Shown here piece after piece: positions 1-64,000 of a stretch of 64,000 nucleotides of DNA. A program made the position numbers and the translations under genes. Below the pieces are notes generated by a model. It ran no database searches and was not told the DNA's origin. It saw only the letters and a list, made by a program, of their open reading frames with translations. Origin of the DNA: a virus; IMG/VR virus record IMGVR_UViG_3300032251_000002, positions 1 to 64,000 of that record; one strand, given 5' to 3'. Positions within the stretch are counted from its first letter, which is position 1. The number at the start of each line of letters is the position of its first letter.

Positions 1-1
1 G

Positions 2-358
2 ATGAAAAGATTAATGATAATCTTAACAACAAAGAATCTTATGAAATTGAACCATAAAGTTTTAACTACTAATAATTATTTAGATGTAGGTAATATTATT
101 AAAAATAGTGAATATGAAAATTCTAAGAATAATATATACATTGAAAGAAGACAATATAGTAGTGATATGTTCAGTTTAGATATGTATGATTCAGTTACAA
201 TTAAGTATAAACATAAAACTGTAGCTCATAGTTATGGACTAATAATGAGATGGGGAAAGGTTGAAAAACATTTAAAGAAAGAAATCAAAAATATACTTAG
301 AAAATTAGTAAAAGATTCTATATATGAAAATAGAATTGAGAAATATATTAAAGCTTAA
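2..358 (+). CDS. hypothetical basic protein, possibly 5'-truncated
   Basis: An open frame of up to 118 residues begins at the second base of the window, so its true start and ribosome binding site may lie outside. The product is rich in Lys, Asn and Tyr, with a basic helical C-terminal third (about residues 85-118). I recognise no domain. It lies upstream of the polymerase C-half on the same strand, separated by about 60 bases that carry that gene's ribosome binding site. It is probably a real phage gene from its strand and spacing, but no function can be assigned. Confidence 0.5.
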   Translation: MKRLMIILTTKNLMKLNHKVLTTNNYLDVGNIIKNSEYENSKNNIYIERRQYSSDMFSLDMYDSVTIKYKHKTVAHSYGLIMRWGKVEKHLKKEIKNILRKLVKDSIYENRIEKYIKA

Positions 359-422
359 CTTATATTTTATACTAAAAATAATAAGTGTAACAAGAAATTA
401 GAGACAATAAAGGAGGATGATG

Positions 423-2348
423 ATGAAAAGTGTATTCTTAAACAAGTACAGAGATGAAATGTATAAGATTCTTAAGAGAAAATATGATTTTCTAGATGAA
501 GAAGACTTATTAGAATTCATTGAAACTACTATTAAAGAAAGAATAAACAAACCTAAGTGTATCTTTAGTAATGATTATGTTAAAGAAATTCAAGAGATTA
601 ACTTACTTCAGTTTACAGATTTCTTATTAAAGAGTAAACCTCTTATTACTGGATATGGAACAGTATATAAACAACATACTGATGAAACATCTATTAATAA
701 CACAGCCGATATGCTAGACTTCTTACTTAAGAGTAGAAAAGTATATAAAAAGAAAATGTTTAAGTGTATGAATGAAAAGGATGATGAAGGTGTTAAGTTA
801 AATGATATGATTCAGAAAACAATAAAACTGTTAGCTAACTCATATTATGGTGCATCAGGAGAGAAATCAGCTCAGTTTTATAATCCTAGAATTGGTCCAT
901 CAGTTACTTATTCAGGTGTACAAATTATCACTACTTCAGTAATTGCATTTGAAAGATTCTTAGAGAATAATATTAAATTTAAGAGTATAGATGAGATTTA
1001 TATATTCGTTGAGAATGTATTATCTGAAGAAATAGTTGATGACAGAGGTATTATAGACTCTGATGGATTTATTGATAAAGAAGAATTAGTTGATTACTTG
1101 ATTGAATGTACAACTGATGATACTATTATTGATAGAGAAGCTTTAAAAGATTTTGTTAAAGATTTAGATGTTAATCAATGTACATCTATATACTATAAGA
1201 ATAATTTATTCACTTTAATGCAAAATAGTGAGTACATTCAAGATGAGATTATAGGTGGACTATTAGACCAACCATACTTATCTATTGAAGAGTTCCCAGA
1301 AGATATTGAATCTAGACTTAATGATTTCTGGAATATAGCTCAAAAACATGTGTTCTATGATTATGCTGTTTATGACAGATATGAAAGATGTTTGAATGAT
1401 GAAAGACGTTCAATCTTAGTAGTAGATACAGATTCAAACTTTATTAACTTAGACCCTTGGTTTAAATTTGTTACTAGTATTTATGATGTACCTAGTACAA
1501 CAGAGATGAGAGTAAGTATTATCAATCTAATGGTTTATGTTCTTACACAGTTTATTCAAAAAGCTTTAGATAGACTTACTGAAAACTGTAATGTAACTGC
1601 AGAGAAGATGCCAATCATTAACATGAAGAATGAGTTCCTTTACAAAAGACTTATGGCTACTTCAAATAAGAAACAATATGTTGGTACTCTTATAGGTCAA
1701 GAAGGTAACTTAATCGACCCACCAGAGGTTGATATGAAAGGTTTATCTATTAAGAAAGCAAATGTAAACCATAGAACTAGAGAATACTTTACTGAAATCA
1801 TTGAAAATGATATACTAAATCAAGAAGAAATAGACTTAAATGTTATACTTGGTAAGTTCAAAGAATTTGAAGATGAAATAAGAACAAGTCTAAGAGCTGG
1901 TGAATTAACATTTGCAACACCTGCAAAGGTAAATGAAATAGATTCATATGCAATGCCTTATAGAATTGGACCAGTTAGAGCTACTATAGCTTACAACTAC
2001 CTTTATCCAGATGAACCAATTCAACCACCAGTTAAGATTAATACTCTTAAATTACTTGGTGAGAAGAAAGAAGATTTAAAGTCAATATTTGATTTACCAC
2101 AATATAAGATTATTGATGAAAAGATATTTGGTCATCCTAAAGATGAGTTCAATAAACATGGCTTTAAGCTTATGGGATTACCTAAGAATGTTGATAAGAC
2201 ACCAGAGTGGATTATTCCATTGATTGATGTCGAATCTATCGTTAGTGATAATGTTAGAAATGGTATAATTATACTTGAATCACTGGGAGTTAAAGTAATG
2301 ACTCTTCTTAATTCTAAGAACTATTACAGTAATGTAATTAATTTTTAA
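423..2348 (+). CDS. DNA polymerase family B, C-terminal half (motifs B and C)
   Basis: C-terminal part of a replicative family B DNA polymerase. Motif B is KLLANSYYGASG (about residues 135-150, matching KxxxNSxYG) and motif C is VVDTDSNF (about residues 335-345), supplying the fingers helix and a catalytic palm aspartate. The exonuclease domain and motif A are absent; they lie in the minus-strand gene at 12892-14712. The two proteins together would make one polymerase of about 1250 residues, split between motifs A and B. Three in-frame ATGs follow AGGAGG (411-416); the third (423) has the best spacing. The first 100 residues resemble no usual N-terminus, consistent with a break inside the palm/fingers. 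Split family B polymerases occur in other phages, but halves on opposite strands are unusual. Confidence 0.92.
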   Translation: MKSVFLNKYRDEMYKILKRKYDFLDEEDLLEFIETTIKERINKPKCIFSNDYVKEIQEINLLQFTDFLLKSKPLITGYGTVYKQHTDETSINNTADMLDFLLKSRKVYKKKMFKCMNEKDDEGVKLNDMIQKTIKLLANSYYGASGEKSAQFYNPRIGPSVTYSGVQIITTSVIAFERFLENNIKFKSIDEIYIFVENVLSEEIVDDRGIIDSDGFIDKEELVDYLIECTTDDTIIDREALKDFVKDLDVNQCTSIYYKNNLFTLMQNSEYIQDEIIGGLLDQPYLSIEEFPEDIESRLNDFWNIAQKHVFYDYAVYDRYERCLNDERRSILVVDTDSNFINLDPWFKFVTSIYDVPSTTEMRVSIINLMVYVLTQFIQKALDRLTENCNVTAEKMPIINMKNEFLYKRLMATSNKKQYVGTLIGQEGNLIDPPEVDMKGLSIKKANVNHRTREYFTEIIENDILNQEEIDLNVILGKFKEFEDEIRTSLRAGELTFATPAKVNEIDSYAMPYRIGPVRATIAYNYLYPDEPIQPPVKINTLKLLGEKKEDLKSIFDLPQYKIIDEKIFGHPKDEFNKHGFKLMGLPKNVDKTPEWIIPLIDVESIVSDNVRNGIIILESLGVKVMTLLNSKNYYSNVINF

Positions 2349-2358
2349 TATCACTATT

Positions 2359-2376
2359 AAGTATATATTATTATAG
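2359..2376 (+). promoter_or_regulatory. class I promoter motif, ssDNA-binding protein gene
   Basis: AAGTATATATTATTATAG with core TATATTAT at 2364-2371, about 50 bases before the ATG at 2420. Same core as nine other sites ahead of genes in this window. Confidence 0.55.
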
Positions 2377-2419
2377 TGACATCAAATCAAATAATATTAG
2401 AAAAATGGAGGCAAAAATT

Positions 2420-3163
2420 ATGGCACAAAAGAAACAAGAAGAAAAAAGAAGTTATAATTATTCAAGAGAATCAGCAACTTTCTGGGCTGCAGAAAAGGAC
2501 ATTAATCAATGTTTATCTATCGGTTACAGAGCTGAAAAGACAAAGAAATACTGTGATGCATTCATTAAAATTACACCACTTAATGATAAAATGAAGCGTG
2601 TTGAGATTTCTGAAAAGGTTTATGACGAAGGATTCTTTGCTTTATCTGCACATGAATGTGTTGCATTAGTAAAAGGTTTAGAGTTAATGTTTAGAGGTAA
2701 GATTAATCAAACTGAAATTAACCATTTATCTGAAGACATTGATGGTACTTCACTAGAGTTCGTTAAAGAAGATGACAACTTAGTTGTTAACATCTTTGTA
2801 TTTGAAAAAGGTGATGTTGTTAGAGAATATTCTCATAAATTCTCAAGAACAAGAACTATGCTTATGGATGTAGACCCAGAGACTGGTGAAGGTCAAGAAT
2901 TAGATATTAATGTAGAATGGATTACTTTCCAAGAAGCTTTAAGATTCTCAATTGGTGTTGCTAGTGGTGCATTCATGTCTGCTGCTTCATTATTTGGTGG
3001 TTCTACAGGCAACCAACCACAACATACAGGTGGTATCATTAAAGGTAAGAGAAACAAGAAAACAACAGGTTCAGCTGCTTCTGAACAAGAAGAAAAAGTA
3101 GAAGTTAAAAAGACTACTAAGAAAGCTATTGGTAATCTATTTGACAATGATGAAGATGAGTAG
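2420..3163 (+). CDS. probable single-stranded DNA-binding protein
   Basis: A 247-residue protein with a mixed alpha/beta body (about residues 10-185), a Lys/Gly/Ser-rich linker and a strongly acidic C-terminus ending DNDEDE. That layout is typical of phage and bacterial ssDNA-binding proteins, whose acidic tail recruits replication proteins. Its place between the DNA polymerase C-half and a nucleotide-metabolism gene supports this. The start is the ATG at 2420, 9 bases after GGAGG; an upstream in-frame ATG at 2405 overlaps that ribosome binding site and is rejected. A class I promoter motif lies about 50 bases upstream and a strong hairpin terminator follows. I see no diagnostic OB-fold motif, so the function is inferred from architecture and context. 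Confidence 0.55.
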   Translation: MAQKKQEEKRSYNYSRESATFWAAEKDINQCLSIGYRAEKTKKYCDAFIKITPLNDKMKRVEISEKVYDEGFFALSAHECVALVKGLELMFRGKINQTEINHLSEDIDGTSLEFVKEDDNLVVNIFVFEKGDVVREYSHKFSRTRTMLMDVDPETGEGQELDINVEWITFQEALRFSIGVASGAFMSAASLFGGSTGNQPQHTGGIIKGKRNKKTTGSAASEQEEKVEVKKTTKKAIGNLFDNDEDE

Positions 3164-3170
3164 TTAACTT

Positions 3171-3203
3171 GAAGGTATGAGACTATTCTCATACCTTCTT
3201 TTT
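3171..3203 (+). terminator. intrinsic terminator after the ssDNA-binding protein gene
   Basis: Perfect 12-bp stem GAAGGTATGAGA/TCTCATACCTTC with a CTAT loop, then a U-run. Confidence 0.75.
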
Positions 3204-3217
3204 ATTTTGGAGGTAAT

Positions 3218-3883
3218 ATGGAAAATTTAGCTAAGAAAAGAGTTATAGTTGCAGACATGGACGAAGTAATAGTAAATATTGTACCTTTATGGGTTTATAC
3301 TGCAATAGTTAATAAACCTATGCTTGAAGAATATTTTGATTTAGATATTAATTACTCACCAGAAATGGTTTTACAAAGAGAAACTTATTTAATTCAAGAA
3401 TGGTTGAAAAGGAAGGATGTTGGTGAAGTACCTAAGAGTATAATGGCAATTTTTAATTCATTATATTGTAAGGATAAAAACTTCTATGCTAAATGTCCTC
3501 CTACACCTATGGCAATGGGTTTAAGAGAATCACTAAATCATGATGTTCTTGAAAAACTTTATATTGTAACACATTGTTTTGAAGGAACTGAAGAATGGAA
3601 AAGAGACTGGTTGATTAATTTCTTTGGTACTGATGATAGAATTGTCTTTGTTCCTGTACCATTAAGTGAAAAGAAGTCAGATGCTTTTAAAGAACTTGAG
3701 ATTGAGTATGATGTATTTATTGATGACTCTTTAAAAAATATTAAAGATGTTATGGAGAATACAAACTCATTTGATAAAGAGTTTATGATTCCAAAGCTTG
3801 GTTACAATAAGAGAACTGAAGAGCTAACTAATCTTGCAAAAGACTACTTTGCACAGGTTATATATTATTCTAATGTAACTTAA
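3218..3883 (+). CDS. HAD-superfamily 5'(3')-deoxyribonucleotidase-like protein
   Basis: A HAD phosphatase of 221 residues. Motif I is ADMDEV (about residues 12-17, nucleophile plus acid/base Asp), motif II is the Thr in YIVTH (about residue 118), a Lys follows in SEKKSDAF, and motif IV is YDVFIDDS (about residues 165-173). This is the pattern of NT5C-type deoxyribonucleotidases, which remove 5'-phosphate from dNMPs; the exact substrate cannot be read from sequence. It sits between the ssDNA-binding candidate and RNA polymerase beta', with its own RBS just after a terminator hairpin. With the dCMP deaminase at 11035 it suggests control of dUMP/dTMP pools. Uracil-DNA phages of the PBS type encode a dTMP phosphatase, but I cannot tell whether this is one. 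Confidence 0.75.
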   Translation: MENLAKKRVIVADMDEVIVNIVPLWVYTAIVNKPMLEEYFDLDINYSPEMVLQRETYLIQEWLKRKDVGEVPKSIMAIFNSLYCKDKNFYAKCPPTPMAMGLRESLNHDVLEKLYIVTHCFEGTEEWKRDWLINFFGTDDRIVFVPVPLSEKKSDAFKELEIEYDVFIDDSLKNIKDVMENTNSFDKEFMIPKLGYNKRTEELTNLAKDYFAQVIYYSNVT

Positions 3884-3890
3884 AACAAAA

Positions 3891-3928
3891 AATTAATCAA
3901 GATATAATTCTTGGTTAATTTTTTTTTG
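3891..3928 (+). terminator. intrinsic terminator after the 5'-nucleotidase gene
   Basis: 12-bp stem (3891-3902/3909-3920) with one G-U position, then nine U residues. Confidence 0.75.
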
Positions 3929-3945
3929 GAAGGAGAATATATAAA

Positions 3946-5460
3946 ATGAAAATAGACATAGTTGATTTAAATAAGTTCATTACAATTAATGAATGTCCAC
4001 AAGTTACTAATCCTATTTATCTTGATATGAACAATGTTCCTACAGATGATGGATTATTCTCATATACTTTATTTGGTTTATCTGGTTCTTATGACCGTAA
4101 AACAATTTTTGGATATATAGACTTAAAGAAAAAGTTCTTACATCCTGTAGTATATAGATTACTAGTTAGTATTGATAGAAGGATTTCTAAAATAGTTGAT
4201 GGTAGTATGTATGTTACCTTAGATGAAAAAGGACTTATTGTTGTAGATAATGAAAAAGGTAAAACTGGATTAGAATTTCTACATAAGAACTTTGATAAGA
4301 TTAACTTTAAGTTAACAGGAAGTAGAGTTAGAGAAGAAAAGATACAAGTATTTAAATCTTTAAAAAGAAATGAAGCATTTCTTGATAAATGGTTAGTAAT
4401 TCCTGCATTCTATAGAGATGTTAACTTATCAAAATCTGGTTCAGGTAAGATTGGTGTAGATGAGATTAATAGTTTATATACTAAAATAGTTAGTATATCT
4501 AATACTCTATCAGTGGAGTCTGATTATGATTTCATGGGTTTTATATCAGAAAATAAGTTACAATTGTATTTGCTTGAAATTTATGAAACATTAACTAAAT
4601 CTATGGCTAAAAAGACAGGTATTATTCGTCAAGCCTTAATGGGTAAGTCAATAGATTATGCAACAAGAGCTGTAATATCAGCACCTAGAATTAACTCTAA
4701 TGAATGGGATAAACAAGAAATTCCATTTGGTTATACAGGTATTCCTTTAGCACAATTACTTGTATTGTATTATCCATTCTTTATTTATGGAATTAGTAAC
4801 TACTTTGAAGAAATATTCAATACAACTAAGTATGTTCTAGACCAAGATAGAGTAACTCAGCATGCACTAATTAATCCTATGGATGATTACACTCCAGATA
4901 AGATTAAGAAGATGATGAACTTATATATCAAATCTATACCAGATAGATTTCAACGTCTGCCAGTTAATACTGAAAACGGAACTAAGTATTTAAAGGTATA
5001 TGAAAATGATAATTTAAGAGACCTTACTCTAACAGATTTATTATTTACTGTTGCAACTAAGGTTTGTGAGGATAAAATGGTATACATTACTCGTTATCCT
5101 ATGGAGACACATCAAGGTATTTATCCATCTAAAATTAAGATATTAACTACCTATAAAACTATGGACTCATCAATAAATTCAACATACTTTAATGATTATC
5201 CATATATTGATTCATCACTACCTATTCTAGATTCAACATTCATAGATACAGTTGTTATGAACAACAGTTACTTAGATGCATTGGGTGGAGATTATGATGG
5301 TGATATGGTTTCTTTAAGAGCAGTTTGGTCACAAGAAGCAAATGCTGAAGCTAAAAAGTTATTGAATTCTAATTCAAATCTTTTAGATAGTAGTGGTTCT
5401 AATGTTAGAACTATTGGTAATGAAGGGGTTCAAACTATATTTGCATTAACACGAGATTAA
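3946..5460 (+). CDS. DNA-directed RNA polymerase beta' subunit, N-terminal fragment
   Basis: N-terminal portion of a multisubunit RNA polymerase largest subunit, 504 residues. Recognisable beta' elements are the RQALMGKSIDYATRAVIS segment (about residues 226-243, equivalent to the KRVDYSGRxVI region) and the catalytic Mg-binding loop GGDYDGDM (about residues 445-452, equivalent to NADFDGD). The chain stops about 50 residues after the active-site loop, so the trigger loop and the rest of beta' must be in another gene, not seen in this window. This split point is like that of phiKZ/AR9-type phage polymerases. The gene follows a terminator hairpin and has GGAAGGAG upstream. Its partners here are beta-N (37101-38567) and beta-C (53416-55380). 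Confidence 0.9.
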   Translation: MKIDIVDLNKFITINECPQVTNPIYLDMNNVPTDDGLFSYTLFGLSGSYDRKTIFGYIDLKKKFLHPVVYRLLVSIDRRISKIVDGSMYVTLDEKGLIVVDNEKGKTGLEFLHKNFDKINFKLTGSRVREEKIQVFKSLKRNEAFLDKWLVIPAFYRDVNLSKSGSGKIGVDEINSLYTKIVSISNTLSVESDYDFMGFISENKLQLYLLEIYETLTKSMAKKTGIIRQALMGKSIDYATRAVISAPRINSNEWDKQEIPFGYTGIPLAQLLVLYYPFFIYGISNYFEEIFNTTKYVLDQDRVTQHALINPMDDYTPDKIKKMMNLYIKSIPDRFQRLPVNTENGTKYLKVYENDNLRDLTLTDLLFTVATKVCEDKMVYITRYPMETHQGIYPSKIKILTTYKTMDSSINSTYFNDYPYIDSSLPILDSTFIDTVVMNNSYLDALGGDYDGDMVSLRAVWSQEANAEAKKLLNSNSNLLDSSGSNVRTIGNEGVQTIFALTRD

Positions 5461-5461
5461 T

Positions 5462-5500
5462 AATAAAGGTATAGTGTTTAATAGACGCTATACCTTTATT
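5462..5500 (+). terminator. hairpin after RNA polymerase beta'-N
   Basis: 13-bp stem (5462-5474/5488-5500) AATAAAGGTATAG, directly before the next gene's RBS. Confidence 0.65.
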
Positions 5501-5518
5501 ATATTTAAGGAGGATTTT

Positions 5519-5929
5519 ATGGCTACATTAATAGAAGATTTAAAGTTAAATAAACGTCACGAGGAATTACTTAAGATGAGATTTAAAGCTCAGAAATATT
5601 TAACTATTGAAAAAGTTATAATGGAATTAAGTAGAACTGGAGTTCAAGAGTTTATATCTTCATCTAAAGGTATAGGAGTTCAGACCTTTAAAAAAATATA
5701 TAATTCAATATATGAGTTTAATAAAAACTTAATTCCTAAATCGGTTCAGAATGATATAAACTTAAATCTATTCAATATAAGATATATTGAAGAGTTTACT
5801 ATGGATGAAAAAAACTTTATAAAAGATATGATACTATTTTTAGAAACAATGAATATGGAATTTCCAGATAAAATACTTGAAATACGTTCAATTAAAGAAA
5901 AGGTTAATATTCATCATAATCGTAAATAA
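5519..5929 (+). CDS. hypothetical protein with possible helix-hairpin-helix segment
   Basis: A 136-residue protein immediately downstream of beta'-N and its terminator hairpin. The start ATG at 5519 follows AAGGAGG at ideal spacing; the upstream in-frame ATG at 5474 lies inside the hairpin and is rejected. Residues about 25-65 (a helix, then KGIGVQTFKKIY and a further helix) resemble a helix-hairpin-helix DNA-binding motif like that of RNA polymerase alpha-CTD, but the match is short. The remainder is helical. A link to the phage RNA polymerase is suggested only by adjacency. Confidence 0.6.
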   Translation: MATLIEDLKLNKRHEELLKMRFKAQKYLTIEKVIMELSRTGVQEFISSSKGIGVQTFKKIYNSIYEFNKNLIPKSVQNDINLNLFNIRYIEEFTMDEKNFIKDMILFLETMNMEFPDKILEIRSIKEKVNIHHNRK

Positions 5930-5938
5930 TAACGTGTT

Positions 5939-5953
5939 AAACATATATTATAA
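5939..5953 (+). promoter_or_regulatory. class I promoter motif, large RNA candidate
   Basis: AAACATATATTATAA (core 5944-5951), followed by the structured region without an ORF. One of the best matches to the class I consensus. Confidence 0.6.
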
Positions 5954-5959
5954 ATATGG

Positions 5960-6547
5960 ACTAGTAATTTAAAGACAATATATTTATCAAAAGGGGGGTA
6001 AAAATAACGATAACTACTAGACCATATTTTTAGCACTATTCAATATAATTTTTAAAGGTATATAAAAAGAGAACATAACCTTTAAGTTTTCTACAATCTA
6101 ATTCATGACTCCATATTCTAAAAAGAATATGGAGGTGTTTAACTATGGATACAGTAGTAGGAGATTAATTACAGTAAATCAACAAGCTAAAAAGATAAGG
6201 GAGCTATAGAATCGATGATAAAGATTAAAAGAAGTATACCGAATCAAATAGAGAAAGATTCACAATATTTTTGCAAATACTTTAGTCCTTTCTTCTCGTA
6301 CACAAATGAAACAGAAAATAAACCAATATAGGAATATATTGGTTGAAATAAATTTGTGGAGTCGTAATTAGAATATTACGGTCTGAGGAAAGGGGCTTAA
6401 ATGAACATAGAAGTTGCTAGGAAGGAGGGTAGAAATATCTTCTTTCCGTAATGTGTTGGAAAACACTGGTTGTGGTATTATGCAAAAGATAACAATAATA
6501 GAGAGGTTATTACATATTAAAAAAAAAGAGACCTCTCTTTTTTTTTT
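5960..6547 (+). ncRNA. candidate large structured non-coding RNA (about 590 nt)
   Basis: The 700 bases between 5929 and 6632 contain no convincing gene, yet hold a class I promoter at the left (core 5944-5951), many strong hairpins and an intrinsic terminator at the right. Hairpins seen: an 11-bp stem 6109-6119/6124-6134 with an AAAA loop; a 10-bp stem 6321-6330/6335-6344 capped by GGAA, enclosed by CACAAAT/ATTTGTG (6301-6307/6352-6358); CGTAAT/ATTACG (6363-6368/6375-6380); and GTGTT-GGAA-AACAC (6453-6466) enclosed by CGTAAT/ATTATG (6447-6452/6477-6482). Two GNRA-type loops and nested stems argue for a folded RNA. Size and phage context recall classes such as ROOL or GOLLD, but I could not match a consensus. 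A 7-codon ORF at about 6145 is probably incidental. The 5' end is estimated from the promoter. Confidence 0.6.
6500..6547 (+). terminator. terminator of the large RNA candidate
   Basis: AGAGAGGT (6500-6507) pairs with ACCTCTCT (6531-6538) and is followed by a long U-run. Confidence 0.65.
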
Positions 6548-6558
6548 GTATGATTTAT

Positions 6559-6573
6559 AGACATATATTATAT
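6559..6573 (+). promoter_or_regulatory. class I promoter motif, macro-domain/SbcC operon
   Basis: AGACATATATTATAT (core 6564-6571), just downstream of the RNA terminator and about 60 bases before the macro-domain ATG. Confidence 0.6.
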
Positions 6574-6631
6574 TAATGTAAAAAAGAAGGATATAACACT
6601 TATATAAATCAATTAAACAAGGAGGACGTAA

Positions 6632-7078
6632 ATGATTTACAATGAAAAACGAGGAGACATATTTGAACTGGACACTAATTGGGTATTAGGACATTGTATT
6701 AGTGCTGATTACAAAATGGGTAAAGGTATTGCTCTGGAGTTTAACGAACACTTTAACATGAAGTATCAATTAATTAAGGATGGAAGACATAAGTTTCCAG
6801 CAGTTGTAGGATTTGATAATCTTGGTAAGAATAAAGACCAAGTTGTTTTTAACATTGTTACTAAAGAAAAGTTTAGAGATAAGCCGACTTACTCTAACTT
6901 TAGAAAGTCTATTGAATTACTTAAAGAAGACTTAATTGATTACAACTTCAAAAGAATAGCTTTACCTAAGATTGGTACAGGTTTAGATGGTTTAAAGTGG
7001 GCAACAGTTAAACGTCATATTCATGAAGTGTTTGAAGATACTGATATTGAAATTTTAATAATAGACAAAAATATGTAA
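6632..7078 (+). CDS. macro-domain protein (ADP-ribose / ADP-ribose-1''-phosphate processing)
   Basis: A stand-alone macro domain of 148 residues. The ligand-binding loops are visible: GHCISADYKMGKGIA (about residues 20-34) and LPKIGTGLDGLKW (about residues 112-124), matching the small macro proteins of the Poa1p/TARG1 type, which hydrolyse ADP-ribose 1''-phosphate or remove ADP-ribose. The same genome encodes a Tpt1/KptA RNA 2'-phosphotransferase (46148-46699) whose reaction releases ADP-ribose 1'',2''-cyclic phosphate, so a shared pathway is plausible but unproven. It has a class I promoter (core 6564-6571) and AGGAGG before the ATG, and is followed at 13 bases by the SbcC-like gene, probably as one operon. 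Confidence 0.85.
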   Translation: MIYNEKRGDIFELDTNWVLGHCISADYKMGKGIALEFNEHFNMKYQLIKDGRHKFPAVVGFDNLGKNKDQVVFNIVTKEKFRDKPTYSNFRKSIELLKEDLIDYNFKRIALPKIGTGLDGLKWATVKRHIHEVFEDTDIEILIIDKNM

Positions 7079-7091
7079 GGAGGTAAAAACT

Positions 7092-9830
7092 TTGAAGATA
7101 ACCTATTTAAAACTAGTCAACTATGCAGGAATATGGGCTGGTATGGATAGAACTACATTTGAAGCAGATTTTACTAAAGGTAATAGTAAAATTGTACTAT
7201 TATTTGGTAAAAATGGTTCGGGCAAGACTACAATATTATCAGCGTTACATCCATTTATGGATTCAAATAATGATAATAGAACTAAACTTATAATGGATGG
7301 TTTAGAAGGTTATAAAGAAATTCATTATGAAAAAGATGGTCATGATTACATTATTAAACATTATTACAAATCATCTAATAAATCATATATTATGAAAGAT
7401 GGTTTGGAATTAAATGATAATGGTGGTATTAAAACATTTAAGAAGATAGTTGAAGAAGAGTTAGATGTCAACGCTGAATACTTTAAATTATTTAGAATAG
7501 GTAGTAATGTTACTAACTTTATTGATTTACCAACAGCACAACGTAAGAAATTCATGGGTAACTTCTTACCAGATATTGATGAATTCTTAGAATATTTTGC
7601 CACAGTTAAATCTAAGTTTAGTTTAATTAAGAAAGAAGTAGAGTACATTTCAGATAATATTGATAAGCTTGATACTGAAGAAAATCTAGAAATTCTTAGA
7701 GAGTCTATTGAGAGTCAAATTGATATGAAACAAACTGAAATAAAAAGACTTACAGCATTAGTTAATCAAGCACAAGGTTCTATTAAAACTTTAGACCCAG
7801 ATGAGAAACACACTACGGATGCAAATCCTTATGAAAAGAAATATAATGGTAGTATGTTATCTCTTAATGATTCTAAGATTAAGAGACAACAATATTATTC
7901 AGATTACTCTGACCTATCAGACTTTGACTATGAAATGGTTGAGAATAAAATACTTGATATTGGTAAACTTATTACTAAATTTGAGGATGAACTTAGTGAA
8001 TTAACTGTTGAATCTAATAAATTAAAGCAAGAGTTATCAACATTAAGAGTATCTCTTAACACTAAAGAAACAAGTATATCAGACTTAGAATCAAATGAAT
8101 CACTAAATGATTTAGAAAAAATGAAACAAGAGTATCAGAAAAAATATGATGCAGATTCAAATTATCTGGGTAAAAATTTGGAGAGATTTTCAGAATACGG
8201 AGATTTTTCGTATGGTGAAATCATTCCTGTGAGTTCAACGCTACAGTTACTAAAAACGTCACTTATAGATGTTAAGGATAACCTGTCAGATGCAGACTTA
8301 CAAATTCTTCACAAACTTTATACATTTGATGAATTAACTATAGATGACCTTACTGATATCAAATTATCTTTAGCATCAGATATTACAGATAGTGAAACTA
8401 GTTTAGATTCTCTTAAAGAAGAACTTAGTGGTTTGAATTCTAATTTAAATCAAAAAGATATTCTTGATAAGAGACCATCAAAATGTAAAATTGATGAGTG
8501 TGCTTTTATATCTAATGCACTTCAATTCTCAAACATTGATGAAGATATTAAGTCTGTTGAAGATAAGATTTCTGATAATAAAAGTAACCATAAGAAAATA
8601 CTTGAACAGTATGGTATTATAGAAAATGTATTTAATGCCATATCTAAATTAAAGAAAACTTTAAGTAGAGTTCCTAAAGACCATAGTGATATACTAAAGA
8701 AAATGGATATAATTTCTAATGAAGAAGAATATGTTGAAGCTATTACTGCAAGTAAGCAAGACATTTTAGAAGTAATGGATATATCAGATTTTACTATGTT
8801 CCTAAAGACCAAAGCTGTCATAGACGTTAATAAAGGAAACCTTGATAATGTTAACTCTAAGATAAAATTAGTTAAGAAACAATCAAGTGTATTAAAAACA
8901 CTTAAAAAAGAAAAAGACGACATCAATTCAAAGATAGAAGGTGTTAAAGAGAGACTATCTGAAATCGTTGAAAGAAAGACAAAAGTTAAAAAGAATATTG
9001 AGAAGAAACAATTCCAATTAACTATTATGGATGACTTGAAAACTCTTTTCGATAAAGAAAATGAAGCACAATCAACTATGGATGAGTTCAAACAGAAATA
9101 TGAAGATATGGATAAACTTTTAAATAAGTTAATGATTCTTTATACTGAAGCTAGAAATCATAAAATGGAGTATCAAGCTATTGAACTTGAAGTTAAACCT
9201 TTGGATAAACAGCTTAAAAAGGTCAATCTTGATATTAGTAATTTACATGAGTATGAAAAAAGAAAAGCAGCGTTACAGGAGAACTTTGGATATCTAGAAA
9301 CTCTTAAAAAAGTTTTAGACCCTACTAAGGGAATACCATTACATTTCATTGGTAACTATTTGAAAGAGACTGAGAAGATTGCTAATAAGCTTTTAGATAT
9401 GGCTCATAATGGTAGATTTAGAATAAAGTTTGAACTTACATCTAAGGATTTCTTTATAAAAGTTAAGAAAGAATCTGGAGATGTGCTATCAGATATAAGT
9501 ATAGCATCCCAAGGTGAGATAGCTCTTACCACTATGTCATTATCTATGGCAATGATTCAACAATCATTAACCTCATATAATATATTATATCTTGATGAGA
9601 TTGATGGACCACTTGATACAAGTAATAGACGTTGTTTTATTGATATGATTGAAGAGCAGATTGAAGAGTTAGGTTTAGAGCAAATATTCATTATATCACA
9701 TAATAATGAATTTGATGCATATCCAGCTGGATTGATACTTCTAAAGAATAATGACATTGATAAAGATGATTTAGAGTTCATGGTTAGTAAAAATATCATA
9801 TTTGATATTGATGATGAATATGTAGCATAA
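7092..9830 (+). CDS. SbcC/Rad50/T4 gp46-like recombination ATPase
   Basis: Large subunit of an SbcCD/Mre11-Rad50-type nuclease complex, 912 residues. The N-terminal Walker A is FGKNGSGKTT (about residues 38-47). Long coiled coils flank a central CKIDEC (about residues 464-469), a likely though atypical zinc hook (CxxxxC rather than CxxC). The C-terminal lobe has the signature ASQGE (about 804), Walker B ILYLDEIDGPLD (about 830-841) and a switch His in IISHNNE (about 866). It probably processes DNA ends for recombination-dependent replication with UvsX (55483-56757). The nuclease partner (gp47/SbcD) is not in this window. It starts with TTG at 7092, right after AAGGAGG; a strong terminator hairpin follows. 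Confidence 0.9.
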   Translation: MKITYLKLVNYAGIWAGMDRTTFEADFTKGNSKIVLLFGKNGSGKTTILSALHPFMDSNNDNRTKLIMDGLEGYKEIHYEKDGHDYIIKHYYKSSNKSYIMKDGLELNDNGGIKTFKKIVEEELDVNAEYFKLFRIGSNVTNFIDLPTAQRKKFMGNFLPDIDEFLEYFATVKSKFSLIKKEVEYISDNIDKLDTEENLEILRESIESQIDMKQTEIKRLTALVNQAQGSIKTLDPDEKHTTDANPYEKKYNGSMLSLNDSKIKRQQYYSDYSDLSDFDYEMVENKILDIGKLITKFEDELSELTVESNKLKQELSTLRVSLNTKETSISDLESNESLNDLEKMKQEYQKKYDADSNYLGKNLERFSEYGDFSYGEIIPVSSTLQLLKTSLIDVKDNLSDADLQILHKLYTFDELTIDDLTDIKLSLASDITDSETSLDSLKEELSGLNSNLNQKDILDKRPSKCKIDECAFISNALQFSNIDEDIKSVEDKISDNKSNHKKILEQYGIIENVFNAISKLKKTLSRVPKDHSDILKKMDIISNEEEYVEAITASKQDILEVMDISDFTMFLKTKAVIDVNKGNLDNVNSKIKLVKKQSSVLKTLKKEKDDINSKIEGVKERLSEIVERKTKVKKNIEKKQFQLTIMDDLKTLFDKENEAQSTMDEFKQKYEDMDKLLNKLMILYTEARNHKMEYQAIELEVKPLDKQLKKVNLDISNLHEYEKRKAALQENFGYLETLKKVLDPTKGIPLHFIGNYLKETEKIANKLLDMAHNGRFRIKFELTSKDFFIKVKKESGDVLSDISIASQGEIALTTMSLSMAMIQQSLTSYNILYLDEIDGPLDTSNRRCFIDMIEEQIEELGLEQIFIISHNNEFDAYPAGLILLKNNDIDKDDLEFMVSKNIIFDIDDEYVA

Positions 9831-9837
9831 AAATATT

Positions 9838-9874
9838 AGACTATATGATTAATATCATATAGTCTTTTTTTTTT
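9838..9874 (+). terminator. terminator after the SbcC-like gene
   Basis: Perfect 12-bp stem AGACTATATGAT/ATCATATAGTCT with a 4-base loop and a ten-U run. Confidence 0.8.
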
Positions 9875-10024
9875 GTTTAAATTTTAACAAATCTATAAAA
9901 TTGTCGTCATCCATTTTTATGAAACAATTGTCTCAATTTATAACCCCATAACCTTCTCTAGGTTATGGGGTTTATATTAAGTAAGAAGATAACCATAATG
10001 TTATCTCTCTACATTACACAGTAC
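9866..10024. other. intergenic region with a 13-bp hairpin
   Basis: Between the end of the SbcC-like operon (+) and the end of the small zinc-finger gene (-) there are about 160 bases without a credible gene. A perfect 13-bp inverted repeat (AACCCCATAACCT, 9942-9954, with 9960-9972) could end minus-strand transcripts, though it lacks a U-run on that strand. A smaller hairpin GATAAC/GTTATC lies at about 9987-10004. Confidence 0.5.
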
Positions 10025-10189
10025 TTAAGTCCTTCTTATAATACTATATTGACTTCCAGGAATAACCTTAGGTTTTCCATATTTGCTTATAAGTTCTTCT
10101 TTAGTCATACCATGTTCAATTCTACAGTGGTGCTTAGTGATATAGTATTCAGCTATATAATCACAATCTGGATGTGGACATTTTTCCAT
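10025..10189 (-). CDS. small C2H2-type zinc-finger-like protein (54 aa)
   Basis: A short gene encoding 54 residues. It begins MEKCPHPDCDY, giving a Cys-x4-Cys pair, followed by His pairs in TKHHCRIEH, a classical C2H2 spacing. The following HGMTKEELISKYGKP resembles the segment after the finger in MucR/Ros-like and related phage regulators. GGAG lies 9 bases before the ATG. It ends the minus-strand operon and sits 12 bases after the 10202-10918 gene. Probably a DNA- or RNA-binding regulator; the target is unknown. Confidence 0.7.
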   Translation of the reverse strand: MEKCPHPDCDYIAEYYITKHHCRIEHGMTKEELISKYGKPKVIPGSQYSIIRRT

Positions 10190-10201
10190 ACAATTCTCCA
10201 A

Positions 10202-10918
10202 TTATTCAAATTCAACTACTTCATAGATATTACCATCACTAGCTTCAGCATATGTTACTTCATTATCTTCAAAAATATTGATTACTGATAGACTTGATAA
10301 ATCAACACCTTCTACAATAGAAAGCTCTCCATCATCTTCAGCTAATGCATAGAAGTTTCCTTCCATATCAGCAACTACTTCATAATTTTCATCACTAATT
10401 TCTTGTTCATCATTAATATTACCCATACCCTCATTTTTCATTATACTTGTAATTTCAGTTGAACTAATATCACCTGACTCTACATGTTCATCAAATATTT
10501 GGTCTAACTGAGAATCTATATCATCATCAGACTCTACATAAGATGTTGTATCACTGGGTTTAACATTTCCTTGATTTTCAGATATCATATCAAATAATTG
10601 TTTAGTAAGACCTTCACTTAATGAACTAGAACCTTTATTAAGATTGGCTTTCTTAAATTCAAAGTCAGCTTTAGTTTTCTTGATATTTATCTTTTCTTTT
10701 ATTAAACTTATTTTAGTAGTCTTTATTGAAACTAAATTACCTGTTTGTTTCTCTATAAATCCTAATACTCCACGGTTATTAGAACCTTTAATACTATCAA
10801 AGTGTGTTTTAACTTCATCATATAAACCATCTATATTAGCCATTTCTTCATCTAATAAACTTATCTCAGCATCAAATGTATCGGAAAAATCTAATGCATT
10901 TTTTAATTCTTCACTCAT
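10202..10918 (-). CDS. hypothetical acidic protein
   Basis: A 238-residue protein. The N-terminal half (to about residue 120) is helical and coiled-coil-like with Lys/Glu heptads; the C-terminal half is very acidic and ends with three short repeat-like units (YEVVADMEGNFYAL, NEVTYAEASDGNIYEVVEF). No family is recognised; a virion or scaffold-like role is conceivable. The ATG at 10918 has GGAAGG at good spacing; a GTG nine bases upstream overlaps it and is less likely. A 14-bp inverted repeat lies just upstream (10932-10975). Confidence 0.65.
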   Translation of the reverse strand: MSEELKNALDFSDTFDAEISLLDEEMANIDGLYDEVKTHFDSIKGSNNRGVLGFIEKQTGNLVSIKTTKISLIKEKINIKKTKADFEFKKANLNKGSSSLSEGLTKQLFDMISENQGNVKPSDTTSYVESDDDIDSQLDQIFDEHVESGDISSTEITSIMKNEGMGNINDEQEISDENYEVVADMEGNFYALAEDDGELSIVEGVDLSSLSVINIFEDNEVTYAEASDGNIYEVVEFE

Positions 10919-10931
10919 ATAAACCACCTTC

Positions 10932-10975
10932 CTTTATTTAATAATTAGTTCTTATTTTTATATTATTAAATAAAG
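10932..10975. repeat. 14-bp inverted repeat upstream of the 10202-10918 gene
   Basis: CTTTATTTAATAAT at 10932-10945 is perfectly inverted at 10962-10975 with a 16-base spacer. It lies directly upstream of the ribosome binding site of the acidic-protein gene, so it may be an operator or a 5'-UTR hairpin. Neither promoter class is found here in a clean form. Confidence 0.5.
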
Positions 10976-11034
10976 ATTTTTATATGTTCCAAAAAATAAA
11001 GTAAATACCTCATTGAGACATTTACTTTATCCTG

Positions 11035-11517
11035 TTACAATATTATTGTTTCTATTCCACATTTCTCTAAAAGTTTAAATGCTTCTGGTGCATCATCATA
11101 AACATCACTAAATACCACACGTTTAATACCTGCAGATATAAGTAATTTTGCACATGAATTACAAGGACTTAGTGTTACATAAGCTGTAGCACCTTCAGTA
11201 GATATACCATTTTTAGCAGCTTTAGCTATAGCATTCTGTTCAGCATGTATTTCATTGTCTAAAGACCAGTCATGATGTTCTTCTGAATGACTACAAACGA
11301 ACCATAAATCATCAATCTTTGTACTCCAAATACCTGAGTTCTTAACAAACTTATCATCACAGTTAGGTTGTCCACTATGAGTTCCGTTAATTCCAGATGA
11401 AATAATTTGTCCATCTCTAACTAATAAACAACATACCTTCTTAGCTGCACAATGACTCATTTCAGCCATACTTAAGGCAATTTCCATAAACTTTTTATCC
11501 CATTTAGTTATGTCCAT
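11035..11517 (-). CDS. deoxycytidylate (dCMP) deaminase family protein
   Basis: A zinc-dependent cytidine/dCMP deaminase of 160 residues. HAEQNAI (about residues 92-98) gives the Zn-binding His and catalytic Glu, and PCNSCAK (about residues 118-124) the two Zn-binding Cys; the spacing is that of ComEB/T4 gpcd-type dCMP deaminases. It converts dCMP to dUMP in pyrimidine deoxynucleotide supply. An N-terminal HCAAKKVCC segment may hold a structural site. The start ATG abuts the stop of the upstream gene, so the two are translationally linked. Together with the 5'-nucleotidase at 3218 it shapes dUMP/dTMP pools. Confidence 0.9.
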   Translation of the reverse strand: MDITKWDKKFMEIALSMAEMSHCAAKKVCCLLVRDGQIISSGINGTHSGQPNCDDKFVKNSGIWSTKIDDLWFVCSHSEEHHDWSLDNEIHAEQNAIAKAAKNGISTEGATAYVTLSPCNSCAKLLISAGIKRVVFSDVYDDAPEAFKLLEKCGIETIIL

Positions 11518-12224
11518 TAGTAATCCACCACCTTTAAGTATTGCTTTGTAACATACTTATCTTTCATAGTGTTAATAATTACAACATCAAATAATGACTC
11601 ATCTTCAGTTTCATAAACTTCTACTTGACATATAGATGAAGCTGCATGCTTCATAAGATATTTATGATTAATTTTTATCATAAGATGACTTTCATCTACA
11701 GGTTTTCCCATTGTAACTGTTTCACTATCTATATTTATGAACATTACACCATAATCTCTTAATGCTTTAAGTTGGTCAAATTCATCTTTATAATAGTATG
11801 CTGAAACCATTGGTTCTTTAGTATTTAAATCTTCTATATGATTATCTTCATATAAAGACTTTAGTCTAAATAATTTTGGACAGAACTCAGTTTCATAAAT
11901 AACTCCAGGAATTTCTGTTGTTATTCTAAAGAACTTTTCGTCACATTCAATATTTGTAATTAACTTCTTGTTTTCTTTATAGAATTGGAAGAATTTAACA
12001 GCATCAATTCTAATGTTCTTATTTTCTAAGAACTTAATTAAATTATGTGTCTTCTTACTTTCAATTAATTCACCCACAATTATAGGTGTGTGCTGAGCTC
12101 TTGCAGTTCTATGAATTACTCCATTAATTATAAAGTAATATTCATCACCATTTGCAATAGCTTTGTAATCTTGATTAATATCATTAATCATTTTACATAT
12201 ATCTTGAATTATATCTAATTCCAT
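11517..12224 (-). CDS. hypothetical beta-rich protein
   Basis: A 235-residue protein of alternating predicted strands and short helices, without a signal peptide or membrane segment. No motif is recognised. Its length, beta-rich character and position between dCMP deaminase and DNA polymerase genes make a sliding-clamp-like protein thinkable, but no clamp signature is visible. It has AAAGGAGG upstream of the ATG and overlaps dCMP deaminase by one base, so it is co-expressed with it. Confidence 0.6.
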   Translation of the reverse strand: MELDIIQDICKMINDINQDYKAIANGDEYYFIINGVIHRTARAQHTPIIVGELIESKKTHNLIKFLENKNIRIDAVKFFQFYKENKKLITNIECDEKFFRITTEIPGVIYETEFCPKLFRLKSLYEDNHIEDLNTKEPMVSAYYYKDEFDQLKALRDYGVMFINIDSETVTMGKPVDESHLMIKINHKYLMKHAASSICQVEVYETEDESLFDVVIINTMKDKYVTKQYLKVVDY

Positions 12225-12235
12225 ATTAACCTCCT

Positions 12236-12532
12236 TTAAATCAAATACTCCATCACTTCAGCTCGTATCATATTATTTAGTTTCTCATCATTTTTATCTC
12301 TTAAATCTACATGGAAAGATATATTGTGACTAATAGTTAAAGTTGCAGTTCTAACCTTATTAATTGAAAAATAGATGTATCCACAACTATCAACAATTTT
12401 AACATGTGGGTCAGTATATTGTATTTCAGACTCAAAACCTTTTAAAATATCACTTATAAGGTTCTTTACATATTTAGTGTTCTTATAGTCTTTATACCTT
12501 AATCTAAATTTCCATATAGGTATTACATTCAT
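12236..12532 (-). CDS. small alpha/beta protein, expanded phage family member
   Basis: A 98-residue protein: an N-terminal helix (about 20-35), central strands (VKIVDSCGYIYFSI and following) and a C-terminal helix (KLNNMIRAEVMEYLI). This helix-strands-helix layout recurs in several neighbours (14751-16652) and in the 50.8-53.4 kb cluster. The ATG at 12532 overlaps the upstream stop codon as TGATG; a TTG one codon earlier is also possible. Function unknown. Confidence 0.65.
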   Translation of the reverse strand: MNVIPIWKFRLRYKDYKNTKYVKNLISDILKGFESEIQYTDPHVKIVDSCGYIYFSINKVRTATLTISHNISFHVDLRDKNDEKLNNMIRAEVMEYLI

Positions 12533-12852
12533 CAAAGTATACCTCCTATACCTGAAAGTTCCACATCCATAAATATAGATTTATATATTTTTTCCCACTC
12601 ATACTTATCTTTATTCATGAAATCTTTAACTTGTCGCTTAATATCATCTACTCCATTCATTTCTATACTTATAAACATTAAGTCAGCATTTCCACCAGTT
12701 CTAACAGATTCAATAGACTTCATAGAGTCTTGACATTTAGATATTAAAAATACATATAATGATGACCTAACTTCAGAATATTTCATTTCAATTATTTCTT
12801 CATGAGATAGCATGTCATATTCTTTAAATATTGGTTCTTGCAATTTAATCAT
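12532..12852 (-). CDS. small hypothetical protein, possible alpha/beta family member
   Basis: A 106-residue protein with a helical N-terminus, a central stretch with ADLMFISIEMNGVDD and a terminal helix (KYEWEKIYKSIFMDVEL). It resembles the neighbouring small proteins in layout but lacks a clear sequence match. It lies downstream of the polymerase N-half gene, separated by a terminator-like hairpin, and overlaps the next gene. Confidence 0.6.
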   Translation of the reverse strand: MIKLQEPIFKEYDMLSHEEIIEMKYSEVRSSLYVFLISKCQDSMKSIESVRTGGNADLMFISIEMNGVDDIKRQVKDFMNKDKYEWEKIYKSIFMDVELSGIGGIL

Positions 12853-12873
12853 AATATTCTCCTAAAAGAAAAG

Positions 12874-12900
12874 AGAAGAATAGAAATTAATCTATTCTTC
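12874..12900 (-). terminator. hairpin at the end of the polymerase N-half gene
   Basis: GAAGAATAG/CTATTCTTC stem followed by pyrimidine-rich sequence on the minus strand; it overlaps the stop codon. Confidence 0.55.
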
Positions 12901-14712
12901 CATCTCAGCTTCTATTAGTTGCATAAATTCTTCTACACTTGGTAAACCAAACCATAATCTTCCGATTTGAATCCAGTCATGGCTTACAAATGTATCTATA
13001 AACTTATAGCCTTCATCCTCTGGTATTAATTTTTTCTTTAGTGCTTCTACATAAACATCACTGTGATTAAACATTAAATCAATCAGTGCATCTAGGGAGA
13101 CAATACTCTTTTCATCATAATCAAATATATTATTCTTTTCTAGGAATAATACAAGAGCTGCTGGACTAGGAATCTTCTCAGCAAATAGTAATATTAATTT
13201 ACCTAATTGTGTACTAACATCAATATTGAATGCTAGGATAATACTAGGGTACAGAGACGATAAATCGAAGTCAATAACATTTTCATGTATAAATCTACTA
13301 CGTAAACCATTAATCAATTTACCCATAGCTGCATTAAGTAATGGATTAGCTACAAACGCTCCACGGAATTTCTCTGATTTAGGTCTGTCTCCACCATAAG
13401 TTTGATTACGGTTATTTGACATGATAAACCCTTGGTCTGCTATAAACTTAGATGCTAAGTTCTTAAGACATACTGTCTTCTTAAGAGTATGATTAACTCT
13501 TGTTTGTGTCATTGATGCTATCATATTAAGCATTTCTAAATCTTGATTCTTTTCCTCAAGAATGTAAAGTAAGATTGTATCGTGAATTGAGTATTCAACG
13601 AATCTTCTATAATTCTTCCAAGGGAAGTTTTTGATTGTAGCACCTTCATTATCTGGGTCAATAGAAACTTTACGCTCATCAATTTCTTCTTCACATATAG
13701 CATCTAAAGCATACGACTCTTTTTTACCAAATATTTTTCTTAAGTTAGCATAAAGAAGTAATTGGTCTTTAAAGACAGTATAGTTTGAGCATTCAAAGTA
13801 ATCAGTCTTATCAGCAAAATCTTGATGTCTATTATCTTCATAGTAATATGCTTGTTGATAAGGAATTTCACTAGAACACATAATATCTTCAACATCATAA
13901 CCTAATTTAATAATACGGTTATATAGTGTAAGAATATCGAATTTCATGTTCCAAGCCATTACATAATCTAATTTAAGTTCATTGATTAATGTAAAGAAGT
14001 CAACTATTAAATCAATTTCTTCATCATACATCTTAAGTTTAACTTTAATATCTAAATCATAATTGTCAGCATATTTAGCTTTAATTTCTTTCTTAAAAGC
14101 TTTGATGTCAGCTTCAAACTCTTCAATAAGAGGATTTTCTTCATTTCTCAAGAATAGTCCATATAGAGTCATTGTCTGTGCATCAAAGAAAGTAATTGCA
14201 TTAACTTCACATGGTGCAACATGTTCATCTGGGAAACCTTCATTATCTTTACCGTCAACCTCGATATCAAAGAATCCTTTAGTTATAAGGTTATTACTTT
14301 TGTCCATTGGATACTTATCAAAGTGTTTTGCTATATAGATATCTTGAATATCCATATCAGATGCGTGTACATTTGGATTAAGGTGTAACTTTCTAGCGTA
14401 ATGAGCCTTACCACTTTTTAGACAATCATAATAGAATGCTTCTTCATCTAATTCAATCGCCATTGTTTTTAATAAGTCTCTGTAATCACATGTAATTTCT
14501 CCAACAGAACTTGGTTCTATGAATGTAACAGGTGTATCTAGTTCTTCACCTTGTTTGTTTACATAAAACGTTATCTCTGGGTCATCAACTACTTCATGAA
14601 ATTTCTCACCAGTCTCTTCGTTCTTCATTATCATAACTAGCTTGTCATCAAATTTGTCGCTACCATACTTTTGACGAAAATATGTAGTCTTGATTAGTTG
14701 GTGTCTATCCAT
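12892..14712 (-). CDS. DNA polymerase family B, N-terminal half (exonuclease domain and motif A)
   Basis: N-terminal 606 residues of a replicative family B DNA polymerase. The 3'-5' exonuclease motifs are present: Exo I FFDIEVDG (about residues 146-153), Exo II AWNMKFDILT (about 253-262) and Exo III VEYSIHDTILL (about 372-382). Polymerase motif A is DFDLSSLYPSII (about residues 481-492). Motifs B and C are missing and are encoded on the + strand at 423-2348. The protein ends cleanly about 115 residues after motif A with its own stop and a terminator hairpin, so this is an evolved split rather than a random truncation. The ATG follows AAAGGAGGG. The two polypeptides presumably assemble into one enzyme. 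Confidence 0.93.
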   Translation of the reverse strand: MDRHQLIKTTYFRQKYGSDKFDDKLVMIMKNEETGEKFHEVVDDPEITFYVNKQGEELDTPVTFIEPSSVGEITCDYRDLLKTMAIELDEEAFYYDCLKSGKAHYARKLHLNPNVHASDMDIQDIYIAKHFDKYPMDKSNNLITKGFFDIEVDGKDNEGFPDEHVAPCEVNAITFFDAQTMTLYGLFLRNEENPLIEEFEADIKAFKKEIKAKYADNYDLDIKVKLKMYDEEIDLIVDFFTLINELKLDYVMAWNMKFDILTLYNRIIKLGYDVEDIMCSSEIPYQQAYYYEDNRHQDFADKTDYFECSNYTVFKDQLLLYANLRKIFGKKESYALDAICEEEIDERKVSIDPDNEGATIKNFPWKNYRRFVEYSIHDTILLYILEEKNQDLEMLNMIASMTQTRVNHTLKKTVCLKNLASKFIADQGFIMSNNRNQTYGGDRPKSEKFRGAFVANPLLNAAMGKLINGLRSRFIHENVIDFDLSSLYPSIILAFNIDVSTQLGKLILLFAEKIPSPAALVLFLEKNNIFDYDEKSIVSLDALIDLMFNHSDVYVEALKKKLIPEDEGYKFIDTFVSHDWIQIGRLWFGLPSVEEFMQLIEAEMEE

Positions 14713-14750
14713 ATTTTACCCTCCTTTATTGTCTCTCAATTTACTGTTAA

Positions 14751-15107
14751 TTAGTAACTTAAATCTTCAAATTCAAATTCCATAGCTACTCTCTTAAATT
14801 CTGCTTCCATTTGTTTTTGTGTAAGAGAAGTTATATCTTTTATCACTCGTTTAGTTGCAATATTTCCTATTGGAAATATTAGAACGTTAAGTTTATTATC
14901 TCCTATTGATTGAACTAGACATATTAACGTAAGTGAGTCATCATGCTCTAATTTAGTTTCTAAGTATTTAGCTTCAATACTATAACCATAATCATCCCAC
15001 CAATCAAACATTCTTTCTACAAAATATTTCATATATAATTCATAAACTATTTGTATAGCATCTTGTGGAGTCTTACAATCATTTATATCTTTAAGTGTAA
15101 TGTTCAA
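14751..15107 (-). CDS. small alpha/beta protein, expanded phage family member
   Basis: A 118-residue protein: N-terminal helix (PQDAIQIVYELYMKYF), central strands (SLTLICLVQSI, LNVLIFPIG) and a C-terminal helix (TQKQMEAEFKRVAMEFEF). It has the layout shared by neighbouring small proteins. It starts with TTG at 15107 after GGAGG. Function unknown; it is the last gene of the small-protein cluster before the polymerase N-half. Confidence 0.65.
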   Translation of the reverse strand: MNITLKDINDCKTPQDAIQIVYELYMKYFVERMFDWWDDYGYSIEAKYLETKLEHDDSLTLICLVQSIGDNKLNVLIFPIGNIATKRVIKDITSLTQKQMEAEFKRVAMEFEFEDLSY

Positions 15108-15115
15108 AATACCTC

Positions 15116-15472
15116 CTACATTTCCATAAATATATCCATCATAAATCCTCTCATTTCATGTTTTTGTCTATCATCAGTATCATTCTTTATAGCATGCCTT
15201 CTAAACATTTCTCTATCAGATGGTTTAAAACCACTATTGTTTTTACTTAAGAATATCAAACTAGACATACCTTTGAGTCTATAAAATATCATTTCAACCT
15301 TACCACCCATAACTCTTTTAAAAGATATTATAAATTTAAAATGAATTATTCCATCAGAAAACATTGGTGGTATTATTCCTATAATTATCTCTTCACCGTT
15401 TCTTTCTGAGTATACTCCATTATCTTTACATATTTCTTCTATATAGTTACATATTTCTTGCTTCATCATCAT
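15116..15472 (-). CDS. small alpha/beta protein, expanded phage family member
   Basis: A 118-residue protein: helix (KQEICNYIEEICKDNG), strands (EEIIIGIIPP, IIHFKFIISFKR, KVEMIFYRLK) and a Met-rich C-terminal helix ending GFMMDIFMEM. It overlaps the upstream gene by 4 bases. It shares layout, but little identity, with its neighbours. Function unknown. Confidence 0.65.
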   Translation of the reverse strand: MMMKQEICNYIEEICKDNGVYSERNGEEIIIGIIPPMFSDGIIHFKFIISFKRVMGGKVEMIFYRLKGMSSLIFLSKNNSGFKPSDREMFRRHAIKNDTDDRQKHEMRGFMMDIFMEM

Positions 15473-15981
15473 AGAATATACTCCTTTCTTTTATGATACG
15501 AATGTGCAGTCTTTATAGTTTTAACATTACTTATTGCTTTATTTGTGGTTTCACTTTGGTCTAATCTTCCTTCTTTTTTATGCTTTAAAAATATTGCAGT
15601 AAGTATATCGTTCTTATTGTGATTATCTAATACTTGTATCTCAGGTTCAAATCTATCTTCTAGTAAGAAGGGAAGTAAAGCTGCACGTATTTGAGTTTTA
15701 ACATCAGTTCCATCATCCAATATTAACATATCGTTTATTTTTGGAAGTTTATTAGAACTATCCTTCCATATATCTGGATAAACATTAACAACTCTTCGTG
15801 TTGATGTTATCCTAATAACTTCATCAATATGGTCAATATCTATAGTTTCAGTTTTAGTATGGAATTGTATTTCACCTTCATCTATATCATCATTAAATAC
15901 AATATTAAACACACCCATTTCAGTAAGTATATCTACTATAGTTGTAGTTATACCTCTAAAAATTTCTTTGTTATTATACAT
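15469..15981 (-). CDS. small alpha/beta protein with extended C-terminus, family member
   Basis: A 170-residue protein. Residues 1-115 have the family layout: helix (TTTIVDILTEMG), strands, then LDDGTDVKTQIRAALLPFLL. That last segment matches LEEGDDVKNSLLAILM in the adjacent 15981-16325 product, the clearest sign that these genes are duplicates. A basic C-terminal extension of about 55 residues follows. RBS GGGAGG. Function unknown. Confidence 0.65.
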   Translation of the reverse strand: MYNNKEIFRGITTTIVDILTEMGVFNIVFNDDIDEGEIQFHTKTETIDIDHIDEVIRITSTRRVVNVYPDIWKDSSNKLPKINDMLILDDGTDVKTQIRAALLPFLLEDRFEPEIQVLDNHNKNDILTAIFLKHKKEGRLDQSETTNKAISNVKTIKTAHSYHKRKEYIL

Positions 15982-16325
15982 TATAATAATCCTCCCATTA
16001 ATCCTTCCATTAGTATTGCAAGTAAACTATTTTTAACATCATCTCCTTCTTCAAGTATTAATTCTTTTTTACCTCTCAAGTCAATAATATCTGTATATCC
16101 TGTCTTTGAATTACAATCTGAAAAAGATAATATAAATCTATTATGATTTATAAATTTTAAAGATAAGAAGGATTCCTTCTTTTCAGAGTTTTTATATCTT
16201 AAAAAGAATCTTCCTTGAGAATAAAGATTATCAACTTTAATAACTTCATAAGCTAATTCATTATTTATTATATTGAATACTATATTTCTTATCTCCATCA
16301 TTCTTTTATGAGTTGTAGCTAGCAT
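15981..16325 (-). CDS. small alpha/beta protein, expanded phage family member
   Basis: A 114-residue protein with an N-terminal helix, strands (RFFLRYKN, SFLSLKFINHNRFILSFSD) and a C-terminal helix after LEEGDDVKNSLLAILM. The last segment aligns with the 15469-15981 product. Start and stop overlap neighbouring genes, so it belongs to the operon begun at 16652. Function unknown. Confidence 0.65.
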   Translation of the reverse strand: MLATTHKRMMEIRNIVFNIINNELAYEVIKVDNLYSQGRFFLRYKNSEKKESFLSLKFINHNRFILSFSDCNSKTGYTDIIDLRGKKELILEEGDDVKNSLLAILMEGLMGGLL

Positions 16326-16337
16326 TATTTGTCCTCC

Positions 16338-16652
16338 TTAAATTAATGACATAGTTAATCTTAAAAACTTCTCTCGCAATATATCATAAATTGTACTAGC
16401 ATCACATTTATCTATATGTGCTTTGTGAGTAAGAATCCTCCCACCAAATGAACCATGAACTGTAGTGTTTCTATTTCTATAAACTTTTATATCAAGTCTA
16501 AGGTTTCTTAGAGTTATAACTACATCATGACCATTTTTAAAATCCTTCATAATTAATTTATGTTCTTTCATAACTTCAGTCCATTCAGCTTCATCAAGAC
16601 CTAAATCATTTTTAACAAATAAAAGAACTTTATTCATTATTTCATTATTCAT
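16338..16652 (-). CDS. small alpha/beta protein, first gene of the minus-strand operon
   Basis: A 104-residue protein: helix (MNKVLLFVKNDLG), strands (HDVVITLRNLRLDIKVY) and C-terminal helix (STIYDILREKFLRLTMSLI). It heads the minus-strand run that continues through the polymerase N-half to dCMP deaminase. A class I promoter motif (TATATTAT on this strand, 16693-16700) lies about 40 bases upstream. Function unknown. Confidence 0.65.
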   Translation of the reverse strand: MNNEIMNKVLLFVKNDLGLDEAEWTEVMKEHKLIMKDFKNGHDVVITLRNLRLDIKVYRNRNTTVHGSFGGRILTHKAHIDKCDASTIYDILREKFLRLTMSLI

Positions 16653-16689
16653 TTAGTACACTCCTTTTTATAGTTTAAATTTAGTCAAA

Positions 16690-16705
16690 CATATAATATA
16701 TATTT
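16690..16705 (-). promoter_or_regulatory. class I promoter motif, minus operon headed by 16338-16652
   Basis: On the minus strand the core TATATTAT lies at 16693-16700, about 40 bases before the ATG at 16652. The operon includes the polymerase N-half and dCMP deaminase. Confidence 0.5.
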
Positions 16706-16744
16706 AAAATAGTTTATGACTATTAAATTAATTTATCATTTAGG

Positions 16745-16756
16745 AACATATAAATA
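16745..16756 (+). promoter_or_regulatory. class II (late-type) promoter motif, portal
   Basis: AACATATAAATA (AACA-N6-TA), about 20 bases before the portal TTG. A short leader of about 20 bases would include only the RBS. Confidence 0.5.
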
Positions 16757-16775
16757 ATCGAAAGGAGGAATAAAA

Positions 16776-19184
16776 TTGGCTAATAACGATTCGAAAAAAC
16801 GTTCTAATAAAGGCTCAAGAGGTATTAGTAGCTCTTTAGATGTTCTTTCAAAAATTGGAAAGTTAACAACTAGTATGATTTTTGGAACAGATGAAGATTT
16901 CCATAAAGAAAATAACGGAGATATTGAACTTATTAAGAACACTATAAATAAAGTAAATAGTCAGTATAAACAAAATACTGGTAGTGATATTATTGAATTC
17001 TTTAGTGCAGTTACTAATGAAGTCGAAAGAAACAAAGCTAAAGATAATAAACCAGGTGAGGTTGGTAAGAGAATAGATATTAATTCTCTAGTTGAAAATC
17101 CTCAGAATGGTTTAATTAATGACATTTTCTTTGCTGAAGGTGAAAGAATTAACTTATATCAAAACTATGAATTACTTTATGATAACATTCCACAAATGGC
17201 ACAAGCGTTAGATACTTATGTTGATAATGTTATGTCACCAGATGATTTTACAAAGAATGTTTTCAATGTTTCATATGATAGTAAAAATATTTCTGACAGT
17301 AACATGGAGGAAACTCAAAATTTAGAAGTAATTAATAAAATAAACAACATACTTGATATTTATAAAATAGAAAGTAAGTCTAAAAAGATTATTAAGAATT
17401 CTCTAAAACTTGGAGACCAATTTGTAGCTGTTTTAAAAATGGAAAAAGAATTGAACTCAATGTTAACTGAATCAAATAACACTGAAGCTAAAGATTTATT
17501 TATGACTGAAGATGGTTCATTAAAAGATAATAAGTCTTATGACTTATCTGTAGAAAAAGTTGTACTTGAATCAGGTGAGGTTTCTATACTTGAGAAATTG
17601 TTTGCTGGAAATGAAGTACTTAAACCAGCATCAACATTAAATGAAAGTGCAACACCAGAAGATGTGACATCTTACAATGAATCTAAACAAAAATTTAAGA
17701 AATTAACAGAGCAATGGAAGCAAAACTTATCTGAAACTATTAACTCAAATGTTGAAATAGAAATGGATAGTTCTACTTTACTTGAAAATAATTATATTGC
17801 AATGCAAGACTTTAAACGTGAGAATGATAGATTAGCTCAAAGAGGTAATAAAAAGGCTAAAGAGACTGATGATGTAACAATTAATGGTTCTGTAGTTAAA
17901 ATTCTTGAATCGGATAGAGTTATTAAACTTGTAATGGATGATATGGTATATGGATATTACTATATTGAAAAGATTGATGATAAAGATTTTGGTAAGAGAC
18001 TTTCTAAGCAAGGTGCATTTACTAACTTAAGTAAAGGTACAGATGCTAATGAGGCTAATCTTAAACATAAATTAATTACTGATATCTTTGTTAAGAATTT
18101 AGCTAAGAAGATTGATAAGAAATTCATTGCTAAGAATAAAGACTTTAAGAATGTTATTTATGCGTTATTGAAGCAAGATTACATTACTGATAAGAAGGTT
18201 AAGATTACATACCTTGCTCCAAATGAAGTTGTACACTTTAAAGGTGATGATGAAACAGGAGATTATGGTAGTTCAATCTATAAGTCTATTTTATTCACTG
18301 CTAAGATTTATTTAGCAGTATTAACAAGTACTCTAATGCAAAAACTTGTTAGGTCTCCAGAGAAACGTGCTTTTTACATTGAGACAGATGTTGACCAAGA
18401 TACAGAAGCTGCAATCCAAGGTTTTGTAAGAGATATAAAAACTAAGGATATTACCATGAATTCTATGAAAGACATAACAACAATAATGTCTAGTGTAGGT
18501 ACATTCCATGATATGTATATTCCTGTAGTGGATGGTAATAAACCAGTAGAAATTGATACAATTCCAGGAATGGATGTAGATATGGATAATGAATTCCTTG
18601 AGTATTTACTTAAGACTATGATTTCTGGATTAGGTATTCCACCAGATTTCTTATCATATTCAGATGCTGAGTTTGTACGTTCTCTTGCTATGCAGAATGG
18701 TAAGTTTGTTAGACGTATTATTGTTCTACAAAAAATCTTTGGTGATGGATTCTCTGAATTAATTCAAAAACTATATGTTAATGAATATGGAGAAAATATT
18801 CCTAATAAGACTAATGTAGATAAAAAAGTAGAAGTTAAAGAAGAAGATAATCTGGTTAATGAAGCTGTTGATAATAAAATTAAAAATCTTACTATTCAAA
18901 TTGATAAGATTAGAGCTGAGTTCCCACCACCATCTTCATTGAACATGACCAATATGGCAGAACAAATTAACAATAGTTCTGATATTATTGAGTTTGTAGT
19001 TAACACTATAATTGGTGAAAGTACAGAGGATGCAGAAATATTAAGAGATAATCTTAAGAGAAGTGTAGCTAAATCATTAGTTCCATCTATTGCTTGGAAT
19101 AAATATGAAGCTATGAATAATGCAGCCAAAGTAGATGAAACTGAAATTAAGTTAACTGCTAGTAAAGAAGATGATGGATATTAA
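16776..19184 (+). CDS. portal protein (T4 gp20-like), enlarged
   Basis: Portal vertex protein through which DNA enters the capsid. Diagnostic gp20-type segments are AQALDTYVDNVMSPDD (about residues 140-155) and RSPEKRAFYIETDVD (about 525-540), followed by GIPPDFLSYSDAEFVRSLAM. At 802 residues it is far longer than T4 gp20 (about 520); extra Lys/Glu-rich material lies at about residues 215-370 and in the C-terminal 100 residues. It starts with TTG at 16776 after AAAGGAGG. A class II motif (AACA-N6-TA, 16745-16756) sits just upstream, as for other late genes. It converges on the tail tube gene with a shared terminator. Confidence 0.9.
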   Translation: MANNDSKKRSNKGSRGISSSLDVLSKIGKLTTSMIFGTDEDFHKENNGDIELIKNTINKVNSQYKQNTGSDIIEFFSAVTNEVERNKAKDNKPGEVGKRIDINSLVENPQNGLINDIFFAEGERINLYQNYELLYDNIPQMAQALDTYVDNVMSPDDFTKNVFNVSYDSKNISDSNMEETQNLEVINKINNILDIYKIESKSKKIIKNSLKLGDQFVAVLKMEKELNSMLTESNNTEAKDLFMTEDGSLKDNKSYDLSVEKVVLESGEVSILEKLFAGNEVLKPASTLNESATPEDVTSYNESKQKFKKLTEQWKQNLSETINSNVEIEMDSSTLLENNYIAMQDFKRENDRLAQRGNKKAKETDDVTINGSVVKILESDRVIKLVMDDMVYGYYYIEKIDDKDFGKRLSKQGAFTNLSKGTDANEANLKHKLITDIFVKNLAKKIDKKFIAKNKDFKNVIYALLKQDYITDKKVKITYLAPNEVVHFKGDDETGDYGSSIYKSILFTAKIYLAVLTSTLMQKLVRSPEKRAFYIETDVDQDTEAAIQGFVRDIKTKDITMNSMKDITTIMSSVGTFHDMYIPVVDGNKPVEIDTIPGMDVDMDNEFLEYLLKTMISGLGIPPDFLSYSDAEFVRSLAMQNGKFVRRIIVLQKIFGDGFSELIQKLYVNEYGENIPNKTNVDKKVEVKEEDNLVNEAVDNKIKNLTIQIDKIRAEFPPPSSLNMTNMAEQINNSSDIIEFVVNTIIGESTEDAEILRDNLKRSVAKSLVPSIAWNKYEAMNNAAKVDETEIKLTASKEDDGY

Positions 19185-19194
19185 AAAAAATAAA

Positions 19195-19230
19195 GACTAT
19201 AACCTTTACGGTTATAGTCTCTTCTTTATT
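19195..19230. terminator. bidirectional terminator, portal / tail tube
   Basis: AGACTATAACC/GGTTATAGTCT stem (19195-19205/19210-19220) between convergent genes, with A- and T-runs on either side. Confidence 0.75.
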
Positions 19231-19232
19231 AA

Positions 19233-20057
19233 TTATTCTGGTCTTGATTGTCCAGATTTGTCTACTTCGTAAGAACCAACACTAGCAGAGTCGTCATATC
19301 CGTGGTCTAAGCCACCAACTTCAACAACATTGACAGGGTCGAATTCGCCCATTTCAGCAAAGCCGAATTGAACTCTTTCCTTAAGAACTTTCTTAGCAAA
19401 CTCGTCAACCTTAGCTGACATATGGAAATCTCCTGAGAATGATTGGTCATATTCTACTTGGTCATGTGTACCAATTGTATGGTTGAAATGACTAAGTCTA
19501 ATAGCTTTAGGCATAACTGCAGTGTAATACGCAGCGAATTCAATATTGTTCTTGTCAACGTTATTAGCGTCTGGACGAGTAACGATATAAATCAATTCAC
19601 CTGTATGGTTAGCAGTAGCATAATCCATTCCATGAATCTTAGGATAAGTAGCGATACCCGTTTCTGGGTCTCTAATTCCACTAATCCAATATTGATACAT
19701 GTTCTTCATTGGAGAACCACTGAACTCTTGATGTTTAAGAGTAAACTCAGTGTTTTGTTTTTGGATACCACCAGCAACATGGAATTCATTAGCATTAAAG
19801 CCATGTGTAACTCCGAATGTTTGAAGTTCGATATCACTTAATCCACCAAACTCTTTGAAGTTTTTCTCTGTCAAAGCAGCGAACTGAGGATAAACCTTAG
19901 TCACCCATGATGGAAGTGTTACCCACTTAATAAAAGCATAACCAGTTACTAATGGGTCAAAATCAAGTGTTTGCAAGTCTAAAGAACCTGTAAAGAAGTT
20001 CTTATTAGCTGCTATATCAGTTTTAAAAACGTTAATTTGCGTACTTGGTTTAATCAT
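19233..20057 (-). CDS. tail tube protein (T4 gp19-like)
   Basis: A 274-residue protein encoded directly downstream of the sheath gene, as tube genes usually are. Its N-terminal FFTGSLDLQTLDFDPLVTGYAF leads into a beta-rich body with aromatic strands typical of contractile-tail tube proteins (gp19 type). It would polymerise into the inner tail tube. The C-terminal 35 residues are acidic and flexible. RBS GGAAG before ATG 20057. A hairpin between sheath and tube (20089-20112) could adjust their relative expression. Confidence 0.75.
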   Translation of the reverse strand: MIKPSTQINVFKTDIAANKNFFTGSLDLQTLDFDPLVTGYAFIKWVTLPSWVTKVYPQFAALTEKNFKEFGGLSDIELQTFGVTHGFNANEFHVAGGIQKQNTEFTLKHQEFSGSPMKNMYQYWISGIRDPETGIATYPKIHGMDYATANHTGELIYIVTRPDANNVDKNNIEFAAYYTAVMPKAIRLSHFNHTIGTHDQVEYDQSFSGDFHMSAKVDEFAKKVLKERVQFGFAEMGEFDPVNVVEVGGLDHGYDDSASVGSYEVDKSGQSRPE

Positions 20058-20088
20058 ACTGATTCATCTTCCTTTCTATTAAAATTAT

Positions 20089-20112
20089 GGTGGGCAGATT
20101 TAACTACCCACC
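20089..20112 (-). terminator. hairpin between sheath and tail tube genes
   Basis: GGTGGG (20089-20094) pairs with CCCACC (20107-20112); no U-run, so it may be attenuating or processing. Confidence 0.45.
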
Positions 20113-20126
20113 GAGATATTATCTAA

Positions 20127-22994
20127 TTATTTGTTAACAACTAGACTGATAAGTACTCTCTCGATAATAGAGTTGAATACCATCTCTACCTTAACACGAA
20201 GAATCTTATTTTGTCTATCATACTCAGAAGCATAAACAGTACCTTTGATTGACTCACAAGCTCTGTTTGATTTCCACTTAGCTAAGTAACCGTTAAGGTT
20301 ATATTGAGCCAAGTTCCAAGTAGCACTATCATTCCACTCGAATTGGAAGTCTTCCATCATGTTCTCTACATCTCTTTGAATTCTAAGCAATGCACGAACA
20401 TTGTTAACATTAGAAAGAGCAGATACAACAGATTGAGTAGTAAGTTGCGTACCGAATCTAGTTCTTCTATTATCAGCTTCGATATAGTTTACTTGATTCT
20501 TATACAACTCTTCTTTCCAAACATCATTTGGATTGAAGCTCATTGTCTCAAATTGTCCAACGTTACCATATTTGTTTCCAGCTAGTGGATAATGGATACC
20601 GAATTGTTCATCATGAGCAGGAATCTTGCTAGCTAAGAAGTAAGTAGGTGTAACCTTAATATCTCTACCAGTGTATAAAGAATCATGAATGATGAAATCT
20701 TGAGTGTAAAGAGCAACTCTAAAGTTGTTAATAGCTAATGACTTCTTAAAGTCAATCGCTTGTTGTGGAGTAGCAGGATACAAAGTATCTACCATTCCCA
20801 TGAAGTCTGTTCTAATTGTAGTACATAACTGTACTATTGCATCCTTAACTGCAACAGGATAAGCTGCATCTAGTACTAAATCAATAGGGAATAATTTCTT
20901 ATTAACTAAGTCATTATCTAATTGACCTGTGAAAGCTTCAACAAGTAATCTAGTCATAGTCTCTTCTCTTAAAGTAGGATTAGAGATTTCTAAATCACCA
21001 TCATCACCTTTCATCATAGGTACAAATGAGTTATAGTTGTGTAATTTATAGTCAAACGTCATTTCTTTTGTAACAATCTCGTTATAACCAGCAGTATCAA
21101 TATTACCTTCAATAACTTCATATTGAGCTAATTTAGCTTCATCAGTAGTTAATCCAGCAACAAGAGTAGCAGCATCATTAAGAGCAGTTACTACAGAAAC
21201 TTCATAATCTGTAATGTCACTATATTGTGTTTCTACAGTCTCAACACCAACTTCAATCATAACAACTTCAATAACATCTTGAGCTTTAGCTAACATTGTC
21301 TTAGCAGTATTAACAGCTAATAATGTATCAGCATCAATGTCATCAGCTACAGAATATAAATTTGTAGCATTGTTGTAATAAGCAGTAGCGTTTTCAACTA
21401 ATGTATTAAGTTCTAATATAGCTGCATCTGCTTGTACTTCATCTTCACTTGCTACAGTAGTAACAAACACTGTTGCTTCTAATGTAGTTAGAATTGAAGT
21501 ATAAACTTGAGCTAATTTAGCTTGAATATCGTTCTCTACAGAAACCAATTCTAACTCACTACCAGCATCAATTAATTTTGATAAATGACTAGCTGATTTA
21601 ATTTGCTTGATTTGGTAAGCGTAAAGAGCAGCTTCAACCTTTTGAATGTCAACTAATAAGTCTAACATAGCAGGTGAAGTAGTAACAGCAAGAGCAGTAT
21701 CTAAAGAATTATAAAGAATATTTAACATTTCTTTAACTTTAGCAACAATTAACTTAATACCACTATCAAGTGCATTTAAGTTGTCATTCGTAGCATCAAT
21801 AGCGTACGCTGCTTTAGAACTATCATAAGAAGTTTTTAATGCAATTAATTCATTAGAAACAACTGATAAAGTACCAGTAGAACTGTCTACGATAGCATTT
21901 ACAACAGTACCATAGTCACCCTTCTTAACTTTACTTAATACCATTCTCATTGTGCTTACAGAATTCATAGCTATATTGTGTATAGATAATCTTGCTGCAT
22001 CATCAATGTTAACGATGGCTTGTTCAATTGCACTATCCACATCTACCATATTAACTTCACCAGAAGGTTCGCCATTTACGTATTTGTGAGCAGATGCATG
22101 GATATCAATTTCTCTACTTAAAGAGCTATCGAAGTATGTTTCTGTACCTGAGTTTAATTCTCTAGTCTTTAATGAAATAAAGTCTAAAACACCAGGATTT
22201 ACATGAGGATTAATTAATTCTCCTAATTCATCATAAGCTGTTTCATTAAACAGAACGCTGAAATATTCAGAATATTTTTCAATTACATAAGAAATATGCA
22301 TTGATTCACCACTTAAAGCTTGAGCTTCTGGGTCTAAAGATACACTAAATGGACCTTCTATGATTTCAGTAGCACCTGCTTGAGTAGTCTTTGTTACTTC
22401 TAAATTGTATACACGGAAGTCAAAAGTATCATCAAATGAATCAGATAATGTTAATCTAAATCCTAAGTTGTTGTAACCTTTACCTCTTCCTTTTGGATAT
22501 ACTGCGAATAATGGATAACTTTCGAAACCATCAATTGTTTGAGGTCTATCTCTTCTAGACAATTCTGTCTTAAGAGCTTCCTCTGATGTGTTGTTAACTC
22601 CTGTGTAGATAAGAACAGGTCTTACTTCTACGTTAGGGTAATCAACTAAACCACCGTCTAAGTTCTTAACTTGCTTTGTTCCAGCTTTAGCTTGAACGTT
22701 AACGATAGCATGAGCATAACCAGCGTTCTCAGGCATAACTCTAAGAGCGTATAAACCACCATTTGACTGTAACCAGTTCATGATGTTGTAACCAGCTTGA
22801 CCATGATTTTTCATGTTTGGTTTTCCATAATGGAATTCAAATTCAGATGCTGAAGTAATCATGTTGATTTTATTGTCTGGTCCAATATCAGAAGTAAAGG
22901 CTGCAAACAATTGAGTAACGCCCTGTGCAGTAACGTATACTACAGAATTGTCTGTAATCTTTGAACTGACGCTTGGATGTAAAAATTCTGCCAT
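20127..22994 (-). CDS. contractile tail sheath protein, with a large internal insertion
   Basis: Sheath protein of a myovirus tail, 955 residues against about 660 in T4 gp18. The N-terminus (MAEFLHPSVSSKITDNS and a conserved first domain) and the C-terminal region (about 700-955, with NPNDVWKEELYKNQVNYIEADNRR and a final RVKVEMVFNSIIERV strand) are sheath-like; the C-terminal strands normally interlock neighbouring subunits. Between about residues 300 and 640 is an Ala/Val/Asp-rich, mostly helical insertion resembling repeats of helical bundles, probably a surface domain. A class II promoter motif lies at 23083-23094. Tube and sheath are adjacent. Confidence 0.85.
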   Translation of the reverse strand: MAEFLHPSVSSKITDNSVVYVTAQGVTQLFAAFTSDIGPDNKINMITSASEFEFHYGKPNMKNHGQAGYNIMNWLQSNGGLYALRVMPENAGYAHAIVNVQAKAGTKQVKNLDGGLVDYPNVEVRPVLIYTGVNNTSEEALKTELSRRDRPQTIDGFESYPLFAVYPKGRGKGYNNLGFRLTLSDSFDDTFDFRVYNLEVTKTTQAGATEIIEGPFSVSLDPEAQALSGESMHISYVIEKYSEYFSVLFNETAYDELGELINPHVNPGVLDFISLKTRELNSGTETYFDSSLSREIDIHASAHKYVNGEPSGEVNMVDVDSAIEQAIVNIDDAARLSIHNIAMNSVSTMRMVLSKVKKGDYGTVVNAIVDSSTGTLSVVSNELIALKTSYDSSKAAYAIDATNDNLNALDSGIKLIVAKVKEMLNILYNSLDTALAVTTSPAMLDLLVDIQKVEAALYAYQIKQIKSASHLSKLIDAGSELELVSVENDIQAKLAQVYTSILTTLEATVFVTTVASEDEVQADAAILELNTLVENATAYYNNATNLYSVADDIDADTLLAVNTAKTMLAKAQDVIEVVMIEVGVETVETQYSDITDYEVSVVTALNDAATLVAGLTTDEAKLAQYEVIEGNIDTAGYNEIVTKEMTFDYKLHNYNSFVPMMKGDDGDLEISNPTLREETMTRLLVEAFTGQLDNDLVNKKLFPIDLVLDAAYPVAVKDAIVQLCTTIRTDFMGMVDTLYPATPQQAIDFKKSLAINNFRVALYTQDFIIHDSLYTGRDIKVTPTYFLASKIPAHDEQFGIHYPLAGNKYGNVGQFETMSFNPNDVWKEELYKNQVNYIEADNRRTRFGTQLTTQSVVSALSNVNNVRALLRIQRDVENMMEDFQFEWNDSATWNLAQYNLNGYLAKWKSNRACESIKGTVYASEYDRQNKILRVKVEMVFNSIIERVLISLVVNK

Positions 22995-23082
22995 ATGCTT
23001 TCTCTCCTTTTCTTAATTTTTGATATTGTTATAAATACAAATCTTGTCCAAGACTGTATTAAATAACTAAGTTTTCACATTT

Positions 23083-23094
23083 TAATTAGTTGTT
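23083..23094 (-). promoter_or_regulatory. class II promoter motif, tail sheath
   Basis: Minus strand AACAACTAATTA, with GTA just upstream (TAAACAAC). About 90 bases before the sheath ATG. Confidence 0.5.
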
Positions 23095-23121
23095 TACGTT
23101 AATAGTGTAAAAAAACTGTAT

Positions 23122-23160
23122 TTATAAGCCTAACTATATATACAATAGTTAGACTTATAA
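23122..23160 (-). terminator. strong hairpin/terminator after the holin gene
   Basis: TTATAAG-CTAACTA / TAGTTAG-CTTATAA, 14 pairs with one mismatch, followed on the minus strand by a run of U. Confidence 0.7.
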
Positions 23161-23207
23161 ACTAATTTTGAGGGAGTATTTATGGGTACTTCCTAAAACT
23201 ATGACAA

Positions 23208-23630
23208 TTATTTGTTTGTAGATACATCTCTCACTTTAGCTTCAATAATAATGTCTAAGAATCCATTAACATCTCCGTACAATTCTTCAATAGTAATTAT
23301 GATATCTTGAGATACATTTTCTAAAAATACTTTAATTACTTCATCTTTAACTTTAATACCATCTTCTTTAGTTAATTTACCATCAGAAGATGCTTTCTTC
23401 AACTCCAAAACTAATGTTTGTTCGATAGCTTTCATTACATCAACTAACATATTTCTACCCATGTCTAAATACTTCTTTTGAAGTTCTGCATAGTTATTGT
23501 TAGTTTCACTATCAATTGCACCTAGTTTGTTATCCACATAAGAGTTTAAGTATCTAACCCCTACTACTGCCAGTGCTGGAATTACAATAGTTAGCACTGT
23601 GATAAAAATGTTTAGTAATTGTTCATTCAT
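23208..23630 (-). CDS. holin, LLH-like
   Basis: A 140-residue protein with one N-terminal membrane segment (about residues 5-28, LLNIFITVLTIVIPALAVVGVRYL) followed by a charged helical cytoplasmic domain with NNNYAELQKKYLDMGRNMLVDVMKAIEQT and a KLTKEDG motif. This is the architecture of the LLH holin family of Gram-positive phages, which permeabilise the membrane at lysis. It lies between the sheath gene and structural-type genes. No endolysin is recognised in this window. Confidence 0.7.
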   Translation of the reverse strand: MNEQLLNIFITVLTIVIPALAVVGVRYLNSYVDNKLGAIDSETNNNYAELQKKYLDMGRNMLVDVMKAIEQTLVLELKKASSDGKLTKEDGIKVKDEVIKVFLENVSQDIIITIEELYGDVNGFLDIIIEAKVRDVSTNK

Positions 23631-23643
23631 TGTGTTTCCTCCT

Positions 23644-24381
23644 TTAATATTTGATTGTTTTCTCTACTGGAGAGATATTTTCTTGAATATCATTTCTACT
23701 CTTATTAACAGATGAAATGATAGACTGATTCATGTTTTCAAATGATATTGCAGTAAATGTAGAGTTAATGTTTGCTAGATTCTTCAAATTAGTTGTTTGA
23801 TAATCTAACTGACCTACTTTTCCAGCTTTACCAATTTTCTTTCTAAATGGTATTTCTATACCATCTTTACTACGATATAACTCTGCGATAATTAATTCAA
23901 GTACAACATTAGGTACACCTAAATTTACTTTATTAATATCTAAGTTATTTAGATAGATTTTCAATACATCCTCATAAGGTATTGTGTTTGGCAATTTACC
24001 ACTATGAAGAAGTTTTACGAATCTATCTGTACTCTGTACAGATTGTGTTATATTAGTGGTGTTCATAAATACATCACCCTTCTCTAATTGAAGTATGGTG
24101 TAATTGTCTTCACCTGTAGAACCTTTAAGCTTTAATTTATCATCATAACTTTCTGCAAATGATATTAACATGTCAATAGGTAAACTTAACGTGTATTGGT
24201 TACCTGTCTTAGATGTTTTAGAATTAAATACTTTAAAGAAAAATATTCCTAAAGTTTCTATCTTATTACCAATTACAGTTGCTATTCCTTCTTCAAAATA
24301 GAACTTAGGTATATAAACTTCCATATAACTTCCATCAAAGATTACTTGGTCTTTTACTTTTTTAAAAAACTTATAATTCAA
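23644..24381 (-). CDS. hypothetical, probable virion-associated protein
   Basis: About 245 residues, alternating strands and helices, no membrane segment. The most upstream in-frame start (TTG 24390) touches its own ribosome binding site; the TTG at 24381 has proper 9-base spacing and is preferred. A class II motif (24398-24409) immediately precedes it, suggesting late expression. It lies in a run of genes between holin and terminase that in related phages are structural or assembly genes. No domain recognised. Confidence 0.6.
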   Translation of the reverse strand: MNYKFFKKVKDQVIFDGSYMEVYIPKFYFEEGIATVIGNKIETLGIFFFKVFNSKTSKTGNQYTLSLPIDMLISFAESYDDKLKLKGSTGEDNYTILQLEKGDVFMNTTNITQSVQSTDRFVKLLHSGKLPNTIPYEDVLKIYLNNLDINKVNLGVPNVVLELIIAELYRSKDGIEIPFRKKIGKAGKVGQLDYQTTNLKNLANINSTFTAISFENMNQSIISSVNKSRNDIQENISPVEKTIKY

Positions 24382-24397
24382 TATTATCAACTCCTTT

Positions 24398-24409
24398 TAT
24401 AAAATTGTT
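24398..24409 (-). promoter_or_regulatory. class II promoter motif, 23644-24381 gene
   Basis: Minus strand AACAATTTTATA, immediately followed by the RBS AAAGGAG. Confidence 0.5.
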
Positions 24410-24412
24410 TAA

Positions 24413-24442
24413 GAGAATAAGGGAATTTAATCCCTTATTCTC
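24413..24442 (-). terminator. hairpin overlapping the 24441 stop codon
   Basis: 12-bp stem GAGAATAAGGGA/TCCCTTATTCTC; the following sequence has only a weak U-run before the next class II motif. Confidence 0.55.
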
Positions 24443-24743
24443 ATTTAAGTTCTTTTTCTAAATATAGTCTTCTTAGCAAGTAACTACCTTCTCCTTCATC
24501 AATTAAATCTTTTAAGTTAGGAATGTAATTAATTACTTCAGCTATTTGATATGCATTAATATAATCCGTTGTATTAGTTATACAGTCTAGTAAATCTTCC
24601 TTATCCCAATATTGAAGTAAATTCTCCATAACTGTAACATTTCTAACATTTGAACCAGTATTTATAGTTAAGTTACCTAAAGGATTATTACCTGAGACAA
24701 CTAAAGAATTTGGTAGTTGATTTAAACTTACTTTTGCAGCCAT
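24441..24743 (-). CDS. hypothetical protein, 100 aa
   Basis: A 100-residue acidic protein with a Leu/Asn-rich N-terminus (NQLPNSLVVSGNNPLGNL) and a helical C-terminus. It is one base away from the preceding gene, so translationally coupled. A 12-bp hairpin (24413-24442) overlaps its stop codon. No domain recognised; probably a virion or assembly protein from context. Confidence 0.6.
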   Translation of the reverse strand: MAAKVSLNQLPNSLVVSGNNPLGNLTINTGSNVRNVTVMENLLQYWDKEDLLDCITNTTDYINAYQIAEVINYIPNLKDLIDEGEGSYLLRRLYLEKELK

Positions 24744-24744
24744 A

Positions 24745-25470
24745 TTAAACTCCAGTTTCTGAATTTAATAAGAAATCAATTACATCTGTCATGTTCTTGA
24801 TAAACTTATTATTGTATTCAGTTCTTTCACTCTTCTTAACAAAGAAAATGTTACTAATAACCTTTTGAGTAAATAATGCTGTTTCTTTTAATGGTGATAA
24901 AACTATAAATGAATATAAGTGAGCAGTAAATAAACCTGAATGTTTCTTGTAATCTTCTGGTAAAATCATTCTAACTGCAACTAATAACATTTGTGGATTA
25001 GGGAATGTATAACTTTTAGCATTACCTAATTTAGTCATAACAGTCTTTTGTAATTTGTGTAACTTCTTAGGATTCTTTTTAAGCTCTTTAACTAAATCTG
25101 GAGTGAATCTTTGATGTAATACTTGTAAAGAATAACTATTAACTATTTCATACATAGCATCTTCTAAACTTTTAGCAGTAGTTTCATCTCCTTCTTCTCT
25201 AGCTTTTTTAATCATTTCTTCAGTCTTCTTGATAAAGTTAGTATCTTTTTGCTCTTTAGAAGCAAGAACCCCTTCACTAACCATATCATTTATTTCTTGT
25301 TTCTGCTCTTCAATAAAACTTCCAATAGACTCTGAATCCTTAGCAAGAACGTCTATATCTTGATTTACTTTCTCATCAACATTTTTAGCACTCTTCTTAA
25401 TTACATCCATAGCATTAGAAATATCTTTAAGACCTTGTGATGCTACATTATCTAAACCATTTTTCTTCAT
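24745..25470 (-). CDS. hypothetical helical protein, probable virion assembly
   Basis: A 241-residue, mainly helical protein: coiled-coil-like N-terminal half (about residues 20-105), then a folded C-terminal half with VAVRMILPEDYKKHSGLF. No motif is recognised. It is tightly spaced between 25485-26273 and 24441-24743, in the late operon between terminase and sheath. Confidence 0.6.
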   Translation of the reverse strand: MKKNGLDNVASQGLKDISNAMDVIKKSAKNVDEKVNQDIDVLAKDSESIGSFIEEQKQEINDMVSEGVLASKEQKDTNFIKKTEEMIKKAREEGDETTAKSLEDAMYEIVNSYSLQVLHQRFTPDLVKELKKNPKKLHKLQKTVMTKLGNAKSYTFPNPQMLLVAVRMILPEDYKKHSGLFTAHLYSFIVLSPLKETALFTQKVISNIFFVKKSERTEYNNKFIKNMTDVIDFLLNSETGV

Positions 25471-25484
25471 AATTGTATATCTCC

Positions 25485-26273
25485 TTAAGTGTTTTTCTTT
25501 GGTAGTAATTTTACTACTTCATTTTTAATTCTTGTATTTAAATCATAACTAAATTCATCTAAAGTTAATGGTTTAAAGAAATTGTTCTTAAATTCTTCAC
25601 CAAAGAATCCATCAATTACAGAATCCTCTAAGAATATTTCACTTACAATTGTGTTACTAGCTTCCATTTCATCATTATTAACTATAATTTCAATAATGTA
25701 TTCATTCTCTTCGACAGTGTTAATAAATCCATCAATAATTTCATCAAGATTGTAAATAATAACTACTTCATCTAAAGTTTTAAATACTTTCTTAAGAGAA
25801 ATAATACCTAAATCTTTCTTATCAGTTACAGCTTTATATTCTTTTGATAGATGTTTTCTATTATCAAATATGTAATTAGTTAATAGACTTATCAACTTAG
25901 CTTTATAATTAATTACAAAGAAATCATAAAGATTTTCTACATATAAAAAGAACTCGTCATTCAATATTTTATCAACTTCTATATTACTTTGGAAATCAAA
26001 ACGTTCTTCTAACTTTAAAAGAACTCGTTCATGTAGACTAATTTTCATATCTAATACTTGATTTAGAATATCATCATATTCTCTGTATTTAACATTAATC
26101 ATATTAAATCTTTCATTAAATACATCTATAATATTCACAGGCTTTAATCCTTGAACCATTACAGCTGAAAGTTGCTCATCAAGATTTTGCATAAGTATCT
26201 TGTCTGAAAGTTGCTCTATAACTTCAGCTTTATCATTGAATGTTGGATAGATAAAATCATTACTATTTTCCAT
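25485..26273 (-). CDS. hypothetical protein, probable virion assembly
   Basis: A 262-residue acidic protein, rich in Asn/Asp/Glu/Leu, with helical segments and a basic C-terminus (NEVVKLLPKKNT). Start taken as the ATG at 26273, nine bases after AAGGAG; an ATG at 26282 directly touches that site. It overlaps the DUF5662-like gene by 11 bases. No domain recognised. Confidence 0.6.
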   Translation of the reverse strand: MENSNDFIYPTFNDKAEVIEQLSDKILMQNLDEQLSAVMVQGLKPVNIIDVFNERFNMINVKYREYDDILNQVLDMKISLHERVLLKLEERFDFQSNIEVDKILNDEFFLYVENLYDFFVINYKAKLISLLTNYIFDNRKHLSKEYKAVTDKKDLGIISLKKVFKTLDEVVIIYNLDEIIDGFINTVEENEYIIEIIVNNDEMEASNTIVSEIFLEDSVIDGFFGEEFKNNFFKPLTLDEFSYDLNTRIKNEVVKLLPKKNT

Positions 26274-26766
26274 TATTTTCATCTCCTTTTAAGTACATAA
26301 TGTATGCTACTGTATTTTTAAGGATTTGTTTTAATTCATCTGAGTAACCAAAACGTTCTTGATTTAGTTCAAGAGATTTATATATGTCTCCATTATCATG
26401 TCTAAGAACTGCAGCCATCCAATCCGAAATCATTTCCAATAAATCTATTAATGTCATACCTTTAATTCCATTAGTAAAGAACTCTGGATGATGACGATTT
26501 TCTCCATAGTGATGGTCAAGTGCCACTGACATTTCTTTTAAGAAACCTTTATACTCATCACTACCATATGTAGATGTCTTAAGCTTTGGTCCATATTCTA
26601 CGAATATTTCTAGTTCAGGACTCACTAATTTTGAATCATCATGATGAACAGCTCTAAGTCTTAATTCATCAATAACTGGTGTCATGAAACCTTTAACCAT
26701 TTCTTTATGTTGATTTGTTTCTCTAATACTTTTAGCTACAGGTGTCTCATTATTTGTTAGAAACAT
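26263..26766 (-). CDS. DUF5662-like protein
   Basis: A 167-residue His-rich protein. The segments AVHHDDSKL, LDHHYGENRHHPEFF, LIDLLEMISDWMAAVLRH and NQERFG match the conserved pattern of DUF5662, a family of small phage and bacterial proteins with HD-like histidine/aspartate clusters. A metal-dependent hydrolase is plausible from the His/Asp pattern, but no activity is known to me. It overlaps both neighbours and is co-expressed with the GroES-like gene. Confidence 0.75.
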   Translation of the reverse strand: MFLTNNETPVAKSIRETNQHKEMVKGFMTPVIDELRLRAVHHDDSKLVSPELEIFVEYGPKLKTSTYGSDEYKGFLKEMSVALDHHYGENRHHPEFFTNGIKGMTLIDLLEMISDWMAAVLRHDNGDIYKSLELNQERFGYSDELKQILKNTVAYIMYLKGDENNGK

Positions 26767-27061
26767 AATTCTCTCCTCTTCTTAATATTGCAACTACTTC
26801 ATTTTCATTTATAATTAAGTAGTCTTCTCCTTCAAAACTAACTGGAACTAAAGACTTTGGTTGAATTGGAATAGCTACAATATCACCAACTAAAATAGCT
26901 TCTGAATCGTTTTCATCTAAATACTGACCCAGTTCTATTACCTTACACACATTACGTGCAACATTATTATGACTATTAGGTTTAATTATTCCATCTTTCT
27001 TCACTTCAGTGTTACATACCTTTAATAACATATTACTACCTAGTGGTTTGATATTACTCAT
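26750..27061 (-). CDS. GroES-like co-chaperonin (gp31-type)
   Basis: A 103-residue chaperonin-10 fold protein. The pattern starts with PLGSNMLLKV, continues with a mobile-loop-like segment, VCKVIELGQY and VGDIVAIPI, and ends with VSFEGEDYLIINENEVVAIL, matching GroES beta-barrel positions. Phage GroES analogues (T4 gp31) adapt GroEL for folding the major capsid protein, which fits its place among head genes. The real start is the ATG at 27061 after AAAGGAGG; a longer frame to 27172 only overlaps the upstream gene. Confidence 0.85.
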   Translation of the reverse strand: MSNIKPLGSNMLLKVCNTEVKKDGIIKPNSHNNVARNVCKVIELGQYLDENDSEAILVGDIVAIPIQPKSLVPVSFEGEDYLIINENEVVAILRRGENYVSNK

Positions 27062-27365
27062 TACAATCTCCTCCTTTGGATACAAAATCAACAAACTCTT
27101 CAAAGTCAAATGGTGGTGGATTTGCACCAAAATAAACTTTATTTTTACTTTTACCTTCAATATCTTCTTCAATTCTATGAATATATGCTAAGTCAGTCTC
27201 TATAGTAGTTTTGTGGAAAGTTACTTGTTGACCAACATAAGGCTTAAGTACTGATAAATCAACTCTGCCAGTTTCAGAATTAAATGAAGCTAATACTTCT
27301 TTATCTTTCTTTACTAGAGTAACAGTTTGTAACTTATCTTCAATCTCTACATAAATATGAATCAT
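27054..27365 (-). CDS. hypothetical protein, 103 aa
   Basis: A 103-residue, beta-rich N-terminal region (MIHIYVEIEDKLQTVTLVKK) with a C-terminal Pro/Phe-rich stretch (FGANPPPFDFEEFVDF). No domain recognised. A class II motif lies just upstream (27387-27398), making this the probable first gene of the GroES/DUF5662 operon, right after the terminase terminator. It overlaps the GroES-like gene by 8 bases. Confidence 0.6.
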   Translation of the reverse strand: MIHIYVEIEDKLQTVTLVKKDKEVLASFNSETGRVDLSVLKPYVGQQVTFHKTTIETDLAYIHRIEEDIEGKSKNKVYFGANPPPFDFEEFVDFVSKGGDCNE

Positions 27366-27386
27366 CTTAATACCTCCTATTTTTAT

Positions 27387-27398
27387 TATAAAACTGTT
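27387..27398 (-). promoter_or_regulatory. class II promoter motif, GroES operon
   Basis: Minus strand AACAGTTTTATA, about 22 bases before the ATG at 27365 and right after the terminase terminator. Confidence 0.5.
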
Positions 27399-27419
27399 GA
27401 TGTTACATTTTAAAAATAA

Positions 27420-27449
27420 AAGTGAATAGAGAATTAACTCTATTCACTT
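27420..27449 (-). terminator. terminase terminator
   Basis: Perfect 12-bp stem AAGTGAATAGAG/CTCTATTCACTT, followed by a U-rich run on the minus strand. Confidence 0.75.
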
Positions 27450-27452
27450 AGT

Positions 27453-29408
27453 TTATTTACCATTCATAGCTAGGATTCTTCCTATTGATGAACGAGATGC
27501 TGACTTTTTAGATGCTTTAACTTGCTCTTCATTAATAAATTTTTGAGATAAAGACAACTGTGTAGTAGGTCTGTTAGCTGCTGAAATGTTATTAAACTTA
27601 AGTCTCTTTTTATCTTTCTGTTCATCCATAGTTTCACTAGAGTTTAAAGATAACCATTTAGATAGATTCTCACCAAAGGCTAAAACAAATCTAGCTAATA
27701 AGTAAGCCATCATATTATCATCATGTTCCCCACGTCTATGTTCAATCTTACCTCTATTATTTCTTTCAAGTGTTTTAATATTACTAAATACATTCTTACT
27801 TGTTATAGCACTTGGAGTATGATTAATAGTATCTGTAAGAATATCTAACATTTGTCCTCTCACAGTTTCAGTAGTATACACTCCATATACTTTAACCTTC
27901 TTTTTCATCTTCTTATGTTGATTAGCTCTAACATCTTGAATTACTTTTTCACCTTTCTTTTCTTTATATTCAAAGTATAGATTCTTTTCTATATTTGTTT
28001 TCATTAAGAAGTCAAGCATGTTTTGTCCATAAGAGTTACGCTCTATTACTAATAATGAATTTTTGAAATAATGAGTCATTAAATTATGAACTAACATTGT
28101 GAAATCATTTGTATCTATAGTGTTATTCTTAAATTCACCTACAATCTCAAATGTATAAGGGTCTGTAATCTCTATACATGAACTATCTCGTGATAGACCA
28201 GCTGCAGGGTCAACTCCTATAACCCAAGGTTTATTGAAATCTATATCCTTTAAGAATTTAATTTCATAATACTTCATAAGTAGTAAGTTACCAATAGGTT
28301 CTACATGATACTTAGATAGAATTTCTAACTGGTCTTCAGTATATACTGAATTATCACTAGCAAACGTCCATTCAAGTAAAATCTCTCTCTTAATTGTGAG
28401 CATGTCATTATCTAAATCAGCACATTGTTTTTTGAACCATTTTTCATCTCTACCCAACTGCTTATAGCTGAACTCTATATACATAAATCTGTTTTTTGAG
28501 TTACTTTCTATCTTTTCAACTATTTCATCTCTATTTTTTAAATCATACATAAATTCGTCAAACATGTACGCATCATTAATCATTGATTTAACGTAAGCAC
28601 CTTCTTCAAGGTCAAGGTTATTTGGTGTAGTAGTGATGGTAATACCATATGGTTTACTACCTTTTTCTGCTTCTTCCATAGCTTTAGTTGTTGCTGGTGC
28701 AGATGCTCTTCTCATAATTTTGTTATACTTTAAGAAAGCTTTCTCATCCCAGTACTGTAATGGTGTTGTACTACCTCTACCCTTCTTATCTGCTTCTTCA
28801 GGATTAGTTGCAGATGCCATAGCTGTAATAGAGTTATCTCTTGCACTATAGAATAATTCCTCTGCATTATCTTTATCATTCTTTCTATCTGGTAATTTAA
28901 GATAATCTGGAATAATGTTAATAATATCTCCTAGACGTTTTAGGTTTAATTTAGAATATTTAAATTCCTTATTAAAGAATAACATCTCTGAGTTTTCTGC
29001 ACCAAATAAAAATAACCATGCATACATACATAATGTTGAAATAGTCTTACCATGCTGACGTGGTAACATCATTATAATATTTAAATTATTAATCATTCCC
29101 CATGTAAGTGCCAAGTTACCTCTATTTAATTCATAAGGTATATTACCTCTAGGTGTTTTAACTCTAACTACTTCCCTTATAAAATACCAAGGGTTAATCA
29201 TACATTCTTGAACTATTCTTGCTTTTTGCTCTTGAGTTAAATTCTTACTATAAGGGTCAACTCCAACTAATTTCTTATCATATAATCTAAGGAAAAATTT
29301 ATTATTAGTTATACCCATCTTTTTAAGTAATTTATATACTTTAATAAATGAAGTATTCTTTGTTCGTATATCTATAGTATGAACTACCTTTTGTGCTGCT
29401 TCTGGCAT
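27453..29408 (-). CDS. terminase large subunit (T4 gp17-like)
   Basis: DNA-packaging motor of 651 residues. ATPase domain: Walker A-type MMLPRQHGKT (about residues 108-117) and a conserved YWDEKAF (about 218-225). Nuclease domain: GVDPAAGLSRDSS (about 396-408, first metal-binding Asp), VIERNSYG (about 455) and GEHDDNMMAYLLA (about 560-572, last acidic pair). Lengths and order match gp17-type headful terminases. The start is the ATG at 29408, seven bases after GGAGG. A class II motif (29439-29450) lies about 30 bases upstream and a 12-bp terminator hairpin follows. No small terminase subunit is recognised. Confidence 0.93.
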   Translation of the reverse strand: MPEAAQKVVHTIDIRTKNTSFIKVYKLLKKMGITNNKFFLRLYDKKLVGVDPYSKNLTQEQKARIVQECMINPWYFIREVVRVKTPRGNIPYELNRGNLALTWGMINNLNIIMMLPRQHGKTISTLCMYAWLFLFGAENSEMLFFNKEFKYSKLNLKRLGDIINIIPDYLKLPDRKNDKDNAEELFYSARDNSITAMASATNPEEADKKGRGSTTPLQYWDEKAFLKYNKIMRRASAPATTKAMEEAEKGSKPYGITITTTPNNLDLEEGAYVKSMINDAYMFDEFMYDLKNRDEIVEKIESNSKNRFMYIEFSYKQLGRDEKWFKKQCADLDNDMLTIKREILLEWTFASDNSVYTEDQLEILSKYHVEPIGNLLLMKYYEIKFLKDIDFNKPWVIGVDPAAGLSRDSSCIEITDPYTFEIVGEFKNNTIDTNDFTMLVHNLMTHYFKNSLLVIERNSYGQNMLDFLMKTNIEKNLYFEYKEKKGEKVIQDVRANQHKKMKKKVKVYGVYTTETVRGQMLDILTDTINHTPSAITSKNVFSNIKTLERNNRGKIEHRRGEHDDNMMAYLLARFVLAFGENLSKWLSLNSSETMDEQKDKKRLKFNNISAANRPTTQLSLSQKFINEEQVKASKKSASRSSIGRILAMNGK

Positions 29409-29438
29409 TTCATGACCTCCTCTCAAATCTTTATAATT

Positions 29439-29450
29439 TAATTAAATGTT
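29439..29450 (-). promoter_or_regulatory. class II promoter motif, terminase
   Basis: Minus strand AACATTTAATTA continuing AATTATAAAG; about 30 bases before the terminase ATG. Confidence 0.55.
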
Positions 29451-29469
29451 CTAAGAAAAAAAGAAATAT

Positions 29470-29503
29470 ATAGGGTTAATACAATTTTATGTATTAACCC
29501 TAT
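29470..29503 (-). terminator. terminator after the M48-like peptidase
   Basis: ATAGGGTTAATAC/GTATTAACCCTAT stem then a U-rich tract. Confidence 0.7.
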
Positions 29504-29510
29504 TATAGTT

Positions 29511-30323
29511 TTATTTACGTCTTACTTTTTTTAATTGCTCTTCTAAAAACTTCTTTTCATAAGGACTATCTGTCTTTTTAAGTTCATCTTCTAAAGTCTT
29601 TCTAATTTCATTCTTTCTATGACCAAAATGGATACTTCTTTCTAAAGAATAATTAACTAATCTTTTCTTTTTATCTGGGTCTTCAGTTACTTTATCTTGA
29701 ATTTTATTTAACATTGAATAGAGTGAATCTCCATAACCATATCTAACGGAAAGACTATCTGCTCCACTTTCACGTTTATTATTTAAAATTAACATAGTTG
29801 GTTTAGATAAAGTTGCAAATATAACTAAAGATATCATTAATAACATAACTCCAACTATTGCAGCAGGAATAAGAACTATACCCATTACAAGTAATTGTGC
29901 TTTAACTAAAGACTTAATATGTTTTAAATCTTCTTGACTTATAGCTTTATGTCCAACTTCGTGAAGTAATGTAGCTGTCATTTCTTTTGGTGTAGCCATC
30001 TTAATAATTTGACTATCAATTTCAATAACTACTTCTTTACATGATTCAAACTCTAATCCTTCATTTTCTTTATCTACAACCACAATGGTCATCTTTTCAA
30101 TTTCTTCCTTAGATGGATAAACTCTCATACCAAAGAATTTATTAGTATTTTCAACAATGTATACTTCAGCATCTAAATTAAACTCTTTCTTCAATGCTTT
30201 AGAAATATTCTTTAAGTCCTTATCTGTAGTCATTCCATTTCTGTAATGAACTTGTAATTCATCAAAGTACTCTTCAATATTATCTATATTCTTACTCTTA
30301 ACTATAGCTTCATTTAATATCAT
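29511..30323 (-). CDS. membrane-embedded M48-like zinc metallopeptidase
   Basis: A 270-residue protein with the zinc motif LLHEVGHKA (HExxH, about residues 140-148), followed by a hydrophobic segment or hairpin (about 158-190, LLVMGIVLIPAAIVGVMLLMISLVIF) and a third-ligand region KRESGADSLSVRYGYG (about 199-214), the order of M48/Ste24-HtpX-type peptidases. The active site would face the cytoplasm or membrane surface. A class II motif (30345-30356) precedes it, so expression is probably late. Roles could include processing of a virion or membrane protein during assembly or lysis; none is shown. Confidence 0.75.
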   Translation of the reverse strand: MILNEAIVKSKNIDNIEEYFDELQVHYRNGMTTDKDLKNISKALKKEFNLDAEVYIVENTNKFFGMRVYPSKEEIEKMTIVVVDKENEGLEFESCKEVVIEIDSQIIKMATPKEMTATLLHEVGHKAISQEDLKHIKSLVKAQLLVMGIVLIPAAIVGVMLLMISLVIFATLSKPTMLILNNKRESGADSLSVRYGYGDSLYSMLNKIQDKVTEDPDKKKRLVNYSLERSIHFGHRKNEIRKTLEDELKKTDSPYEKKFLEEQLKKVRRK

Positions 30324-30344
30324 AACATTTCCTCCCTTTCGATA

Positions 30345-30356
30345 TAATTTTTTGTT
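30345..30356 (-). promoter_or_regulatory. class II promoter motif, M48-like peptidase
   Basis: Minus strand AACAAAAAATTA, about 22 bases before the ATG at 30323. A class I motif for the + strand lies 25 bases away. Confidence 0.5.
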
Positions 30357-30376
30357 TACGTTTCTTTTGATTAATA

Positions 30377-30391
30377 AAACATATATTATAT
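30377..30391 (+). promoter_or_regulatory. class I promoter motif, 30428-31221 paralog pair
   Basis: AAAACATATATTATA (core 30382-30389), about 38 bases before the ATG at 30428. It gives this plus-strand island its own control inside the late region. Confidence 0.6.
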
Positions 30392-30427
30392 CATTGATAA
30401 TAATACTTAACTATAAAGGAGAATATA

Positions 30428-30841
30428 ATGTCAAGTAAAAATATGAGATATCTTAATGTTGATATTCATAAAGATATACTATCTAATGCAGATTGTATAA
30501 TTGTTTTTGATGATGATAAGGAAAAATACATAGTTCTTGAGCATGAAAGATATAATGATTTAAGAGGTAAATACTTTAGTAAAATGGAAATAATAAGCGA
30601 TATGGGAGATACACCTCTATTCTTATATTCTTATGATGTAAGTGGATTTAAAGATGCTACTGAATTTAAAGAATGGTTAGCTATACCATCAGATGTTAAA
30701 GCTAAATTCTTAGAATATTCATTAGAATGGAAAGATAAACTATACACTGAATCACATGGCATTCTTAGACGTATATTAACTATTAAAGAATATGATTTAT
30801 TTGTATTAATGGATGAAATGGATAAAGGGAGAGATAAATGA
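30428..30841 (+). CDS. hypothetical protein, paralog of the next gene
   Basis: A 137-residue protein. It shares layout with the following gene: strands (CIIVFDDDKEKYIVLEHERYNDLRGKY here, SVFIYDRIEAGYLAIKHRRIRELEGNY there), then a Gly-Glu/Asp-x-Pro element (MGDTPLFL / MGESPIVI), and a helical C-terminus containing KAKFLEYSLE / KAKYMEYELR. So the pair arose by duplication. It has its own class I promoter (core 30382-30389) and is an isolated + strand island among minus-strand late genes. Function unknown. Confidence 0.7.
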   Translation: MSSKNMRYLNVDIHKDILSNADCIIVFDDDKEKYIVLEHERYNDLRGKYFSKMEIISDMGDTPLFLYSYDVSGFKDATEFKEWLAIPSDVKAKFLEYSLEWKDKLYTESHGILRRILTIKEYDLFVLMDEMDKGRDK

Positions 30842-31221
30842 TAAAAACTAATGATGGAAGACTATCTGTGAATATGGTAACATCAGCATCTTCAGTATTT
30901 ATATATGATAGAATTGAAGCTGGATATTTAGCTATTAAACATAGACGTATTAGAGAACTAGAAGGAAATTATATAAAGTACAATATGTTTAAAGATATTA
31001 TGGGTGAATCACCTATAGTTATTGAAAGTGATAATGTTCCTAGTTATGCTAAATCTAAACAATTAAAGGAATTATTAGGTAATAAAGAACTATCTCTTAA
31101 AGCTAAATACATGGAATATGAACTTAGAGTTAATGAATTTCAATTTGAAGATGACGATATAATATATAAAATACTAAATGAATATGAAAAACTAGAGTAT
31201 AATATGATAATGTCAATTTAA
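30838..31221 (+). CDS. hypothetical protein, paralog of the previous gene
   Basis: A 127-residue protein overlapping the previous gene by ATGA, hence translationally coupled to it. Conserved positions with the upstream paralog are listed there. The early-type promoter and the isolated location suggest a host-takeover or moron-like role, but no domain is recognised. A 12-13-bp terminator hairpin with a long U-run follows. Confidence 0.7.
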   Translation: MIKTNDGRLSVNMVTSASSVFIYDRIEAGYLAIKHRRIRELEGNYIKYNMFKDIMGESPIVIESDNVPSYAKSKQLKELLGNKELSLKAKYMEYELRVNEFQFEDDDIIYKILNEYEKLEYNMIMSI

Positions 31222-31226
31222 TAAAA

Positions 31227-31271
31227 AATCCCCTAAACCAAATAGGCTTAGGGGATTATCTTTATTTTTTT
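31227..31271. terminator. bidirectional terminator, paralog pair / capsid
   Basis: AATCCCCTAA-CC/GG-TTAGGGGATT stem (31227-31239/31245-31257), followed by a long T-run on the + strand and an A/T run on the other. Confidence 0.75.
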
Positions 31272-31276
31272 TTTGA

Positions 31277-32869
31277 CTAGTATCCAGCAGTGTTAGGAAG
31301 TTTACCATCATTACCGAAGATAGTGATATCACCGATTAATGGAGTAAATTCTTCAATTGTGTGTCTCTTAGTCATCATGATACTTGGAACGTTAGGGAAG
31401 TTAGGGTCTCTATAACCTTTTTCCACGTTGTAAGTATATGGGTAATACTTGTAAGTCATTTGACGGTTTGTAGATGGGATGTAGAACATAACGATTTTAC
31501 CCATAGGTAATAAATCAGAAGCTACAGTCTCATATCTATTTGAACCACTGTAAGCACCAATGTTGAATGATACTTCTACTCCAGCTCTTTCATCAGTTGC
31601 ACCAGAGAATGTCCAGTTAACGTTAGAAATTAATTGCATATCAATTGGGTTTCCAAGTAATACGAATTTACCACCAGAGAAGTTAGTGTCAACCTTCATT
31701 TTAATTGCCATATGGTCAATTACAGTCTTTAACTCTTCTCTCCACTCTTTAGGTGAACCAGCGTAACCAGCAGATGGCTTAACGTTGAATTCATATCTAT
31801 AAGTAGATTGGTTCTTTTCAATTGACTCTACTAAGAAGTTATAGATTTCAATCTCTAACTTTTGAGCCATTGTAGCTGACATTAAGTCTACTACTTCTAA
31901 TGCACCATCAATATTGTAAACAGCCATTGTATCTTGTAACCATTCAATAGGAAGTGGAGCATTAATGTGAGAACCAGTTCCGATTGTAACGTCTCTAGTC
32001 TCAATATCGAATGAAATCGATTGTCCTTTGTTGTTCATTTCTTGAGTCAATCTACCATCAACAGTAACGTCTTTAATAGTTTGCTTAAGACAAGCAACAG
32101 TTAATTGACCTTTAGAGAAGTCAACTTTACCAAAGATTTGGTCAGTATGAACAGCACCTTCAGAATCCGTACCAGTAACGATACCGTAAAGGTTTTGATG
32201 GATATCAGCTTTGATGTCAACTTTAACAGCAACATCTTCAACAGTAGAACCATCAGCTAATGTAACAGCCATAGTAGCTGCAGATAATCTGAAGATTTTG
32301 TCTACAGAGTCGCCTAAAGCAACAGATGCAGATACAGGTGCAAGTAAATCAAATGGTCCATCTACCATATCAGCTAATACAACAGGTGTAGTATCTAATC
32401 TTGGTAATTCAGCTAAGTTATTGTCAAGCTTATTAATAGCTTTTGGTAACTCGTGCTTTGTTCCATCTGGGTCAATCATATAAGCTTTGCTATATGAAAT
32501 AGAGAATCTTGGCTGCTTTACTGGTTCAGTAGGAACAGCGTGACGTAAAGCTAATTTAGCCCACATCTTTCTAATAGTAGGCATAGATAAACCAGCAACT
32601 TGTTGTACTCCTGATACTGATGCCTCTCTTAACATGTGATGTCTAGCGTTCTCAAGGATTTGCTCCATTTGCTCAACTTCACTAGCGTCCATACCTTCGC
32701 ATAAACGAGTCTTGTAGTCTTCGAATAATTGTGCTTCTGAAATAATGTCTTCAAAACCAGCACCAGTCATTTGGATTCTTTGTCCTGCGAAAAACTCTTC
32801 AGTTTCTCTTAGCATTGTAGAAAATCCATCAGTTGATTCAGGTCTTTGTGAATTTCTGTATTCAATCAT
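31277..32869 (-). CDS. major capsid protein (T4 gp23-like)
   Basis: A 530-residue HK97-fold capsid protein of the gp23 group. Supporting segments are LREASVSGVQQVAGLSMPTIRKMWAKLA (about residues 79-106; conserved junction where the N-terminal arm is cleaved), KMKVDTNFSGGKFVLLGNP (about 390-410) and YYPYTYNVEKGYRDPNFP near the C-terminus (about 475-495). The first 65 residues are helical and acidic, like a propeptide cut by the prohead protease (34147-34977). It is preceded by an exact class II motif copy (32927-32938) with a leader of about 60 bases and an AAAGGAG site, as expected for a highly expressed late gene. Confidence 0.88.
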   Translation of the reverse strand: MIEYRNSQRPESTDGFSTMLRETEEFFAGQRIQMTGAGFEDIISEAQLFEDYKTRLCEGMDASEVEQMEQILENARHHMLREASVSGVQQVAGLSMPTIRKMWAKLALRHAVPTEPVKQPRFSISYSKAYMIDPDGTKHELPKAINKLDNNLAELPRLDTTPVVLADMVDGPFDLLAPVSASVALGDSVDKIFRLSAATMAVTLADGSTVEDVAVKVDIKADIHQNLYGIVTGTDSEGAVHTDQIFGKVDFSKGQLTVACLKQTIKDVTVDGRLTQEMNNKGQSISFDIETRDVTIGTGSHINAPLPIEWLQDTMAVYNIDGALEVVDLMSATMAQKLEIEIYNFLVESIEKNQSTYRYEFNVKPSAGYAGSPKEWREELKTVIDHMAIKMKVDTNFSGGKFVLLGNPIDMQLISNVNWTFSGATDERAGVEVSFNIGAYSGSNRYETVASDLLPMGKIVMFYIPSTNRQMTYKYYPYTYNVEKGYRDPNFPNVPSIMMTKRHTIEEFTPLIGDITIFGNDGKLPNTAGY

Positions 32870-32926
32870 GATTTTCGCTCCTTTAACTTAAAATTTTAGT
32901 TTTGTGTAATCACCAACAATATGATT

Positions 32927-32938
32927 TAATAAAATGTT
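32927..32938 (-). promoter_or_regulatory. class II promoter motif, major capsid
   Basis: Minus strand TAACATTTTATTAAAT, identical over 15 bases to the sites at 34086 and 34108; about 60-base leader to the capsid ATG. Confidence 0.6.
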
Positions 32939-32980
32939 ATTTAGTTTACACAATTTACTTTATTATTTTTTTGTTCTCTG

Positions 32981-33568
32981 CTACTTGATGATTTTGTCTA
33001 AAATCTCAGCAGTAACTTTAACATTCGTTTTTAAGTATAAGTATATCGTAAGTAATTTCTTATACTCGAATGTTTCAAAAGAATTATACATGATAAACTC
33101 TAACTTTTTGATAGTTTCATCTAAAGTTGCATTTAACACTTCATAAGTCTTTTCTGCTGTATCTGAAACTTCCACATTAATATGAGATATACTGATTTTA
33201 GATTCCTTAGTAATTTCTAATAAATCTTTATAATCTTGTAATATCTTATATTTTTTAGTGTTTTCATCGTCATTACTTTCAACGGTTTCTTCTTCTTCAT
33301 CAGTGGTCTCTTCAGTTTCTTCGTCACCTTCTTCAGTAGAATCAGCATCCGTTTCATCAGCTCCAGAATCGTCATCAGTAGGTTCTTCTTCACCACCAGT
33401 AACGTCTTCTTCTGAATTATCAATTTGTTCTTCAGTTTCTTCTCCATCTGTTTCTTCTTCAGGTTCAGGCTCTTCAGTAGGCTCTTCAACTACTTCTTCC
33501 TCATCACCTTCAGCTTCACTAAATAATAGAAAATCATCATCATCAAAATCGAACGTTCCGTCAATCAT
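32981..33568 (-). CDS. highly acidic protein, probable prohead core/scaffold component
   Basis: A 195-residue protein whose first 110 residues are mostly Glu, Asp, Thr and Ser (low-complexity), followed by a helical, more ordinary domain. It sits between the major capsid and the 33583 gene and near the prohead protease, where T4-type phages keep small acidic core proteins (gp67/68 region). A scaffolding role is inferred from composition and place. The reverse strand shows a long Ser-rich frame that is only the shadow of the Glu/Asp codons. Confidence 0.65.
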   Translation of the reverse strand: MIDGTFDFDDDDFLLFSEAEGDEEEVVEEPTEEPEPEEETDGEETEEQIDNSEEDVTGGEEEPTDDDSGADETDADSTEEGDEETEETTDEEEETVESNDDENTKKYKILQDYKDLLEITKESKISISHINVEVSDTAEKTYEVLNATLDETIKKLEFIMYNSFETFEYKKLLTIYLYLKTNVKVTAEILDKIIK

Positions 33569-33582
33569 AGTAATCCTCCTCT

Positions 33583-34059
33583 CTAAACACCACGCTCTTC
33601 AAGCTTTTTAATGTTTCTTTCAAGAGTGGATTTCATTTTAACTAACTTAAGTTTTTGTTCCTTGTTACCTTCTTTTTTAGCATCTTCAAGTTCTTCATCA
33701 ACTACTTTAAGTTGGTCTTCAAGATTATCTTTAAGTTTCTTTCTCTGTAAGTCATTAACTTCAGTTTTAAGAAATCTAAATACTAAAAATCCAATCCAAG
33801 CTGCCCATGCACCTGTTAAAGCTGCTCCAGCAGTAACTATAGTTAATTTTGTTAGTTCAAGTATAGAACTCTTTTCTTTAAGTAATTTGTCAGCATTAGG
33901 TTCTTTCTTTAATGATGATACCATATCCTTAAATTTCTTAAAGTTTGCTTTAGACGTTCTTTCAGCTTTAGCTTTACCGTCTGTTTTTTCAGCTTCACCT
34001 AACATCATAGTATTTTGACTAAGAAGGATTTGTTTAGCTGAGAATTTATCTTCTACCAT
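33583..34059 (-). CDS. hypothetical membrane-anchored coiled-coil protein
   Basis: About 158 residues: basic helical N-terminus, a hydrophobic segment (about residues 75-98, TIVTAGAALTGAWAAWIGFLVFRFL) and a C-terminal coiled coil (LKDNLEDQLKVVDEELEDAKK). The start is the ATG at 34059, eight bases after AAAGGA; one at 34068 is too close. It may be a core or initiator-type head protein that touches the membrane, given its place between capsid and protease genes; this is inference. A class II motif (34086-34097) precedes it. Confidence 0.6.
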   Translation of the reverse strand: MVEDKFSAKQILLSQNTMMLGEAEKTDGKAKAERTSKANFKKFKDMVSSLKKEPNADKLLKEKSSILELTKLTIVTAGAALTGAWAAWIGFLVFRFLKTEVNDLQRKKLKDNLEDQLKVVDEELEDAKKEGNKEQKLKLVKMKSTLERNIKKLEERGV

Positions 34060-34083
34060 TTTATACATCCTTTCTATAAAGTA

Positions 34084-34121
34084 TTTAATAAAATGTTAAA
34101 ATAATCTAACATTTTATTAAA
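34084..34121. promoter_or_regulatory. 15-bp palindromic pair of divergent class II motifs (core gene / protease)
   Basis: TTTAATAAAATGTTA (34084-34098) and TAACATTTTATTAAA (34107-34121) are exact inverted copies. The left copy reads as AACATTTTATTA on the minus strand (toward 33583-34059) and the right copy on the plus strand (toward the protease). Confidence 0.6.
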
Positions 34122-34146
34122 TTATTAAAGTGAAAGGAAGATGACT

Positions 34147-34977
34147 ATGAATAAAAATAATGTAAAAGCTTACCTAATCACTGAGTCTACTGTTACAGCT
34201 AAACCAACTATCATTTCAGATAGTAAAAGTGATACGACTATTATAGAAACTATACTTCAAGAAGGTGATGTACCTAATCGAAATAAAAGAATATATCCAA
34301 CGTCTGTATTGAAAGCTGCAATGGATTCTGATTATGTAAAAGAAAGACTTAAAACTAAATCATGGTATGGTGAAGCTGGTCACCCACTTAAGCCAGACCT
34401 AGATAGACAGTTGTATATAGACCAAAGTAAGATTTCTCATATAATATCGGAAATTAGCTTTGATAAGAATATACTTAAAGGTACTGTTGAATGTGCTAAG
34501 ACTTCTGCAGGAAAAGATATGCAAGGTTTAATTCGTCAAGGTAGTGAAGTAGCATTTAGTATGAGAGGGATGGGTCCGATTTCTGAGAAGAAAGGTGATA
34601 TTCTTCGTATTAAAGCTCCACTTCATGTATTAACTTATGACTGGGTTATACATCCATCTCATAAAATTGCATACATGCAAAATGTACTTCAAGAATCAAC
34701 TATGGGTATGTTACTTCCAGAAGGTTATGATGAAAGAGTATTAACTGAAGGTGTTATTACACCTGTACTTGAGAGTCAAATTAAAGACTATATTATGGAA
34801 GAAAGTGCTAATGTTAAGCAACTTGTAGGTCAATTTGAAATTGATAAACATGCAATAATTACTCTTGATGAAAGTAGACAAACGCTTAACATTCGTCAAA
34901 ATGGTGAAATTCTTAAAGTATATATTGAAGATTATGTTAAAAATGAAATTGATGATGTAATCCTTAGAATGTTTTAA
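34147..34977 (+). CDS. prohead core protease (T4 gp21-like)
   Basis: Head maturation protease, about 276 residues. Conserved gp21-type elements are NRNKRIYPTSVL (about residues 42-53), the His in WYGEAGHPL (about 76-84) and the Ser in VAFSMRGMG (about 138-146), giving the Ser/His pair of this peptidase class. It cleaves capsid and core proteins during prohead maturation. Two ATGs in frame (34141, 34147); the second is better spaced from AAAGGAAG. A class II motif (34108-34119) forms one arm of a 15-bp palindrome with the divergent minus-strand motif. Confidence 0.88.
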   Translation: MNKNNVKAYLITESTVTAKPTIISDSKSDTTIIETILQEGDVPNRNKRIYPTSVLKAAMDSDYVKERLKTKSWYGEAGHPLKPDLDRQLYIDQSKISHIISEISFDKNILKGTVECAKTSAGKDMQGLIRQGSEVAFSMRGMGPISEKKGDILRIKAPLHVLTYDWVIHPSHKIAYMQNVLQESTMGMLLPEGYDERVLTEGVITPVLESQIKDYIMEESANVKQLVGQFEIDKHAIITLDESRQTLNIRQNGEILKVYIEDYVKNEIDDVILRMF

Positions 34978-34997
34978 AAAAAAGGAGGTAACTAAGT

Positions 34998-35693
34998 ATG
35001 GCTTTAAATCCATCTAAAGTACTCAAACATATAGAATTAATGCTTGGTGCTACTCATCAGATTTTAGAATTTGATGCAGATGATATAATGAATATCATAT
35101 TTGAAAAGAGCTTACCTACCTTCAGTATATATTATCCTTATTTTTGTGAACATACTGTAAAGTATAAAGAATGTGAAGTTAAAAACAGAGCAGGTAGATA
35201 TTATCTTAAGACTAACCTTGAAATAATAGGTGTGTCTAAGTTACTTACCAATAATGCTTATAATGTAAGTGGTAGTCACATTGCTGGTTTATTATCTGGA
35301 GACCCTGTTACAAGACAGATTGAAGCAGATATGGCATCAATGTACTATCAACCTACTACATTTGAATTCCATGCACCTAATATGATAGAAATATTTCCTA
35401 AGAGTAGTTGGTATGCAGACTTCTTTGTTGAATTGAAGTGTGTTCATCCTAATCATATGATGACTATACCTGTAGCACTTAGAGATGAATTCTTAGATTT
35501 ATGTTTATATGATGTTAGAATGGCTCTGTATCCAATCAGACACAGATATCAAAACATAAATACAACATTTGGGAGCATAGAAATGTTTATGGAGAAATTA
35601 GATAGTGCTGAAGAAGACCGTAAAGAATTGATTTCTCGTTGGAGAGAAAATTTCTTTAAAAGTTCTAAGCGTAGAAAGATATTTGTATACTAA
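34998..35693 (+). CDS. probable neck / head-completion protein
   Basis: A 231-residue protein following the protease by 20 bases with AAAGGAGG. It has a long N-terminal helical region, PTFSIYYPYF, beta segments and a C-terminal helical tail (EEDRKELISRWRENFFKSSKRRK). Proteins of this size and composition next to head genes are often neck proteins (gp13/gp14-like) in T4-type phages, but I see no decisive motif. A convergent terminator hairpin follows. Confidence 0.45.
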   Translation: MALNPSKVLKHIELMLGATHQILEFDADDIMNIIFEKSLPTFSIYYPYFCEHTVKYKECEVKNRAGRYYLKTNLEIIGVSKLLTNNAYNVSGSHIAGLLSGDPVTRQIEADMASMYYQPTTFEFHAPNMIEIFPKSSWYADFFVELKCVHPNHMMTIPVALRDEFLDLCLYDVRMALYPIRHRYQNINTTFGSIEMFMEKLDSAEEDRKELISRWRENFFKSSKRRKIFVY

Positions 35694-35699
35694 AAAAAA

Positions 35700-35729
35700 A
35701 AGAAGATAATCTTAATTGATTATCTTCTT
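35700..35729. terminator. bidirectional terminator, neck candidate / 35736 gene
   Basis: AAGAAGATAATC/GATTATCTTCTT with A- and T-runs on both sides. Confidence 0.75.
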
Positions 35730-35735
35730 TATATT

Positions 35736-36284
35736 TTATTCTGCATTAAAGTTAATCAAGTTTTGAAGTTCTCTACTATATTTAATAGCACTATTATTAA
35801 CTCTATCTTGTCTTTTAGTGTACTCTTTTTTAATTTCATTCTCGATAAGTATTTTTATCTTATCAAAATTATTAACAATATAAATTATTGCCTTGTTATC
35901 AAGATTTTTATAAAGGTTATCTCCATAACCTGTTTTAGTAGTTGGTGAAACATGAGCAGTTAAAGGCATATATGCTTCATAATTACTTCTTTGGGTATCA
36001 TGGAAAGTTATGTGACCACCTCTTTCAACAAATGCTCTTAAGTGTATTTCATACTTCTTATCATTAAAAGAACTTGTAGGATGTGGGTCAACCCATTTTA
36101 CCCATAAGAAGAAATCTTCTGTAAGTAAGGCTTGTATACTTTTAAAGTATTTGTAAATGTTTTCTTTGGCAGCTATGAGTTCTTTATCAACATTAATCTT
36201 ATTAGCTTTAACTATACTTGAGAACTTGTCTTCAGTACTTGTTAGTAATTCTTTAATTTCATTAATACATTCATGATTATTCAT
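35736..36284 (-). CDS. hypothetical protein
   Basis: A 182-residue protein with helical ends and a central region containing FFLWVKWVDPHPTSSFNDKKYEIHLRAFV and GGHITFHDTQ. No family recognised. It begins with AGGAGG RBS just after the terminator of the lipoprotein gene, so it is the last gene of this minus-strand run, and it ends at a bidirectional terminator. Confidence 0.6.
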   Translation of the reverse strand: MNNHECINEIKELLTSTEDKFSSIVKANKINVDKELIAAKENIYKYFKSIQALLTEDFFLWVKWVDPHPTSSFNDKKYEIHLRAFVERGGHITFHDTQRSNYEAYMPLTAHVSPTTKTGYGDNLYKNLDNKAIIYIVNNFDKIKILIENEIKKEYTKRQDRVNNSAIKYSRELQNLINFNAE

Positions 36285-36302
36285 GATACCTCCTAAAAAG
36301 TA

Positions 36303-36332
36303 AAGACTATACTAAATTAATAGTATAGTCTT
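36303..36332 (-). terminator. lipoprotein gene terminator
   Basis: Perfect 12-bp stem AAGACTATACTA/TAGTATAGTCTT. Confidence 0.7.
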
Positions 36333-36339
36333 AGTTATA

Positions 36340-36702
36340 TTATTTTTCGTTTAATACTTCTTGATAAGTTTTAGTTTCAAACTCGTAATGATATTCAATA
36401 TATTTATCCCATGTAGAAGCACTTTTAACACGAATAACTTTAGCATCTCCACCTAATGAAACAGAATCACCGTTAGCATCAGTAAATATCCATCCATCAG
36501 AACCAGAAGCAGAGTCTACAAATGTATCTTTAATTTTCCATACATCTTGAATTATACCACCAGATGAATTAATAATTACATAATCACCTTTTTTAGCAAA
36601 TAAACCACCTTGATTATCCATCTTATTTCCAAATCTTGCACAACCTGTCATAGATGATAAAGCTACAACTACAATTAACATTAATAATAATACTTTCTTC
36701 AT
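36340..36702 (-). CDS. small lipoprotein
   Basis: A 120-residue precursor: basic N-terminus, hydrophobic stretch (LLLMLIVVVALSS) and lipobox SMTGC with the modifiable Cys at about residue 21. The mature part is a compact, Gly/Ser/Asp-rich beta domain (KKGDYVIINSSGG, SGSDGWIFTDANGDSVSLGG) resembling small SH3-like surface domains. It would be anchored on the outer face of the cell membrane. Phage lipoproteins often act in superinfection exclusion; that is only a suggestion. A terminator hairpin (36303-36332) follows. Confidence 0.75.
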   Translation of the reverse strand: MKKVLLLMLIVVVALSSMTGCARFGNKMDNQGGLFAKKGDYVIINSSGGIIQDVWKIKDTFVDSASGSDGWIFTDANGDSVSLGGDAKVIRVKSASTWDKYIEYHYEFETKTYQEVLNEK

Positions 36703-36715
36703 AATTTTCTCTCCT

Positions 36716-37120
36716 TTAATCTAAGAACATTCCTTTTAGTTTAGTAGAATTATTATATTCTATTAATACTTCTACATCATATCTTTCAACTTTAGCTCTA
36801 CTTACAATATCTTTCAATATTTTAATAGATTCTTTTTCACCATTTTTAGTATGATGTCTGTTTGATTCATACTCATAAACATTATTAATGCTATCAAGTA
36901 CAGGTTTATCTTCACAATACCAATAACGTCCTTCATCAATTCTATACTCTACCCAATAAGTAAAGTTAAGTTTTTCCATTTTAATAACTTCTCTAGAAAA
37001 TAATCCAAAGAAGAATTTTTTAATTCTTCTAACTGGATGATATGTTGAAGTTGTTATTTGATTATGTTCATCAATCTCGCTACTTACTGTGAATTTGACC
37101 TTATACAGTATCTTTTTCAT
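36716..37120 (-). CDS. hypothetical protein
   Basis: A 134-residue basic, beta-rich protein starting KKILYKVKFTVSSEIDEH, with FYWVEYRIDEGRYWYCEDKP-like aromatic content in the middle. No domain recognised. Its start overlaps the end of RNA polymerase beta-N by 20 bases, so it is translated from the same transcript; the lipoprotein gene follows by 13 bases. Confidence 0.6.
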   Translation of the reverse strand: MKKILYKVKFTVSSEIDEHNQITTSTYHPVRRIKKFFFGLFSREVIKMEKLNFTYWVEYRIDEGRYWYCEDKPVLDSINNVYEYESNRHHTKNGEKESIKILKDIVSRAKVERYDVEVLIEYNNSTKLKGMFLD

Positions 37121-38567
37121 TTGAATCCTCCTCAGAGTGTCCTGTGAAGTAGAACTTATCAGTTTTAATGAATGGTGTAAATGTTCCAGTCATTCCTGGG
37201 TCTCCTGAACTTGATGTAGTTAATCCAATTCTACCCACATAACTTGGATGTAAACCCATATATCTAACACTAATAGATTTTCCTCCTTCACTCATTGATT
37301 GAGGACCACGCTGTGAGAACTTCAATCCTGAAGTGAATAAATCAATCCCATTAACACTATTGTTATATCTCAATAGCTCATTTTGCTTAAGCTTCTTTAT
37401 AACAAATCCTGGTCCAAGTGTACTGAATAATTGTTTCTTTTGATTAAATGTTACTTGTGGCTTATTCAGTAATCTATAAGTTATAGTACTGAACTTGATT
37501 AATAATGGATGTAATAAATACTCATTAACACGAATTCTTTTGTTGGCTAAATCCATGTTATCTTTAGTAATAAGATAATCATACTCAGTCATCATCCATC
37601 TGATAATTGTATAGATACTTTCTTTGTGACTATCATCAATTCTTAAAATCTTCTTAGTACGGTCATCAAGAATTCTTTCAAATGATATGATAATCTTTTT
37701 AGCTTTGTCAATTTGAGAGTTAGGATTCTTGGTAAATATCATACCTAATTTCTTTTCCCATTGTTCTCTTACAACAATTTTAGCTACTGTACTTCTTAGA
37801 TTCATCATTTCACAAATCATCATTACAAATCTTTTACCAAATGAATCTTCCATTACTTCATCTCTAGCATAAACAGCTAAGTTTTTATTGATTTTAAAGA
37901 ATATGTAATCTTCATTATCACTATCATCAAAATCAATATCGTTTGCATCAACAATTCCAACTGAATGGTCATCATATCCAAACATTTCTACAGTTTTATC
38001 AAATCCAAATTTTGCAAAGTAATAATGTAATACATTAATCTTATTCTTGAATAAATCAATTATAAATAGATTATCTGTATATTCATTACCATTTACATCT
38101 TCCAATGTTACTTCGTGAGTTCTAAGTACAATTGGCATTAAAAGTGTCTTCAATGTCAATGACTTAGGTGTCTTGTAAGTAGCTAAATCGATTATTTGAT
38201 AAATTGGATAACTCTTATTACCATCTAAAACATAATAAAAATCATTAATAAGTTTAGGGAACAAGATACTTCGTTCAATTAGTTCATCATTACCATCATC
38301 ATCTTTGATACTAAATCTAATAGTAATGTTATCAAGGCGAGATTCCTCTAAACTAATCCATTTTTCACCTTCCTTACCTCTTGTGTTTAATTTAGACTCA
38401 TCAGTCTCTAGCTCAGCTCCAAGAAACTTAACACCATCAATTACTTCTAGTGCCTTACAAATATCCTTCATATACTCAAGAACATTGTCATTTCGTTTCA
38501 TGTAGATGAACTCTTCATTAAACTTCTCTGGATTATTCTCTCCATACTGCTTAAGAAAGTTATACAT
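37101..38567 (-). CDS. DNA-directed RNA polymerase beta subunit, N-terminal fragment
   Basis: N-terminal/middle part of a phage RNA polymerase second-largest subunit, 488 residues. The early part has beta lobe-like segments (DNITIRFSIKDDDGND, LDGNKSYPIYQ). Near the C-terminus, LHPSYVGRIGLTTSSSGDPG (about residues 445-464) corresponds to the conserved beta region with HPTHYGRICP around the fork loop. It stops there; the rest of beta, with the catalytic lysines, is encoded at 53416-55380. The N/C split position is as in phiKZ/AR9-type phages. A class I promoter motif (38613-38626, minus) lies about 45 bases upstream and GGAGG precedes the ATG. Confidence 0.85.
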   Translation of the reverse strand: MYNFLKQYGENNPEKFNEEFIYMKRNDNVLEYMKDICKALEVIDGVKFLGAELETDESKLNTRGKEGEKWISLEESRLDNITIRFSIKDDDGNDELIERSILFPKLINDFYYVLDGNKSYPIYQIIDLATYKTPKSLTLKTLLMPIVLRTHEVTLEDVNGNEYTDNLFIIDLFKNKINVLHYYFAKFGFDKTVEMFGYDDHSVGIVDANDIDFDDSDNEDYIFFKINKNLAVYARDEVMEDSFGKRFVMMICEMMNLRSTVAKIVVREQWEKKLGMIFTKNPNSQIDKAKKIIISFERILDDRTKKILRIDDSHKESIYTIIRWMMTEYDYLITKDNMDLANKRIRVNEYLLHPLLIKFSTITYRLLNKPQVTFNQKKQLFSTLGPGFVIKKLKQNELLRYNNSVNGIDLFTSGLKFSQRGPQSMSEGGKSISVRYMGLHPSYVGRIGLTTSSSGDPGMTGTFTPFIKTDKFYFTGHSEEDSNEKDTV

Positions 38568-38612
38568 GTTTTTCCTCCAATCATTTTTATATAATATAAT
38601 CTTATCATGGTA

Positions 38613-38626
38613 ATAATATATGTTTA
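38613..38626 (-). promoter_or_regulatory. class I promoter motif, RNA polymerase beta-N
   Basis: Minus strand reads TTAAACATATATTAT, core at 38613-38620, about 45 bases upstream of the beta-N ATG. Confidence 0.6.
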
Positions 38627-38666
38627 AATATATTTTTATAGATTCAAATCACTAACAATTATATAA

Positions 38667-38736
38667 TTCGCACTTGATACCTAAAATTCTTTCTTACAAG
38701 AATAAAAAGTTCAATTTTTGGTATAACATTTGCGAA
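38667..38736. repeat. imperfect inverted repeat upstream of HU
   Basis: Arms of about 22-24 bases begin with TTCGCA (38667-38672) and end with TGCGAA (38731-38736), with further matching GATACC / GGTAT and AAATT / AATTT segments. The loop is about 24 bases. The right arm directly precedes and overlaps the HU class II motif, so it could be an operator or an RNA hairpin on the leader. Confidence 0.55.
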
Positions 38737-38746
38737 CAATATTATA
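38735..38746 (+). promoter_or_regulatory. class II promoter motif, HU
   Basis: AACAATATTATA, about 94 bases upstream of the HU ATG, at the right arm of the inverted repeat 38667-38736. Confidence 0.45.
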
Positions 38747-38839
38747 TATAAATTTAATATATTATATTGAGCGATTCAATAATAAAGTGTTAATTTATAA
38801 TTTAAACTAAAAAAAAATAATTAAAGGAGTGTAATACTT

Positions 38840-39148
38840 ATGACTAAAACAGATGTATCTAATGCATTAGCTGTAAAGCTTGAAGTTACGAAAAAAGATG
38901 CTAAAGTAATTCTTGATGGTGTTCTTGAAGTAATTACTGAAGGTCTTGTAAATGAGAAGGAAGTTCAACTTACAGGTTTCGGTACTTTCTTATCTAGAGA
39001 AATGAAAGGTAGAGAGGGAAGAAATCCTCGTAAACCAGATGAAGTTGTTGATATAGAAGCTAGAGAACAAGCTTTCTTTAGAGCTGGTCGTCATCTTAAA
39101 GATGCTATCAACCCTAACTCTAAGAAAAAGAAAAAAGGTAAGAAGTAA
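38840..39148 (+). CDS. HU-family histone-like DNA-binding protein
   Basis: A 102-residue HU/IHF-fold protein. It shows the dimer-core helices (TKTDVSNALAVKLEVTKKDAK, VLEVITEGLVNEKEVQLTGFGTF) and the DNA-binding arm region (REMKGREGRNPRKPDEVVDI, containing the RNP tip), then a Lys-rich C-terminal tail (SKKKKKGKK). It probably compacts or organises phage DNA. It is monocistronic, with its own class II promoter and a strong terminator (39162-39190). Confidence 0.93.
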   Translation: MTKTDVSNALAVKLEVTKKDAKVILDGVLEVITEGLVNEKEVQLTGFGTFLSREMKGREGRNPRKPDEVVDIEAREQAFFRAGRHLKDAINPNSKKKKKGKK

Positions 39149-39161
39149 TCCTTAATAAATA

Positions 39162-39190
39162 AACGCTATAACCTAAATGGGTTATAGCGT
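39162..39190. terminator. HU / 39200 gene bidirectional terminator
   Basis: Perfect 12-bp stem AACGCTATAACC/GGTTATAGCGTT with T-runs on either side. Confidence 0.75.
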
Positions 39191-39199
39191 TCTTTTATA

Positions 39200-39859
39200 T
39201 TAATAAGCATTATTGAAGTATTCTGGATATACTGTATTTAATAGAGTAATCTCCTCTTCAGTACATGGTCTTCCATCTGCGATAGATACCATCTCATTAG
39301 AAAAGTACTTATTAATAACAAAACAGTTCCATACATGTTGTCCATATTCATTTTTGTCAACACAGCATAGATAATGACCTTCTTTACCTTCTAAACAACC
39401 TAAGTCAGTGTGGTCAGCAGTATTGTCATAATGGGTAATCTCTTTTGAATCATTATCATATATAACCCAAATCTTGTAACCTTTAATAGAGTATACTTTA
39501 CTACTATCATCATTAGGGTCAGTAAATACTTCTGTAACTTTACCACCTTGGTTTTCATCAATCTTTTCGAATAACATAATGTTATCTCTAGTCATGGGAA
39601 TAATATCACCTTGGTTCTCATAAGATAAATTATTAACAACTTCTGGGTTCTTAAGATTAGATTGTAATTGACTCATTTCAGAATCAGTTAAACCAATCTT
39701 TTCTTGTACATTTTTAATTAGTGCCTTACCACCTACATTATTACCTTTTTTCTTTGCTTTTTCATTTTGTCTTTCAGCAGCTCTTCTTTGCTTTCTGTTC
39801 AACAACTTTGGATGTGAATCTAGTCTGTCAATCTTTGCAGTTTCTCTACTTGTATCCAT
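39200..39859 (-). CDS. hypothetical protein
   Basis: A 219-residue protein: a basic N-terminal helical segment (NRKQRRAAERQNEKAKKK) and an acidic, beta-rich C-terminal domain with KGYKIWVIYDNDSKEITHYDNT and a short Cys pair (YLCCVD). No family recognised. It follows the 39874-40305 gene by 14 bases with GGAGG and shares its class II promoter. Confidence 0.6.
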   Translation of the reverse strand: MDTSRETAKIDRLDSHPKLLNRKQRRAAERQNEKAKKKGNNVGGKALIKNVQEKIGLTDSEMSQLQSNLKNPEVVNNLSYENQGDIIPMTRDNIMLFEKIDENQGGKVTEVFTDPNDDSSKVYSIKGYKIWVIYDNDSKEITHYDNTADHTDLGCLEGKEGHYLCCVDKNEYGQHVWNCFVINKYFSNEMVSIADGRPCTEEEITLLNTVYPEYFNNAY

Positions 39860-39873
39860 TTATCATATTCCTC

Positions 39874-40305
39874 CTATATAATTCCTTTTTCACTAAGGAA
39901 ATCTCTAAAACCTTTAACTATTTCTTCTTCATTAGCTATAAGCTTACCATCATAATAAATGTCTGCATTATCTTTAAATTCTAGAATTATTCTACCATTT
40001 TTAGAACTAACTAATGAGAATATAGTATTTACTTCCATAGCTTTTCTTGACTTGTGTGCAGCTAACAATTGCTTATGTATATTATTTAATGCAATTAACT
40101 TAACAGCTGGCAATATTACACTTGAATCCTCTCTCTTCATACCACATGCATGACCAACTATTTCAGTACCAGTTGATTCATGTGTAGCTAAACATATTGT
40201 AGTTCTCAATCCAATATTCATGTAAGTGACTTTAGTGATTTCAAAATCCTTACACAAAATATTCTCTACGTTTTGTAAAACGTTTTCTATTTCTTGATTA
40301 TCCAT
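39874..40305 (-). CDS. hypothetical alpha/beta protein
   Basis: A 143-residue protein: N-terminal helix (NQEIENVLQNVENIL), strands (FEITKVTYMNIGLRTTICLA), a helix and C-terminal helical part. It loosely resembles the phage's other small alpha/beta proteins but is not clearly related. A class II motif lies upstream (40330-40341); GGAGG precedes the ATG. Confidence 0.6.
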   Translation of the reverse strand: MDNQEIENVLQNVENILCKDFEITKVTYMNIGLRTTICLATHESTGTEIVGHACGMKREDSSVILPAVKLIALNNIHKQLLAAHKSRKAMEVNTIFSLVSSKNGRIILEFKDNADIYYDGKLIANEEEIVKGFRDFLSEKGII

Positions 40306-40329
40306 TCATACCTCCAATATTCTACATTA

Positions 40330-40341
40330 TATTATATTGTT
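40330..40341 (-). promoter_or_regulatory. class II promoter motif, 39200-40305 genes
   Basis: Minus strand AACAATATAATA, about 25 bases before the ATG at 40305. Confidence 0.5.
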
Positions 40342-40358
40342 AGACATATAATTAAAAA

Positions 40359-40394
40359 CAAAAAAAAAAGAATAACCCTTGACAGGTTATTCTT
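40359..40394 (-). terminator. terminator after the 40400-41817 genes
   Basis: Perfect 10-bp stem AAGAATAACC/GGTTATTCTT followed on the minus strand by a long U-run. Confidence 0.75.
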
Positions 40395-40399
40395 AATAT

Positions 40400-41047
40400 T
40401 TATTTCACTGTTATTGAAACACTTAAATCAATCTTAACATTTTTGTTATCTGAATTACATTTAGTATGGTGAGCATCAATAATTTGACGATTGATTTCAT
40501 CAACTACATCTTGTGTAGGAACAATAACTTTATTTGAAATCTTAATAAGTATATCCTCTGTTTTGAATAAATCATAAGATTCAAAAGGTTGTTGATAATC
40601 AGCGTTTCTATGGTCACACCCTACAGCTTCACAATCTTCACACTTAGGAGACCCATCAGGATTTCTTGGCTCGTCATCATCTTCATCAATTTCATTATAT
40701 TCTGGATAATATTTAGTTTTTAATGATTTAACAAATTCTGAAACCTTAATAATTCTTTCATGGTCTCCTTGATAATTGTTGTCAAATGCACCTAAATCTA
40801 AAGCTTTTCTTAAATCTAAATTATCAATAATTTTAAATTCAACTGTACTATAATCTATGTTTAAAGTTCTAAGAATATCATGAGACATTATAACTTTCTT
40901 AAGTTTATGAAGTAAAGCTGCTTCAGTAACCTTAAATTTATAATGACTTGTAAATTTTAATGGAATTCCAGACTTTACCACAGTATCATCAATTAATATA
41001 TCCATCATTGTAATAAATCCTCTAACTATTTTCATTCCTTTTTTCAT
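40400..41047 (-). CDS. hypothetical protein with Cys cluster
   Basis: A 215-residue protein. A central CEDCEAVGCDH motif (about residues 135-145) may bind a metal. The flanks are strand- and helix-rich (KFTSHYKFKVTEAALLHKLKK). No family recognised. It is the last gene of the 41817 operon; a terminator with a long U-run follows. Confidence 0.6.
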   Translation of the reverse strand: MKKGMKIVRGFITMMDILIDDTVVKSGIPLKFTSHYKFKVTEAALLHKLKKVIMSHDILRTLNIDYSTVEFKIIDNLDLRKALDLGAFDNNYQGDHERIIKVSEFVKSLKTKYYPEYNEIDEDDDEPRNPDGSPKCEDCEAVGCDHRNADYQQPFESYDLFKTEDILIKISNKVIVPTQDVVDEINRQIIDAHHTKCNSDNKNVKIDLSVSITVK

Positions 41048-41051
41048 TTAA

Positions 41052-41366
41052 CTACCCCCAATTCGGTTTCTTTCTATTGTCTAATACTAATTGATTAGAC
41101 ATCATCATTTGTCTTAAATTAACATTAATATGTTGTGTAACTCTAACATCATAATATTCTTCTACAATGTTTAAGTCCTTATCAAATATAACTGATGCTT
41201 CTCTCTCAGTTATTAATGCACAACCAGAAAACCATTTACCATCACCTTCAATTTTATAAGATACCATTTGAATATCATGAACCTTATCTAACTTTAAAGC
41301 ATTAGTAATTTGGTCTCTAATATCTTTACTCACTTCACTAGCATTTAACTCTGTTAATTTCTTCAT
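41052..41366 (-). CDS. small hypothetical protein
   Basis: A 104-residue protein with a helical N-terminus and a central beta sheet region (HDIQMVSYKIEGDGKWFSGCALI). No family recognised. It lies between the zinc-ribbon-like gene and the Cys-cluster gene with 4- and 13-base gaps, so it is in the same operon. Confidence 0.6.
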   Translation of the reverse strand: MKKLTELNASEVSKDIRDQITNALKLDKVHDIQMVSYKIEGDGKWFSGCALITEREASVIFDKDLNIVEEYYDVRVTQHINVNLRQMMMSNQLVLDNRKKPNWG

Positions 41367-41379
41367 TTAACTACCTCCA

Positions 41380-41817
41380 CTATTTTGATTCAATGTGTTC
41401 TGCAACCTTTCTAGCATCATTAATATCTACGTATTCAAATAATATTGCTGGGCAGCAAGGACAAGACCAATAAATAACGTCTTTGAATTTACGAGTTTCC
41501 ATTTCTTCACCACATAAGGAACATACACATTTAGTACTAATTCCACGAACTTTCAATTGATTCAATTTAACTATTTGATTATTAACAACATCTAGTTTAT
41601 CTTGCATATCAATTTGTTGTTTCATTAATCCTTTAGTGATTAAAGTTTGAATTCCAATGATTTTCATAGTTTGATTGTGAATAGAATTAGAATGTTCATC
41701 GTTCTCAACCAGTATATCTAATTCTTTACACTTATCATCAAATAGAATAAATAAGTCATCAATAGATAACTCTTCAATAACTGGCTCACTCCATACTTTT
41801 TTTGTTTTATTACACAT
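41380..41817 (-). CDS. zinc-ribbon-like protein
   Basis: A 145-residue protein. The N-terminal two-thirds is helical (coiled-coil-like, IDMQDKLDVVNNQIVKLNQ-type). The C-terminal third has two Cys pairs, CVCSLC and WSCPCC, spaced as in a zinc ribbon. The ATG at 41817 follows GGAGG; an upstream ATG at 41835 precedes that RBS and is rejected. A class I motif (41872-41885) is about 55 bases upstream, so this is an early-type operon. Confidence 0.7.
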   Translation of the reverse strand: MCNKTKKVWSEPVIEELSIDDLFILFDDKCKELDILVENDEHSNSIHNQTMKIIGIQTLITKGLMKQQIDMQDKLDVVNNQIVKLNQLKVRGISTKCVCSLCGEEMETRKFKDVIYWSCPCCPAILFEYVDINDARKVAEHIESK

Positions 41818-41871
41818 TTTTCTTTCCTCCATCATTTCTCCTTAGTTTATATTATAATCTATATCAACATA

Positions 41872-41885
41872 ATAATATATGTCTA
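41872..41885 (-). promoter_or_regulatory. class I promoter motif, zinc-ribbon gene operon
   Basis: Minus strand reads TAGACATATATTAT, core at 41872-41879, about 55 bases upstream of the ATG at 41817. Confidence 0.6.
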
Positions 41886-41949
41886 TATTTTATATAAGAA
41901 AACAAATAATTATATTTGTATAATTTAATAATAGAAAGGAGTTCTTGAT

Positions 41950-42660
41950 ATGTTATTTAAATCTTTAAGTGAAGCTCAATCTGTTGCAGTTAGCTTAGTT
42001 AAAGAAGAACTTAATAGGATTCATAAAAGATACAATTTGTATGATAAAGAACACCTTGTAATGTCACTAGAACATTCTACATTTGAAATTATGTTAAGTA
42101 ATTTTAAAGAATTACAAGATATTTTTAAACATAATGTACTTGAAATAAATAATGGGTATACTTTTGAACATAGTGTTAAAGTGGCTACTATGGCTGTATT
42201 TGTTGCAATATTTATGGGATTAACTAAAGATGAAATAGATGGTATATGCAAGGGATGTCTTTTACATGATTATGGTAAAATGTTCTTAGATTATGAAGTA
42301 ATTCATAAAAATACAACATTAAATGAAAATGATATATTACATCTTAGGAAACATTGTATGATGGGTTTTAATTATTTTATAAATAATCCAGATATACCAA
42401 TAGTCAGTAAGCAAATAATACTTAATCATCATGAAAATCTAGATGGTACAGGGTATCCAAGAGGACTTACAATTAAATCATTAAATTTTTCAACTCAATT
42501 ATGTTCTTTATGTGATGTATATGATGCATTGGCATCTGATAGACCCTACAGAAGTGCTGTACCAAGTTCAAGTGCAGTCACTATGATGAAAAAAGAAATA
42601 GGTGTTAAGTTTGATAAGTCAATGTTCTTAATTATAATGAGAATATTATGTTTAGACTAA
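41950..42660 (+). CDS. HD-GYP domain phosphodiesterase
   Basis: A 236-residue protein with an HD-GYP domain covering about residues 75-230: first His in HSVKVA, the HD pair in LLHDYGKM, HxxxH-type ligands in LRKHCMMGF, the HHE in LNHHENLDGTGYP and the following YDALASDRPYR. All key residues of active HD-GYP enzymes, which cleave c-di-GMP or 3'3'-cGAMP, seem present. It lacks a receiver or sensor domain; the first 70 residues are helical. It is a single gene with a strong bidirectional terminator. In a phage it could lower a host signal or a CBASS-type defence nucleotide; this is inference. Confidence 0.9.
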   Translation: MLFKSLSEAQSVAVSLVKEELNRIHKRYNLYDKEHLVMSLEHSTFEIMLSNFKELQDIFKHNVLEINNGYTFEHSVKVATMAVFVAIFMGLTKDEIDGICKGCLLHDYGKMFLDYEVIHKNTTLNENDILHLRKHCMMGFNYFINNPDIPIVSKQIILNHHENLDGTGYPRGLTIKSLNFSTQLCSLCDVYDALASDRPYRSAVPSSSAVTMMKKEIGVKFDKSMFLIIMRILCLD

Positions 42661-42668
42661 ATAAAAAA

Positions 42669-42697
42669 GAGTATAATACATTATGTATTATACTCAT
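42669..42697. terminator. HD-GYP / small membrane protein bidirectional terminator
   Basis: GAGTATAATACA/TGTATTATACTC with a TTA loop, with A/T runs on both sides. Confidence 0.75.
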
Positions 42698-42702
42698 ATT
42701 TA

Positions 42703-42909
42703 TTACATCTTAGTTAAAAAATAAAATCCATTGATTAAAAGTGCTAACAAAGTTATTGACAATGTAGCCTTAATGTATAATCTGTGAATTCGTTCATTTG
42801 TTCCTCTTCGGAATCTAATCTTTGCATCAGTTCTATACATCATTATAGCCTGTATAATCCATAAGAATATTACTATGAAGTTAAAGTACTCCATTATAAA
42901 TTTTAGCAT
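42703..42909 (-). CDS. small two-TM membrane protein
   Basis: A 68-residue protein with two hydrophobic segments (FIVIFLWIIQAIMM and ITLLALLINGFYFL) separated by a basic loop (RFRRGTNERIHRLYIK). It is isolated, with an elaborate upstream region (duplicated CAATATATTG, hairpin, possible leader peptide). It could be a membrane effector such as an immunity or lysis regulator; nothing proves it. Confidence 0.6.
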   Translation of the reverse strand: MLKFIMEYFNFIVIFLWIIQAIMMYRTDAKIRFRRGTNERIHRLYIKATLSITLLALLINGFYFLTKM

Positions 42910-42929
42910 AAATATACCACCTTAGTCTT

Positions 42930-42956
42930 TTAGAACCCCCTTGAGTTTACGCTCAC
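42930..42956 (-). CDS. possible 8-codon leader peptide
   Basis: A GTG start eight bases after AGGAG opens an 8-residue frame (MSVNSRGF) ending at 42930, about 20 bases before the small membrane protein gene. The RBS is real-looking; translation is unproven. It might couple translation to the downstream gene. Confidence 0.25.
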   Translation of the reverse strand: MSVNSRGF

Positions 42957-42975
42957 AATAAATCTCCTATATATA

Positions 42976-43022
42976 ATCAATATATTGTAGACCTAGTTAT
43001 GGTCTCACATCAATATATTGTA
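42976..43022. promoter_or_regulatory. duplicated palindromic element upstream of the 42703-42909 gene
   Basis: The 14-base sequence ATCAATATATTGTA occurs at 42976-42989 and again at 43009-43022 (33-base period, about three helical turns). Each contains the palindrome CAATATATTG. Between them a AGACC/GGTCT hairpin (42989-43005) lies. This looks like a pair of operator sites for a dimeric regulator. Confidence 0.55.
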
Positions 43023-43060
43023 ATGTCAAAAAAATATCTATAATAAATAGTTCGTTAAAA

Positions 43061-43099
43061 TGATAGACTAAGATAGTATAATTCCACCTTAGTCTATCA
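43061..43099 (-). terminator. terminator after the 43103 gene
   Basis: 12-bp stem TGATAGACTAAG/CTTAGTCTATCA with a 15-base loop. Confidence 0.6.
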
Positions 43100-43102
43100 A
43101 TG

Positions 43103-44035
43103 TTATAATACTGTTACACGCTCTAAAAAGCTATTGATATCTAATATTAAAGTATTTTTACTACCATTTAAATATTCAAAAACTATATAGTTACAAGTAT
43201 TGAAATAATGTTCTTCCTCAGCATCTCTTGCTATACATTTATCAAATTGTCTTTGGTCATCAGCGTAATTATTATTTAAATCTATAATTGATTTAACACT
43301 TATTTCACCATGAGGTATATTGCAATTAGTTCTACCATTTTTGAAACTAGTTGGATAAATGTTAAATTCAAAATGAACTTGAACGTCTGATGCGTCATCT
43401 AATGGTCTTAACTCTGCTACACCAGCAAATAGATTTATATTCATAGCTTGATTCTCAAACTTACTGTCAATATACTCAAACTCAACATATGGAGAATTTT
43501 GATAGTATTCTTTATCTACATCATTTTTACATGCATTAACATCAACATATCGTTCTTCCATTGCTATTACAGAGTCATTTTTTGTAGTTATAGCTTTAAC
43601 TCTAACTAAACCTTTTGGTAAATCTATTGCATGATTATGCACTTTATGTGAATTAATCCAGTATATTCTCTCTTCTTGAACTATAGCATAAGTTTCGTCA
43701 ATTTCATCTGGAACTTCTTCAATAGTGTTTAATTCTTCTTCTACTGCAAAATCATCATCTTCAAAATCATCTAATGGATAACCATTAAATTCATCAACAG
43801 ATTCTACAACTTCTATATCAACATACTCAGCTTTAACCTTTACATTAATACATTCATCTTTATTATGTTGATTTAAAGACAACATACAGAAAGATTCAAT
43901 TTCAGTATCATATATAAAAGCATAACCTTCTTCATATGCCTTCATTATAGTTAATCCATCTAAATCAGTAACATTCTTAATATGACTTTTTTTAACTCTA
44001 TACTGTTTACCCTCTTCGTTTAATTTAACTGCCAT
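43103..44035 (-). CDS. hypothetical acidic protein with internal repeat
   Basis: A 310-residue acidic protein. Two related halves are visible: about residues 120-210 (RIYWINSHKVHNHAIDLPKG, then DVNACKNDVDKEYYQNSPYVEFEYI) and about 225-305 (HFEFNIYPTSFKNGRTNCNI, then RQFDKCIARDAEEEHYFNTCNYIVFEYL), with matching motifs such as LP/IPxG and NSPYVEFEY / CNYIVFEY. So it contains a duplicated module. Function unknown. Terminator hairpin follows. Confidence 0.6.
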   Translation of the reverse strand: MAVKLNEEGKQYRVKKSHIKNVTDLDGLTIMKAYEEGYAFIYDTEIESFCMLSLNQHNKDECINVKVKAEYVDIEVVESVDEFNGYPLDDFEDDDFAVEEELNTIEEVPDEIDETYAIVQEERIYWINSHKVHNHAIDLPKGLVRVKAITTKNDSVIAMEERYVDVNACKNDVDKEYYQNSPYVEFEYIDSKFENQAMNINLFAGVAELRPLDDASDVQVHFEFNIYPTSFKNGRTNCNIPHGEISVKSIIDLNNNYADDQRQFDKCIARDAEEEHYFNTCNYIVFEYLNGSKNTLILDINSFLERVTVL

Positions 44036-44064
44036 AATTAATCCTCCTTAATTACATATTAAAT

Positions 44065-44094
44065 AAGGGATATCTAAATTAATAGATATCCCTT
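44065..44094 (-). terminator. DNA ligase terminator
   Basis: Perfect 12-bp stem AAGGGATATCTA/TAGATATCCCTT with U-rich sequence following on the minus strand. Confidence 0.7.
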
Positions 44095-44098
44095 GATA

Positions 44099-46135
44099 TT
44101 ATTTATTGAGTAATAAACTCTTTAAGAAACTCTCATTAATGATTGGAATTCCTAAATCTTTTGCATCTTTATTCTTACCTGTATTACTTTCGATATCATT
44201 ATTAATAAGATAATTAGTATTCTTACTTACCTTACCACTAACTTTATGACCAAGTAACTCTAACTCTTTCTTAAGTTCTGTACGGTTTTTCCACTGATTT
44301 ACTGAACCTGTGATTACAAACTTATACTTAGGAGTGTTGCCATTTTTAGCAATAGCTTCTTTAAATATACATAAGTTGTTTTCAACATGATTATAAACAT
44401 CAATGAAATCATCTTGGAACTTTCTCATACCTTTAATAAACTTATTAATTCTGATGTCGGAGAATCCTTCAGTGTGTAATAATGTTTCATAGAATTCTTC
44501 ACCTTCATAGAAAAATAAATCTTCATCATAATCAGCAAATAGTTCTTCAATTGTCCAAATTGTCATAAGGTCTTTTGCTTGAGACAATCCAAAGTCATCA
44601 ATACCTAGTCCAGCAAGAATCTCATAATCAAATGGTTGCTTACTTTCAATAGCTTTTTTAATTCCATTAGCAGATACTTTACCCATGCCATCAAGTTTAG
44701 CAACTTCATTATAATCTAACTCATAAAGGTCAGATATACGGTGTAGCATATCAGCATTATAAAGTTTCTTAAGAGTGCTTGAACCTACACCTTTGATATC
44801 AAGTTTTACTAAATATCTTTCAACTCTACCTACAATTTTACCATCACATTCTTCATTATAACAATAAGCAAAGACTTCTGTATCATTTAAGAATATTGGT
44901 TTCTTACATATAGGACATAGTTGTATAAATTCGAATGGCTCAATCAAATCATTCTCTGGAACATCAAGTTTTTCAACATATGATAAAGTATCATTACGAT
45001 ATTGAACTAATACTTTACTGCCAATTCCCAGACCTAATTTTTCAAATCTCTCATAGTTAGCTAGGGATACAGTTGTCTGTTCAGCACCATTAAACACAAC
45101 TGGCTCAAACACAACTTTAGGAGTAATTCTACTTGTCTTACCATAATCAAATACAAAGTCAACTACAGTTGATTCTTTTTCCATATAAGGGAACTTTAAA
45201 GCAACTGCCCACTTAGGTTTAGAGTTTGTAATTCCTAATTTACGATACTTAGGGTCAAGTAATTCAATTACCAAGCCATCAATCATAAATGGTAAATCAA
45301 ATCTTTCAGTTGAAAGAGTATCATAGATGTCTTCAATTTGTGTTGTAATAGTGTCTAAGTCACCCTCAAGTATTTCAAGATTATCATTAAACTTAATAGA
45401 ATTTAAAGAACCAACCTTACCACTAAATTCTCTTTCAATGAATAAATATTCATCCATTTTATCTACTTCTTCATCAATGAAACTCATACCTAATGGAACT
45501 AGAGTAAGATATTCTACATATTCATGTGCATTATCTCTATCAAGTAATCCAGCTACTAAACTTCTTGGATTAGCATATGTAGACAATCCTGGCTCTTCTT
45601 GTATCAAATCAAAGTTTTCATAAGTAGTCATAACTTCATATTTAATTCCTACATGAGATTCATCTAAGATAGTCATATCTTTAAATACATGGTATAAATC
45701 TTTACCTTTACCATTTCTACCTCTTGTTAATGCAGTTACGACCTTACCTTTATTGTACTCAATAACTACACTGTTACCATCATACTTATAAGATAATCCT
45801 ACATCAAACGGACCAAAGTCATTACCTGTAGTTCTATAAAACCATTCCTTAAGTTCAACAATAGTATTTACTTTAGAAAGTGACCCAACAAGGTGTCCAA
45901 AAGAATGTTTAACATTTACTGTACCTTTACCCTCTTTAGGTTCTGCTCCAATAGGTAATGGACCAACTTCACTTTCATATCTATCTCTTAATGCATCATA
46001 TATGTCATCTGACATAGATTTCTTTTCTTCATTGTAATAAGTTTTAGCTGCTTTTTCTAACATCATCTTAACTAAGGACTGCTGTTTAGCATCCCATTTA
46101 GGTAAATCTAAGTAATCTGAAGTTCTTAATCCCAC
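44099..46135 (-). CDS. ligA: NAD-dependent DNA ligase
   Basis: A full-length LigA-type ligase of 678 residues. It shows an N-terminal NAD-binding segment (about residues 35-55), the adenylation lysine in SYKYDG (about residues 116-121), the OB-fold, a four-Cys zinc finger (CPICKKP ... YCYNEEC, about 400-430), helix-hairpin-helix repeats (DIKGVGSSTLKKL, AKLDGMGKVSANGI) and a C-terminal BRCT domain (FVITGSVNQWKNRTELKK, about 600-678). It seals nicks using NAD+ in replication and repair. Start is GTG at 46135 after AAGGAGG. KptA lies immediately upstream in the operon and also uses NAD+. Confidence 0.95.
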   Translation of the reverse strand: MGLRTSDYLDLPKWDAKQQSLVKMMLEKAAKTYYNEEKKSMSDDIYDALRDRYESEVGPLPIGAEPKEGKGTVNVKHSFGHLVGSLSKVNTIVELKEWFYRTTGNDFGPFDVGLSYKYDGNSVVIEYNKGKVVTALTRGRNGKGKDLYHVFKDMTILDESHVGIKYEVMTTYENFDLIQEEPGLSTYANPRSLVAGLLDRDNAHEYVEYLTLVPLGMSFIDEEVDKMDEYLFIEREFSGKVGSLNSIKFNDNLEILEGDLDTITTQIEDIYDTLSTERFDLPFMIDGLVIELLDPKYRKLGITNSKPKWAVALKFPYMEKESTVVDFVFDYGKTSRITPKVVFEPVVFNGAEQTTVSLANYERFEKLGLGIGSKVLVQYRNDTLSYVEKLDVPENDLIEPFEFIQLCPICKKPIFLNDTEVFAYCYNEECDGKIVGRVERYLVKLDIKGVGSSTLKKLYNADMLHRISDLYELDYNEVAKLDGMGKVSANGIKKAIESKQPFDYEILAGLGIDDFGLSQAKDLMTIWTIEELFADYDEDLFFYEGEEFYETLLHTEGFSDIRINKFIKGMRKFQDDFIDVYNHVENNLCIFKEAIAKNGNTPKYKFVITGSVNQWKNRTELKKELELLGHKVSGKVSKNTNYLINNDIESNTGKNKDAKDLGIPIINESFLKSLLLNK

Positions 46136-46147
46136 AGTGTTTCCTCC

Positions 46148-46699
46148 TTAGTAATACTCATAATAATCTGGACTCACATAATCTACAAGCCAAACATTGT
46201 TAATAGTCTTATAAAATACTATACCATCATCATGCATTTTTTTAGCATTAATTCTAATTATCTTAGGGTCTCCTCTTCGACTGCCTACAGTTCTAGCAGT
46301 TTCTTCATCTTTAGATAAATGTACTGCGTGTCTGGTCATTTTTCTAATACCATCATAAGATATAGTTTCCCAAGTTTTTTGAGTAGTTCCATGATATAAA
46401 TATTTTGGTGGTATTTCTGGATGCATATTAAATGTAACATCTACTGTAGATATACTATGACCTTGATTAGCTCTAATCATATTACCATCTTTTGAGAATG
46501 AATACCTTGTTTTCTTATCAGTTGCAACTACTTCTTTAAGTTTTTCTAAAGACATTTTATGTTTTGGAGAAAACCTACTTATTCTATCAAGTAATTCTTC
46601 AACAAAACAATACCCATCCAAGTCTAACTTAAGAGATAGACTTGATGGATTGTGTCTTAGAACATAACTAAGATATCTACTTAGTTTATCATTGTTCAT
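46148..46699 (-). CDS. kptA: RNA 2'-phosphotransferase (Tpt1/KptA)
   Basis: A complete Tpt1/KptA-type enzyme of 183 residues. LSYVLRHNPSSLSLKLDLDG (residues about 6-25) is the family N-terminus; then RANQGHS, the NAD-binding LYHGTTQKTW and HAVHLSKD follow, with the conserved Arg-His-Arg residues. The enzyme transfers a 2'-phosphate from an RNA splice junction to NAD+, forming ADP-ribose 1'',2''-cyclic phosphate; some homologs ADP-ribosylate 5'-phosphate nucleic-acid ends. The real start is 46699 (GAGGGG upstream); a longer frame only overlaps the preceding gene. It is upstream of the NAD-dependent ligase; a macro domain at 6632 could process its by-product. Confidence 0.92.
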   Translation of the reverse strand: MNNDKLSRYLSYVLRHNPSSLSLKLDLDGYCFVEELLDRISRFSPKHKMSLEKLKEVVATDKKTRYSFSKDGNMIRANQGHSISTVDVTFNMHPEIPPKYLYHGTTQKTWETISYDGIRKMTRHAVHLSKDEETARTVGSRRGDPKIIRINAKKMHDDGIVFYKTINNVWLVDYVSPDYYEYY

Positions 46700-47114
46700 C
46701 TCTGTACCCCTCAAAATTCTTCTTTGCAAATTCTTTGAACTCTTCAAGTGACATGATGTCCATATACTTATGACTAACAACATGACATTTAGCTTTGTAA
46801 TACTTAATGTAATCATTGTTCTCAGTATATCCTTCTCCATCAAATACAAATATATGATGATGATATCCTAAAACACCTCTATCAAACATATGTGCCATTC
46901 TTTGAAGTTCTCTATTTGCTGCATTTTCACCTAACCAACCTATTTCAATAATCATTTGTGGTTTATTAGGGAAAGTTAATCTTAACATTTCATCTCTAGC
47001 TTCAGTAATACCAAACTGGTCTCTGAACATAGCTTCTGATTCTGGATTCATTTTATAGCTTTTTAAGATTTCAATAACCTTATTTACTGGACTCATTACT
47101 GTTTGTTTACTCAT
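46689..47114 (-). CDS. hypothetical protein
   Basis: A 141-residue protein. It has helical ends and a central strand region (MIIEIGWLGENA, GVLGYHHHIFVFDGEGY) followed by CHVVSHKYMDIMSLEEF. The last part is similar to NVVSHDYAIIRSKDMDTF in the next gene, so the two may share a fold. No domain recognised. It overlaps KptA by 11 bases. Confidence 0.6.
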   Translation of the reverse strand: MSKQTVMSPVNKVIEILKSYKMNPESEAMFRDQFGITEARDEMLRLTFPNKPQMIIEIGWLGENAANRELQRMAHMFDRGVLGYHHHIFVFDGEGYTENNDYIKYYKAKCHVVSHKYMDIMSLEEFKEFAKKNFEGYRDEQ

Positions 47115-47115
47115 A

Positions 47116-47709
47116 TTATTTACCTCTTTTCGTTATTAAGTTATTAAGACTTATAGCCTTATATAGTTTACCTAAAAATGATTGTTTCTTTTCAATAACT
47201 TTAGTTGGTTTTTCACCGACTAATAATACTTCTTTAGATTCAAAGCTTTTAAAGAATCCATCAAACACATTTTTGTTTTCAGTAAAGTATGTAATTGTTT
47301 TGTCAAGGTTTTCACTGTCAAAAATATTTCCTCTTACAAAATGAATATCACGTTTTAAGAAAGTATCCATATCTTTACTTCTAATGATTGCATAATCATG
47401 AGATACTACATTAATATCAGTCATTGTAAAATCAAATAAATCTAAAGGATTATTCTTAACTCTATTTTTATGGAAAATTACAACTTGACTAGTATTTTCT
47501 CTAAGATATCTTAGCATTCCTTTATGAAAAATACCTTCATCCGTAACTATAGAACCATCCCTCATTCTATTTGAAATTATTACATATGTGAAACCTTCTT
47601 CCTTCTCAGCCATATATTTTAAAGTAGTATGCCAATGTGTCAACCTTTGTTTCATAGCTCTAGCTTCAAGAATCCTACCTTCATCAATAAATGCATCATA
47701 AATTATCAT
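47116..47709 (-). CDS. hypothetical protein
   Basis: A 197-residue protein. A possible Rossmann-like alpha/beta pattern (TYVIISNRM, SQVVIFHKNRV, NVVSHDYAIIRS, EVLLVGEKP) suggests a nucleotide-binding or NAD-related fold, but no motif is conclusive. It is one base away from the 46689-47114 gene and shares a short local similarity with it. A terminator hairpin (47734-47757) is upstream. Confidence 0.6.
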   Translation of the reverse strand: MIIYDAFIDEGRILEARAMKQRLTHWHTTLKYMAEKEEGFTYVIISNRMRDGSIVTDEGIFHKGMLRYLRENTSQVVIFHKNRVKNNPLDLFDFTMTDINVVSHDYAIIRSKDMDTFLKRDIHFVRGNIFDSENLDKTITYFTENKNVFDGFFKSFESKEVLLVGEKPTKVIEKKQSFLGKLYKAISLNNLITKRGK

Positions 47710-47733
47710 ATCTTTCCTCCCTTGTTAAAAAAT

Positions 47734-47757
47734 ATAGCCTAGAATAATCTAGGCTAT
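47734..47757 (-). terminator. terminator after the C39-like peptidase
   Basis: Perfect 10-bp stem ATAGCCTAGA/TCTAGGCTAT followed by six U on the minus strand. Confidence 0.75.
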
Positions 47758-48327
47758 CTTACTTATAATCCAGAAACCACCATTAATAACTCTCATAGCT
47801 CTTATAAGAGTATCAACTGTTGCTTCTTTTCTTTCAGTAATATTTTCATAATCAATTCCTACAGGTGATAAGATTAAACAATTATTTTGTTCATCTATTC
47901 CTTCTATAAGAACTACATGTCTTGATGGTTTATGTTTAGAATTAACTAAACTGTAATCTAAACTAACAATAATATCTGCATCATTGTTAAGAATTAAATT
48001 CTTAACATAATTTGCATCATAATCAAATGAGTCTTGAACTGCTTTCCAATCAACATAAGTTTCCTTTAATGGAATTCCTTCTGGTTTAAAGAATTGTTGG
48101 TTTAAATCATTTACATGACAACCTTGGTCTTCAAACTTTTTAGCAATTTTAACATTAGGATACATTTCTTTATCTTTTTCAGATGTTTGAAATTTAAGAA
48201 ATTTTGTTGCTAATCCTAATTGAGAGTAACCTTTATCAAGGTTATGTCTCTTTAGAATCATTAGTATACATGCTGGAACACACATATTTGGGTCTTGATT
48301 AACTATAATTTTGTATCTTTTCTTCAA
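47749..48327 (-). CDS. C39-like (papain-fold) cysteine peptidase
   Basis: A 192-residue protein. An N-terminal QDPNMCVPACILMIL (about residues 10-24) provides the oxyanion Gln and catalytic Cys, and RHVVLIEGID (about 137-146) the catalytic His, as in C39 bacteriocin-processing or C39-like peptidases. An acid follows in the C-terminal third. It is soluble, without transporter domains. TTG start after AGGAGG. Possible roles are processing of a phage or host peptide; unknown. Confidence 0.75.
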   Translation of the reverse strand: MKKRYKIIVNQDPNMCVPACILMILKRHNLDKGYSQLGLATKFLKFQTSEKDKEMYPNVKIAKKFEDQGCHVNDLNQQFFKPEGIPLKETYVDWKAVQDSFDYDANYVKNLILNNDADIIVSLDYSLVNSKHKPSRHVVLIEGIDEQNNCLILSPVGIDYENITERKEATVDTLIRAMRVINGGFWIISKIA

Positions 48328-48338
48328 ATCAAAACCTC

Positions 48339-48905
48339 CTAAATAAGTGACTTGTCAAATTTTGATTCATCTACATTTTGTACCAATGATGACATATCAA
48401 TACCCATTTCAATAAACTTATCAAAAGCTTTTCTTGCTGAATTCTCATTAACTATATGAAATAATACTGCATATTGTTCCTTGATGTCATCAACTAATTC
48501 ACAATTAACTTTAGATAGATTTATTATTATTTCACTTAGTTCAGGATTACTTTCAGCTGTCACACTATAGTTTTCTGATACAAACTTAATAAAGTCAGTT
48601 TCATTGTCTCTCTTGTTATCAATATTTACACCAGTCATACCATATCTATTAAGTATACTTTTAAACTCGTAAGATTCAAGTTTGAAATATCCTTTTTTCA
48701 ATAGTTTTTTAACATTTTCCATTGCATGAGTATAATGACTAAAAGCCATTTGAAGTTCTTCAAATGCTTGCACATGGTTCTTTTTAAGGTCAAGTTCAAT
48801 TAAACCAGCAACTTCTTGTTGAAATCCAGTGGTTACTTCACCTATACGTTTTTTCTTCTTAGATGTTAAGAATTCTCTTAATGTTTTTTTAGTAATGTTT
48901 GCCAT
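48339..48905 (-). CDS. hypothetical helical protein
   Basis: A 188-residue, mainly helical protein; basic N-terminus (TKKTLREFLTSKKKKRIG), central helices and a Val/Glu/Asn-rich C-terminus. No family recognised. It lies between a four-Cys mini-protein and the C39-like peptidase, with 12-17-base gaps, in one operon. Confidence 0.6.
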   Translation of the reverse strand: MANITKKTLREFLTSKKKKRIGEVTTGFQQEVAGLIELDLKKNHVQAFEELQMAFSHYTHAMENVKKLLKKGYFKLESYEFKSILNRYGMTGVNIDNKRDNETDFIKFVSENYSVTAESNPELSEIIINLSKVNCELVDDIKEQYAVLFHIVNENSARKAFDKFIEMGIDMSSLVQNVDESKFDKSLI

Positions 48906-48921
48906 TGGTTGTTCTCCTTAT

Positions 48922-49125
48922 CTAAAATGATGTCTTAAGTTGTGAAAACTTATTACATGGAATTAAACAATCTTTTCCAATTGTTATAACTACTTCAGAT
49001 AATCTATCCTTAATCAATTCAATTACTTCATTGTTTAATGCAAGATAGTCATCTTTAAATTTACATACGCTTTCCTTATTACAATTATCACACACTCTTA
49101 ATCTACTTTCTGGACTTCTAGCCAT
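48922..49125 (-). CDS. small four-cysteine protein
   Basis: A 67-residue protein with CDNCNKESVC (about residues 12-21) and a later pair (DCLIPC), giving a likely zinc-binding knuckle with a helical connector (LALNNEVIELIKDRL). No function known. It starts the C39 operon; a class I promoter motif (49149-49160) is about 25 bases upstream. Confidence 0.65.
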   Translation of the reverse strand: MARSPESRLRVCDNCNKESVCKFKDDYLALNNEVIELIKDRLSEVVITIGKDCLIPCNKFSQLKTSF

Positions 49126-49148
49126 TGTAATTCCTCCTTATCCTAGCT

Positions 49149-49160
49149 ATAATATATACT
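49149..49160 (-). promoter_or_regulatory. class I promoter motif, four-cysteine/C39 operon
   Basis: Minus strand reads TAAGTATATATTATAGCTA, core at 49149-49156, close (about 24 bases) to the ATG at 49125. The same TATATTATAGCTA extension occurs before RNA polymerase beta-C. Confidence 0.55.
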
Positions 49161-50272
49161 TAAAATTTATCTTTACCATAGATGAAACCACATGTAGACA
49201 ATATAATATTCAAAAGAAGTATTACAGTATAAGCTACACCAGATGGGTCTAATTGAATGTATTCAAAATCAGCCATTTCTTTTCTATCAAACTTATCTAT
49301 TATATAAGCTTCAGTTTCATCTAAAATGTTATAAAACATTTCAGTAGTTCCATAATTATTAATCATGTTTCTTACTTCAATTTTTAAAGCTTCATCTTCT
49401 GCCCATGAGAATACATGAGTCCATTCAATATCAGTTCCTTTAGAACCTATTACAATAATAAAATCATTCTTATTACCATTTTCCCATTTCTCTTGAAGTG
49501 CATATGCTTCTTGAATTGGAACATTTCCAACGTTAACAACTATAACATTAATTTCTTTCCATGACTTCTTCTTACCAGTTTCTTCATCAGTTATCATGGT
49601 GTTAAGATTAGAATTCATCTCATTTAAATTTTCCAAAGTTTTATCAAATTCTGGAAATGCACCTAGTAGTCTCATTACCATAAAATTTTTCACATCATTA
49701 GGATACTCTGGTAAATGTTTGTAATCCTTGATATCTATCTCTTCATATTTATATATTGAACTTGAGACTTTTAGATAATTATCGTACTTGTGTAAACTTG
49801 ATGTTGGTTGACCTATTTCCCACCATTGATATAACTCACTAGCTTTATTAGGATAACTATCTTTAAATCTAGTTCCATCAGGTGCTTTAGTCACATATTG
49901 TTTACCACCATCAGATGTTTTAATCCAGTTCTTAGCTGAATGATGTTTCCATTTTCCTGGGATGGTTTCTATATACGTTTCGGTTTTTGTTTTACCATTT
50001 ACAGTTTTAGTTCTTGTTTTAGTTACAGTTTTAGGTGGAATCCATTCATCCCATTCCTCTTTATGACCTACTTCAGTTATTCTACCTGACCATATTTCAG
50101 TATCAGTTATTCTTGCTTTAATATCTATCTTTATTACAATAAAGTTAATTGCAATTAAAATAAAAACTCCCAGTACTATAAAGTGTACTGGGATTTCTAT
50201 ATTTAATTTAACTTTAATTATAATAAATATTATAGCAAGTAAAATTGGTAATCCTACTGTTACAATATTCAT
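49160..50272 (-). CDS. membrane protein with TPM-like domain
   Basis: A 370-residue protein. Two N-terminal membrane segments (about residues 5-50), a Thr/Lys-rich soluble region (KTVTKTRTKTVNGKTKTE), a domain with NVIVVNVGNVPIQEAYALQEKW and NDFIIVIG (about 240-270) like TPM (DUF477) domains, and a C-terminal membrane segment (about 345-365). TPM proteins are commonly encoded beside LemA, and a LemA-like gene is immediately upstream, supporting the assignment. It would act at the cell membrane; role unknown. Confidence 0.6.
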   Translation of the reverse strand: MNIVTVGLPILLAIIFIIIKVKLNIEIPVHFIVLGVFILIAINFIVIKIDIKARITDTEIWSGRITEVGHKEEWDEWIPPKTVTKTRTKTVNGKTKTETYIETIPGKWKHHSAKNWIKTSDGGKQYVTKAPDGTRFKDSYPNKASELYQWWEIGQPTSSLHKYDNYLKVSSSIYKYEEIDIKDYKHLPEYPNDVKNFMVMRLLGAFPEFDKTLENLNEMNSNLNTMITDEETGKKKSWKEINVIVVNVGNVPIQEAYALQEKWENGNKNDFIIVIGSKGTDIEWTHVFSWAEDEALKIEVRNMINNYGTTEMFYNILDETEAYIIDKFDRKEMADFEYIQLDPSGVAYTVILLLNIILSTCGFIYGKDKF

Positions 50273-50281
50273 AATAACCTC

Positions 50282-50839
50282 CTAATCGTCTTTGTTATCA
50301 AATAAGTCTACTTCATCACTACCACCATCATCAAATGTTTTCTTAGTCTCATCAGATGTGATAACGAAGTCATTCATATCTAGTTCAGTTTTACCTAAGA
50401 TAGCTGACATAATGAAATGAACTTCTACATAAGTATTGTATTCTCTAACAACATCTGTAATCTTCATTTGCATATTATTAAAGTTTGCTCTACCACTCTC
50501 AATAGCAGCTTGTAAGTTAGTATAAACTTCAGTACCTAGTTGTGGATTATCTTCTTTAATCATTTGGAATAAAGGAGCAGAGTCTTCATAACGACCACCA
50601 ATTAATCCAGTATATAATTCTTTATAATGTTCAGCTTGCTGCTCTGTTACTTGTGCCATTTCTTTAAATGTTTTCCACATAGCATCATAAGATGTTTGGT
50701 TGGCAACATACTGTGCATCAATTTGATTTTCTAATTTAATCATAGTTGTTCTTGATGATAATACTGATGCTATTGAACCTACAATTAGTAACAGTACAAT
50801 ACCTAAAATTGATAATCCGATAATAGTTCCTTTTTTCAT
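50282..50839 (-). CDS. LemA-like protein
   Basis: A 185-residue protein: one N-terminal membrane segment (about residues 5-28, GLSILGIVLLLIVGSIASVL), then a long helical domain with KLENQIDAQYVANQTSYDAMW and ITDVVREYNTYVEVHF, which fits LemA family four-helix proteins. The acidic tail ends DLFDNKDD. In bacteria LemA is a membrane-anchored protein often adjacent to a TPM gene, as here. Role in phage unknown. Confidence 0.7.
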   Translation of the reverse strand: MKKGTIIGLSILGIVLLLIVGSIASVLSSRTTMIKLENQIDAQYVANQTSYDAMWKTFKEMAQVTEQQAEHYKELYTGLIGGRYEDSAPLFQMIKEDNPQLGTEVYTNLQAAIESGRANFNNMQMKITDVVREYNTYVEVHFIMSAILGKTELDMNDFVITSDETKKTFDDGGSDEVDLFDNKDD

Positions 50840-50851
50840 TTTAAATCTCCT

Positions 50852-51142
50852 TTATTGGTTGGCTTGTTGGTCTAAAAGTATAGTTAATAAATCATTTCTA
50901 CACTTTGTAGCTAACTTATCTAATGATAAGTCTTTTCTTATGAGCAAGTCTCCGACAAATTGCAATGTTGAGTTAAGTTCAGTCTTTAGACTTGGGTCAC
51001 TTAAACGAATTATAAAGTAAGGACTAAAGTTGTTGTGATTAACTTCAACTCTTAATGACTCACTACCATAATCCTTCCTAAGTACTTGTTTAATTAAATC
51101 AATTTTTTCTTTTAATTGATTTGTCTTGTATTCTTCTATCAT
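50852..51142 (-). CDS. small alpha/beta protein, expanded phage family member
   Basis: A 96-residue protein: helix (NQLKEKIDLIKQVLRKDYG), strands (SLRVEVNHNN, YFIIRLSD), helix and C-terminal LDKLATKCRNDLLTILLD. The layout is shared with the 12.2-16.7 kb cluster and its neighbours. It overlaps the 51139 gene by 4 bases. Function unknown. Confidence 0.65.
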   Translation of the reverse strand: MIEEYKTNQLKEKIDLIKQVLRKDYGSESLRVEVNHNNFSPYFIIRLSDPSLKTELNSTLQFVGDLLIRKDLSLDKLATKCRNDLLTILLDQQANQ

Positions 51143-51522
51143 TTCAAAATCACTTCCATTAATTGTACTTTGATTTCTTGACGTATTTCAGCTTTAGTTT
51201 TATTTAAAGCATCATAAATTGAAACTCTACCTACTTTAACAAATGTAGGTTCATTCTTTGTTCGTAAACCATTATTCTTTTCTTGTCTACCATCTTTCCA
51301 TTCACTACCATAAAACCATTCTTCATACTCTTGCATTTCAATAGTACCTACTTGCATACTAATAACAGTCTTCTTTGTAGAATTATCATATGAGTGTGAA
51401 GGAAAATCTGCAGCCATACCATTCTCTTTCAACATAAATCTAATTACATTGATTCTTTTATGGACTTGACGTTGGTCTAATAAATATTTCTTTTTTCTTT
51501 TATTTATTTTTTTCTTACCCAT
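51139..51522 (-). CDS. small alpha/beta protein with insert, family member
   Basis: A 127-residue protein: basic N-terminus, helix (HKRINVIRFMLKENG), strand (KKTVISMQVG), an insert of about 45 residues (EYEEWFYGSEWKDGRQEKNNG to TFVKVGRV), and C-terminal helix (KAEIRQEIKVQLMEVIL). It overlaps both neighbours. Function unknown. Confidence 0.65.
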   Translation of the reverse strand: MGKKKINKRKKKYLLDQRQVHKRINVIRFMLKENGMAADFPSHSYDNSTKKTVISMQVGTIEMQEYEEWFYGSEWKDGRQEKNNGLRTKNEPTFVKVGRVSIYDALNKTKAEIRQEIKVQLMEVILK

Positions 51523-52012
51523 TATCTTCTACTCCTAACTCGTTGTCTAAAATTAAGTCAAATAATTTCATTTTACATAATTGTATGATATCATCTTTCT
51601 TAGAAAATGATGCTCTAGTTAACTTAAATTCAGTTACTTTAGTCTCATCTTTTTTAAATGAAAATGAAGAATCTGGTGGATTTAAAAATGAAGCTGGTAC
51701 ACCCAATGCATTTGCCATTTGTTGATTGAAATTCTGTGTAAGTTTCTTAAAAGCTTCTTTACTATACACTCTTCCATTTCTATTAGGTTGGTTAGCAGGT
51801 TGAGACATTACAGCAATACTATCAAGTACTACCATTTCAGGCTCTTTCTTTGGTTTTGGATATGCATAAAAAGTTATAGTATCATTATTAACTCTTGTAG
51901 AAGCACTTACTCTAATATTATTCTCATTACAAAATTGCTTAACGATTTTAATCTTTTTAGCATAACATTTCTTATTAGAATTTGGTATACGTTTATTGTC
52001 TTTAGGAAACAT
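51515..52012 (-). CDS. small alpha/beta protein with insert, paralog of 52485-53000
   Basis: A 165-residue protein. The N-terminus (MFPKDNKRIPNSNKK, helix, NNIRVSASTRVNNDTITFYAY) aligns with the N-terminus of the 52485-53000 product (MFPKNTDNRISSKEQ, helix, QGLRVTTSINIDGDTIVVKIL). The middle differs: here an insert with NRNGRVYSKEAF, which recalls NRNKRIYPTSVL of this phage's prohead protease. The C-terminal helix is IQLCKMKLFDLILDNE. Function unknown. Confidence 0.7.
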   Translation of the reverse strand: MFPKDNKRIPNSNKKCYAKKIKIVKQFCNENNIRVSASTRVNNDTITFYAYPKPKKEPEMVVLDSIAVMSQPANQPNRNGRVYSKEAFKKLTQNFNQQMANALGVPASFLNPPDSSFSFKKDETKVTEFKLTRASFSKKDDIIQLCKMKLFDLILDNELGVEDNG

Positions 52013-52020
52013 ATAACCTC

Positions 52021-52485
52021 CTATTCTTTTATTAAACCATACTTAATTAATAAATCCAATGACAATTGAGTTGCTTCAAATATCTCCATAGATTTCATTT
52101 CATTTAAAGAGAACCATCCTATCTCATCTACTTCTCCTTCAGCTGGAATAAGGTGACTTGAATCTTTAACTTGTACTGCAAAAGCATAATCATCATACTC
52201 ACCATCAAAGTAGTTTCCAAGGAATGTACAAGCATATACTATAAGACCACACTCTTCAAGTACTTCTCTTATAATAGCTGCTCTAGGTGTTTCACCTACA
52301 TCACATTTACCACCCATTAATCCCCAACTACCAGCACCCTTTCTAGGTAAACCTTTAGAGTTTATTGCACTCCTTTTACCTAATAAATACTTTCCATTTC
52401 TTCTAATTATTGCACATGTACCTATTTTTGTTTCTCCACCTTCATAGATAATTAAATCTTTACTTACATTTAATACTTGACTCAT
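52021..52485 (-). CDS. Nudix hydrolase
   Basis: A 154-residue Nudix-fold hydrolase. The Nudix box is complete: GGKCDVGETPRAAIIREVLEE (about residues 58-78), matching G-x5-E-x7-REUxEExGU with the catalytic acids. The substrate is unknown; the family acts on nucleoside diphosphate derivatives such as ADP-ribose, NADH, dNTPs or capped RNA. It is inserted between two paralogous small genes and is one base from the 52485 gene. Confidence 0.9.
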   Translation of the reverse strand: MSQVLNVSKDLIIYEGGETKIGTCAIIRRNGKYLLGKRSAINSKGLPRKGAGSWGLMGGKCDVGETPRAAIIREVLEECGLIVYACTFLGNYFDGEYDDYAFAVQVKDSSHLIPAEGEVDEIGWFSLNEMKSMEIFEATQLSLDLLIKYGLIKE

Positions 52486-53000
52486 TATATAACTCCTTCT
52501 ATAGATAACTCCATTATTCTAGATTTAAACATACTTAATATTTTCTTACGCTTTAACTCAGAAACATTCTGTATAACTATTTTATGTAGAACTTGTGATG
52601 TACTTCTACCAAAGTTAAAAAGTTGCACATCATCTATAAAATCTCCATCAAAATCACCACCAGACAAACTTGCCCAATTTGGATATAATTTAGATACATC
52701 TGGCATACTGAATTCATCAATTATAATAGTACCTAATTTACGACCATTAGACTTTTTATTCTCTTTTAAATTAAGTACAGTGCTATTTTTAGAGTACTTT
52801 AAACTGTTACCACCAGGTATGAACTTAGGTTTAGTCTCTTTCTTCTTAAGTATTTTTACAACTATAGTATCTCCATCAATATTTATACTAGTAGTTACTC
52901 TCAACCCTTGAGACTTAGCAAACCCTTTCAGAGTACTGGCTTTATTCTTATATTCTTGCTCTTTACTACTAATCCTATTGTCAGTATTCTTTGGGAACAT
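52485..53000 (-). CDS. small alpha/beta protein with insert, paralog of 51515-52012
   Basis: A 171-residue protein; N-terminal similarity to 51515-52012 is given there. Its variable insert of about 85 residues includes SLSGGDFDGDFIDDVQ (about residues 115-130), which looks like the GGDYDGDM catalytic loop of this phage's beta' fragment, though no other RNA polymerase feature is present. The C-terminal helix is KKILSMFKSRIMELSI. Function unknown. Confidence 0.7.
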   Translation of the reverse strand: MFPKNTDNRISSKEQEYKNKASTLKGFAKSQGLRVTTSINIDGDTIVVKILKKKETKPKFIPGGNSLKYSKNSTVLNLKENKKSNGRKLGTIIIDEFSMPDVSKLYPNWASLSGGDFDGDFIDDVQLFNFGRSTSQVLHKIVIQNVSELKRKKILSMFKSRIMELSIEGVI

Positions 53001-53011
53001 ACTAAACCTCC

Positions 53012-53356
53012 TTATTTAATTTCAAGTTTATGTTTTTCTTTAAATGTTTTAAATGTACTAGCTTTTTCATTGAACTGATGAATTTTAATAAGAGCCTTCT
53101 CAATTATTTCCACCATTCTAGATTCTTCATTAACTGATGTAGATTGAATGACTGTAATTTGAACGTGGTCTTTAGTTAACAACTCATAAAGATATTCATT
53201 CTTTCCACCTCTTAGTGTTGTTTTAAATATTACTTCTTTAAAATAATAATCATTATTTTCATGAGTAAATTTAATAATCTTATCATTATGTCTAATTACA
53301 TACCCTAGAAATGTTGATGTCATTATATCTACAATTTTTTTATTTAAGTTGAACAT
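53012..53356 (-). CDS. small alpha/beta protein, likely family member
   Basis: A 114-residue protein with strands (TFLGYVIRHNDKIIKFTHEN, VQITVIQSTS) and a C-terminal helix (RMVEIIEKALIKIHQF). It resembles the other small proteins in layout. It is upstream of 52485-53000, so first of this set after the RNA polymerase beta-C terminator. Function unknown. Confidence 0.6.
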   Translation of the reverse strand: MFNLNKKIVDIMTSTFLGYVIRHNDKIIKFTHENNDYYFKEVIFKTTLRGGKNEYLYELLTKDHVQITVIQSTSVNEESRMVEIIEKALIKIHQFNEKASTFKTFKEKHKLEIK

Positions 53357-53383
53357 ATACCTTTCCTTTCAAATTAAAATAGA

Positions 53384-53406
53384 GAAAGACTCAAAACGAG
53401 TCTTTC
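53384..53406 (-). terminator. terminator after RNA polymerase beta-C
   Basis: 9-bp stem GAAAGACTC/GAGTCTTTC with U-rich sequence following on the minus strand. Confidence 0.65.
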
Positions 53407-53415
53407 CCATATTTA

Positions 53416-55380
53416 TTATTCATCTACTACTTCCATACCTATAGTTTTCATATAAATATCAAATATCATTTTAGTTCTACTTGACTCTCCTGTCTGTGGT
53501 ATCTTCTCAAGGTTAAAGATATCATCAGTAAGTAAATGTTTAATTACTTCCTGTCTATCTTCTTGATTGATTGAATACTGTGACATAAGTCTTATTACAT
53601 TCTTAATATCATTAGTTAAGAATAAGTTAGTTAATTCCATCTCACCAATTCTTACAGGTGTCTTTGTATACAGAGATTGATGTAACTTAAATCTTGTAGA
53701 CTTAGATGGAATGTTCTTTAAGTTAACATAACTAGAACTTCTAGCTGAGAACTTAGATTTTGGTTCATGTTTCAATTTTAAGAAGTATAAATCTCCCATG
53801 ATAAGAGGTTGAATAATCTTCTTTCCTCCTACAGACATAGAATATGGTTTAAACTGTGGATACTTCTTATATAGTTCCCCTAATTGGTCAAAGGTTATAT
53901 TATTGAAGAAAGGTGATTGATGTATGAATATACCATCTTCAAATATATCTTCCCAGAATTCAACAGTTTCATCTTCATCTAATTCATTATAATAATCTAC
54001 CATGAAATCATGTTGAACTTCATTTGCAGAGTTAATATAATCGAAGAACAGTTCAGTCATCTCATCAATACTTTCTTCAGTATTAATATCCCATAACTTT
54101 TTACATTCTCTCTGAATATTGTCAGATAAGAAGTTAATTTCTTGCTCATACATTTGAGAAGGATTAAGTCTGTTAATAATACCTAATGGATTAAGAACAA
54201 CATCTGCTCTTTCACCAAATTCATTAACTGGCATTTCATCATCTGGTAGAATTAAAGATACACATCCTTTATTACCATATCTACCTGTTAATTTACTACC
54301 AATTACTAATGGTTGCTCATACAATACTTTGAATTTAATAATTAAGTTATCAAAGTCAGAACCTTCATACTTCCAGTTAACATCTTCACTAATAATTTCT
54401 TTTGCTCTAGTATAGATATAACCAGCATCATCAGAGTAGTTTCCACCTTCAATAATAGGTTCTAATACTCTAACTATTTCTTCATAGTATGCTGTATTTT
54501 CTTGGTGATACTTTAGTATCTGTGAATGATACATGTGTTTTTCTAATCTCTCATTAGTTGTATTACAGAATATATCTATATCAACTATAGTTCCTTTTGA
54601 GTAGAAAGGTGTGTCTGTAGAATAATTTACTTTCATTAAATTCTGAACTGAACCATCATAAAGTATACTATCGTAGTTAATTCTTCTTCTTGAGGAAACT
54701 ATTGAATTAACAATATCTTCTCCAATATCTGGGAAACATTTGTAATTATCTTTATCTCCATACAGATTACATAACATGTCATTTGTATTTAGAGTGATAA
54801 CTACGTCATCAACTGTAAATGAAGATAAACGGTCTCTAGCAGATTCTGAAACCACTATTGCATCCTCATAAGTCATATTTTTCCAAGGAAGATATACTGA
54901 TTTAAGATTAAGACCAAAACCAAAGTTTAAATCTTTATCATAAGCAGTACTTCTAAAGATGACATCTTCATCAGCAATTCCATCACCAACTTCTTTACCT
55001 TTTAAGCCATCATTCTCTAAAGTGTAACCATATCTTTCAGTTACTCTCTCACATGGCTTTTCATAGACTACGTCTACTAGTCCATTCTCATCTTGAAGTA
55101 CAAATAGTGAATTCATTGCATTCTTATTAATCTTAGCAATAATATTCCAATCTCTATCCGACTTTCTATAAGATGAACTATATTTTCCTACCATGTTTTC
55201 AAAATTAGTAAATACTCTAGCTCGTTGAGTATCCTTTAATACTAATGATTGAACTACATGAGAGTCAAACATATTGGTTCTACTGGAATCAGTTTTATCT
55301 ACATTGGGAATTAAGACTTCTTCTGCAAGAAAATCATGTTTATTATCAAACTTTCCAATGTCTACCACCTTTGTTTCCAT
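53416..55380 (-). CDS. DNA-directed RNA polymerase beta subunit, C-terminal fragment
   Basis: C-terminal part of the phage RNA polymerase second-largest subunit, 654 residues. Clear beta motifs: PWKNMTYEDAIVVSE (about residues 168-182; matches the MPWEGYNFEDAI segment), GSKLTGRYGNKG (about 354-365; contains the two conserved catalytic-site lysines), ADVVLNPLGIINRLN (about 385-399), and LIMGDLYFLKLKHEPKSKFSARSSSY (about 530-555; matches VGYMYMLKLNHLVDDK-HARS). A class I motif (55421-55433) lies about 40 bases upstream and a hairpin follows the gene. It complements beta-N at 37101-38567. Confidence 0.92.
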   Translation of the reverse strand: METKVVDIGKFDNKHDFLAEEVLIPNVDKTDSSRTNMFDSHVVQSLVLKDTQRARVFTNFENMVGKYSSSYRKSDRDWNIIAKINKNAMNSLFVLQDENGLVDVVYEKPCERVTERYGYTLENDGLKGKEVGDGIADEDVIFRSTAYDKDLNFGFGLNLKSVYLPWKNMTYEDAIVVSESARDRLSSFTVDDVVITLNTNDMLCNLYGDKDNYKCFPDIGEDIVNSIVSSRRRINYDSILYDGSVQNLMKVNYSTDTPFYSKGTIVDIDIFCNTTNERLEKHMYHSQILKYHQENTAYYEEIVRVLEPIIEGGNYSDDAGYIYTRAKEIISEDVNWKYEGSDFDNLIIKFKVLYEQPLVIGSKLTGRYGNKGCVSLILPDDEMPVNEFGERADVVLNPLGIINRLNPSQMYEQEINFLSDNIQRECKKLWDINTEESIDEMTELFFDYINSANEVQHDFMVDYYNELDEDETVEFWEDIFEDGIFIHQSPFFNNITFDQLGELYKKYPQFKPYSMSVGGKKIIQPLIMGDLYFLKLKHEPKSKFSARSSSYVNLKNIPSKSTRFKLHQSLYTKTPVRIGEMELTNLFLTNDIKNVIRLMSQYSINQEDRQEVIKHLLTDDIFNLEKIPQTGESSRTKMIFDIYMKTIGMEVVDE

Positions 55381-55420
55381 ACATTGCCCTCCTTATTTTG
55401 TATAAATTTTTGTCATAGCT

Positions 55421-55433
55421 ATAATATATACTT
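55421..55433 (-). promoter_or_regulatory. class I promoter motif, RNA polymerase beta-C
   Basis: Minus strand reads AAGTATATATTATAGCTA, core at 55421-55428, about 40 bases before the ATG at 55380. Nearly identical to the site at 49149. Confidence 0.6.
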
Positions 55434-55446
55434 ATAAAATGAACTA

Positions 55447-55473
55447 GCTGAAAGGAGATAGTCTCCCTTCAGC
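55447..55473 (-). terminator. hairpin after the uvsX gene
   Basis: GCTGAA-GGAGA/TCTCC-TTCAGC imperfect stem between the uvsX stop and the RNA polymerase beta-C promoter. Confidence 0.55.
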
Positions 55474-55482
55474 CAATTTAAA

Positions 55483-56757
55483 TTATTCTACTTCAACCCA
55501 ATCTTCACCATCTTTGTAAACTTGAGTGTAATCACCATCTTCTTCATACCAGAAGTCTCCATCACCATCTCTGTAAACATTGTTCTCAGAGTCAATAAGT
55601 TTTAATTCACCATCATCACTTTCTGGTAGCTCATTAAGATACTTCTTGTATAATTCTGCAACATCTTTATCAAATGCTTTTCTAAATTCTGGTACAGTAT
55701 TGTACTTCTCTACAACTAACTTTTGAGAGAACTTAACTGTAGGAAGTGAATGTAAGTAATAACTTCTACCTGCACCACCAATAAGCTTAGCATCTTTAAG
55801 ATTTACATAGTTAGTAAGAATATTATTGATACCATTCTTTTGTTCAAATACCATTTTGAAAGTAAGACCAGCAGCATTACTTCTAGACTTAACTAAGATA
55901 CCTGTCATATAGAAACCTTTAACACCAAATTCTTTATCTTCTTCAAGTTTAGAACTTGCTTCTAACTTAACAAGTGTATTTGATAAGTAAGTAACTGCTT
56001 TACCACCAGGGATAGAGTCATCTTGCTTAAGGTAGTTTACTTGAGCTTTTGTCTTAGCGAAACCAATTTCAATCTTCTTAGTTAAATGATTAACTAACAT
56101 AAGAATGATATTACCATCTTCCATTGGAGACATAACTCTTTTAAATACGTTTGTATTAACTTTTGCAATAGCTGCAGCACCCATAGAACCCTTCATTTCT
56201 TCAGAGTCTTCAATATCCTTTGGTGCAATTAATGCAACAGAGTCTACTAAGAAAATTGTAGGTGGTAATGCATAAATGATATTACCATCTTCATCAGTAG
56301 CACCAGTGTCTACTTTTAAAGCTTCATAATTCTCTTGCTTAATCTTTGCAATTGCCTTAACACCATCAAATAGTGATTCAGCATAGATGTTTTTTGTTAA
56401 ATGAATGTACTTGTTCTTAAACTTTTCTTTACTCCATCCAGTTAAAGCCATAACTCTTTCTGGTGAAGTCGCTCTCTCAAAGTCATAATGGAAAATAGTT
56501 GATTCATCAAATTGGTCTGCAATAGCACATGCTTGTTGAATAAGTTTAGTAGTTTTACCTACACCTGATTCTGCAATTGCCATGTATGCTTTACCTGCAG
56601 GTAAACCTAGTGAAATACCACCATCAGCATCATGTTTACCATTAATGTAATCGAAGATATCAATTCCTGTTCTGTAATAAGGTGTATATTCACACTCACT
56701 ACCAAAGTCTTCCTTCTTCATTGCTTCTCTAAATTGACCCATTAAAATATTAGACAT
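55483..56757 (-). CDS. uvsX: UvsX/RecA-like recombinase
   Basis: A RecA-fold recombinase of 424 residues. Walker A AESGVGKTTK (about residues 56-65), catalytic Glu region (FHYDFERATSPERV, about 85-98) and Walker B FLVDSVALI (about 165-173) match UvsX/RecA proteins. The C-terminal 60 residues are acidic. It pairs homologous strands in recombination-dependent replication, in partnership with the SbcC-like protein and ssDNA-binding candidate. ATG at 56757 after AAGGAGG; an upstream ATG at 56790 lies before that site and is rejected. The leader (56758-57000) is long and holds a hairpin. Confidence 0.88.
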   Translation of the reverse strand: MSNILMGQFREAMKKEDFGSECEYTPYYRTGIDIFDYINGKHDADGGISLGLPAGKAYMAIAESGVGKTTKLIQQACAIADQFDESTIFHYDFERATSPERVMALTGWSKEKFKNKYIHLTKNIYAESLFDGVKAIAKIKQENYEALKVDTGATDEDGNIIYALPPTIFLVDSVALIAPKDIEDSEEMKGSMGAAAIAKVNTNVFKRVMSPMEDGNIILMLVNHLTKKIEIGFAKTKAQVNYLKQDDSIPGGKAVTYLSNTLVKLEASSKLEEDKEFGVKGFYMTGILVKSRSNAAGLTFKMVFEQKNGINNILTNYVNLKDAKLIGGAGRSYYLHSLPTVKFSQKLVVEKYNTVPEFRKAFDKDVAELYKKYLNELPESDDGELKLIDSENNVYRDGDGDFWYEEDGDYTQVYKDGEDWVEVE

Positions 56758-56863
56758 ATTATAATTCCTCCTTAGTTTATATGCTTTCATCTAATTACAT
56801 GTTACATTAAAATTTAAAATAAAAAAAAATCTTATTCCATCAACGTAAAAGTAAAAATTAAAG

Positions 56864-56890
56864 AATTGTTTAATCGTATTTTAAACAATT
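56864..56890. repeat. 10-bp palindromic hairpin in the uvsX leader
   Basis: AATTGTTTAA (56864-56873) pairs with TTAAACAATT (56881-56890). Each arm contains TTGTTTAA/TTAAACAA; a weak AACA-N6-TA match (56859-56870, minus) lies on it. An orphan GGAGG on the minus strand (56953-56957) is not followed by an ORF, so the leader may be regulatory. Confidence 0.4.
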
Positions 56891-56974
56891 AAATAGTGGT
56901 TGGTACTTTTAGCTTTTTTTATCTTATTGGCAATTAGTATGTCTTAAGTGTTACCTCCGTTTTATATAATAATG

Positions 56975-57006
56975 CACCCTAATTCCTTGTTGGCGGAATT
57001 AGGGTG
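56975..57006 (-). terminator. terminator after the 57-63 kb operon
   Basis: Perfect 12-bp stem CACCCTAATTCC/GGAATTAGGGTG just beyond the 39-residue gene. Confidence 0.65.
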
Positions 57007-57022
57007 TGTTATTTCGTTCTTG

Positions 57023-57142
57023 TTATTTTGCACCAAAGGCAGCCATAGTACCATCTTCAGTCATCATACTTTTTTCTAACTCTTCACGAGTAGGCTTTTT
57101 AACCTCTTCTTTTTTAACTTCTTTAACATTATCTTTCTTCAT
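57023..57142 (-). CDS. small basic/acidic protein, 39 aa
   Basis: A short gene with GGAAGGAG before the ATG. The 39-residue product is charged, MKKDNVKEVKKEEVKKPTRE at its start, and ends MAAFGAK. It lies at the end of the tail-type minus-strand operon, 13 bases after the preceding gene, and is followed by a 12-bp terminator. Function unknown; it is too short for domain assignment. Confidence 0.6.
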   Translation of the reverse strand: MKKDNVKEVKKEEVKKPTREELEKSMMTEDGTMAAFGAK

Positions 57143-57155
57143 AAGATTCTCCTTC

Positions 57156-57470
57156 CTATTTTGTTTTAAGATATGCACAATCTCTCATTAATCTACTAAA
57201 ATATAGTGGGTCTTCATTTTCTAATTCAGTTATGGTAGATATTTTATCATCCACAACTCCCTCAACAATTCCAGTAATGTCATAATAAATACCCTCATAT
57301 CTAACCATAAAATGATTATCTATGTTATCATGAACTATTTCAGTAAATCTAAATATATTATGCAAGATTATTGCAAAGTGATAACAGTTGCCTTGAGTAA
57401 ATAGTTTCTCAGTTTCTTCAACATTAAATCCTTTTTTAAAATTATTAACGAATATTATTATATCCTTCAT
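57156..57470 (-). CDS. small papain-like/transglutaminase-like protein
   Basis: A 104-residue protein. GNCYHFAIILHNIF (about residues 27-40) and NHFMVRYEGIYYDITG (about 53-68) give a Cys ... His ... Asp order as in NlpC/P60 or transglutaminase-like folds. It may be a cysteine hydrolase or an inactive relative. It overlaps the 57470 gene by one base and lies among tail-type genes, where such domains can degrade peptidoglycan stem peptides; function uncertain. Confidence 0.55.
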   Translation of the reverse strand: MKDIIIFVNNFKKGFNVEETEKLFTQGNCYHFAIILHNIFRFTEIVHDNIDNHFMVRYEGIYYDITGIVEGVVDDKISTITELENEDPLYFSRLMRDCAYLKTK

Positions 57471-57832
57471 TATAATTCCCTCAATCCAACTTTATTACCA
57501 CTTACAAACATTTGAAATGAAACTCCACTATACTCATCTACCATAACATTCTTAGTAGCATCAACATTATCAATTTGAGTTTGAAGATTACTAGTTGTTG
57601 ATTGTAAAGTATCTATCGATGTTTGCTGATTTCCTTGAACTAGTAAAAGATTATTAATACTGGTCTGGAAACTACTTTGTGTAGATTTAAGAACATCTAT
57701 ATCTAATTGTTGAGCATCTTGAATTGATTTATTAGTGTTAATTAGAGCTCTGTTATCAATTGAGAAATCTACAGTTGTATTAAGGTCTAATTCAAGTTTG
57801 AGCAGACCCTTAACTTGTGACTTTTCTAACAT
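57470..57832 (-). CDS. small coiled-coil protein, possible fibre component
   Basis: A 120-residue protein with a long Gln/Ser/Thr-rich heptad region (about residues 35-90; STQSSFQTSINNLLLVQ, LQSTTSNLQTQIDNVDAT) and a compact C-terminus (YSGVSFQMFVSGNKVGLREL). The coiled coil is typical of trimeric fibre shafts. It overlaps both neighbours by one base. Likely a tail-fibre or baseplate component; not proven. Confidence 0.5.
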   Translation of the reverse strand: MLEKSQVKGLLKLELDLNTTVDFSIDNRALINTNKSIQDAQQLDIDVLKSTQSSFQTSINNLLLVQGNQQTSIDTLQSTTSNLQTQIDNVDATKNVMVDEYSGVSFQMFVSGNKVGLREL

Positions 57833-58359
57833 TAAATCACCCTTCCTATTTTACGTTCATACTCCTTTCCAAATATTAAACATTTGTAAACTTGTACAAA
57901 TCGTAATGGTTTTTCTTCATTGAACCAATCCCATCTAAATAGATTACCTAAATAAATAATTAATGGTGCAAAGATTATTGTCCATAACAGAATAAACGGT
58001 AATGAAATTTGTCCCATTACATGCATTGGAATACTTAAATCACCTAGATTTAGGTACATTCCAGAATAATCCCATACATCTAACTTGAGCATTAAATTCA
58101 CCACAATGCCTACAAAGAACTCTAGAACAGTAATTGTTATTGAAATTATGACTACTTCAGTTCTAACGGATAATTTAAATCCTTTAAACTCATCTAATAA
58201 ATCACCTATAACAAAACATATACCACCAGTTACAGCCATTGTCCAATGACTATCTCCATCATAAAGTATCTCCATTGCATAGTAAACGATACCACCTACT
58301 ATGAATAACATTAATGCTTTTAATAATTCTCTTATTAATTTATTCTTTACTTGTTTCAT
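57832..58359 (-). CDS. multi-TM protein, putative ABC-transporter type IV-like
   Basis: A 175-residue protein with about four hydrophobic segments (LMLFIVGGIVYYA, MAVTGGICFVIGDLL, EVVIISITITVLEFFVGIVVNLML, LPFILLWTIIFAPLIIYLG) and the motif DYSGMYLNLG, as in a Gram-positive membrane family annotated as putative ABC-transporter type IV (DUF1113-type). The start is the ATG at 58359, eight bases after AAGGTGG; a GTG at 58371 lies within that site. It sits in the tail-gene region and may be holin-like or unrelated to transport. Confidence 0.55.
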   Translation of the reverse strand: MKQVKNKLIRELLKALMLFIVGGIVYYAMEILYDGDSHWTMAVTGGICFVIGDLLDEFKGFKLSVRTEVVIISITITVLEFFVGIVVNLMLKLDVWDYSGMYLNLGDLSIPMHVMGQISLPFILLWTIIFAPLIIYLGNLFRWDWFNEEKPLRFVQVYKCLIFGKEYERKIGRVI

Positions 58360-58382
58360 GTGTTGAACCACCTTTCAAAATT

Positions 58383-58961
58383 CTACAACCCCTGTGTTAT
58401 TTCTAGACCTTGCATTTCTGCTAAAAGACCCATATTGAAAGCTGTTTCTTCGTCAGTTAAAGGAAGTCCATAATAAATTGCATTAACTTCTTCTTTACTG
58501 ACACATTTCATAACTCTTCCTTGTAAACTTTCACAATACAATCTACATGATAAAAAGAAACCTTTTAACTCTGTAAAGAATAAACTAAATTCTTCATAAG
58601 TCCAAATATCATGTTGAGTTGAATTGTTATCATGCCATAGTGCTTTTACAATATCTGTTGGTCCAAGAGGAACACCAGCTAATGTCTTTTGTCTTCCAGA
58701 TTCTAATGCAACCATCTGTTCTGAAGCATCTGAAATTGTATCTTGCATTTCATTATTAAATATAGAGTATCTTCTAGGTTCTCCATACTTAACACTACTT
58801 TCAAATCCAGCTTCTAACTGTGCTAGCTTTGAATAAGCTAACTCATTATACTTCTGCATTCTTAATTGGTCTAAAGTTAAATCTATAAGCTCATTATCAA
58901 GAATAGTTATCTTTGTAACGTTCTTACCATCAACTTCAATTATTTCGGTATTAGTATACAT
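58383..58961 (-). CDS. hypothetical tail-associated protein
   Basis: A 192-residue protein; the N-terminal strand part (TEIIEVDGKNVTKITILDN) and the helical middle (LRMQKYNELAYSKLAQLEAGFES) recall phage tail proteins of the DUF4376 type, in a weak match. The C-terminal part is helical. It is in the tail-type minus-strand operon, with AAAGGAG RBS. Confidence 0.5.
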   Translation of the reverse strand: MYTNTEIIEVDGKNVTKITILDNELIDLTLDQLRMQKYNELAYSKLAQLEAGFESSVKYGEPRRYSIFNNEMQDTISDASEQMVALESGRQKTLAGVPLGPTDIVKALWHDNNSTQHDIWTYEEFSLFFTELKGFFLSCRLYCESLQGRVMKCVSKEEVNAIYYGLPLTDEETAFNMGLLAEMQGLEITQGL

Positions 58962-58975
58962 AGTAACTCTCCTTT

Positions 58976-59380
58976 CTAAATAACTTCAAATTCTATTGAG
59001 TTTGATGTAAGATTAACATCAGGTGACGTTACTTCTACAACAAATATGCCAGTTTTTTGAGATACCATATTAATACAGAATGAATTGTCTTCTGGTGCTA
59101 ATGCAACAGGTATTAACTGTAAATCTTCACTATCATCTTCTAGTATTTCTCTAATAATAACATTTAAAGAATCTAATGACGTTGAATTTTGAGTTGCAAT
59201 TGATACTCCGTCATCAACTAATATTTTTTTCTTAACGTTAACATCTATATCAATTATGTCTCCTTTAGATATAGTAATTAAATCATTAACATTTAATAAT
59301 TCAACAGAGTAACCAGTAGTATAAAAAACTTCTGAAGCTCCAGTTTTAACGTATATATCTCCATCTATTCTTACAAACAT
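58976..59380 (-). CDS. hypothetical protein, probable tail structural
   Basis: A 134-residue beta-rich protein (VRIDGDIYVKTGASEVFYTTGYSVELL; FVVEVTSPDVNLTSNSIEFEVI) with an immunoglobulin-like or jelly-roll-like strand pattern typical of virion surface proteins. No family recognised. Overlaps none; GGGGG RBS. Confidence 0.55.
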   Translation of the reverse strand: MFVRIDGDIYVKTGASEVFYTTGYSVELLNVNDLITISKGDIIDIDVNVKKKILVDDGVSIATQNSTSLDSLNVIIREILEDDSEDLQLIPVALAPEDNSFCINMVSQKTGIFVVEVTSPDVNLTSNSIEFEVI

Positions 59381-59384
59381 TCAA

Positions 59385-59975
59385 TTACCCCCTTTCATTA
59401 TATAATACAGAAATATTAGAGTTAAAAGGTTTACCTTTTTTTCCCCAAGCTTCAATCTTTAAACTCTCATTAAACTCAACAGGTGAGTTTATTAAGTAAA
59501 GTTCTGGGAAAGGACTAACTGTTGGTAGAAATTTACCATTTATCTTACTAAATGATGAGTATGTAACATACTTACTTATACTTCTATAATATCCACCAAC
59601 AATACTTTTATTATAATTATATGTACCTTGAGGAACTAATCCAATTAAACCACTATTGTTTCTAGAGTCAAATCTTAATTCAACTCCATCAATAGTTATA
59701 ATAACATTTGAATCTGATGTTCCTTCTGCCATAAAGTATGCAGAATTTATAACACCTTTAGCATTGGTTAGATTAACTAGTGTAGTCATATATGAACCAA
59801 AACCAATTCTACTTTGCAATGATAATTCATTGATAAATTTCTTTGTATTTACTACAACTTCATTTTCAATATTATCATGCATATTACTAACAGCTTGCTT
59901 AATCTCATCAGCAACTATTTTAGTTTGGTCTAGGGTTTCCTTATCAGCTATAAATATTATATCTCCCTTTGCCAT
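59385..59975 (-). CDS. hypothetical protein, probable tail fibre/baseplate
   Basis: A 196-residue protein: helical N-terminus (KETLDQTKIVADEIKQAVSNM, coiled-coil-like) then a beta-rich C-terminal domain (TIDGVELRFDSRNNSGLIGLV, VEFNESLKIEAWGKKGKP). This coil-plus-beta layout is common in tail fibres and baseplate tips. No family recognised. AAGGAGG precedes the ATG. Confidence 0.5.
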   Translation of the reverse strand: MAKGDIIFIADKETLDQTKIVADEIKQAVSNMHDNIENEVVVNTKKFINELSLQSRIGFGSYMTTLVNLTNAKGVINSAYFMAEGTSDSNVIITIDGVELRFDSRNNSGLIGLVPQGTYNYNKSIVGGYYRSISKYVTYSSFSKINGKFLPTVSPFPELYLINSPVEFNESLKIEAWGKKGKPFNSNISVLYNERG

Positions 59976-59989
59976 TTAAATACACCTCC

Positions 59990-60145
59990 TTATAATAAGT
60001 CAGCTAACTTATCAAAATCTTCCATTAAAGAATTCTCACTAAGAATTCCATCTTTTATTTCTTTTTTAACTTTTTTCTTACTTTTCATAGAGGTACTGTC
60101 AATCTTATTAGTATTGTCTACTATCTCTTTATCATTAGATTTCAC
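59990..60145 (-). CDS. small lysine-rich protein, 51 aa
   Basis: A short gene with GTG start after GGAGGG. The product is Lys-rich in the middle (MKSKKKVKKEIK) and acidic at its end (NSLMEDFDKLADLL). It overlaps the end of the 60135-60533 gene by 11 bases. Function unknown; possibly a small virion or scaffolding peptide. Confidence 0.55.
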   Translation of the reverse strand: MKSNDKEIVDNTNKIDSTSMKSKKKVKKEIKDGILSENSLMEDFDKLADLL

Positions 60146-60533
60146 TAGTTCCCTCCACTTCTCTGTCAACTCTTTTATCAGTTCTAATTCTTAGAACCTT
60201 TAAACAATCTTCCAGATGCTTAATAGCTTGTTCATTCTCATCACATTTGTAAGGAGATTCTTGAAAACATTGAAGACGTTTAACTACCATACTTATTAAG
60301 TCTTCGTTAGCAACACCATTTACACCATTTTCTTTAATTGGACCTTTTTGGAATTTAACTACAGAAACAGGTGGTATAATTTCTACATTTTCAAACTGTT
60401 CAGAATTCTGTATATGTTTAAGTGAAGGCTCTACAATAAATAAATGTGGTGCATTAAATTCAAACTTATCTGTATCTTCATGACTTATTGTAGTGTAGTT
60501 ATCTGTTAAAAATTCATTAATTAATTTCTCCAT
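60135..60533 (-). CDS. hypothetical protein
   Basis: A 132-residue alpha/beta protein with a Pro/Val-rich central part (VEIIPPVSVVKFQKGPIK) and a helical, acidic C-terminus (NEQAIKHLEDCLKVL). No family recognised. GGGGGG RBS. It sits in the minus-strand operon after the secreted small protein. Confidence 0.55.
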   Translation of the reverse strand: MEKLINEFLTDNYTTISHEDTDKFEFNAPHLFIVEPSLKHIQNSEQFENVEIIPPVSVVKFQKGPIKENGVNGVANEDLISMVVKRLQCFQESPYKCDENEQAIKHLEDCLKVLRIRTDKRVDREVEGTSEI

Positions 60534-60542
60534 AATATCCCC

Positions 60543-60671
60543 CTAGTTATATTTTTTCTTTGATTGCTTTGTTTCTTTAATTTCAATTGCAATATATGCA
60601 TCAGGCATTACTGCATTAGTTGTACATAAAATTAAAGATATTAATAGTAATATTACTAAAACTCTTCTCAT
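60543..60671 (-). CDS. small secreted or membrane-anchored peptide, 42 aa
   Basis: A short gene with GGGGTGG before the ATG. The product starts MRRVLVILLLISLILCTTNA, a signal-peptide-like hydrophobic stretch, then a short polar tail ending KKKYN. There is no lipobox, as Cys is preceded by Leu. It may be a tiny membrane or secreted peptide; function unknown. Confidence 0.6.
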   Translation of the reverse strand: MRRVLVILLLISLILCTTNAVMPDAYIAIEIKETKQSKKKYN

Positions 60672-60719
60672 CTTTCCACCCCATATCTTTTTAATTTATA
60701 GTTAAAAATCAACTTTTAT

Positions 60720-60920
60720 TTAAAAATTATCTTCTCCATCATGGACATATTCAGATATTTCATTTTCTTTCATAAACTTAGTAACCTTCTTTTTCAATTC
60801 AGTACCAACTTCCCTATTACCTTTCTGAATTCTTTGTATGTTCCCTTGAGGAGTCGAAGAGTAACTTATGCCAGCTACAAGATGTTCCCTTAAAAATAAA
60901 GCTTTTTTTCTAACAGACAT
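60720..60920 (-). CDS. small hypothetical protein, 66 aa
   Basis: A 66-residue, basic helical protein (SVRKKALFLREHL; TELKKKVTKFMKENEI) with a Ser/Thr/Gln linker (ISYSSTPQGNIQRIQKGN). The ATG at 60920 follows AGGAGG; a second ATG two codons upstream sits closer to it. It lies after the thermonuclease in the operon. No domain recognised. Confidence 0.55.
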   Translation of the reverse strand: MSVRKKALFLREHLVAGISYSSTPQGNIQRIQKGNREVGTELKKKVTKFMKENEISEYVHDGEDNF

Positions 60921-60931
60921 AAACAATCCTC

Positions 60932-61372
60932 CTAATCTTTATTAAGTACATCACCTATCATTAATTTAACAGTATCTATCATCTCATTAAGCATTCCATA
61001 GTTCCAAGGATTTCTCTTACCACCAGTGTATTCTCTAGCTAATCCCATTCTAAGTAATTTAGCATTAATAGATTCTGTAGATTCTCTATGTTCATAGATA
61101 GTACCTAATAATCTACCATATTTGCCTGTATTACCATCTAACTTAGTTGTAATATATACATACTTACCTTCAATCTTTTGTTGAAGGTACGCTTTAACTG
61201 ACAGACCAGCGTCTTTTTCTAAAAGATTCTTAGTTCTACATTCTGGTGTATCAATACCTAGAACTCTAACTCGTTCCTTATAGGTGATATCAAAACCTAA
61301 ATCAAATTCAACATCAATAGTATCTCCATCTACTACTCTTAAACACATGGCTTTGAAATTATATAATTCCAT
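60932..61372 (-). CDS. thermonuclease (SNase-like)
   Basis: A 146-residue staphylococcal-nuclease-fold enzyme: VDGDTIDVEFD (residues about 14-24), RVRVLGIDTPEC with the catalytic Arg and Asp (about 34-46), and YGRLLGTIYEHRE (about 85-97). No signal peptide, so it acts in the cytoplasm or is packaged. It could degrade host DNA/RNA during infection. It follows the HD-RNAP-like fusion gene by 8 bases. Confidence 0.88.
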   Translation of the reverse strand: MELYNFKAMCLRVVDGDTIDVEFDLGFDITYKERVRVLGIDTPECRTKNLLEKDAGLSVKAYLQQKIEGKYVYITTKLDGNTGKYGRLLGTIYEHRESTESINAKLLRMGLAREYTGGKRNPWNYGMLNEMIDTVKLMIGDVLNKD

Positions 61373-61380
61373 AAGTCCTC

Positions 61381-62883
61381 CTATTTCTTCTCATACTTCT
61401 CTCTAGATAAATCTTTCTTATTTTTATTCTTAAGAGTTCTATCTAATGCTAATCCACCTGTAACTAAATCTGTCATTATTCCAGCACCCATAAAGTATAC
61501 ATCAACTGTATTTAATGTTTGCTTATCACCTAAATCTGATTTAAGGTCTTTTAACTGTAAGTATCCTTGTTGTGATATTTGTTTATACATCTGCATTTTC
61601 TTTTTACTATCATCAGCTCTTGGTCCAAAGAATTCTTTTAAAGCTTCCTCACTACCATAAGTCATTAAAGCATAGTTCTCTGCATCTGTAATTCTTGCAA
61701 TCTTATCGTTACCAGTAACTTGATTAGTCTTCATATTTCTAGACTTAATGTCAAGTGAATAACTATTCTTTTTACTAAGTATCTGTTGTAATCTTCTAAG
61801 GTGAAGATATCCCACAGGTACTTTAGTTTTACTTCTAATTGGCTCGTCTTTATTACCATCATGTTTGTAGTAAACATACTCTTCAAGTGGAACGTTTAAG
61901 AAATTAGCAGCTTTCTTGATAGTCTTAAGGTCAGGTTCATTCTCATATGGAATAATCTCTAAATAAAAATGTTCATTTTCATCTTTCATAAACTTTTTAA
62001 TCCATGTAGTAAATTGTGTATTACTCATTGACTTAAAGAAACCTTTATACTTTTCACCATTCTTTCCAGTTTTGTCAAGAAGATTCATAGTCTTTAATAC
62101 CATGTCTTCAATCTTTTTTCTTTTAGAAGTAGTTATAGTTTGAGCTGCTTCATTAAGAAACTCATTACCATCCATAACATCATAGAATCCTTCTAAGTGA
62201 GCCTGTTGACTCTCGGTAAGAATAAAATCTGAACTCTCAGTAATAAAACCTTCATCTTTTAACTGTAAGAAATACTTATACGATTTATCTCTACTGTCTA
62301 ACATGGTGTATATTTTATTAAGTTCTAACTTTCTAACTTCTTCAGTCTCTTTAAGATGATATTTAACATAACCTTTTCTACCATATTTTTCAGATAGATG
62401 TTCATAAACTCTTTCAAAATGTTCTTCTTCAGATAATTCTGGATTGTTATGCTTGCCAAAGTTATATGCTCTTTTAAACATAGTATCTAAATTATCACTT
62501 CTATCTGCATCAGATACAACCTTACCATATAAACTTCTAGGTGGATGTTTAGAACTAGCTCTGTGGTCTTCACAAGCTTGTGCTATAAGTTCTATAGTAT
62601 CTTTATCAAATATAGTTCTTAAGAATGTATCTTTTCTAACTATCTTACCAGATTCTATATGATGTACGTCTCTGTTCTTAGATAATCCTGTATCATGAAA
62701 TGCTGCAATAGTATACACTATATTCATATCAACATCATCTTTTAAAATCTCAGCAATCTTAAGTGAATCGTTTATAACACTTGTTACATGATTTACATCA
62801 TGACCTTTATCAAATTTTTTATACATCGGAATTATCTTATCATTGATGTATTTGATTAAACTTTCATTTAATTCGTTTAACAT
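61381..62883 (-). CDS. HD phosphohydrolase domain fused to an RNA polymerase beta C-terminus-like segment
   Basis: A 500-residue two-part protein. N-terminal HD domain (about residues 5-190): GHDVNHVTS, HD pair in AAFHDTGLSK, ACEDHRASS, VSDADRSD, the metal-binding set of HD phosphohydrolases. C-terminal part (about 341-432) reads as the end of RNA polymerase beta: KHDGNKDEP (matches DGRTGEP), VPVGYLHLRRLQQI (matches VTVGYMYMLKLNHL) and AENYALMTYGSEEALKEF then ADD and QMYKQI, with the same spacing as E. coli beta EVWALEAYGAAYTLQE ... SDD ... KMYKNI. The catalytic-lysine region of beta is absent. This is therefore a non-catalytic beta-end module, perhaps from a second polymerase (such as a virion one) whose other parts lie elsewhere. 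GGAGG RBS. Confidence 0.7.
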   Translation of the reverse strand: MLNELNESLIKYINDKIIPMYKKFDKGHDVNHVTSVINDSLKIAEILKDDVDMNIVYTIAAFHDTGLSKNRDVHHIESGKIVRKDTFLRTIFDKDTIELIAQACEDHRASSKHPPRSLYGKVVSDADRSDNLDTMFKRAYNFGKHNNPELSEEEHFERVYEHLSEKYGRKGYVKYHLKETEEVRKLELNKIYTMLDSRDKSYKYFLQLKDEGFITESSDFILTESQQAHLEGFYDVMDGNEFLNEAAQTITTSKRKKIEDMVLKTMNLLDKTGKNGEKYKGFFKSMSNTQFTTWIKKFMKDENEHFYLEIIPYENEPDLKTIKKAANFLNVPLEEYVYYKHDGNKDEPIRSKTKVPVGYLHLRRLQQILSKKNSYSLDIKSRNMKTNQVTGNDKIARITDAENYALMTYGSEEALKEFFGPRADDSKKKMQMYKQISQQGYLQLKDLKSDLGDKQTLNTVDVYFMGAGIMTDLVTGGLALDRTLKNKNKKDLSREKYEKK

Positions 62884-62895
62884 AATTAATCCTCC

Positions 62896-63147
62896 CTAAC
62901 TAGTACTACTAATAAACTTCACTTTATCTTTAGGAAGTTTTTGTATGCTGTCAAAGAAACCACTTCTAGCTCTATGAGTATATGCAAAGAATTGACCTTT
63001 ATCAGTTTTACCTATTGAACATTGAATAGTTCCAAACCTCTCTTTTATCTCATCTCTTTCAGCAAGTGTTAATGATACTTTATTTATTTTACCTTCAGAT
63101 AAAAACAATGAATTTTCTTTTAAAAACATCTGTTTTTCATTAAGCAT
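62896..63147 (-). CDS. small hypothetical protein, operon head
   Basis: An 83-residue protein with a basic/acidic helical N-terminus and a strand-rich middle (GTIQCSIGKTDKGQFFAYTHRAR). No family recognised. It is the first gene of the 57-63 kb minus-strand operon; a class II motif (63172-63183) lies about 25 bases upstream. Confidence 0.6.
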   Translation of the reverse strand: MLNEKQMFLKENSLFLSEGKINKVSLTLAERDEIKERFGTIQCSIGKTDKGQFFAYTHRARSGFFDSIQKLPKDKVKFISSTS

Positions 63148-63171
63148 ATGAATCCTCCTTTATTGATTAAA

Positions 63172-63183
63172 TAATGTATTGTT
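63172..63183 (-). promoter_or_regulatory. class II promoter motif, 57-63 kb tail operon
   Basis: Minus strand AACAATACATTA, about 25 bases before the ATG at 63147. Confidence 0.5.
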
Positions 63184-63207
63184 ATAAAGCGTAATTATAA
63201 ATCCATC

Positions 63208-63222
63208 AAACATATATTATAA
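63208..63222 (+). promoter_or_regulatory. class I promoter motif, small RNA candidate
   Basis: CAAACATATATTATAA-like (core 63213-63220). No ORF downstream; the structured RNA candidate and a terminator follow. Confidence 0.6.
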
Positions 63223-63227
63223 TAATG

Positions 63228-63438
63228 AACTTACTAATCCTAATTATATAATATTCTAAAGTAATGAAAGAAACCACAACCCTTTTGTTATGTTTAGTTA
63301 GCATTAGTAAGATTACCCCTATAGAGGTTTGATATAAAATGAAATGCTATTAAGCCCAGCATTGAAAGTTGTGTCTTACCTTTATTTAGATTTGAAACCA
63401 TCCTAACCTTCTCAGTTAGGATGGTTCTTTTTTTTTAG
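63228..63438 (+). ncRNA. candidate small structured non-coding RNA (about 210 nt)
   Basis: No + strand ORF follows the class I motif, yet the segment ends in a perfect 12-bp hairpin (63396-63407/63415-63426) and a U-run. Inside, complementary segments can pair: CTTACTAAT (63230-63238) with ATTAGTAAG (63303-63311), CACAAC (63275-63280) with GTTGTG (63368-63373), AATGCT (63343-63348) with AGCATT (63358-63363) and a CTATAG-centred hairpin at about 63316-63331. Promoter, structure and terminator together suggest an expressed RNA, unrelated in sequence to the larger RNA at 5960-6547. The 5' end is estimated. Confidence 0.55.
63396..63436. terminator. bidirectional terminator, small RNA / 63435 gene
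   Basis: Perfect 12-bp stem AACCATCCTAAC/GTTAGGATGGTT, with a long T-run on the + strand. Confidence 0.75.
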
Positions 63439-64000
63439 TAATTACTAAACAACGCTTCTAAGTCAATGTCTTCAGACTTAACTTCAGAATCATCATTACC
63501 ACCAAAAATAGATGGTTTAGTTTTCTTAACTTCTTTACGTTCTTCTTTAAACCAATCAATATTGACATCTTCATCATTAAATAAAGAAATCTTCTCTCTC
63601 TTCTTAAACTTACCCTTAGCAGACTCAACACTATCCATAACTAATTTAAGTCTATCTTCTGGGAAACTTAAACCTGTAAGAATAGATACAATATAATTCT
63701 TATTGTCATCTGCAGAATAATATCCTTCAAATGTTTCAATTGGTTGACCAATATTTTTATGGAAAATATCATAATCGATAAACTTAGTTGCTTCTTCTTG
63801 AAGTTCGAAGATATATCCACTTCTTTTAATTACTTTATCATACTGTAAAGAAGCAAATATACTTGAATTCCAAGATGAGTCTAATGCTTCTGCAATAGTT
63901 TCTGAATCATTAATTTGATTCATAACAGTTACAGTTATTGACATACAGCCTGGAGTAAACATTAATTTAGATAAATCTTTACTATCCATATTACCATACT
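63435..64000 (-). CDS. C-terminal part of an unrecognised protein (runs off the window)
   Basis: The frame continues to the right edge and no RBS precedes the ATG at 63989, so the start is probably outside the window. At least 184 residues are seen: a mixed alpha/beta region with SWNSSIFASLQYDKVIKRSGYIFEL, then a Lys/Glu-rich linker and an acidic tail ending DIDLEALFSNY. The tail looks like a short clamp- or partner-binding peptide. The convergent terminator (63396-63426) also ends this gene. No family recognised. Confidence 0.6.
   Translation of the reverse strand, partial: YGNMDSKDLSKLMFTPGCMSITVTVMNQINDSETIAEALDSSWNSSIFASLQYDKVIKRSGYIFELQEEATKFIDYDIFHKNIGQPIETFEGYYSADDNKNYIVSILTGLSFPEDRLKLVMDSVESAKGKFKKREKISLFNDEDVNIDWFKEERKEVKKTKPSIFGGNDDSEVKSEDIDLEALFSNY

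What the first reader, a model, noticed from the sequence alone, without database searches (positions are those of the whole stretch)
5960..6547. Roughly 590-nt structured RNA candidate between beta' and macro-domain genes
A 700-base gap in an otherwise packed genome has its own class I promoter, many nested hairpins including two GGAA-capped stems, and a terminator. The size and phage setting resemble large ornate RNAs (ROOL, GOLLD), but I could not match any consensus from memory. It could be a new class, or a divergent known one.
Basis: partly seen in the sequence, partly recalled or inferred. Interest (0 to 1): 0.75.

Follow-up and report, generated by a model that had tools for sequence, protein, structure and literature searches.

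The report
Orphan early structured phage RNA
A relative of the giant Bacillus phage AR9 appears to make, right after infection, a roughly 590-letter folded RNA that encodes no ordinary protein and matches no known RNA family; what it does is unknown and no close relative of it could be found.

Summary
The window is part of a PBS1/AR9-like phage (virus record G000, 97.6 kb). The 702-nt gap 5930-6631 holds one transcription unit: an AR9-type early (virion-RNAP) promoter, predicted start G5958, and a terminator ending near 6547. A second early promoter then serves the macro-domain gene. The window has 10 such promoters against 0.07 expected. The 3' domain 6269-6487 is closed by 13 bp and holds a three-way junction. 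It folds far better than shuffles (z -7.0 sense, -3.9 antisense; lowest of 91 coding controls -3.5). No Rfam family matches, ROOL/GOLLD/OLE/introns included. No homolog turned up by blastn, a covariance model over 49 related records, or an exact-word scan of IMG/VR, so covariation could not be tested. Codon usage rejects the longest ORF (38 aa). The one coding-like element is a 7-codon ORF (MDTVVGD) with a very strong Shine-Dalgarno site locked in a hairpin; the nearest relative has a similar one (MPEVVTED) in the same interval. AR9, BpSp and several relatives have early units with strong-SD micro-ORFs near beta', but no recognisable RNA homology. Best reading: an orphan immediate-early structured RNA, probably acting as RNA. 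A ROOL/GOLLD label is not supported.

The parts
5939..5958 (+). AR9-type early (virion RNAP) promoter AAACATATATTAT-6N-G, predicted TSS G5958
   Evidence: one mismatch to the AR9 consensus (PMC5312081)
5958..6547 (+). predicted ~590-nt early RNA
   Evidence: promoter plus terminator; fold z -4.9 without terminator; no gene-like coding window in any frame
5961..6020 (+). 5' hairpin starting at the TSS (CUAGUA/UACUAG, inner UUUAUC/GGUAAA)
   Evidence: mean pair probabilities 0.65-0.89
6109..6134 (+). 11-bp hairpin CUCCAUAUUCU-AAAA-AGAAUAUGGAG that locks the Shine-Dalgarno site 6131-6137
   Evidence: pair probability 0.99; SD unpaired probability 0-0.3
6145..6168 (+). micro-ORF MDTVVGD* with SD GGAGGTG
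   Evidence: SD energy -13.2 kcal/mol, 0 of 200 shuffles as good; gene-like codon score but only 7 codons
6215..6331 (+). 38-aa ORF, judged not coding
   Evidence: codon score below all but 0-0.5% of true gene pieces and typical of noncoding sequence; an ORF that long occurs in 84 of 500 shuffles; no tblastn match in phages
6269..6487 (+). structured 3' domain: closing stem 6269-6281/6474-6487, three-way junction (6284-6295/6385-6397 with arms 6301-6358 and 6362-6381), hairpins 6413-6452 and 6453-6466
   Evidence: z -7.0 and pair probabilities
6500..6547 (+). intrinsic terminator
   Evidence: 9-bp stem and T run
6559..6578 (+). separate early promoter of the macro-domain gene 6632-7078
   Evidence: macro domain

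Best explanation
A stand-alone immediate-early RNA gene of a PBS1/AR9-like phage. The injected virion RNA polymerase starts at G5958 and stops at the terminator near 6547 (inferred from motif matches). The product is about 590 nt: a 5' part with a hairpin-locked Shine-Dalgarno site and 7-codon ORF, and a compact, stably folded 3' domain of about 219 nt (predicted from thermodynamics). It most likely acts as an RNA early in infection, for example by binding a host protein or the ribosome during take-over; the micro-ORF would either recruit ribosomes to it or be opened when a partner melts the hairpin (inference, weak). The target is not identified.
For: Promoter class, 10 in the window against 0.07 expected, with the consensus measured in AR9. 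By script and inspection, 13 of the 16 such promoters in G000 lead to an ORF about 17-71 nt downstream; 5958, 63227 and G000 65987 instead lead to a terminator with no ordinary gene. Strand-asymmetric fold signal above all coding controls. No gene-like coding window in six frames and no similarity to proteins of relatives. The downstream macro gene has its own promoter, so the unit is separate. PhiKZ is reported to make noncoding RNAs (review PMC13282480).
Against: No transcript data. No homolog in any collection searched, so no covariation test. A low fold energy alone does not prove function, and the 5' half is only weakly structured. The strong SD leaves open that a tiny peptide is the product.
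Confidence: 0.55

Rival explanations
1. It is a micro-protein mRNA: an early unit whose product is a tiny peptide (MDTVVGD or another short ORF), the rest being long untranslated regions.
For: SD of MDTVVGD is stronger than in 200 shuffles; 8 of 10 comparable early units in this virus and relatives carry a strong-SD short ORF, each reached by 0-9 of 200 shuffles; the nearest relative G005 has MPEVVTED, SD in a hairpin, between the same two genes, and these were the only two of 77 strong-SD micro-ORFs listed that carry the VV motif; BpSp annotators called its 30-aa ORF (gp210).
Against: 7 codons is very short for a protein; SD and most of the start codon are predicted paired; peptides of the different phages do not resemble each other by eye; the strongest structure begins 100 nt downstream of the ORF and is not needed for it. 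The VV match was picked out after looking.
Confidence: 0.2
2. A leader/attenuator that controls the macro-domain and SbcC genes in cis: micro-ORF, then RNA folds, then a terminator that can be read through.
For: Order micro-ORF, structured RNA, terminator, genes resembles peptide-leader attenuators; the terminator has two alternative stems.
Against: The macro gene has its own early promoter after the terminator, 54 nt upstream of its start, so readthrough is not needed; in the same genome the 65987 unit ends facing a gene on the other strand.
Confidence: 0.1
3. Decayed protein gene or degenerate intron without function, kept near a promoter and terminator.
For: No conservation found; relatives have other genes or introns in this interval.
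Against: No gene-like codon window in any frame and no blastp similarity of the six frames to ORFs of relatives; no group I/II match although the AR9 and L050 introns are found by the same models; the fold is more stable than coding controls.
Confidence: 0.1
4. A divergent member of ROOL, GOLLD, OLE or another known large RNA family.
For: Size about 590 nt, phage setting, GNRA-type GGAA loops.
Against: No match to these models even at E up to 10, no tRNA island.
Confidence: 0.05

Closest known systems
Noncoding RNAs of jumbo phage phiKZ (as cited in the review PMC13282480)
   Same: Jumbo-phage noncoding transcripts of unknown role
   Different: No sequence compared here; different phage group; promoter class of those RNAs not checked
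ROOL RNA / GOLLD RNA (PMC12286853)
   Same: Several hundred nt, phage-encoded, many helices, unknown function
   Different: No Rfam match, not near tRNA genes, no homologs, no evidence for multimers or covariation
Early micro-ORF units of AR9, Goe21 and BpSp near beta' (AR9 predicted start 116698; only BpSp gp210 annotated)
   Same: AR9-type early promoter, roughly 450-nt RNA with long leader, strong SD with a short ORF, terminator, same gene neighbourhood (beta', g142 family, SbcC)
   Different: Opposite orientation to beta'; sequence and model R2 do not match the window RNA

Membership tests
ROOL / GOLLD / OLE | match to the family covariance model | tested here: not met
   cmscan at gathering thresholds and at E up to 10, no match
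ROOL / GOLLD / OLE | location near tRNA genes (frequent for ROOL and GOLLD, not strictly defining) | tested here: not met
   ARAGORN finds none in the window
ROOL / GOLLD / OLE | homo-oligomer | not testable with these tools
   needs cryo-EM or native gel
Group I or II intron | catalytic core recognised by Rfam models | tested here: not met
   no hit, while introns of AR9 and L050 are found
AR9-like early transcription unit | AAATATATATTAT-(6N)-G promoter | tested here: met
   one mismatch; 10 against 0.07 expected
AR9-like early transcription unit | early transcript from that promoter | not testable with these tools
   needs RNA data from infected cells
AR9/BpSp type RNA near beta' | match to model R2 built from AR9, Goe21 and BpSp | tested here: not met
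   best window match 16.2 bits, E 1.3, elsewhere in the window
New structured-RNA class | covariation among homologs | tested here: inconclusive
   no homolog found in 49 related records or in the collections
Peptide-leader attenuator | terminator readthrough into the regulated gene | not tested
   needs RNA data; own promoter of the macro gene speaks against

The most novel reading that the evidence does not exclude
PBS1/AR9-like jumbo phages each carry, near the virion RNAP beta' gene, a fast-evolving immediate-early RNA that combines a hairpin-locked, very strong Shine-Dalgarno site and a micro-ORF with a folded RNA body: a new type of ribosome-engaging take-over RNA, of which the window RNA is the largest and most structured.
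Probability: 0.15. Interest if true: 0.72.

Novelty: new variant of a known kind. Interest (0 to 1): 0.42.

Why it matters
RNA genes transcribed by an injected phage polymerase in the first minutes of infection would be candidates for host take-over or counter-defence factors and are invisible to protein annotation. In AR9 at least one such unit, a 250-nt stretch behind an annotated early promoter and closed by a strong terminator, sits upstream of a virion structural gene where it could pass for a long 5' UTR, so the idea can be tested in B. subtilis with a laboratory phage.

Tried and rejected
Rfam at gathering and permissive thresholds: nothing; the weak sroB, AbsR25, purine and cow-rumen-4 matches are chance-level. 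blastn in phages and plasmids and in 11 IMG/VR relatives: no homolog, only short matches such as promoter-like ones. Covariance model R1 of domain 6268-6488 on session loci and 49 records: the hits inspected are mostly intergenic terminator hairpins, the rest low-scoring, none convincing. A 17-base exact scan of IMG/VR: none. A shared 10-mer TAAATGAACA with AR9 and BpSp was dropped: their unit runs on the other strand and R2 does not match. G005 region versus window RNA: alignment score no better than shuffles. phiR1-37 gap 10450-11064 looks like a group I intron by eye, not a counterpart. A first genome-wide folding scan timed out and was replaced. RNase P and tmRNA resemblances were considered by eye and are not supported by any model.

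Full report
Setting. The window is part of a 97.6-kb IMG/VR virus record. Its capsid protein is 47% identical to Bacillus phage AR9/PBS1 and its beta' subunit 46-47% to Bacillus phages Goe21 and BpSp, so it is a PBS1/AR9-like phage. Closest sequences found: 56% (capsid) and 58% (beta') in IMG/VR; the tools say still closer records may be left out.

Observation. Between ORF 5474-5929 and the macro-domain gene 6632-7078 lie 702 nt without an ORF of 60 aa. AAACATATATTAT-AAATAT-G at 5939-5958 matches the early promoter consensus AAATATATATTAT-(6N)-G measured in AR9 (PMC5312081). Ten such motifs occur in the window; shuffles give 0.07. The unit ends with a 9-bp stem and a T run (6500-6547). A second early promoter (TSS 6578) follows and serves the macro gene.

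Structure. Energy folding gives z -4.9 for 5958-6499 and z -7.0 for 6268-6488 (none of 150 and 200 shuffles as good); the antisense strand of the domain gives -3.9; 91 coding pieces of equal length to the domain give mean -0.8 and minimum -3.5. In an independent scan the 150-nt piece at 6301 ranks third of 426. The domain has a 13-bp closing stem, a three-way junction with two arms (one capped by GGAA) and two further hairpins (one capped by GGAA). The 5' half is weaker (z -2.75), apart from the TSS hairpin and a perfect 11-bp hairpin at 6109-6134.

Coding. The longest ATG ORF (38 aa) has codon usage typical of noncoding sequence and a length that arises in 84 of 500 shuffles. No six-frame similarity to ORFs of relatives. 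The exception is MDTVVGD* at 6145: its SD pairs with the 16S tail at -13.2 kcal/mol, unmatched in 200 shuffles, but SD and most of the start codon are predicted paired. In G005, the nearest relative by beta', MPEVVTED* with an SD inside a hairpin lies between the same two genes (beta' and SbcC), downstream of an early-type promoter. This likeness was noticed after the fact and is short; I treat it as a lead.

Relatives. AR9, Goe21 and BpSp have, near beta' and on the other strand, an early-promoter unit of roughly 450 nt with a strong SD, an ORF of 26-30 aa and a strong terminator. L072, L076, L079 and L093 have comparable units near beta', and AR9 has another behind the annotated early promoter at 181705. 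In eight of ten units tested the SD-ORF beats 95% or more of shuffles. Neither blastn nor covariance models link these RNAs to the window RNA. A counterpart by position and architecture is therefore supported; homology is not.

Other units in this virus. By script and inspection, 13 of 16 early promoters in the 97.6-kb record lead to an ORF within about 70 nt, and three (5958, 63227, 65987) to terminator-bounded units without an ordinary gene. The window RNA is the largest of the three.

Interpretation. I rate an immediate-early structured RNA acting as RNA at 0.55, a micro-peptide mRNA at 0.20, a cis attenuator at 0.10, a relic at 0.10, and a divergent known large RNA at 0.05. Steps shown by computation: promoter match, terminator, fold signal, lack of coding signal, lack of Rfam match. 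Steps inferred: that it is transcribed, when, and that the RNA itself acts. Function remains a guess (host take-over or ribosome contact). Novelty rests on lack of matches in the collections searched, which is weaker than positive evidence for a new class.

Noticed in passing
window 63208-63440: Early promoter (TSS 63227), about 205 nt without ordinary gene, 5' stem CTTACTAAT...ATTAGTAAG and strong terminator: a second early noncoding unit.
   Followed up: partly
L102 2069-2368 (G000 C1 65968-66267): Third early unit: promoter, 21-aa hydrophobic ORF MLHRSILCFVIIFRLFVPNII with strong SD, its end inside a long duplex, terminator. Codon usage is not gene-like.
   Followed up: partly
L180 3524-3860 (AR9 181724-182060): Annotated AR9 early promoter followed by about 250 nt with micro-ORF MFKALRTVLSIIGLQ and a strong terminator, upstream of virion gene g214.
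   Followed up: partly
L070 7541-7815 (G005): Early promoter and about 250-nt compact structured RNA with terminator, before a 261-aa ORF; no Rfam match.
   Followed up: partly
L091 13522-21481: 332.9-kb virus record with 23 tRNA genes and a tmRNA (tag ANKLIANAMINQVVFA) downstream of beta' in the stretch fetched.
   Followed up: no
L050 2017-3504, L055 9220-12741: Group I and group II intron matches around the beta' gene of AR9 and group II matches in an IMG/VR relative, with homing endonucleases annotated in AR9; the window beta' gene is uninterrupted.
   Followed up: no
window 417-2348 and 12892-14712: Two separate ORFs on opposite strands both match DNA polymerase families, covering different parts of the same profile (phrog_262), suggesting a split family B polymerase.
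   Followed up: no
L093 11838 (+) and L090 12729 (-): Two further strong-SD micro-ORFs with a shared ETxGG motif, MDDFETCGGSY and MDHETAGG.
   Followed up: no
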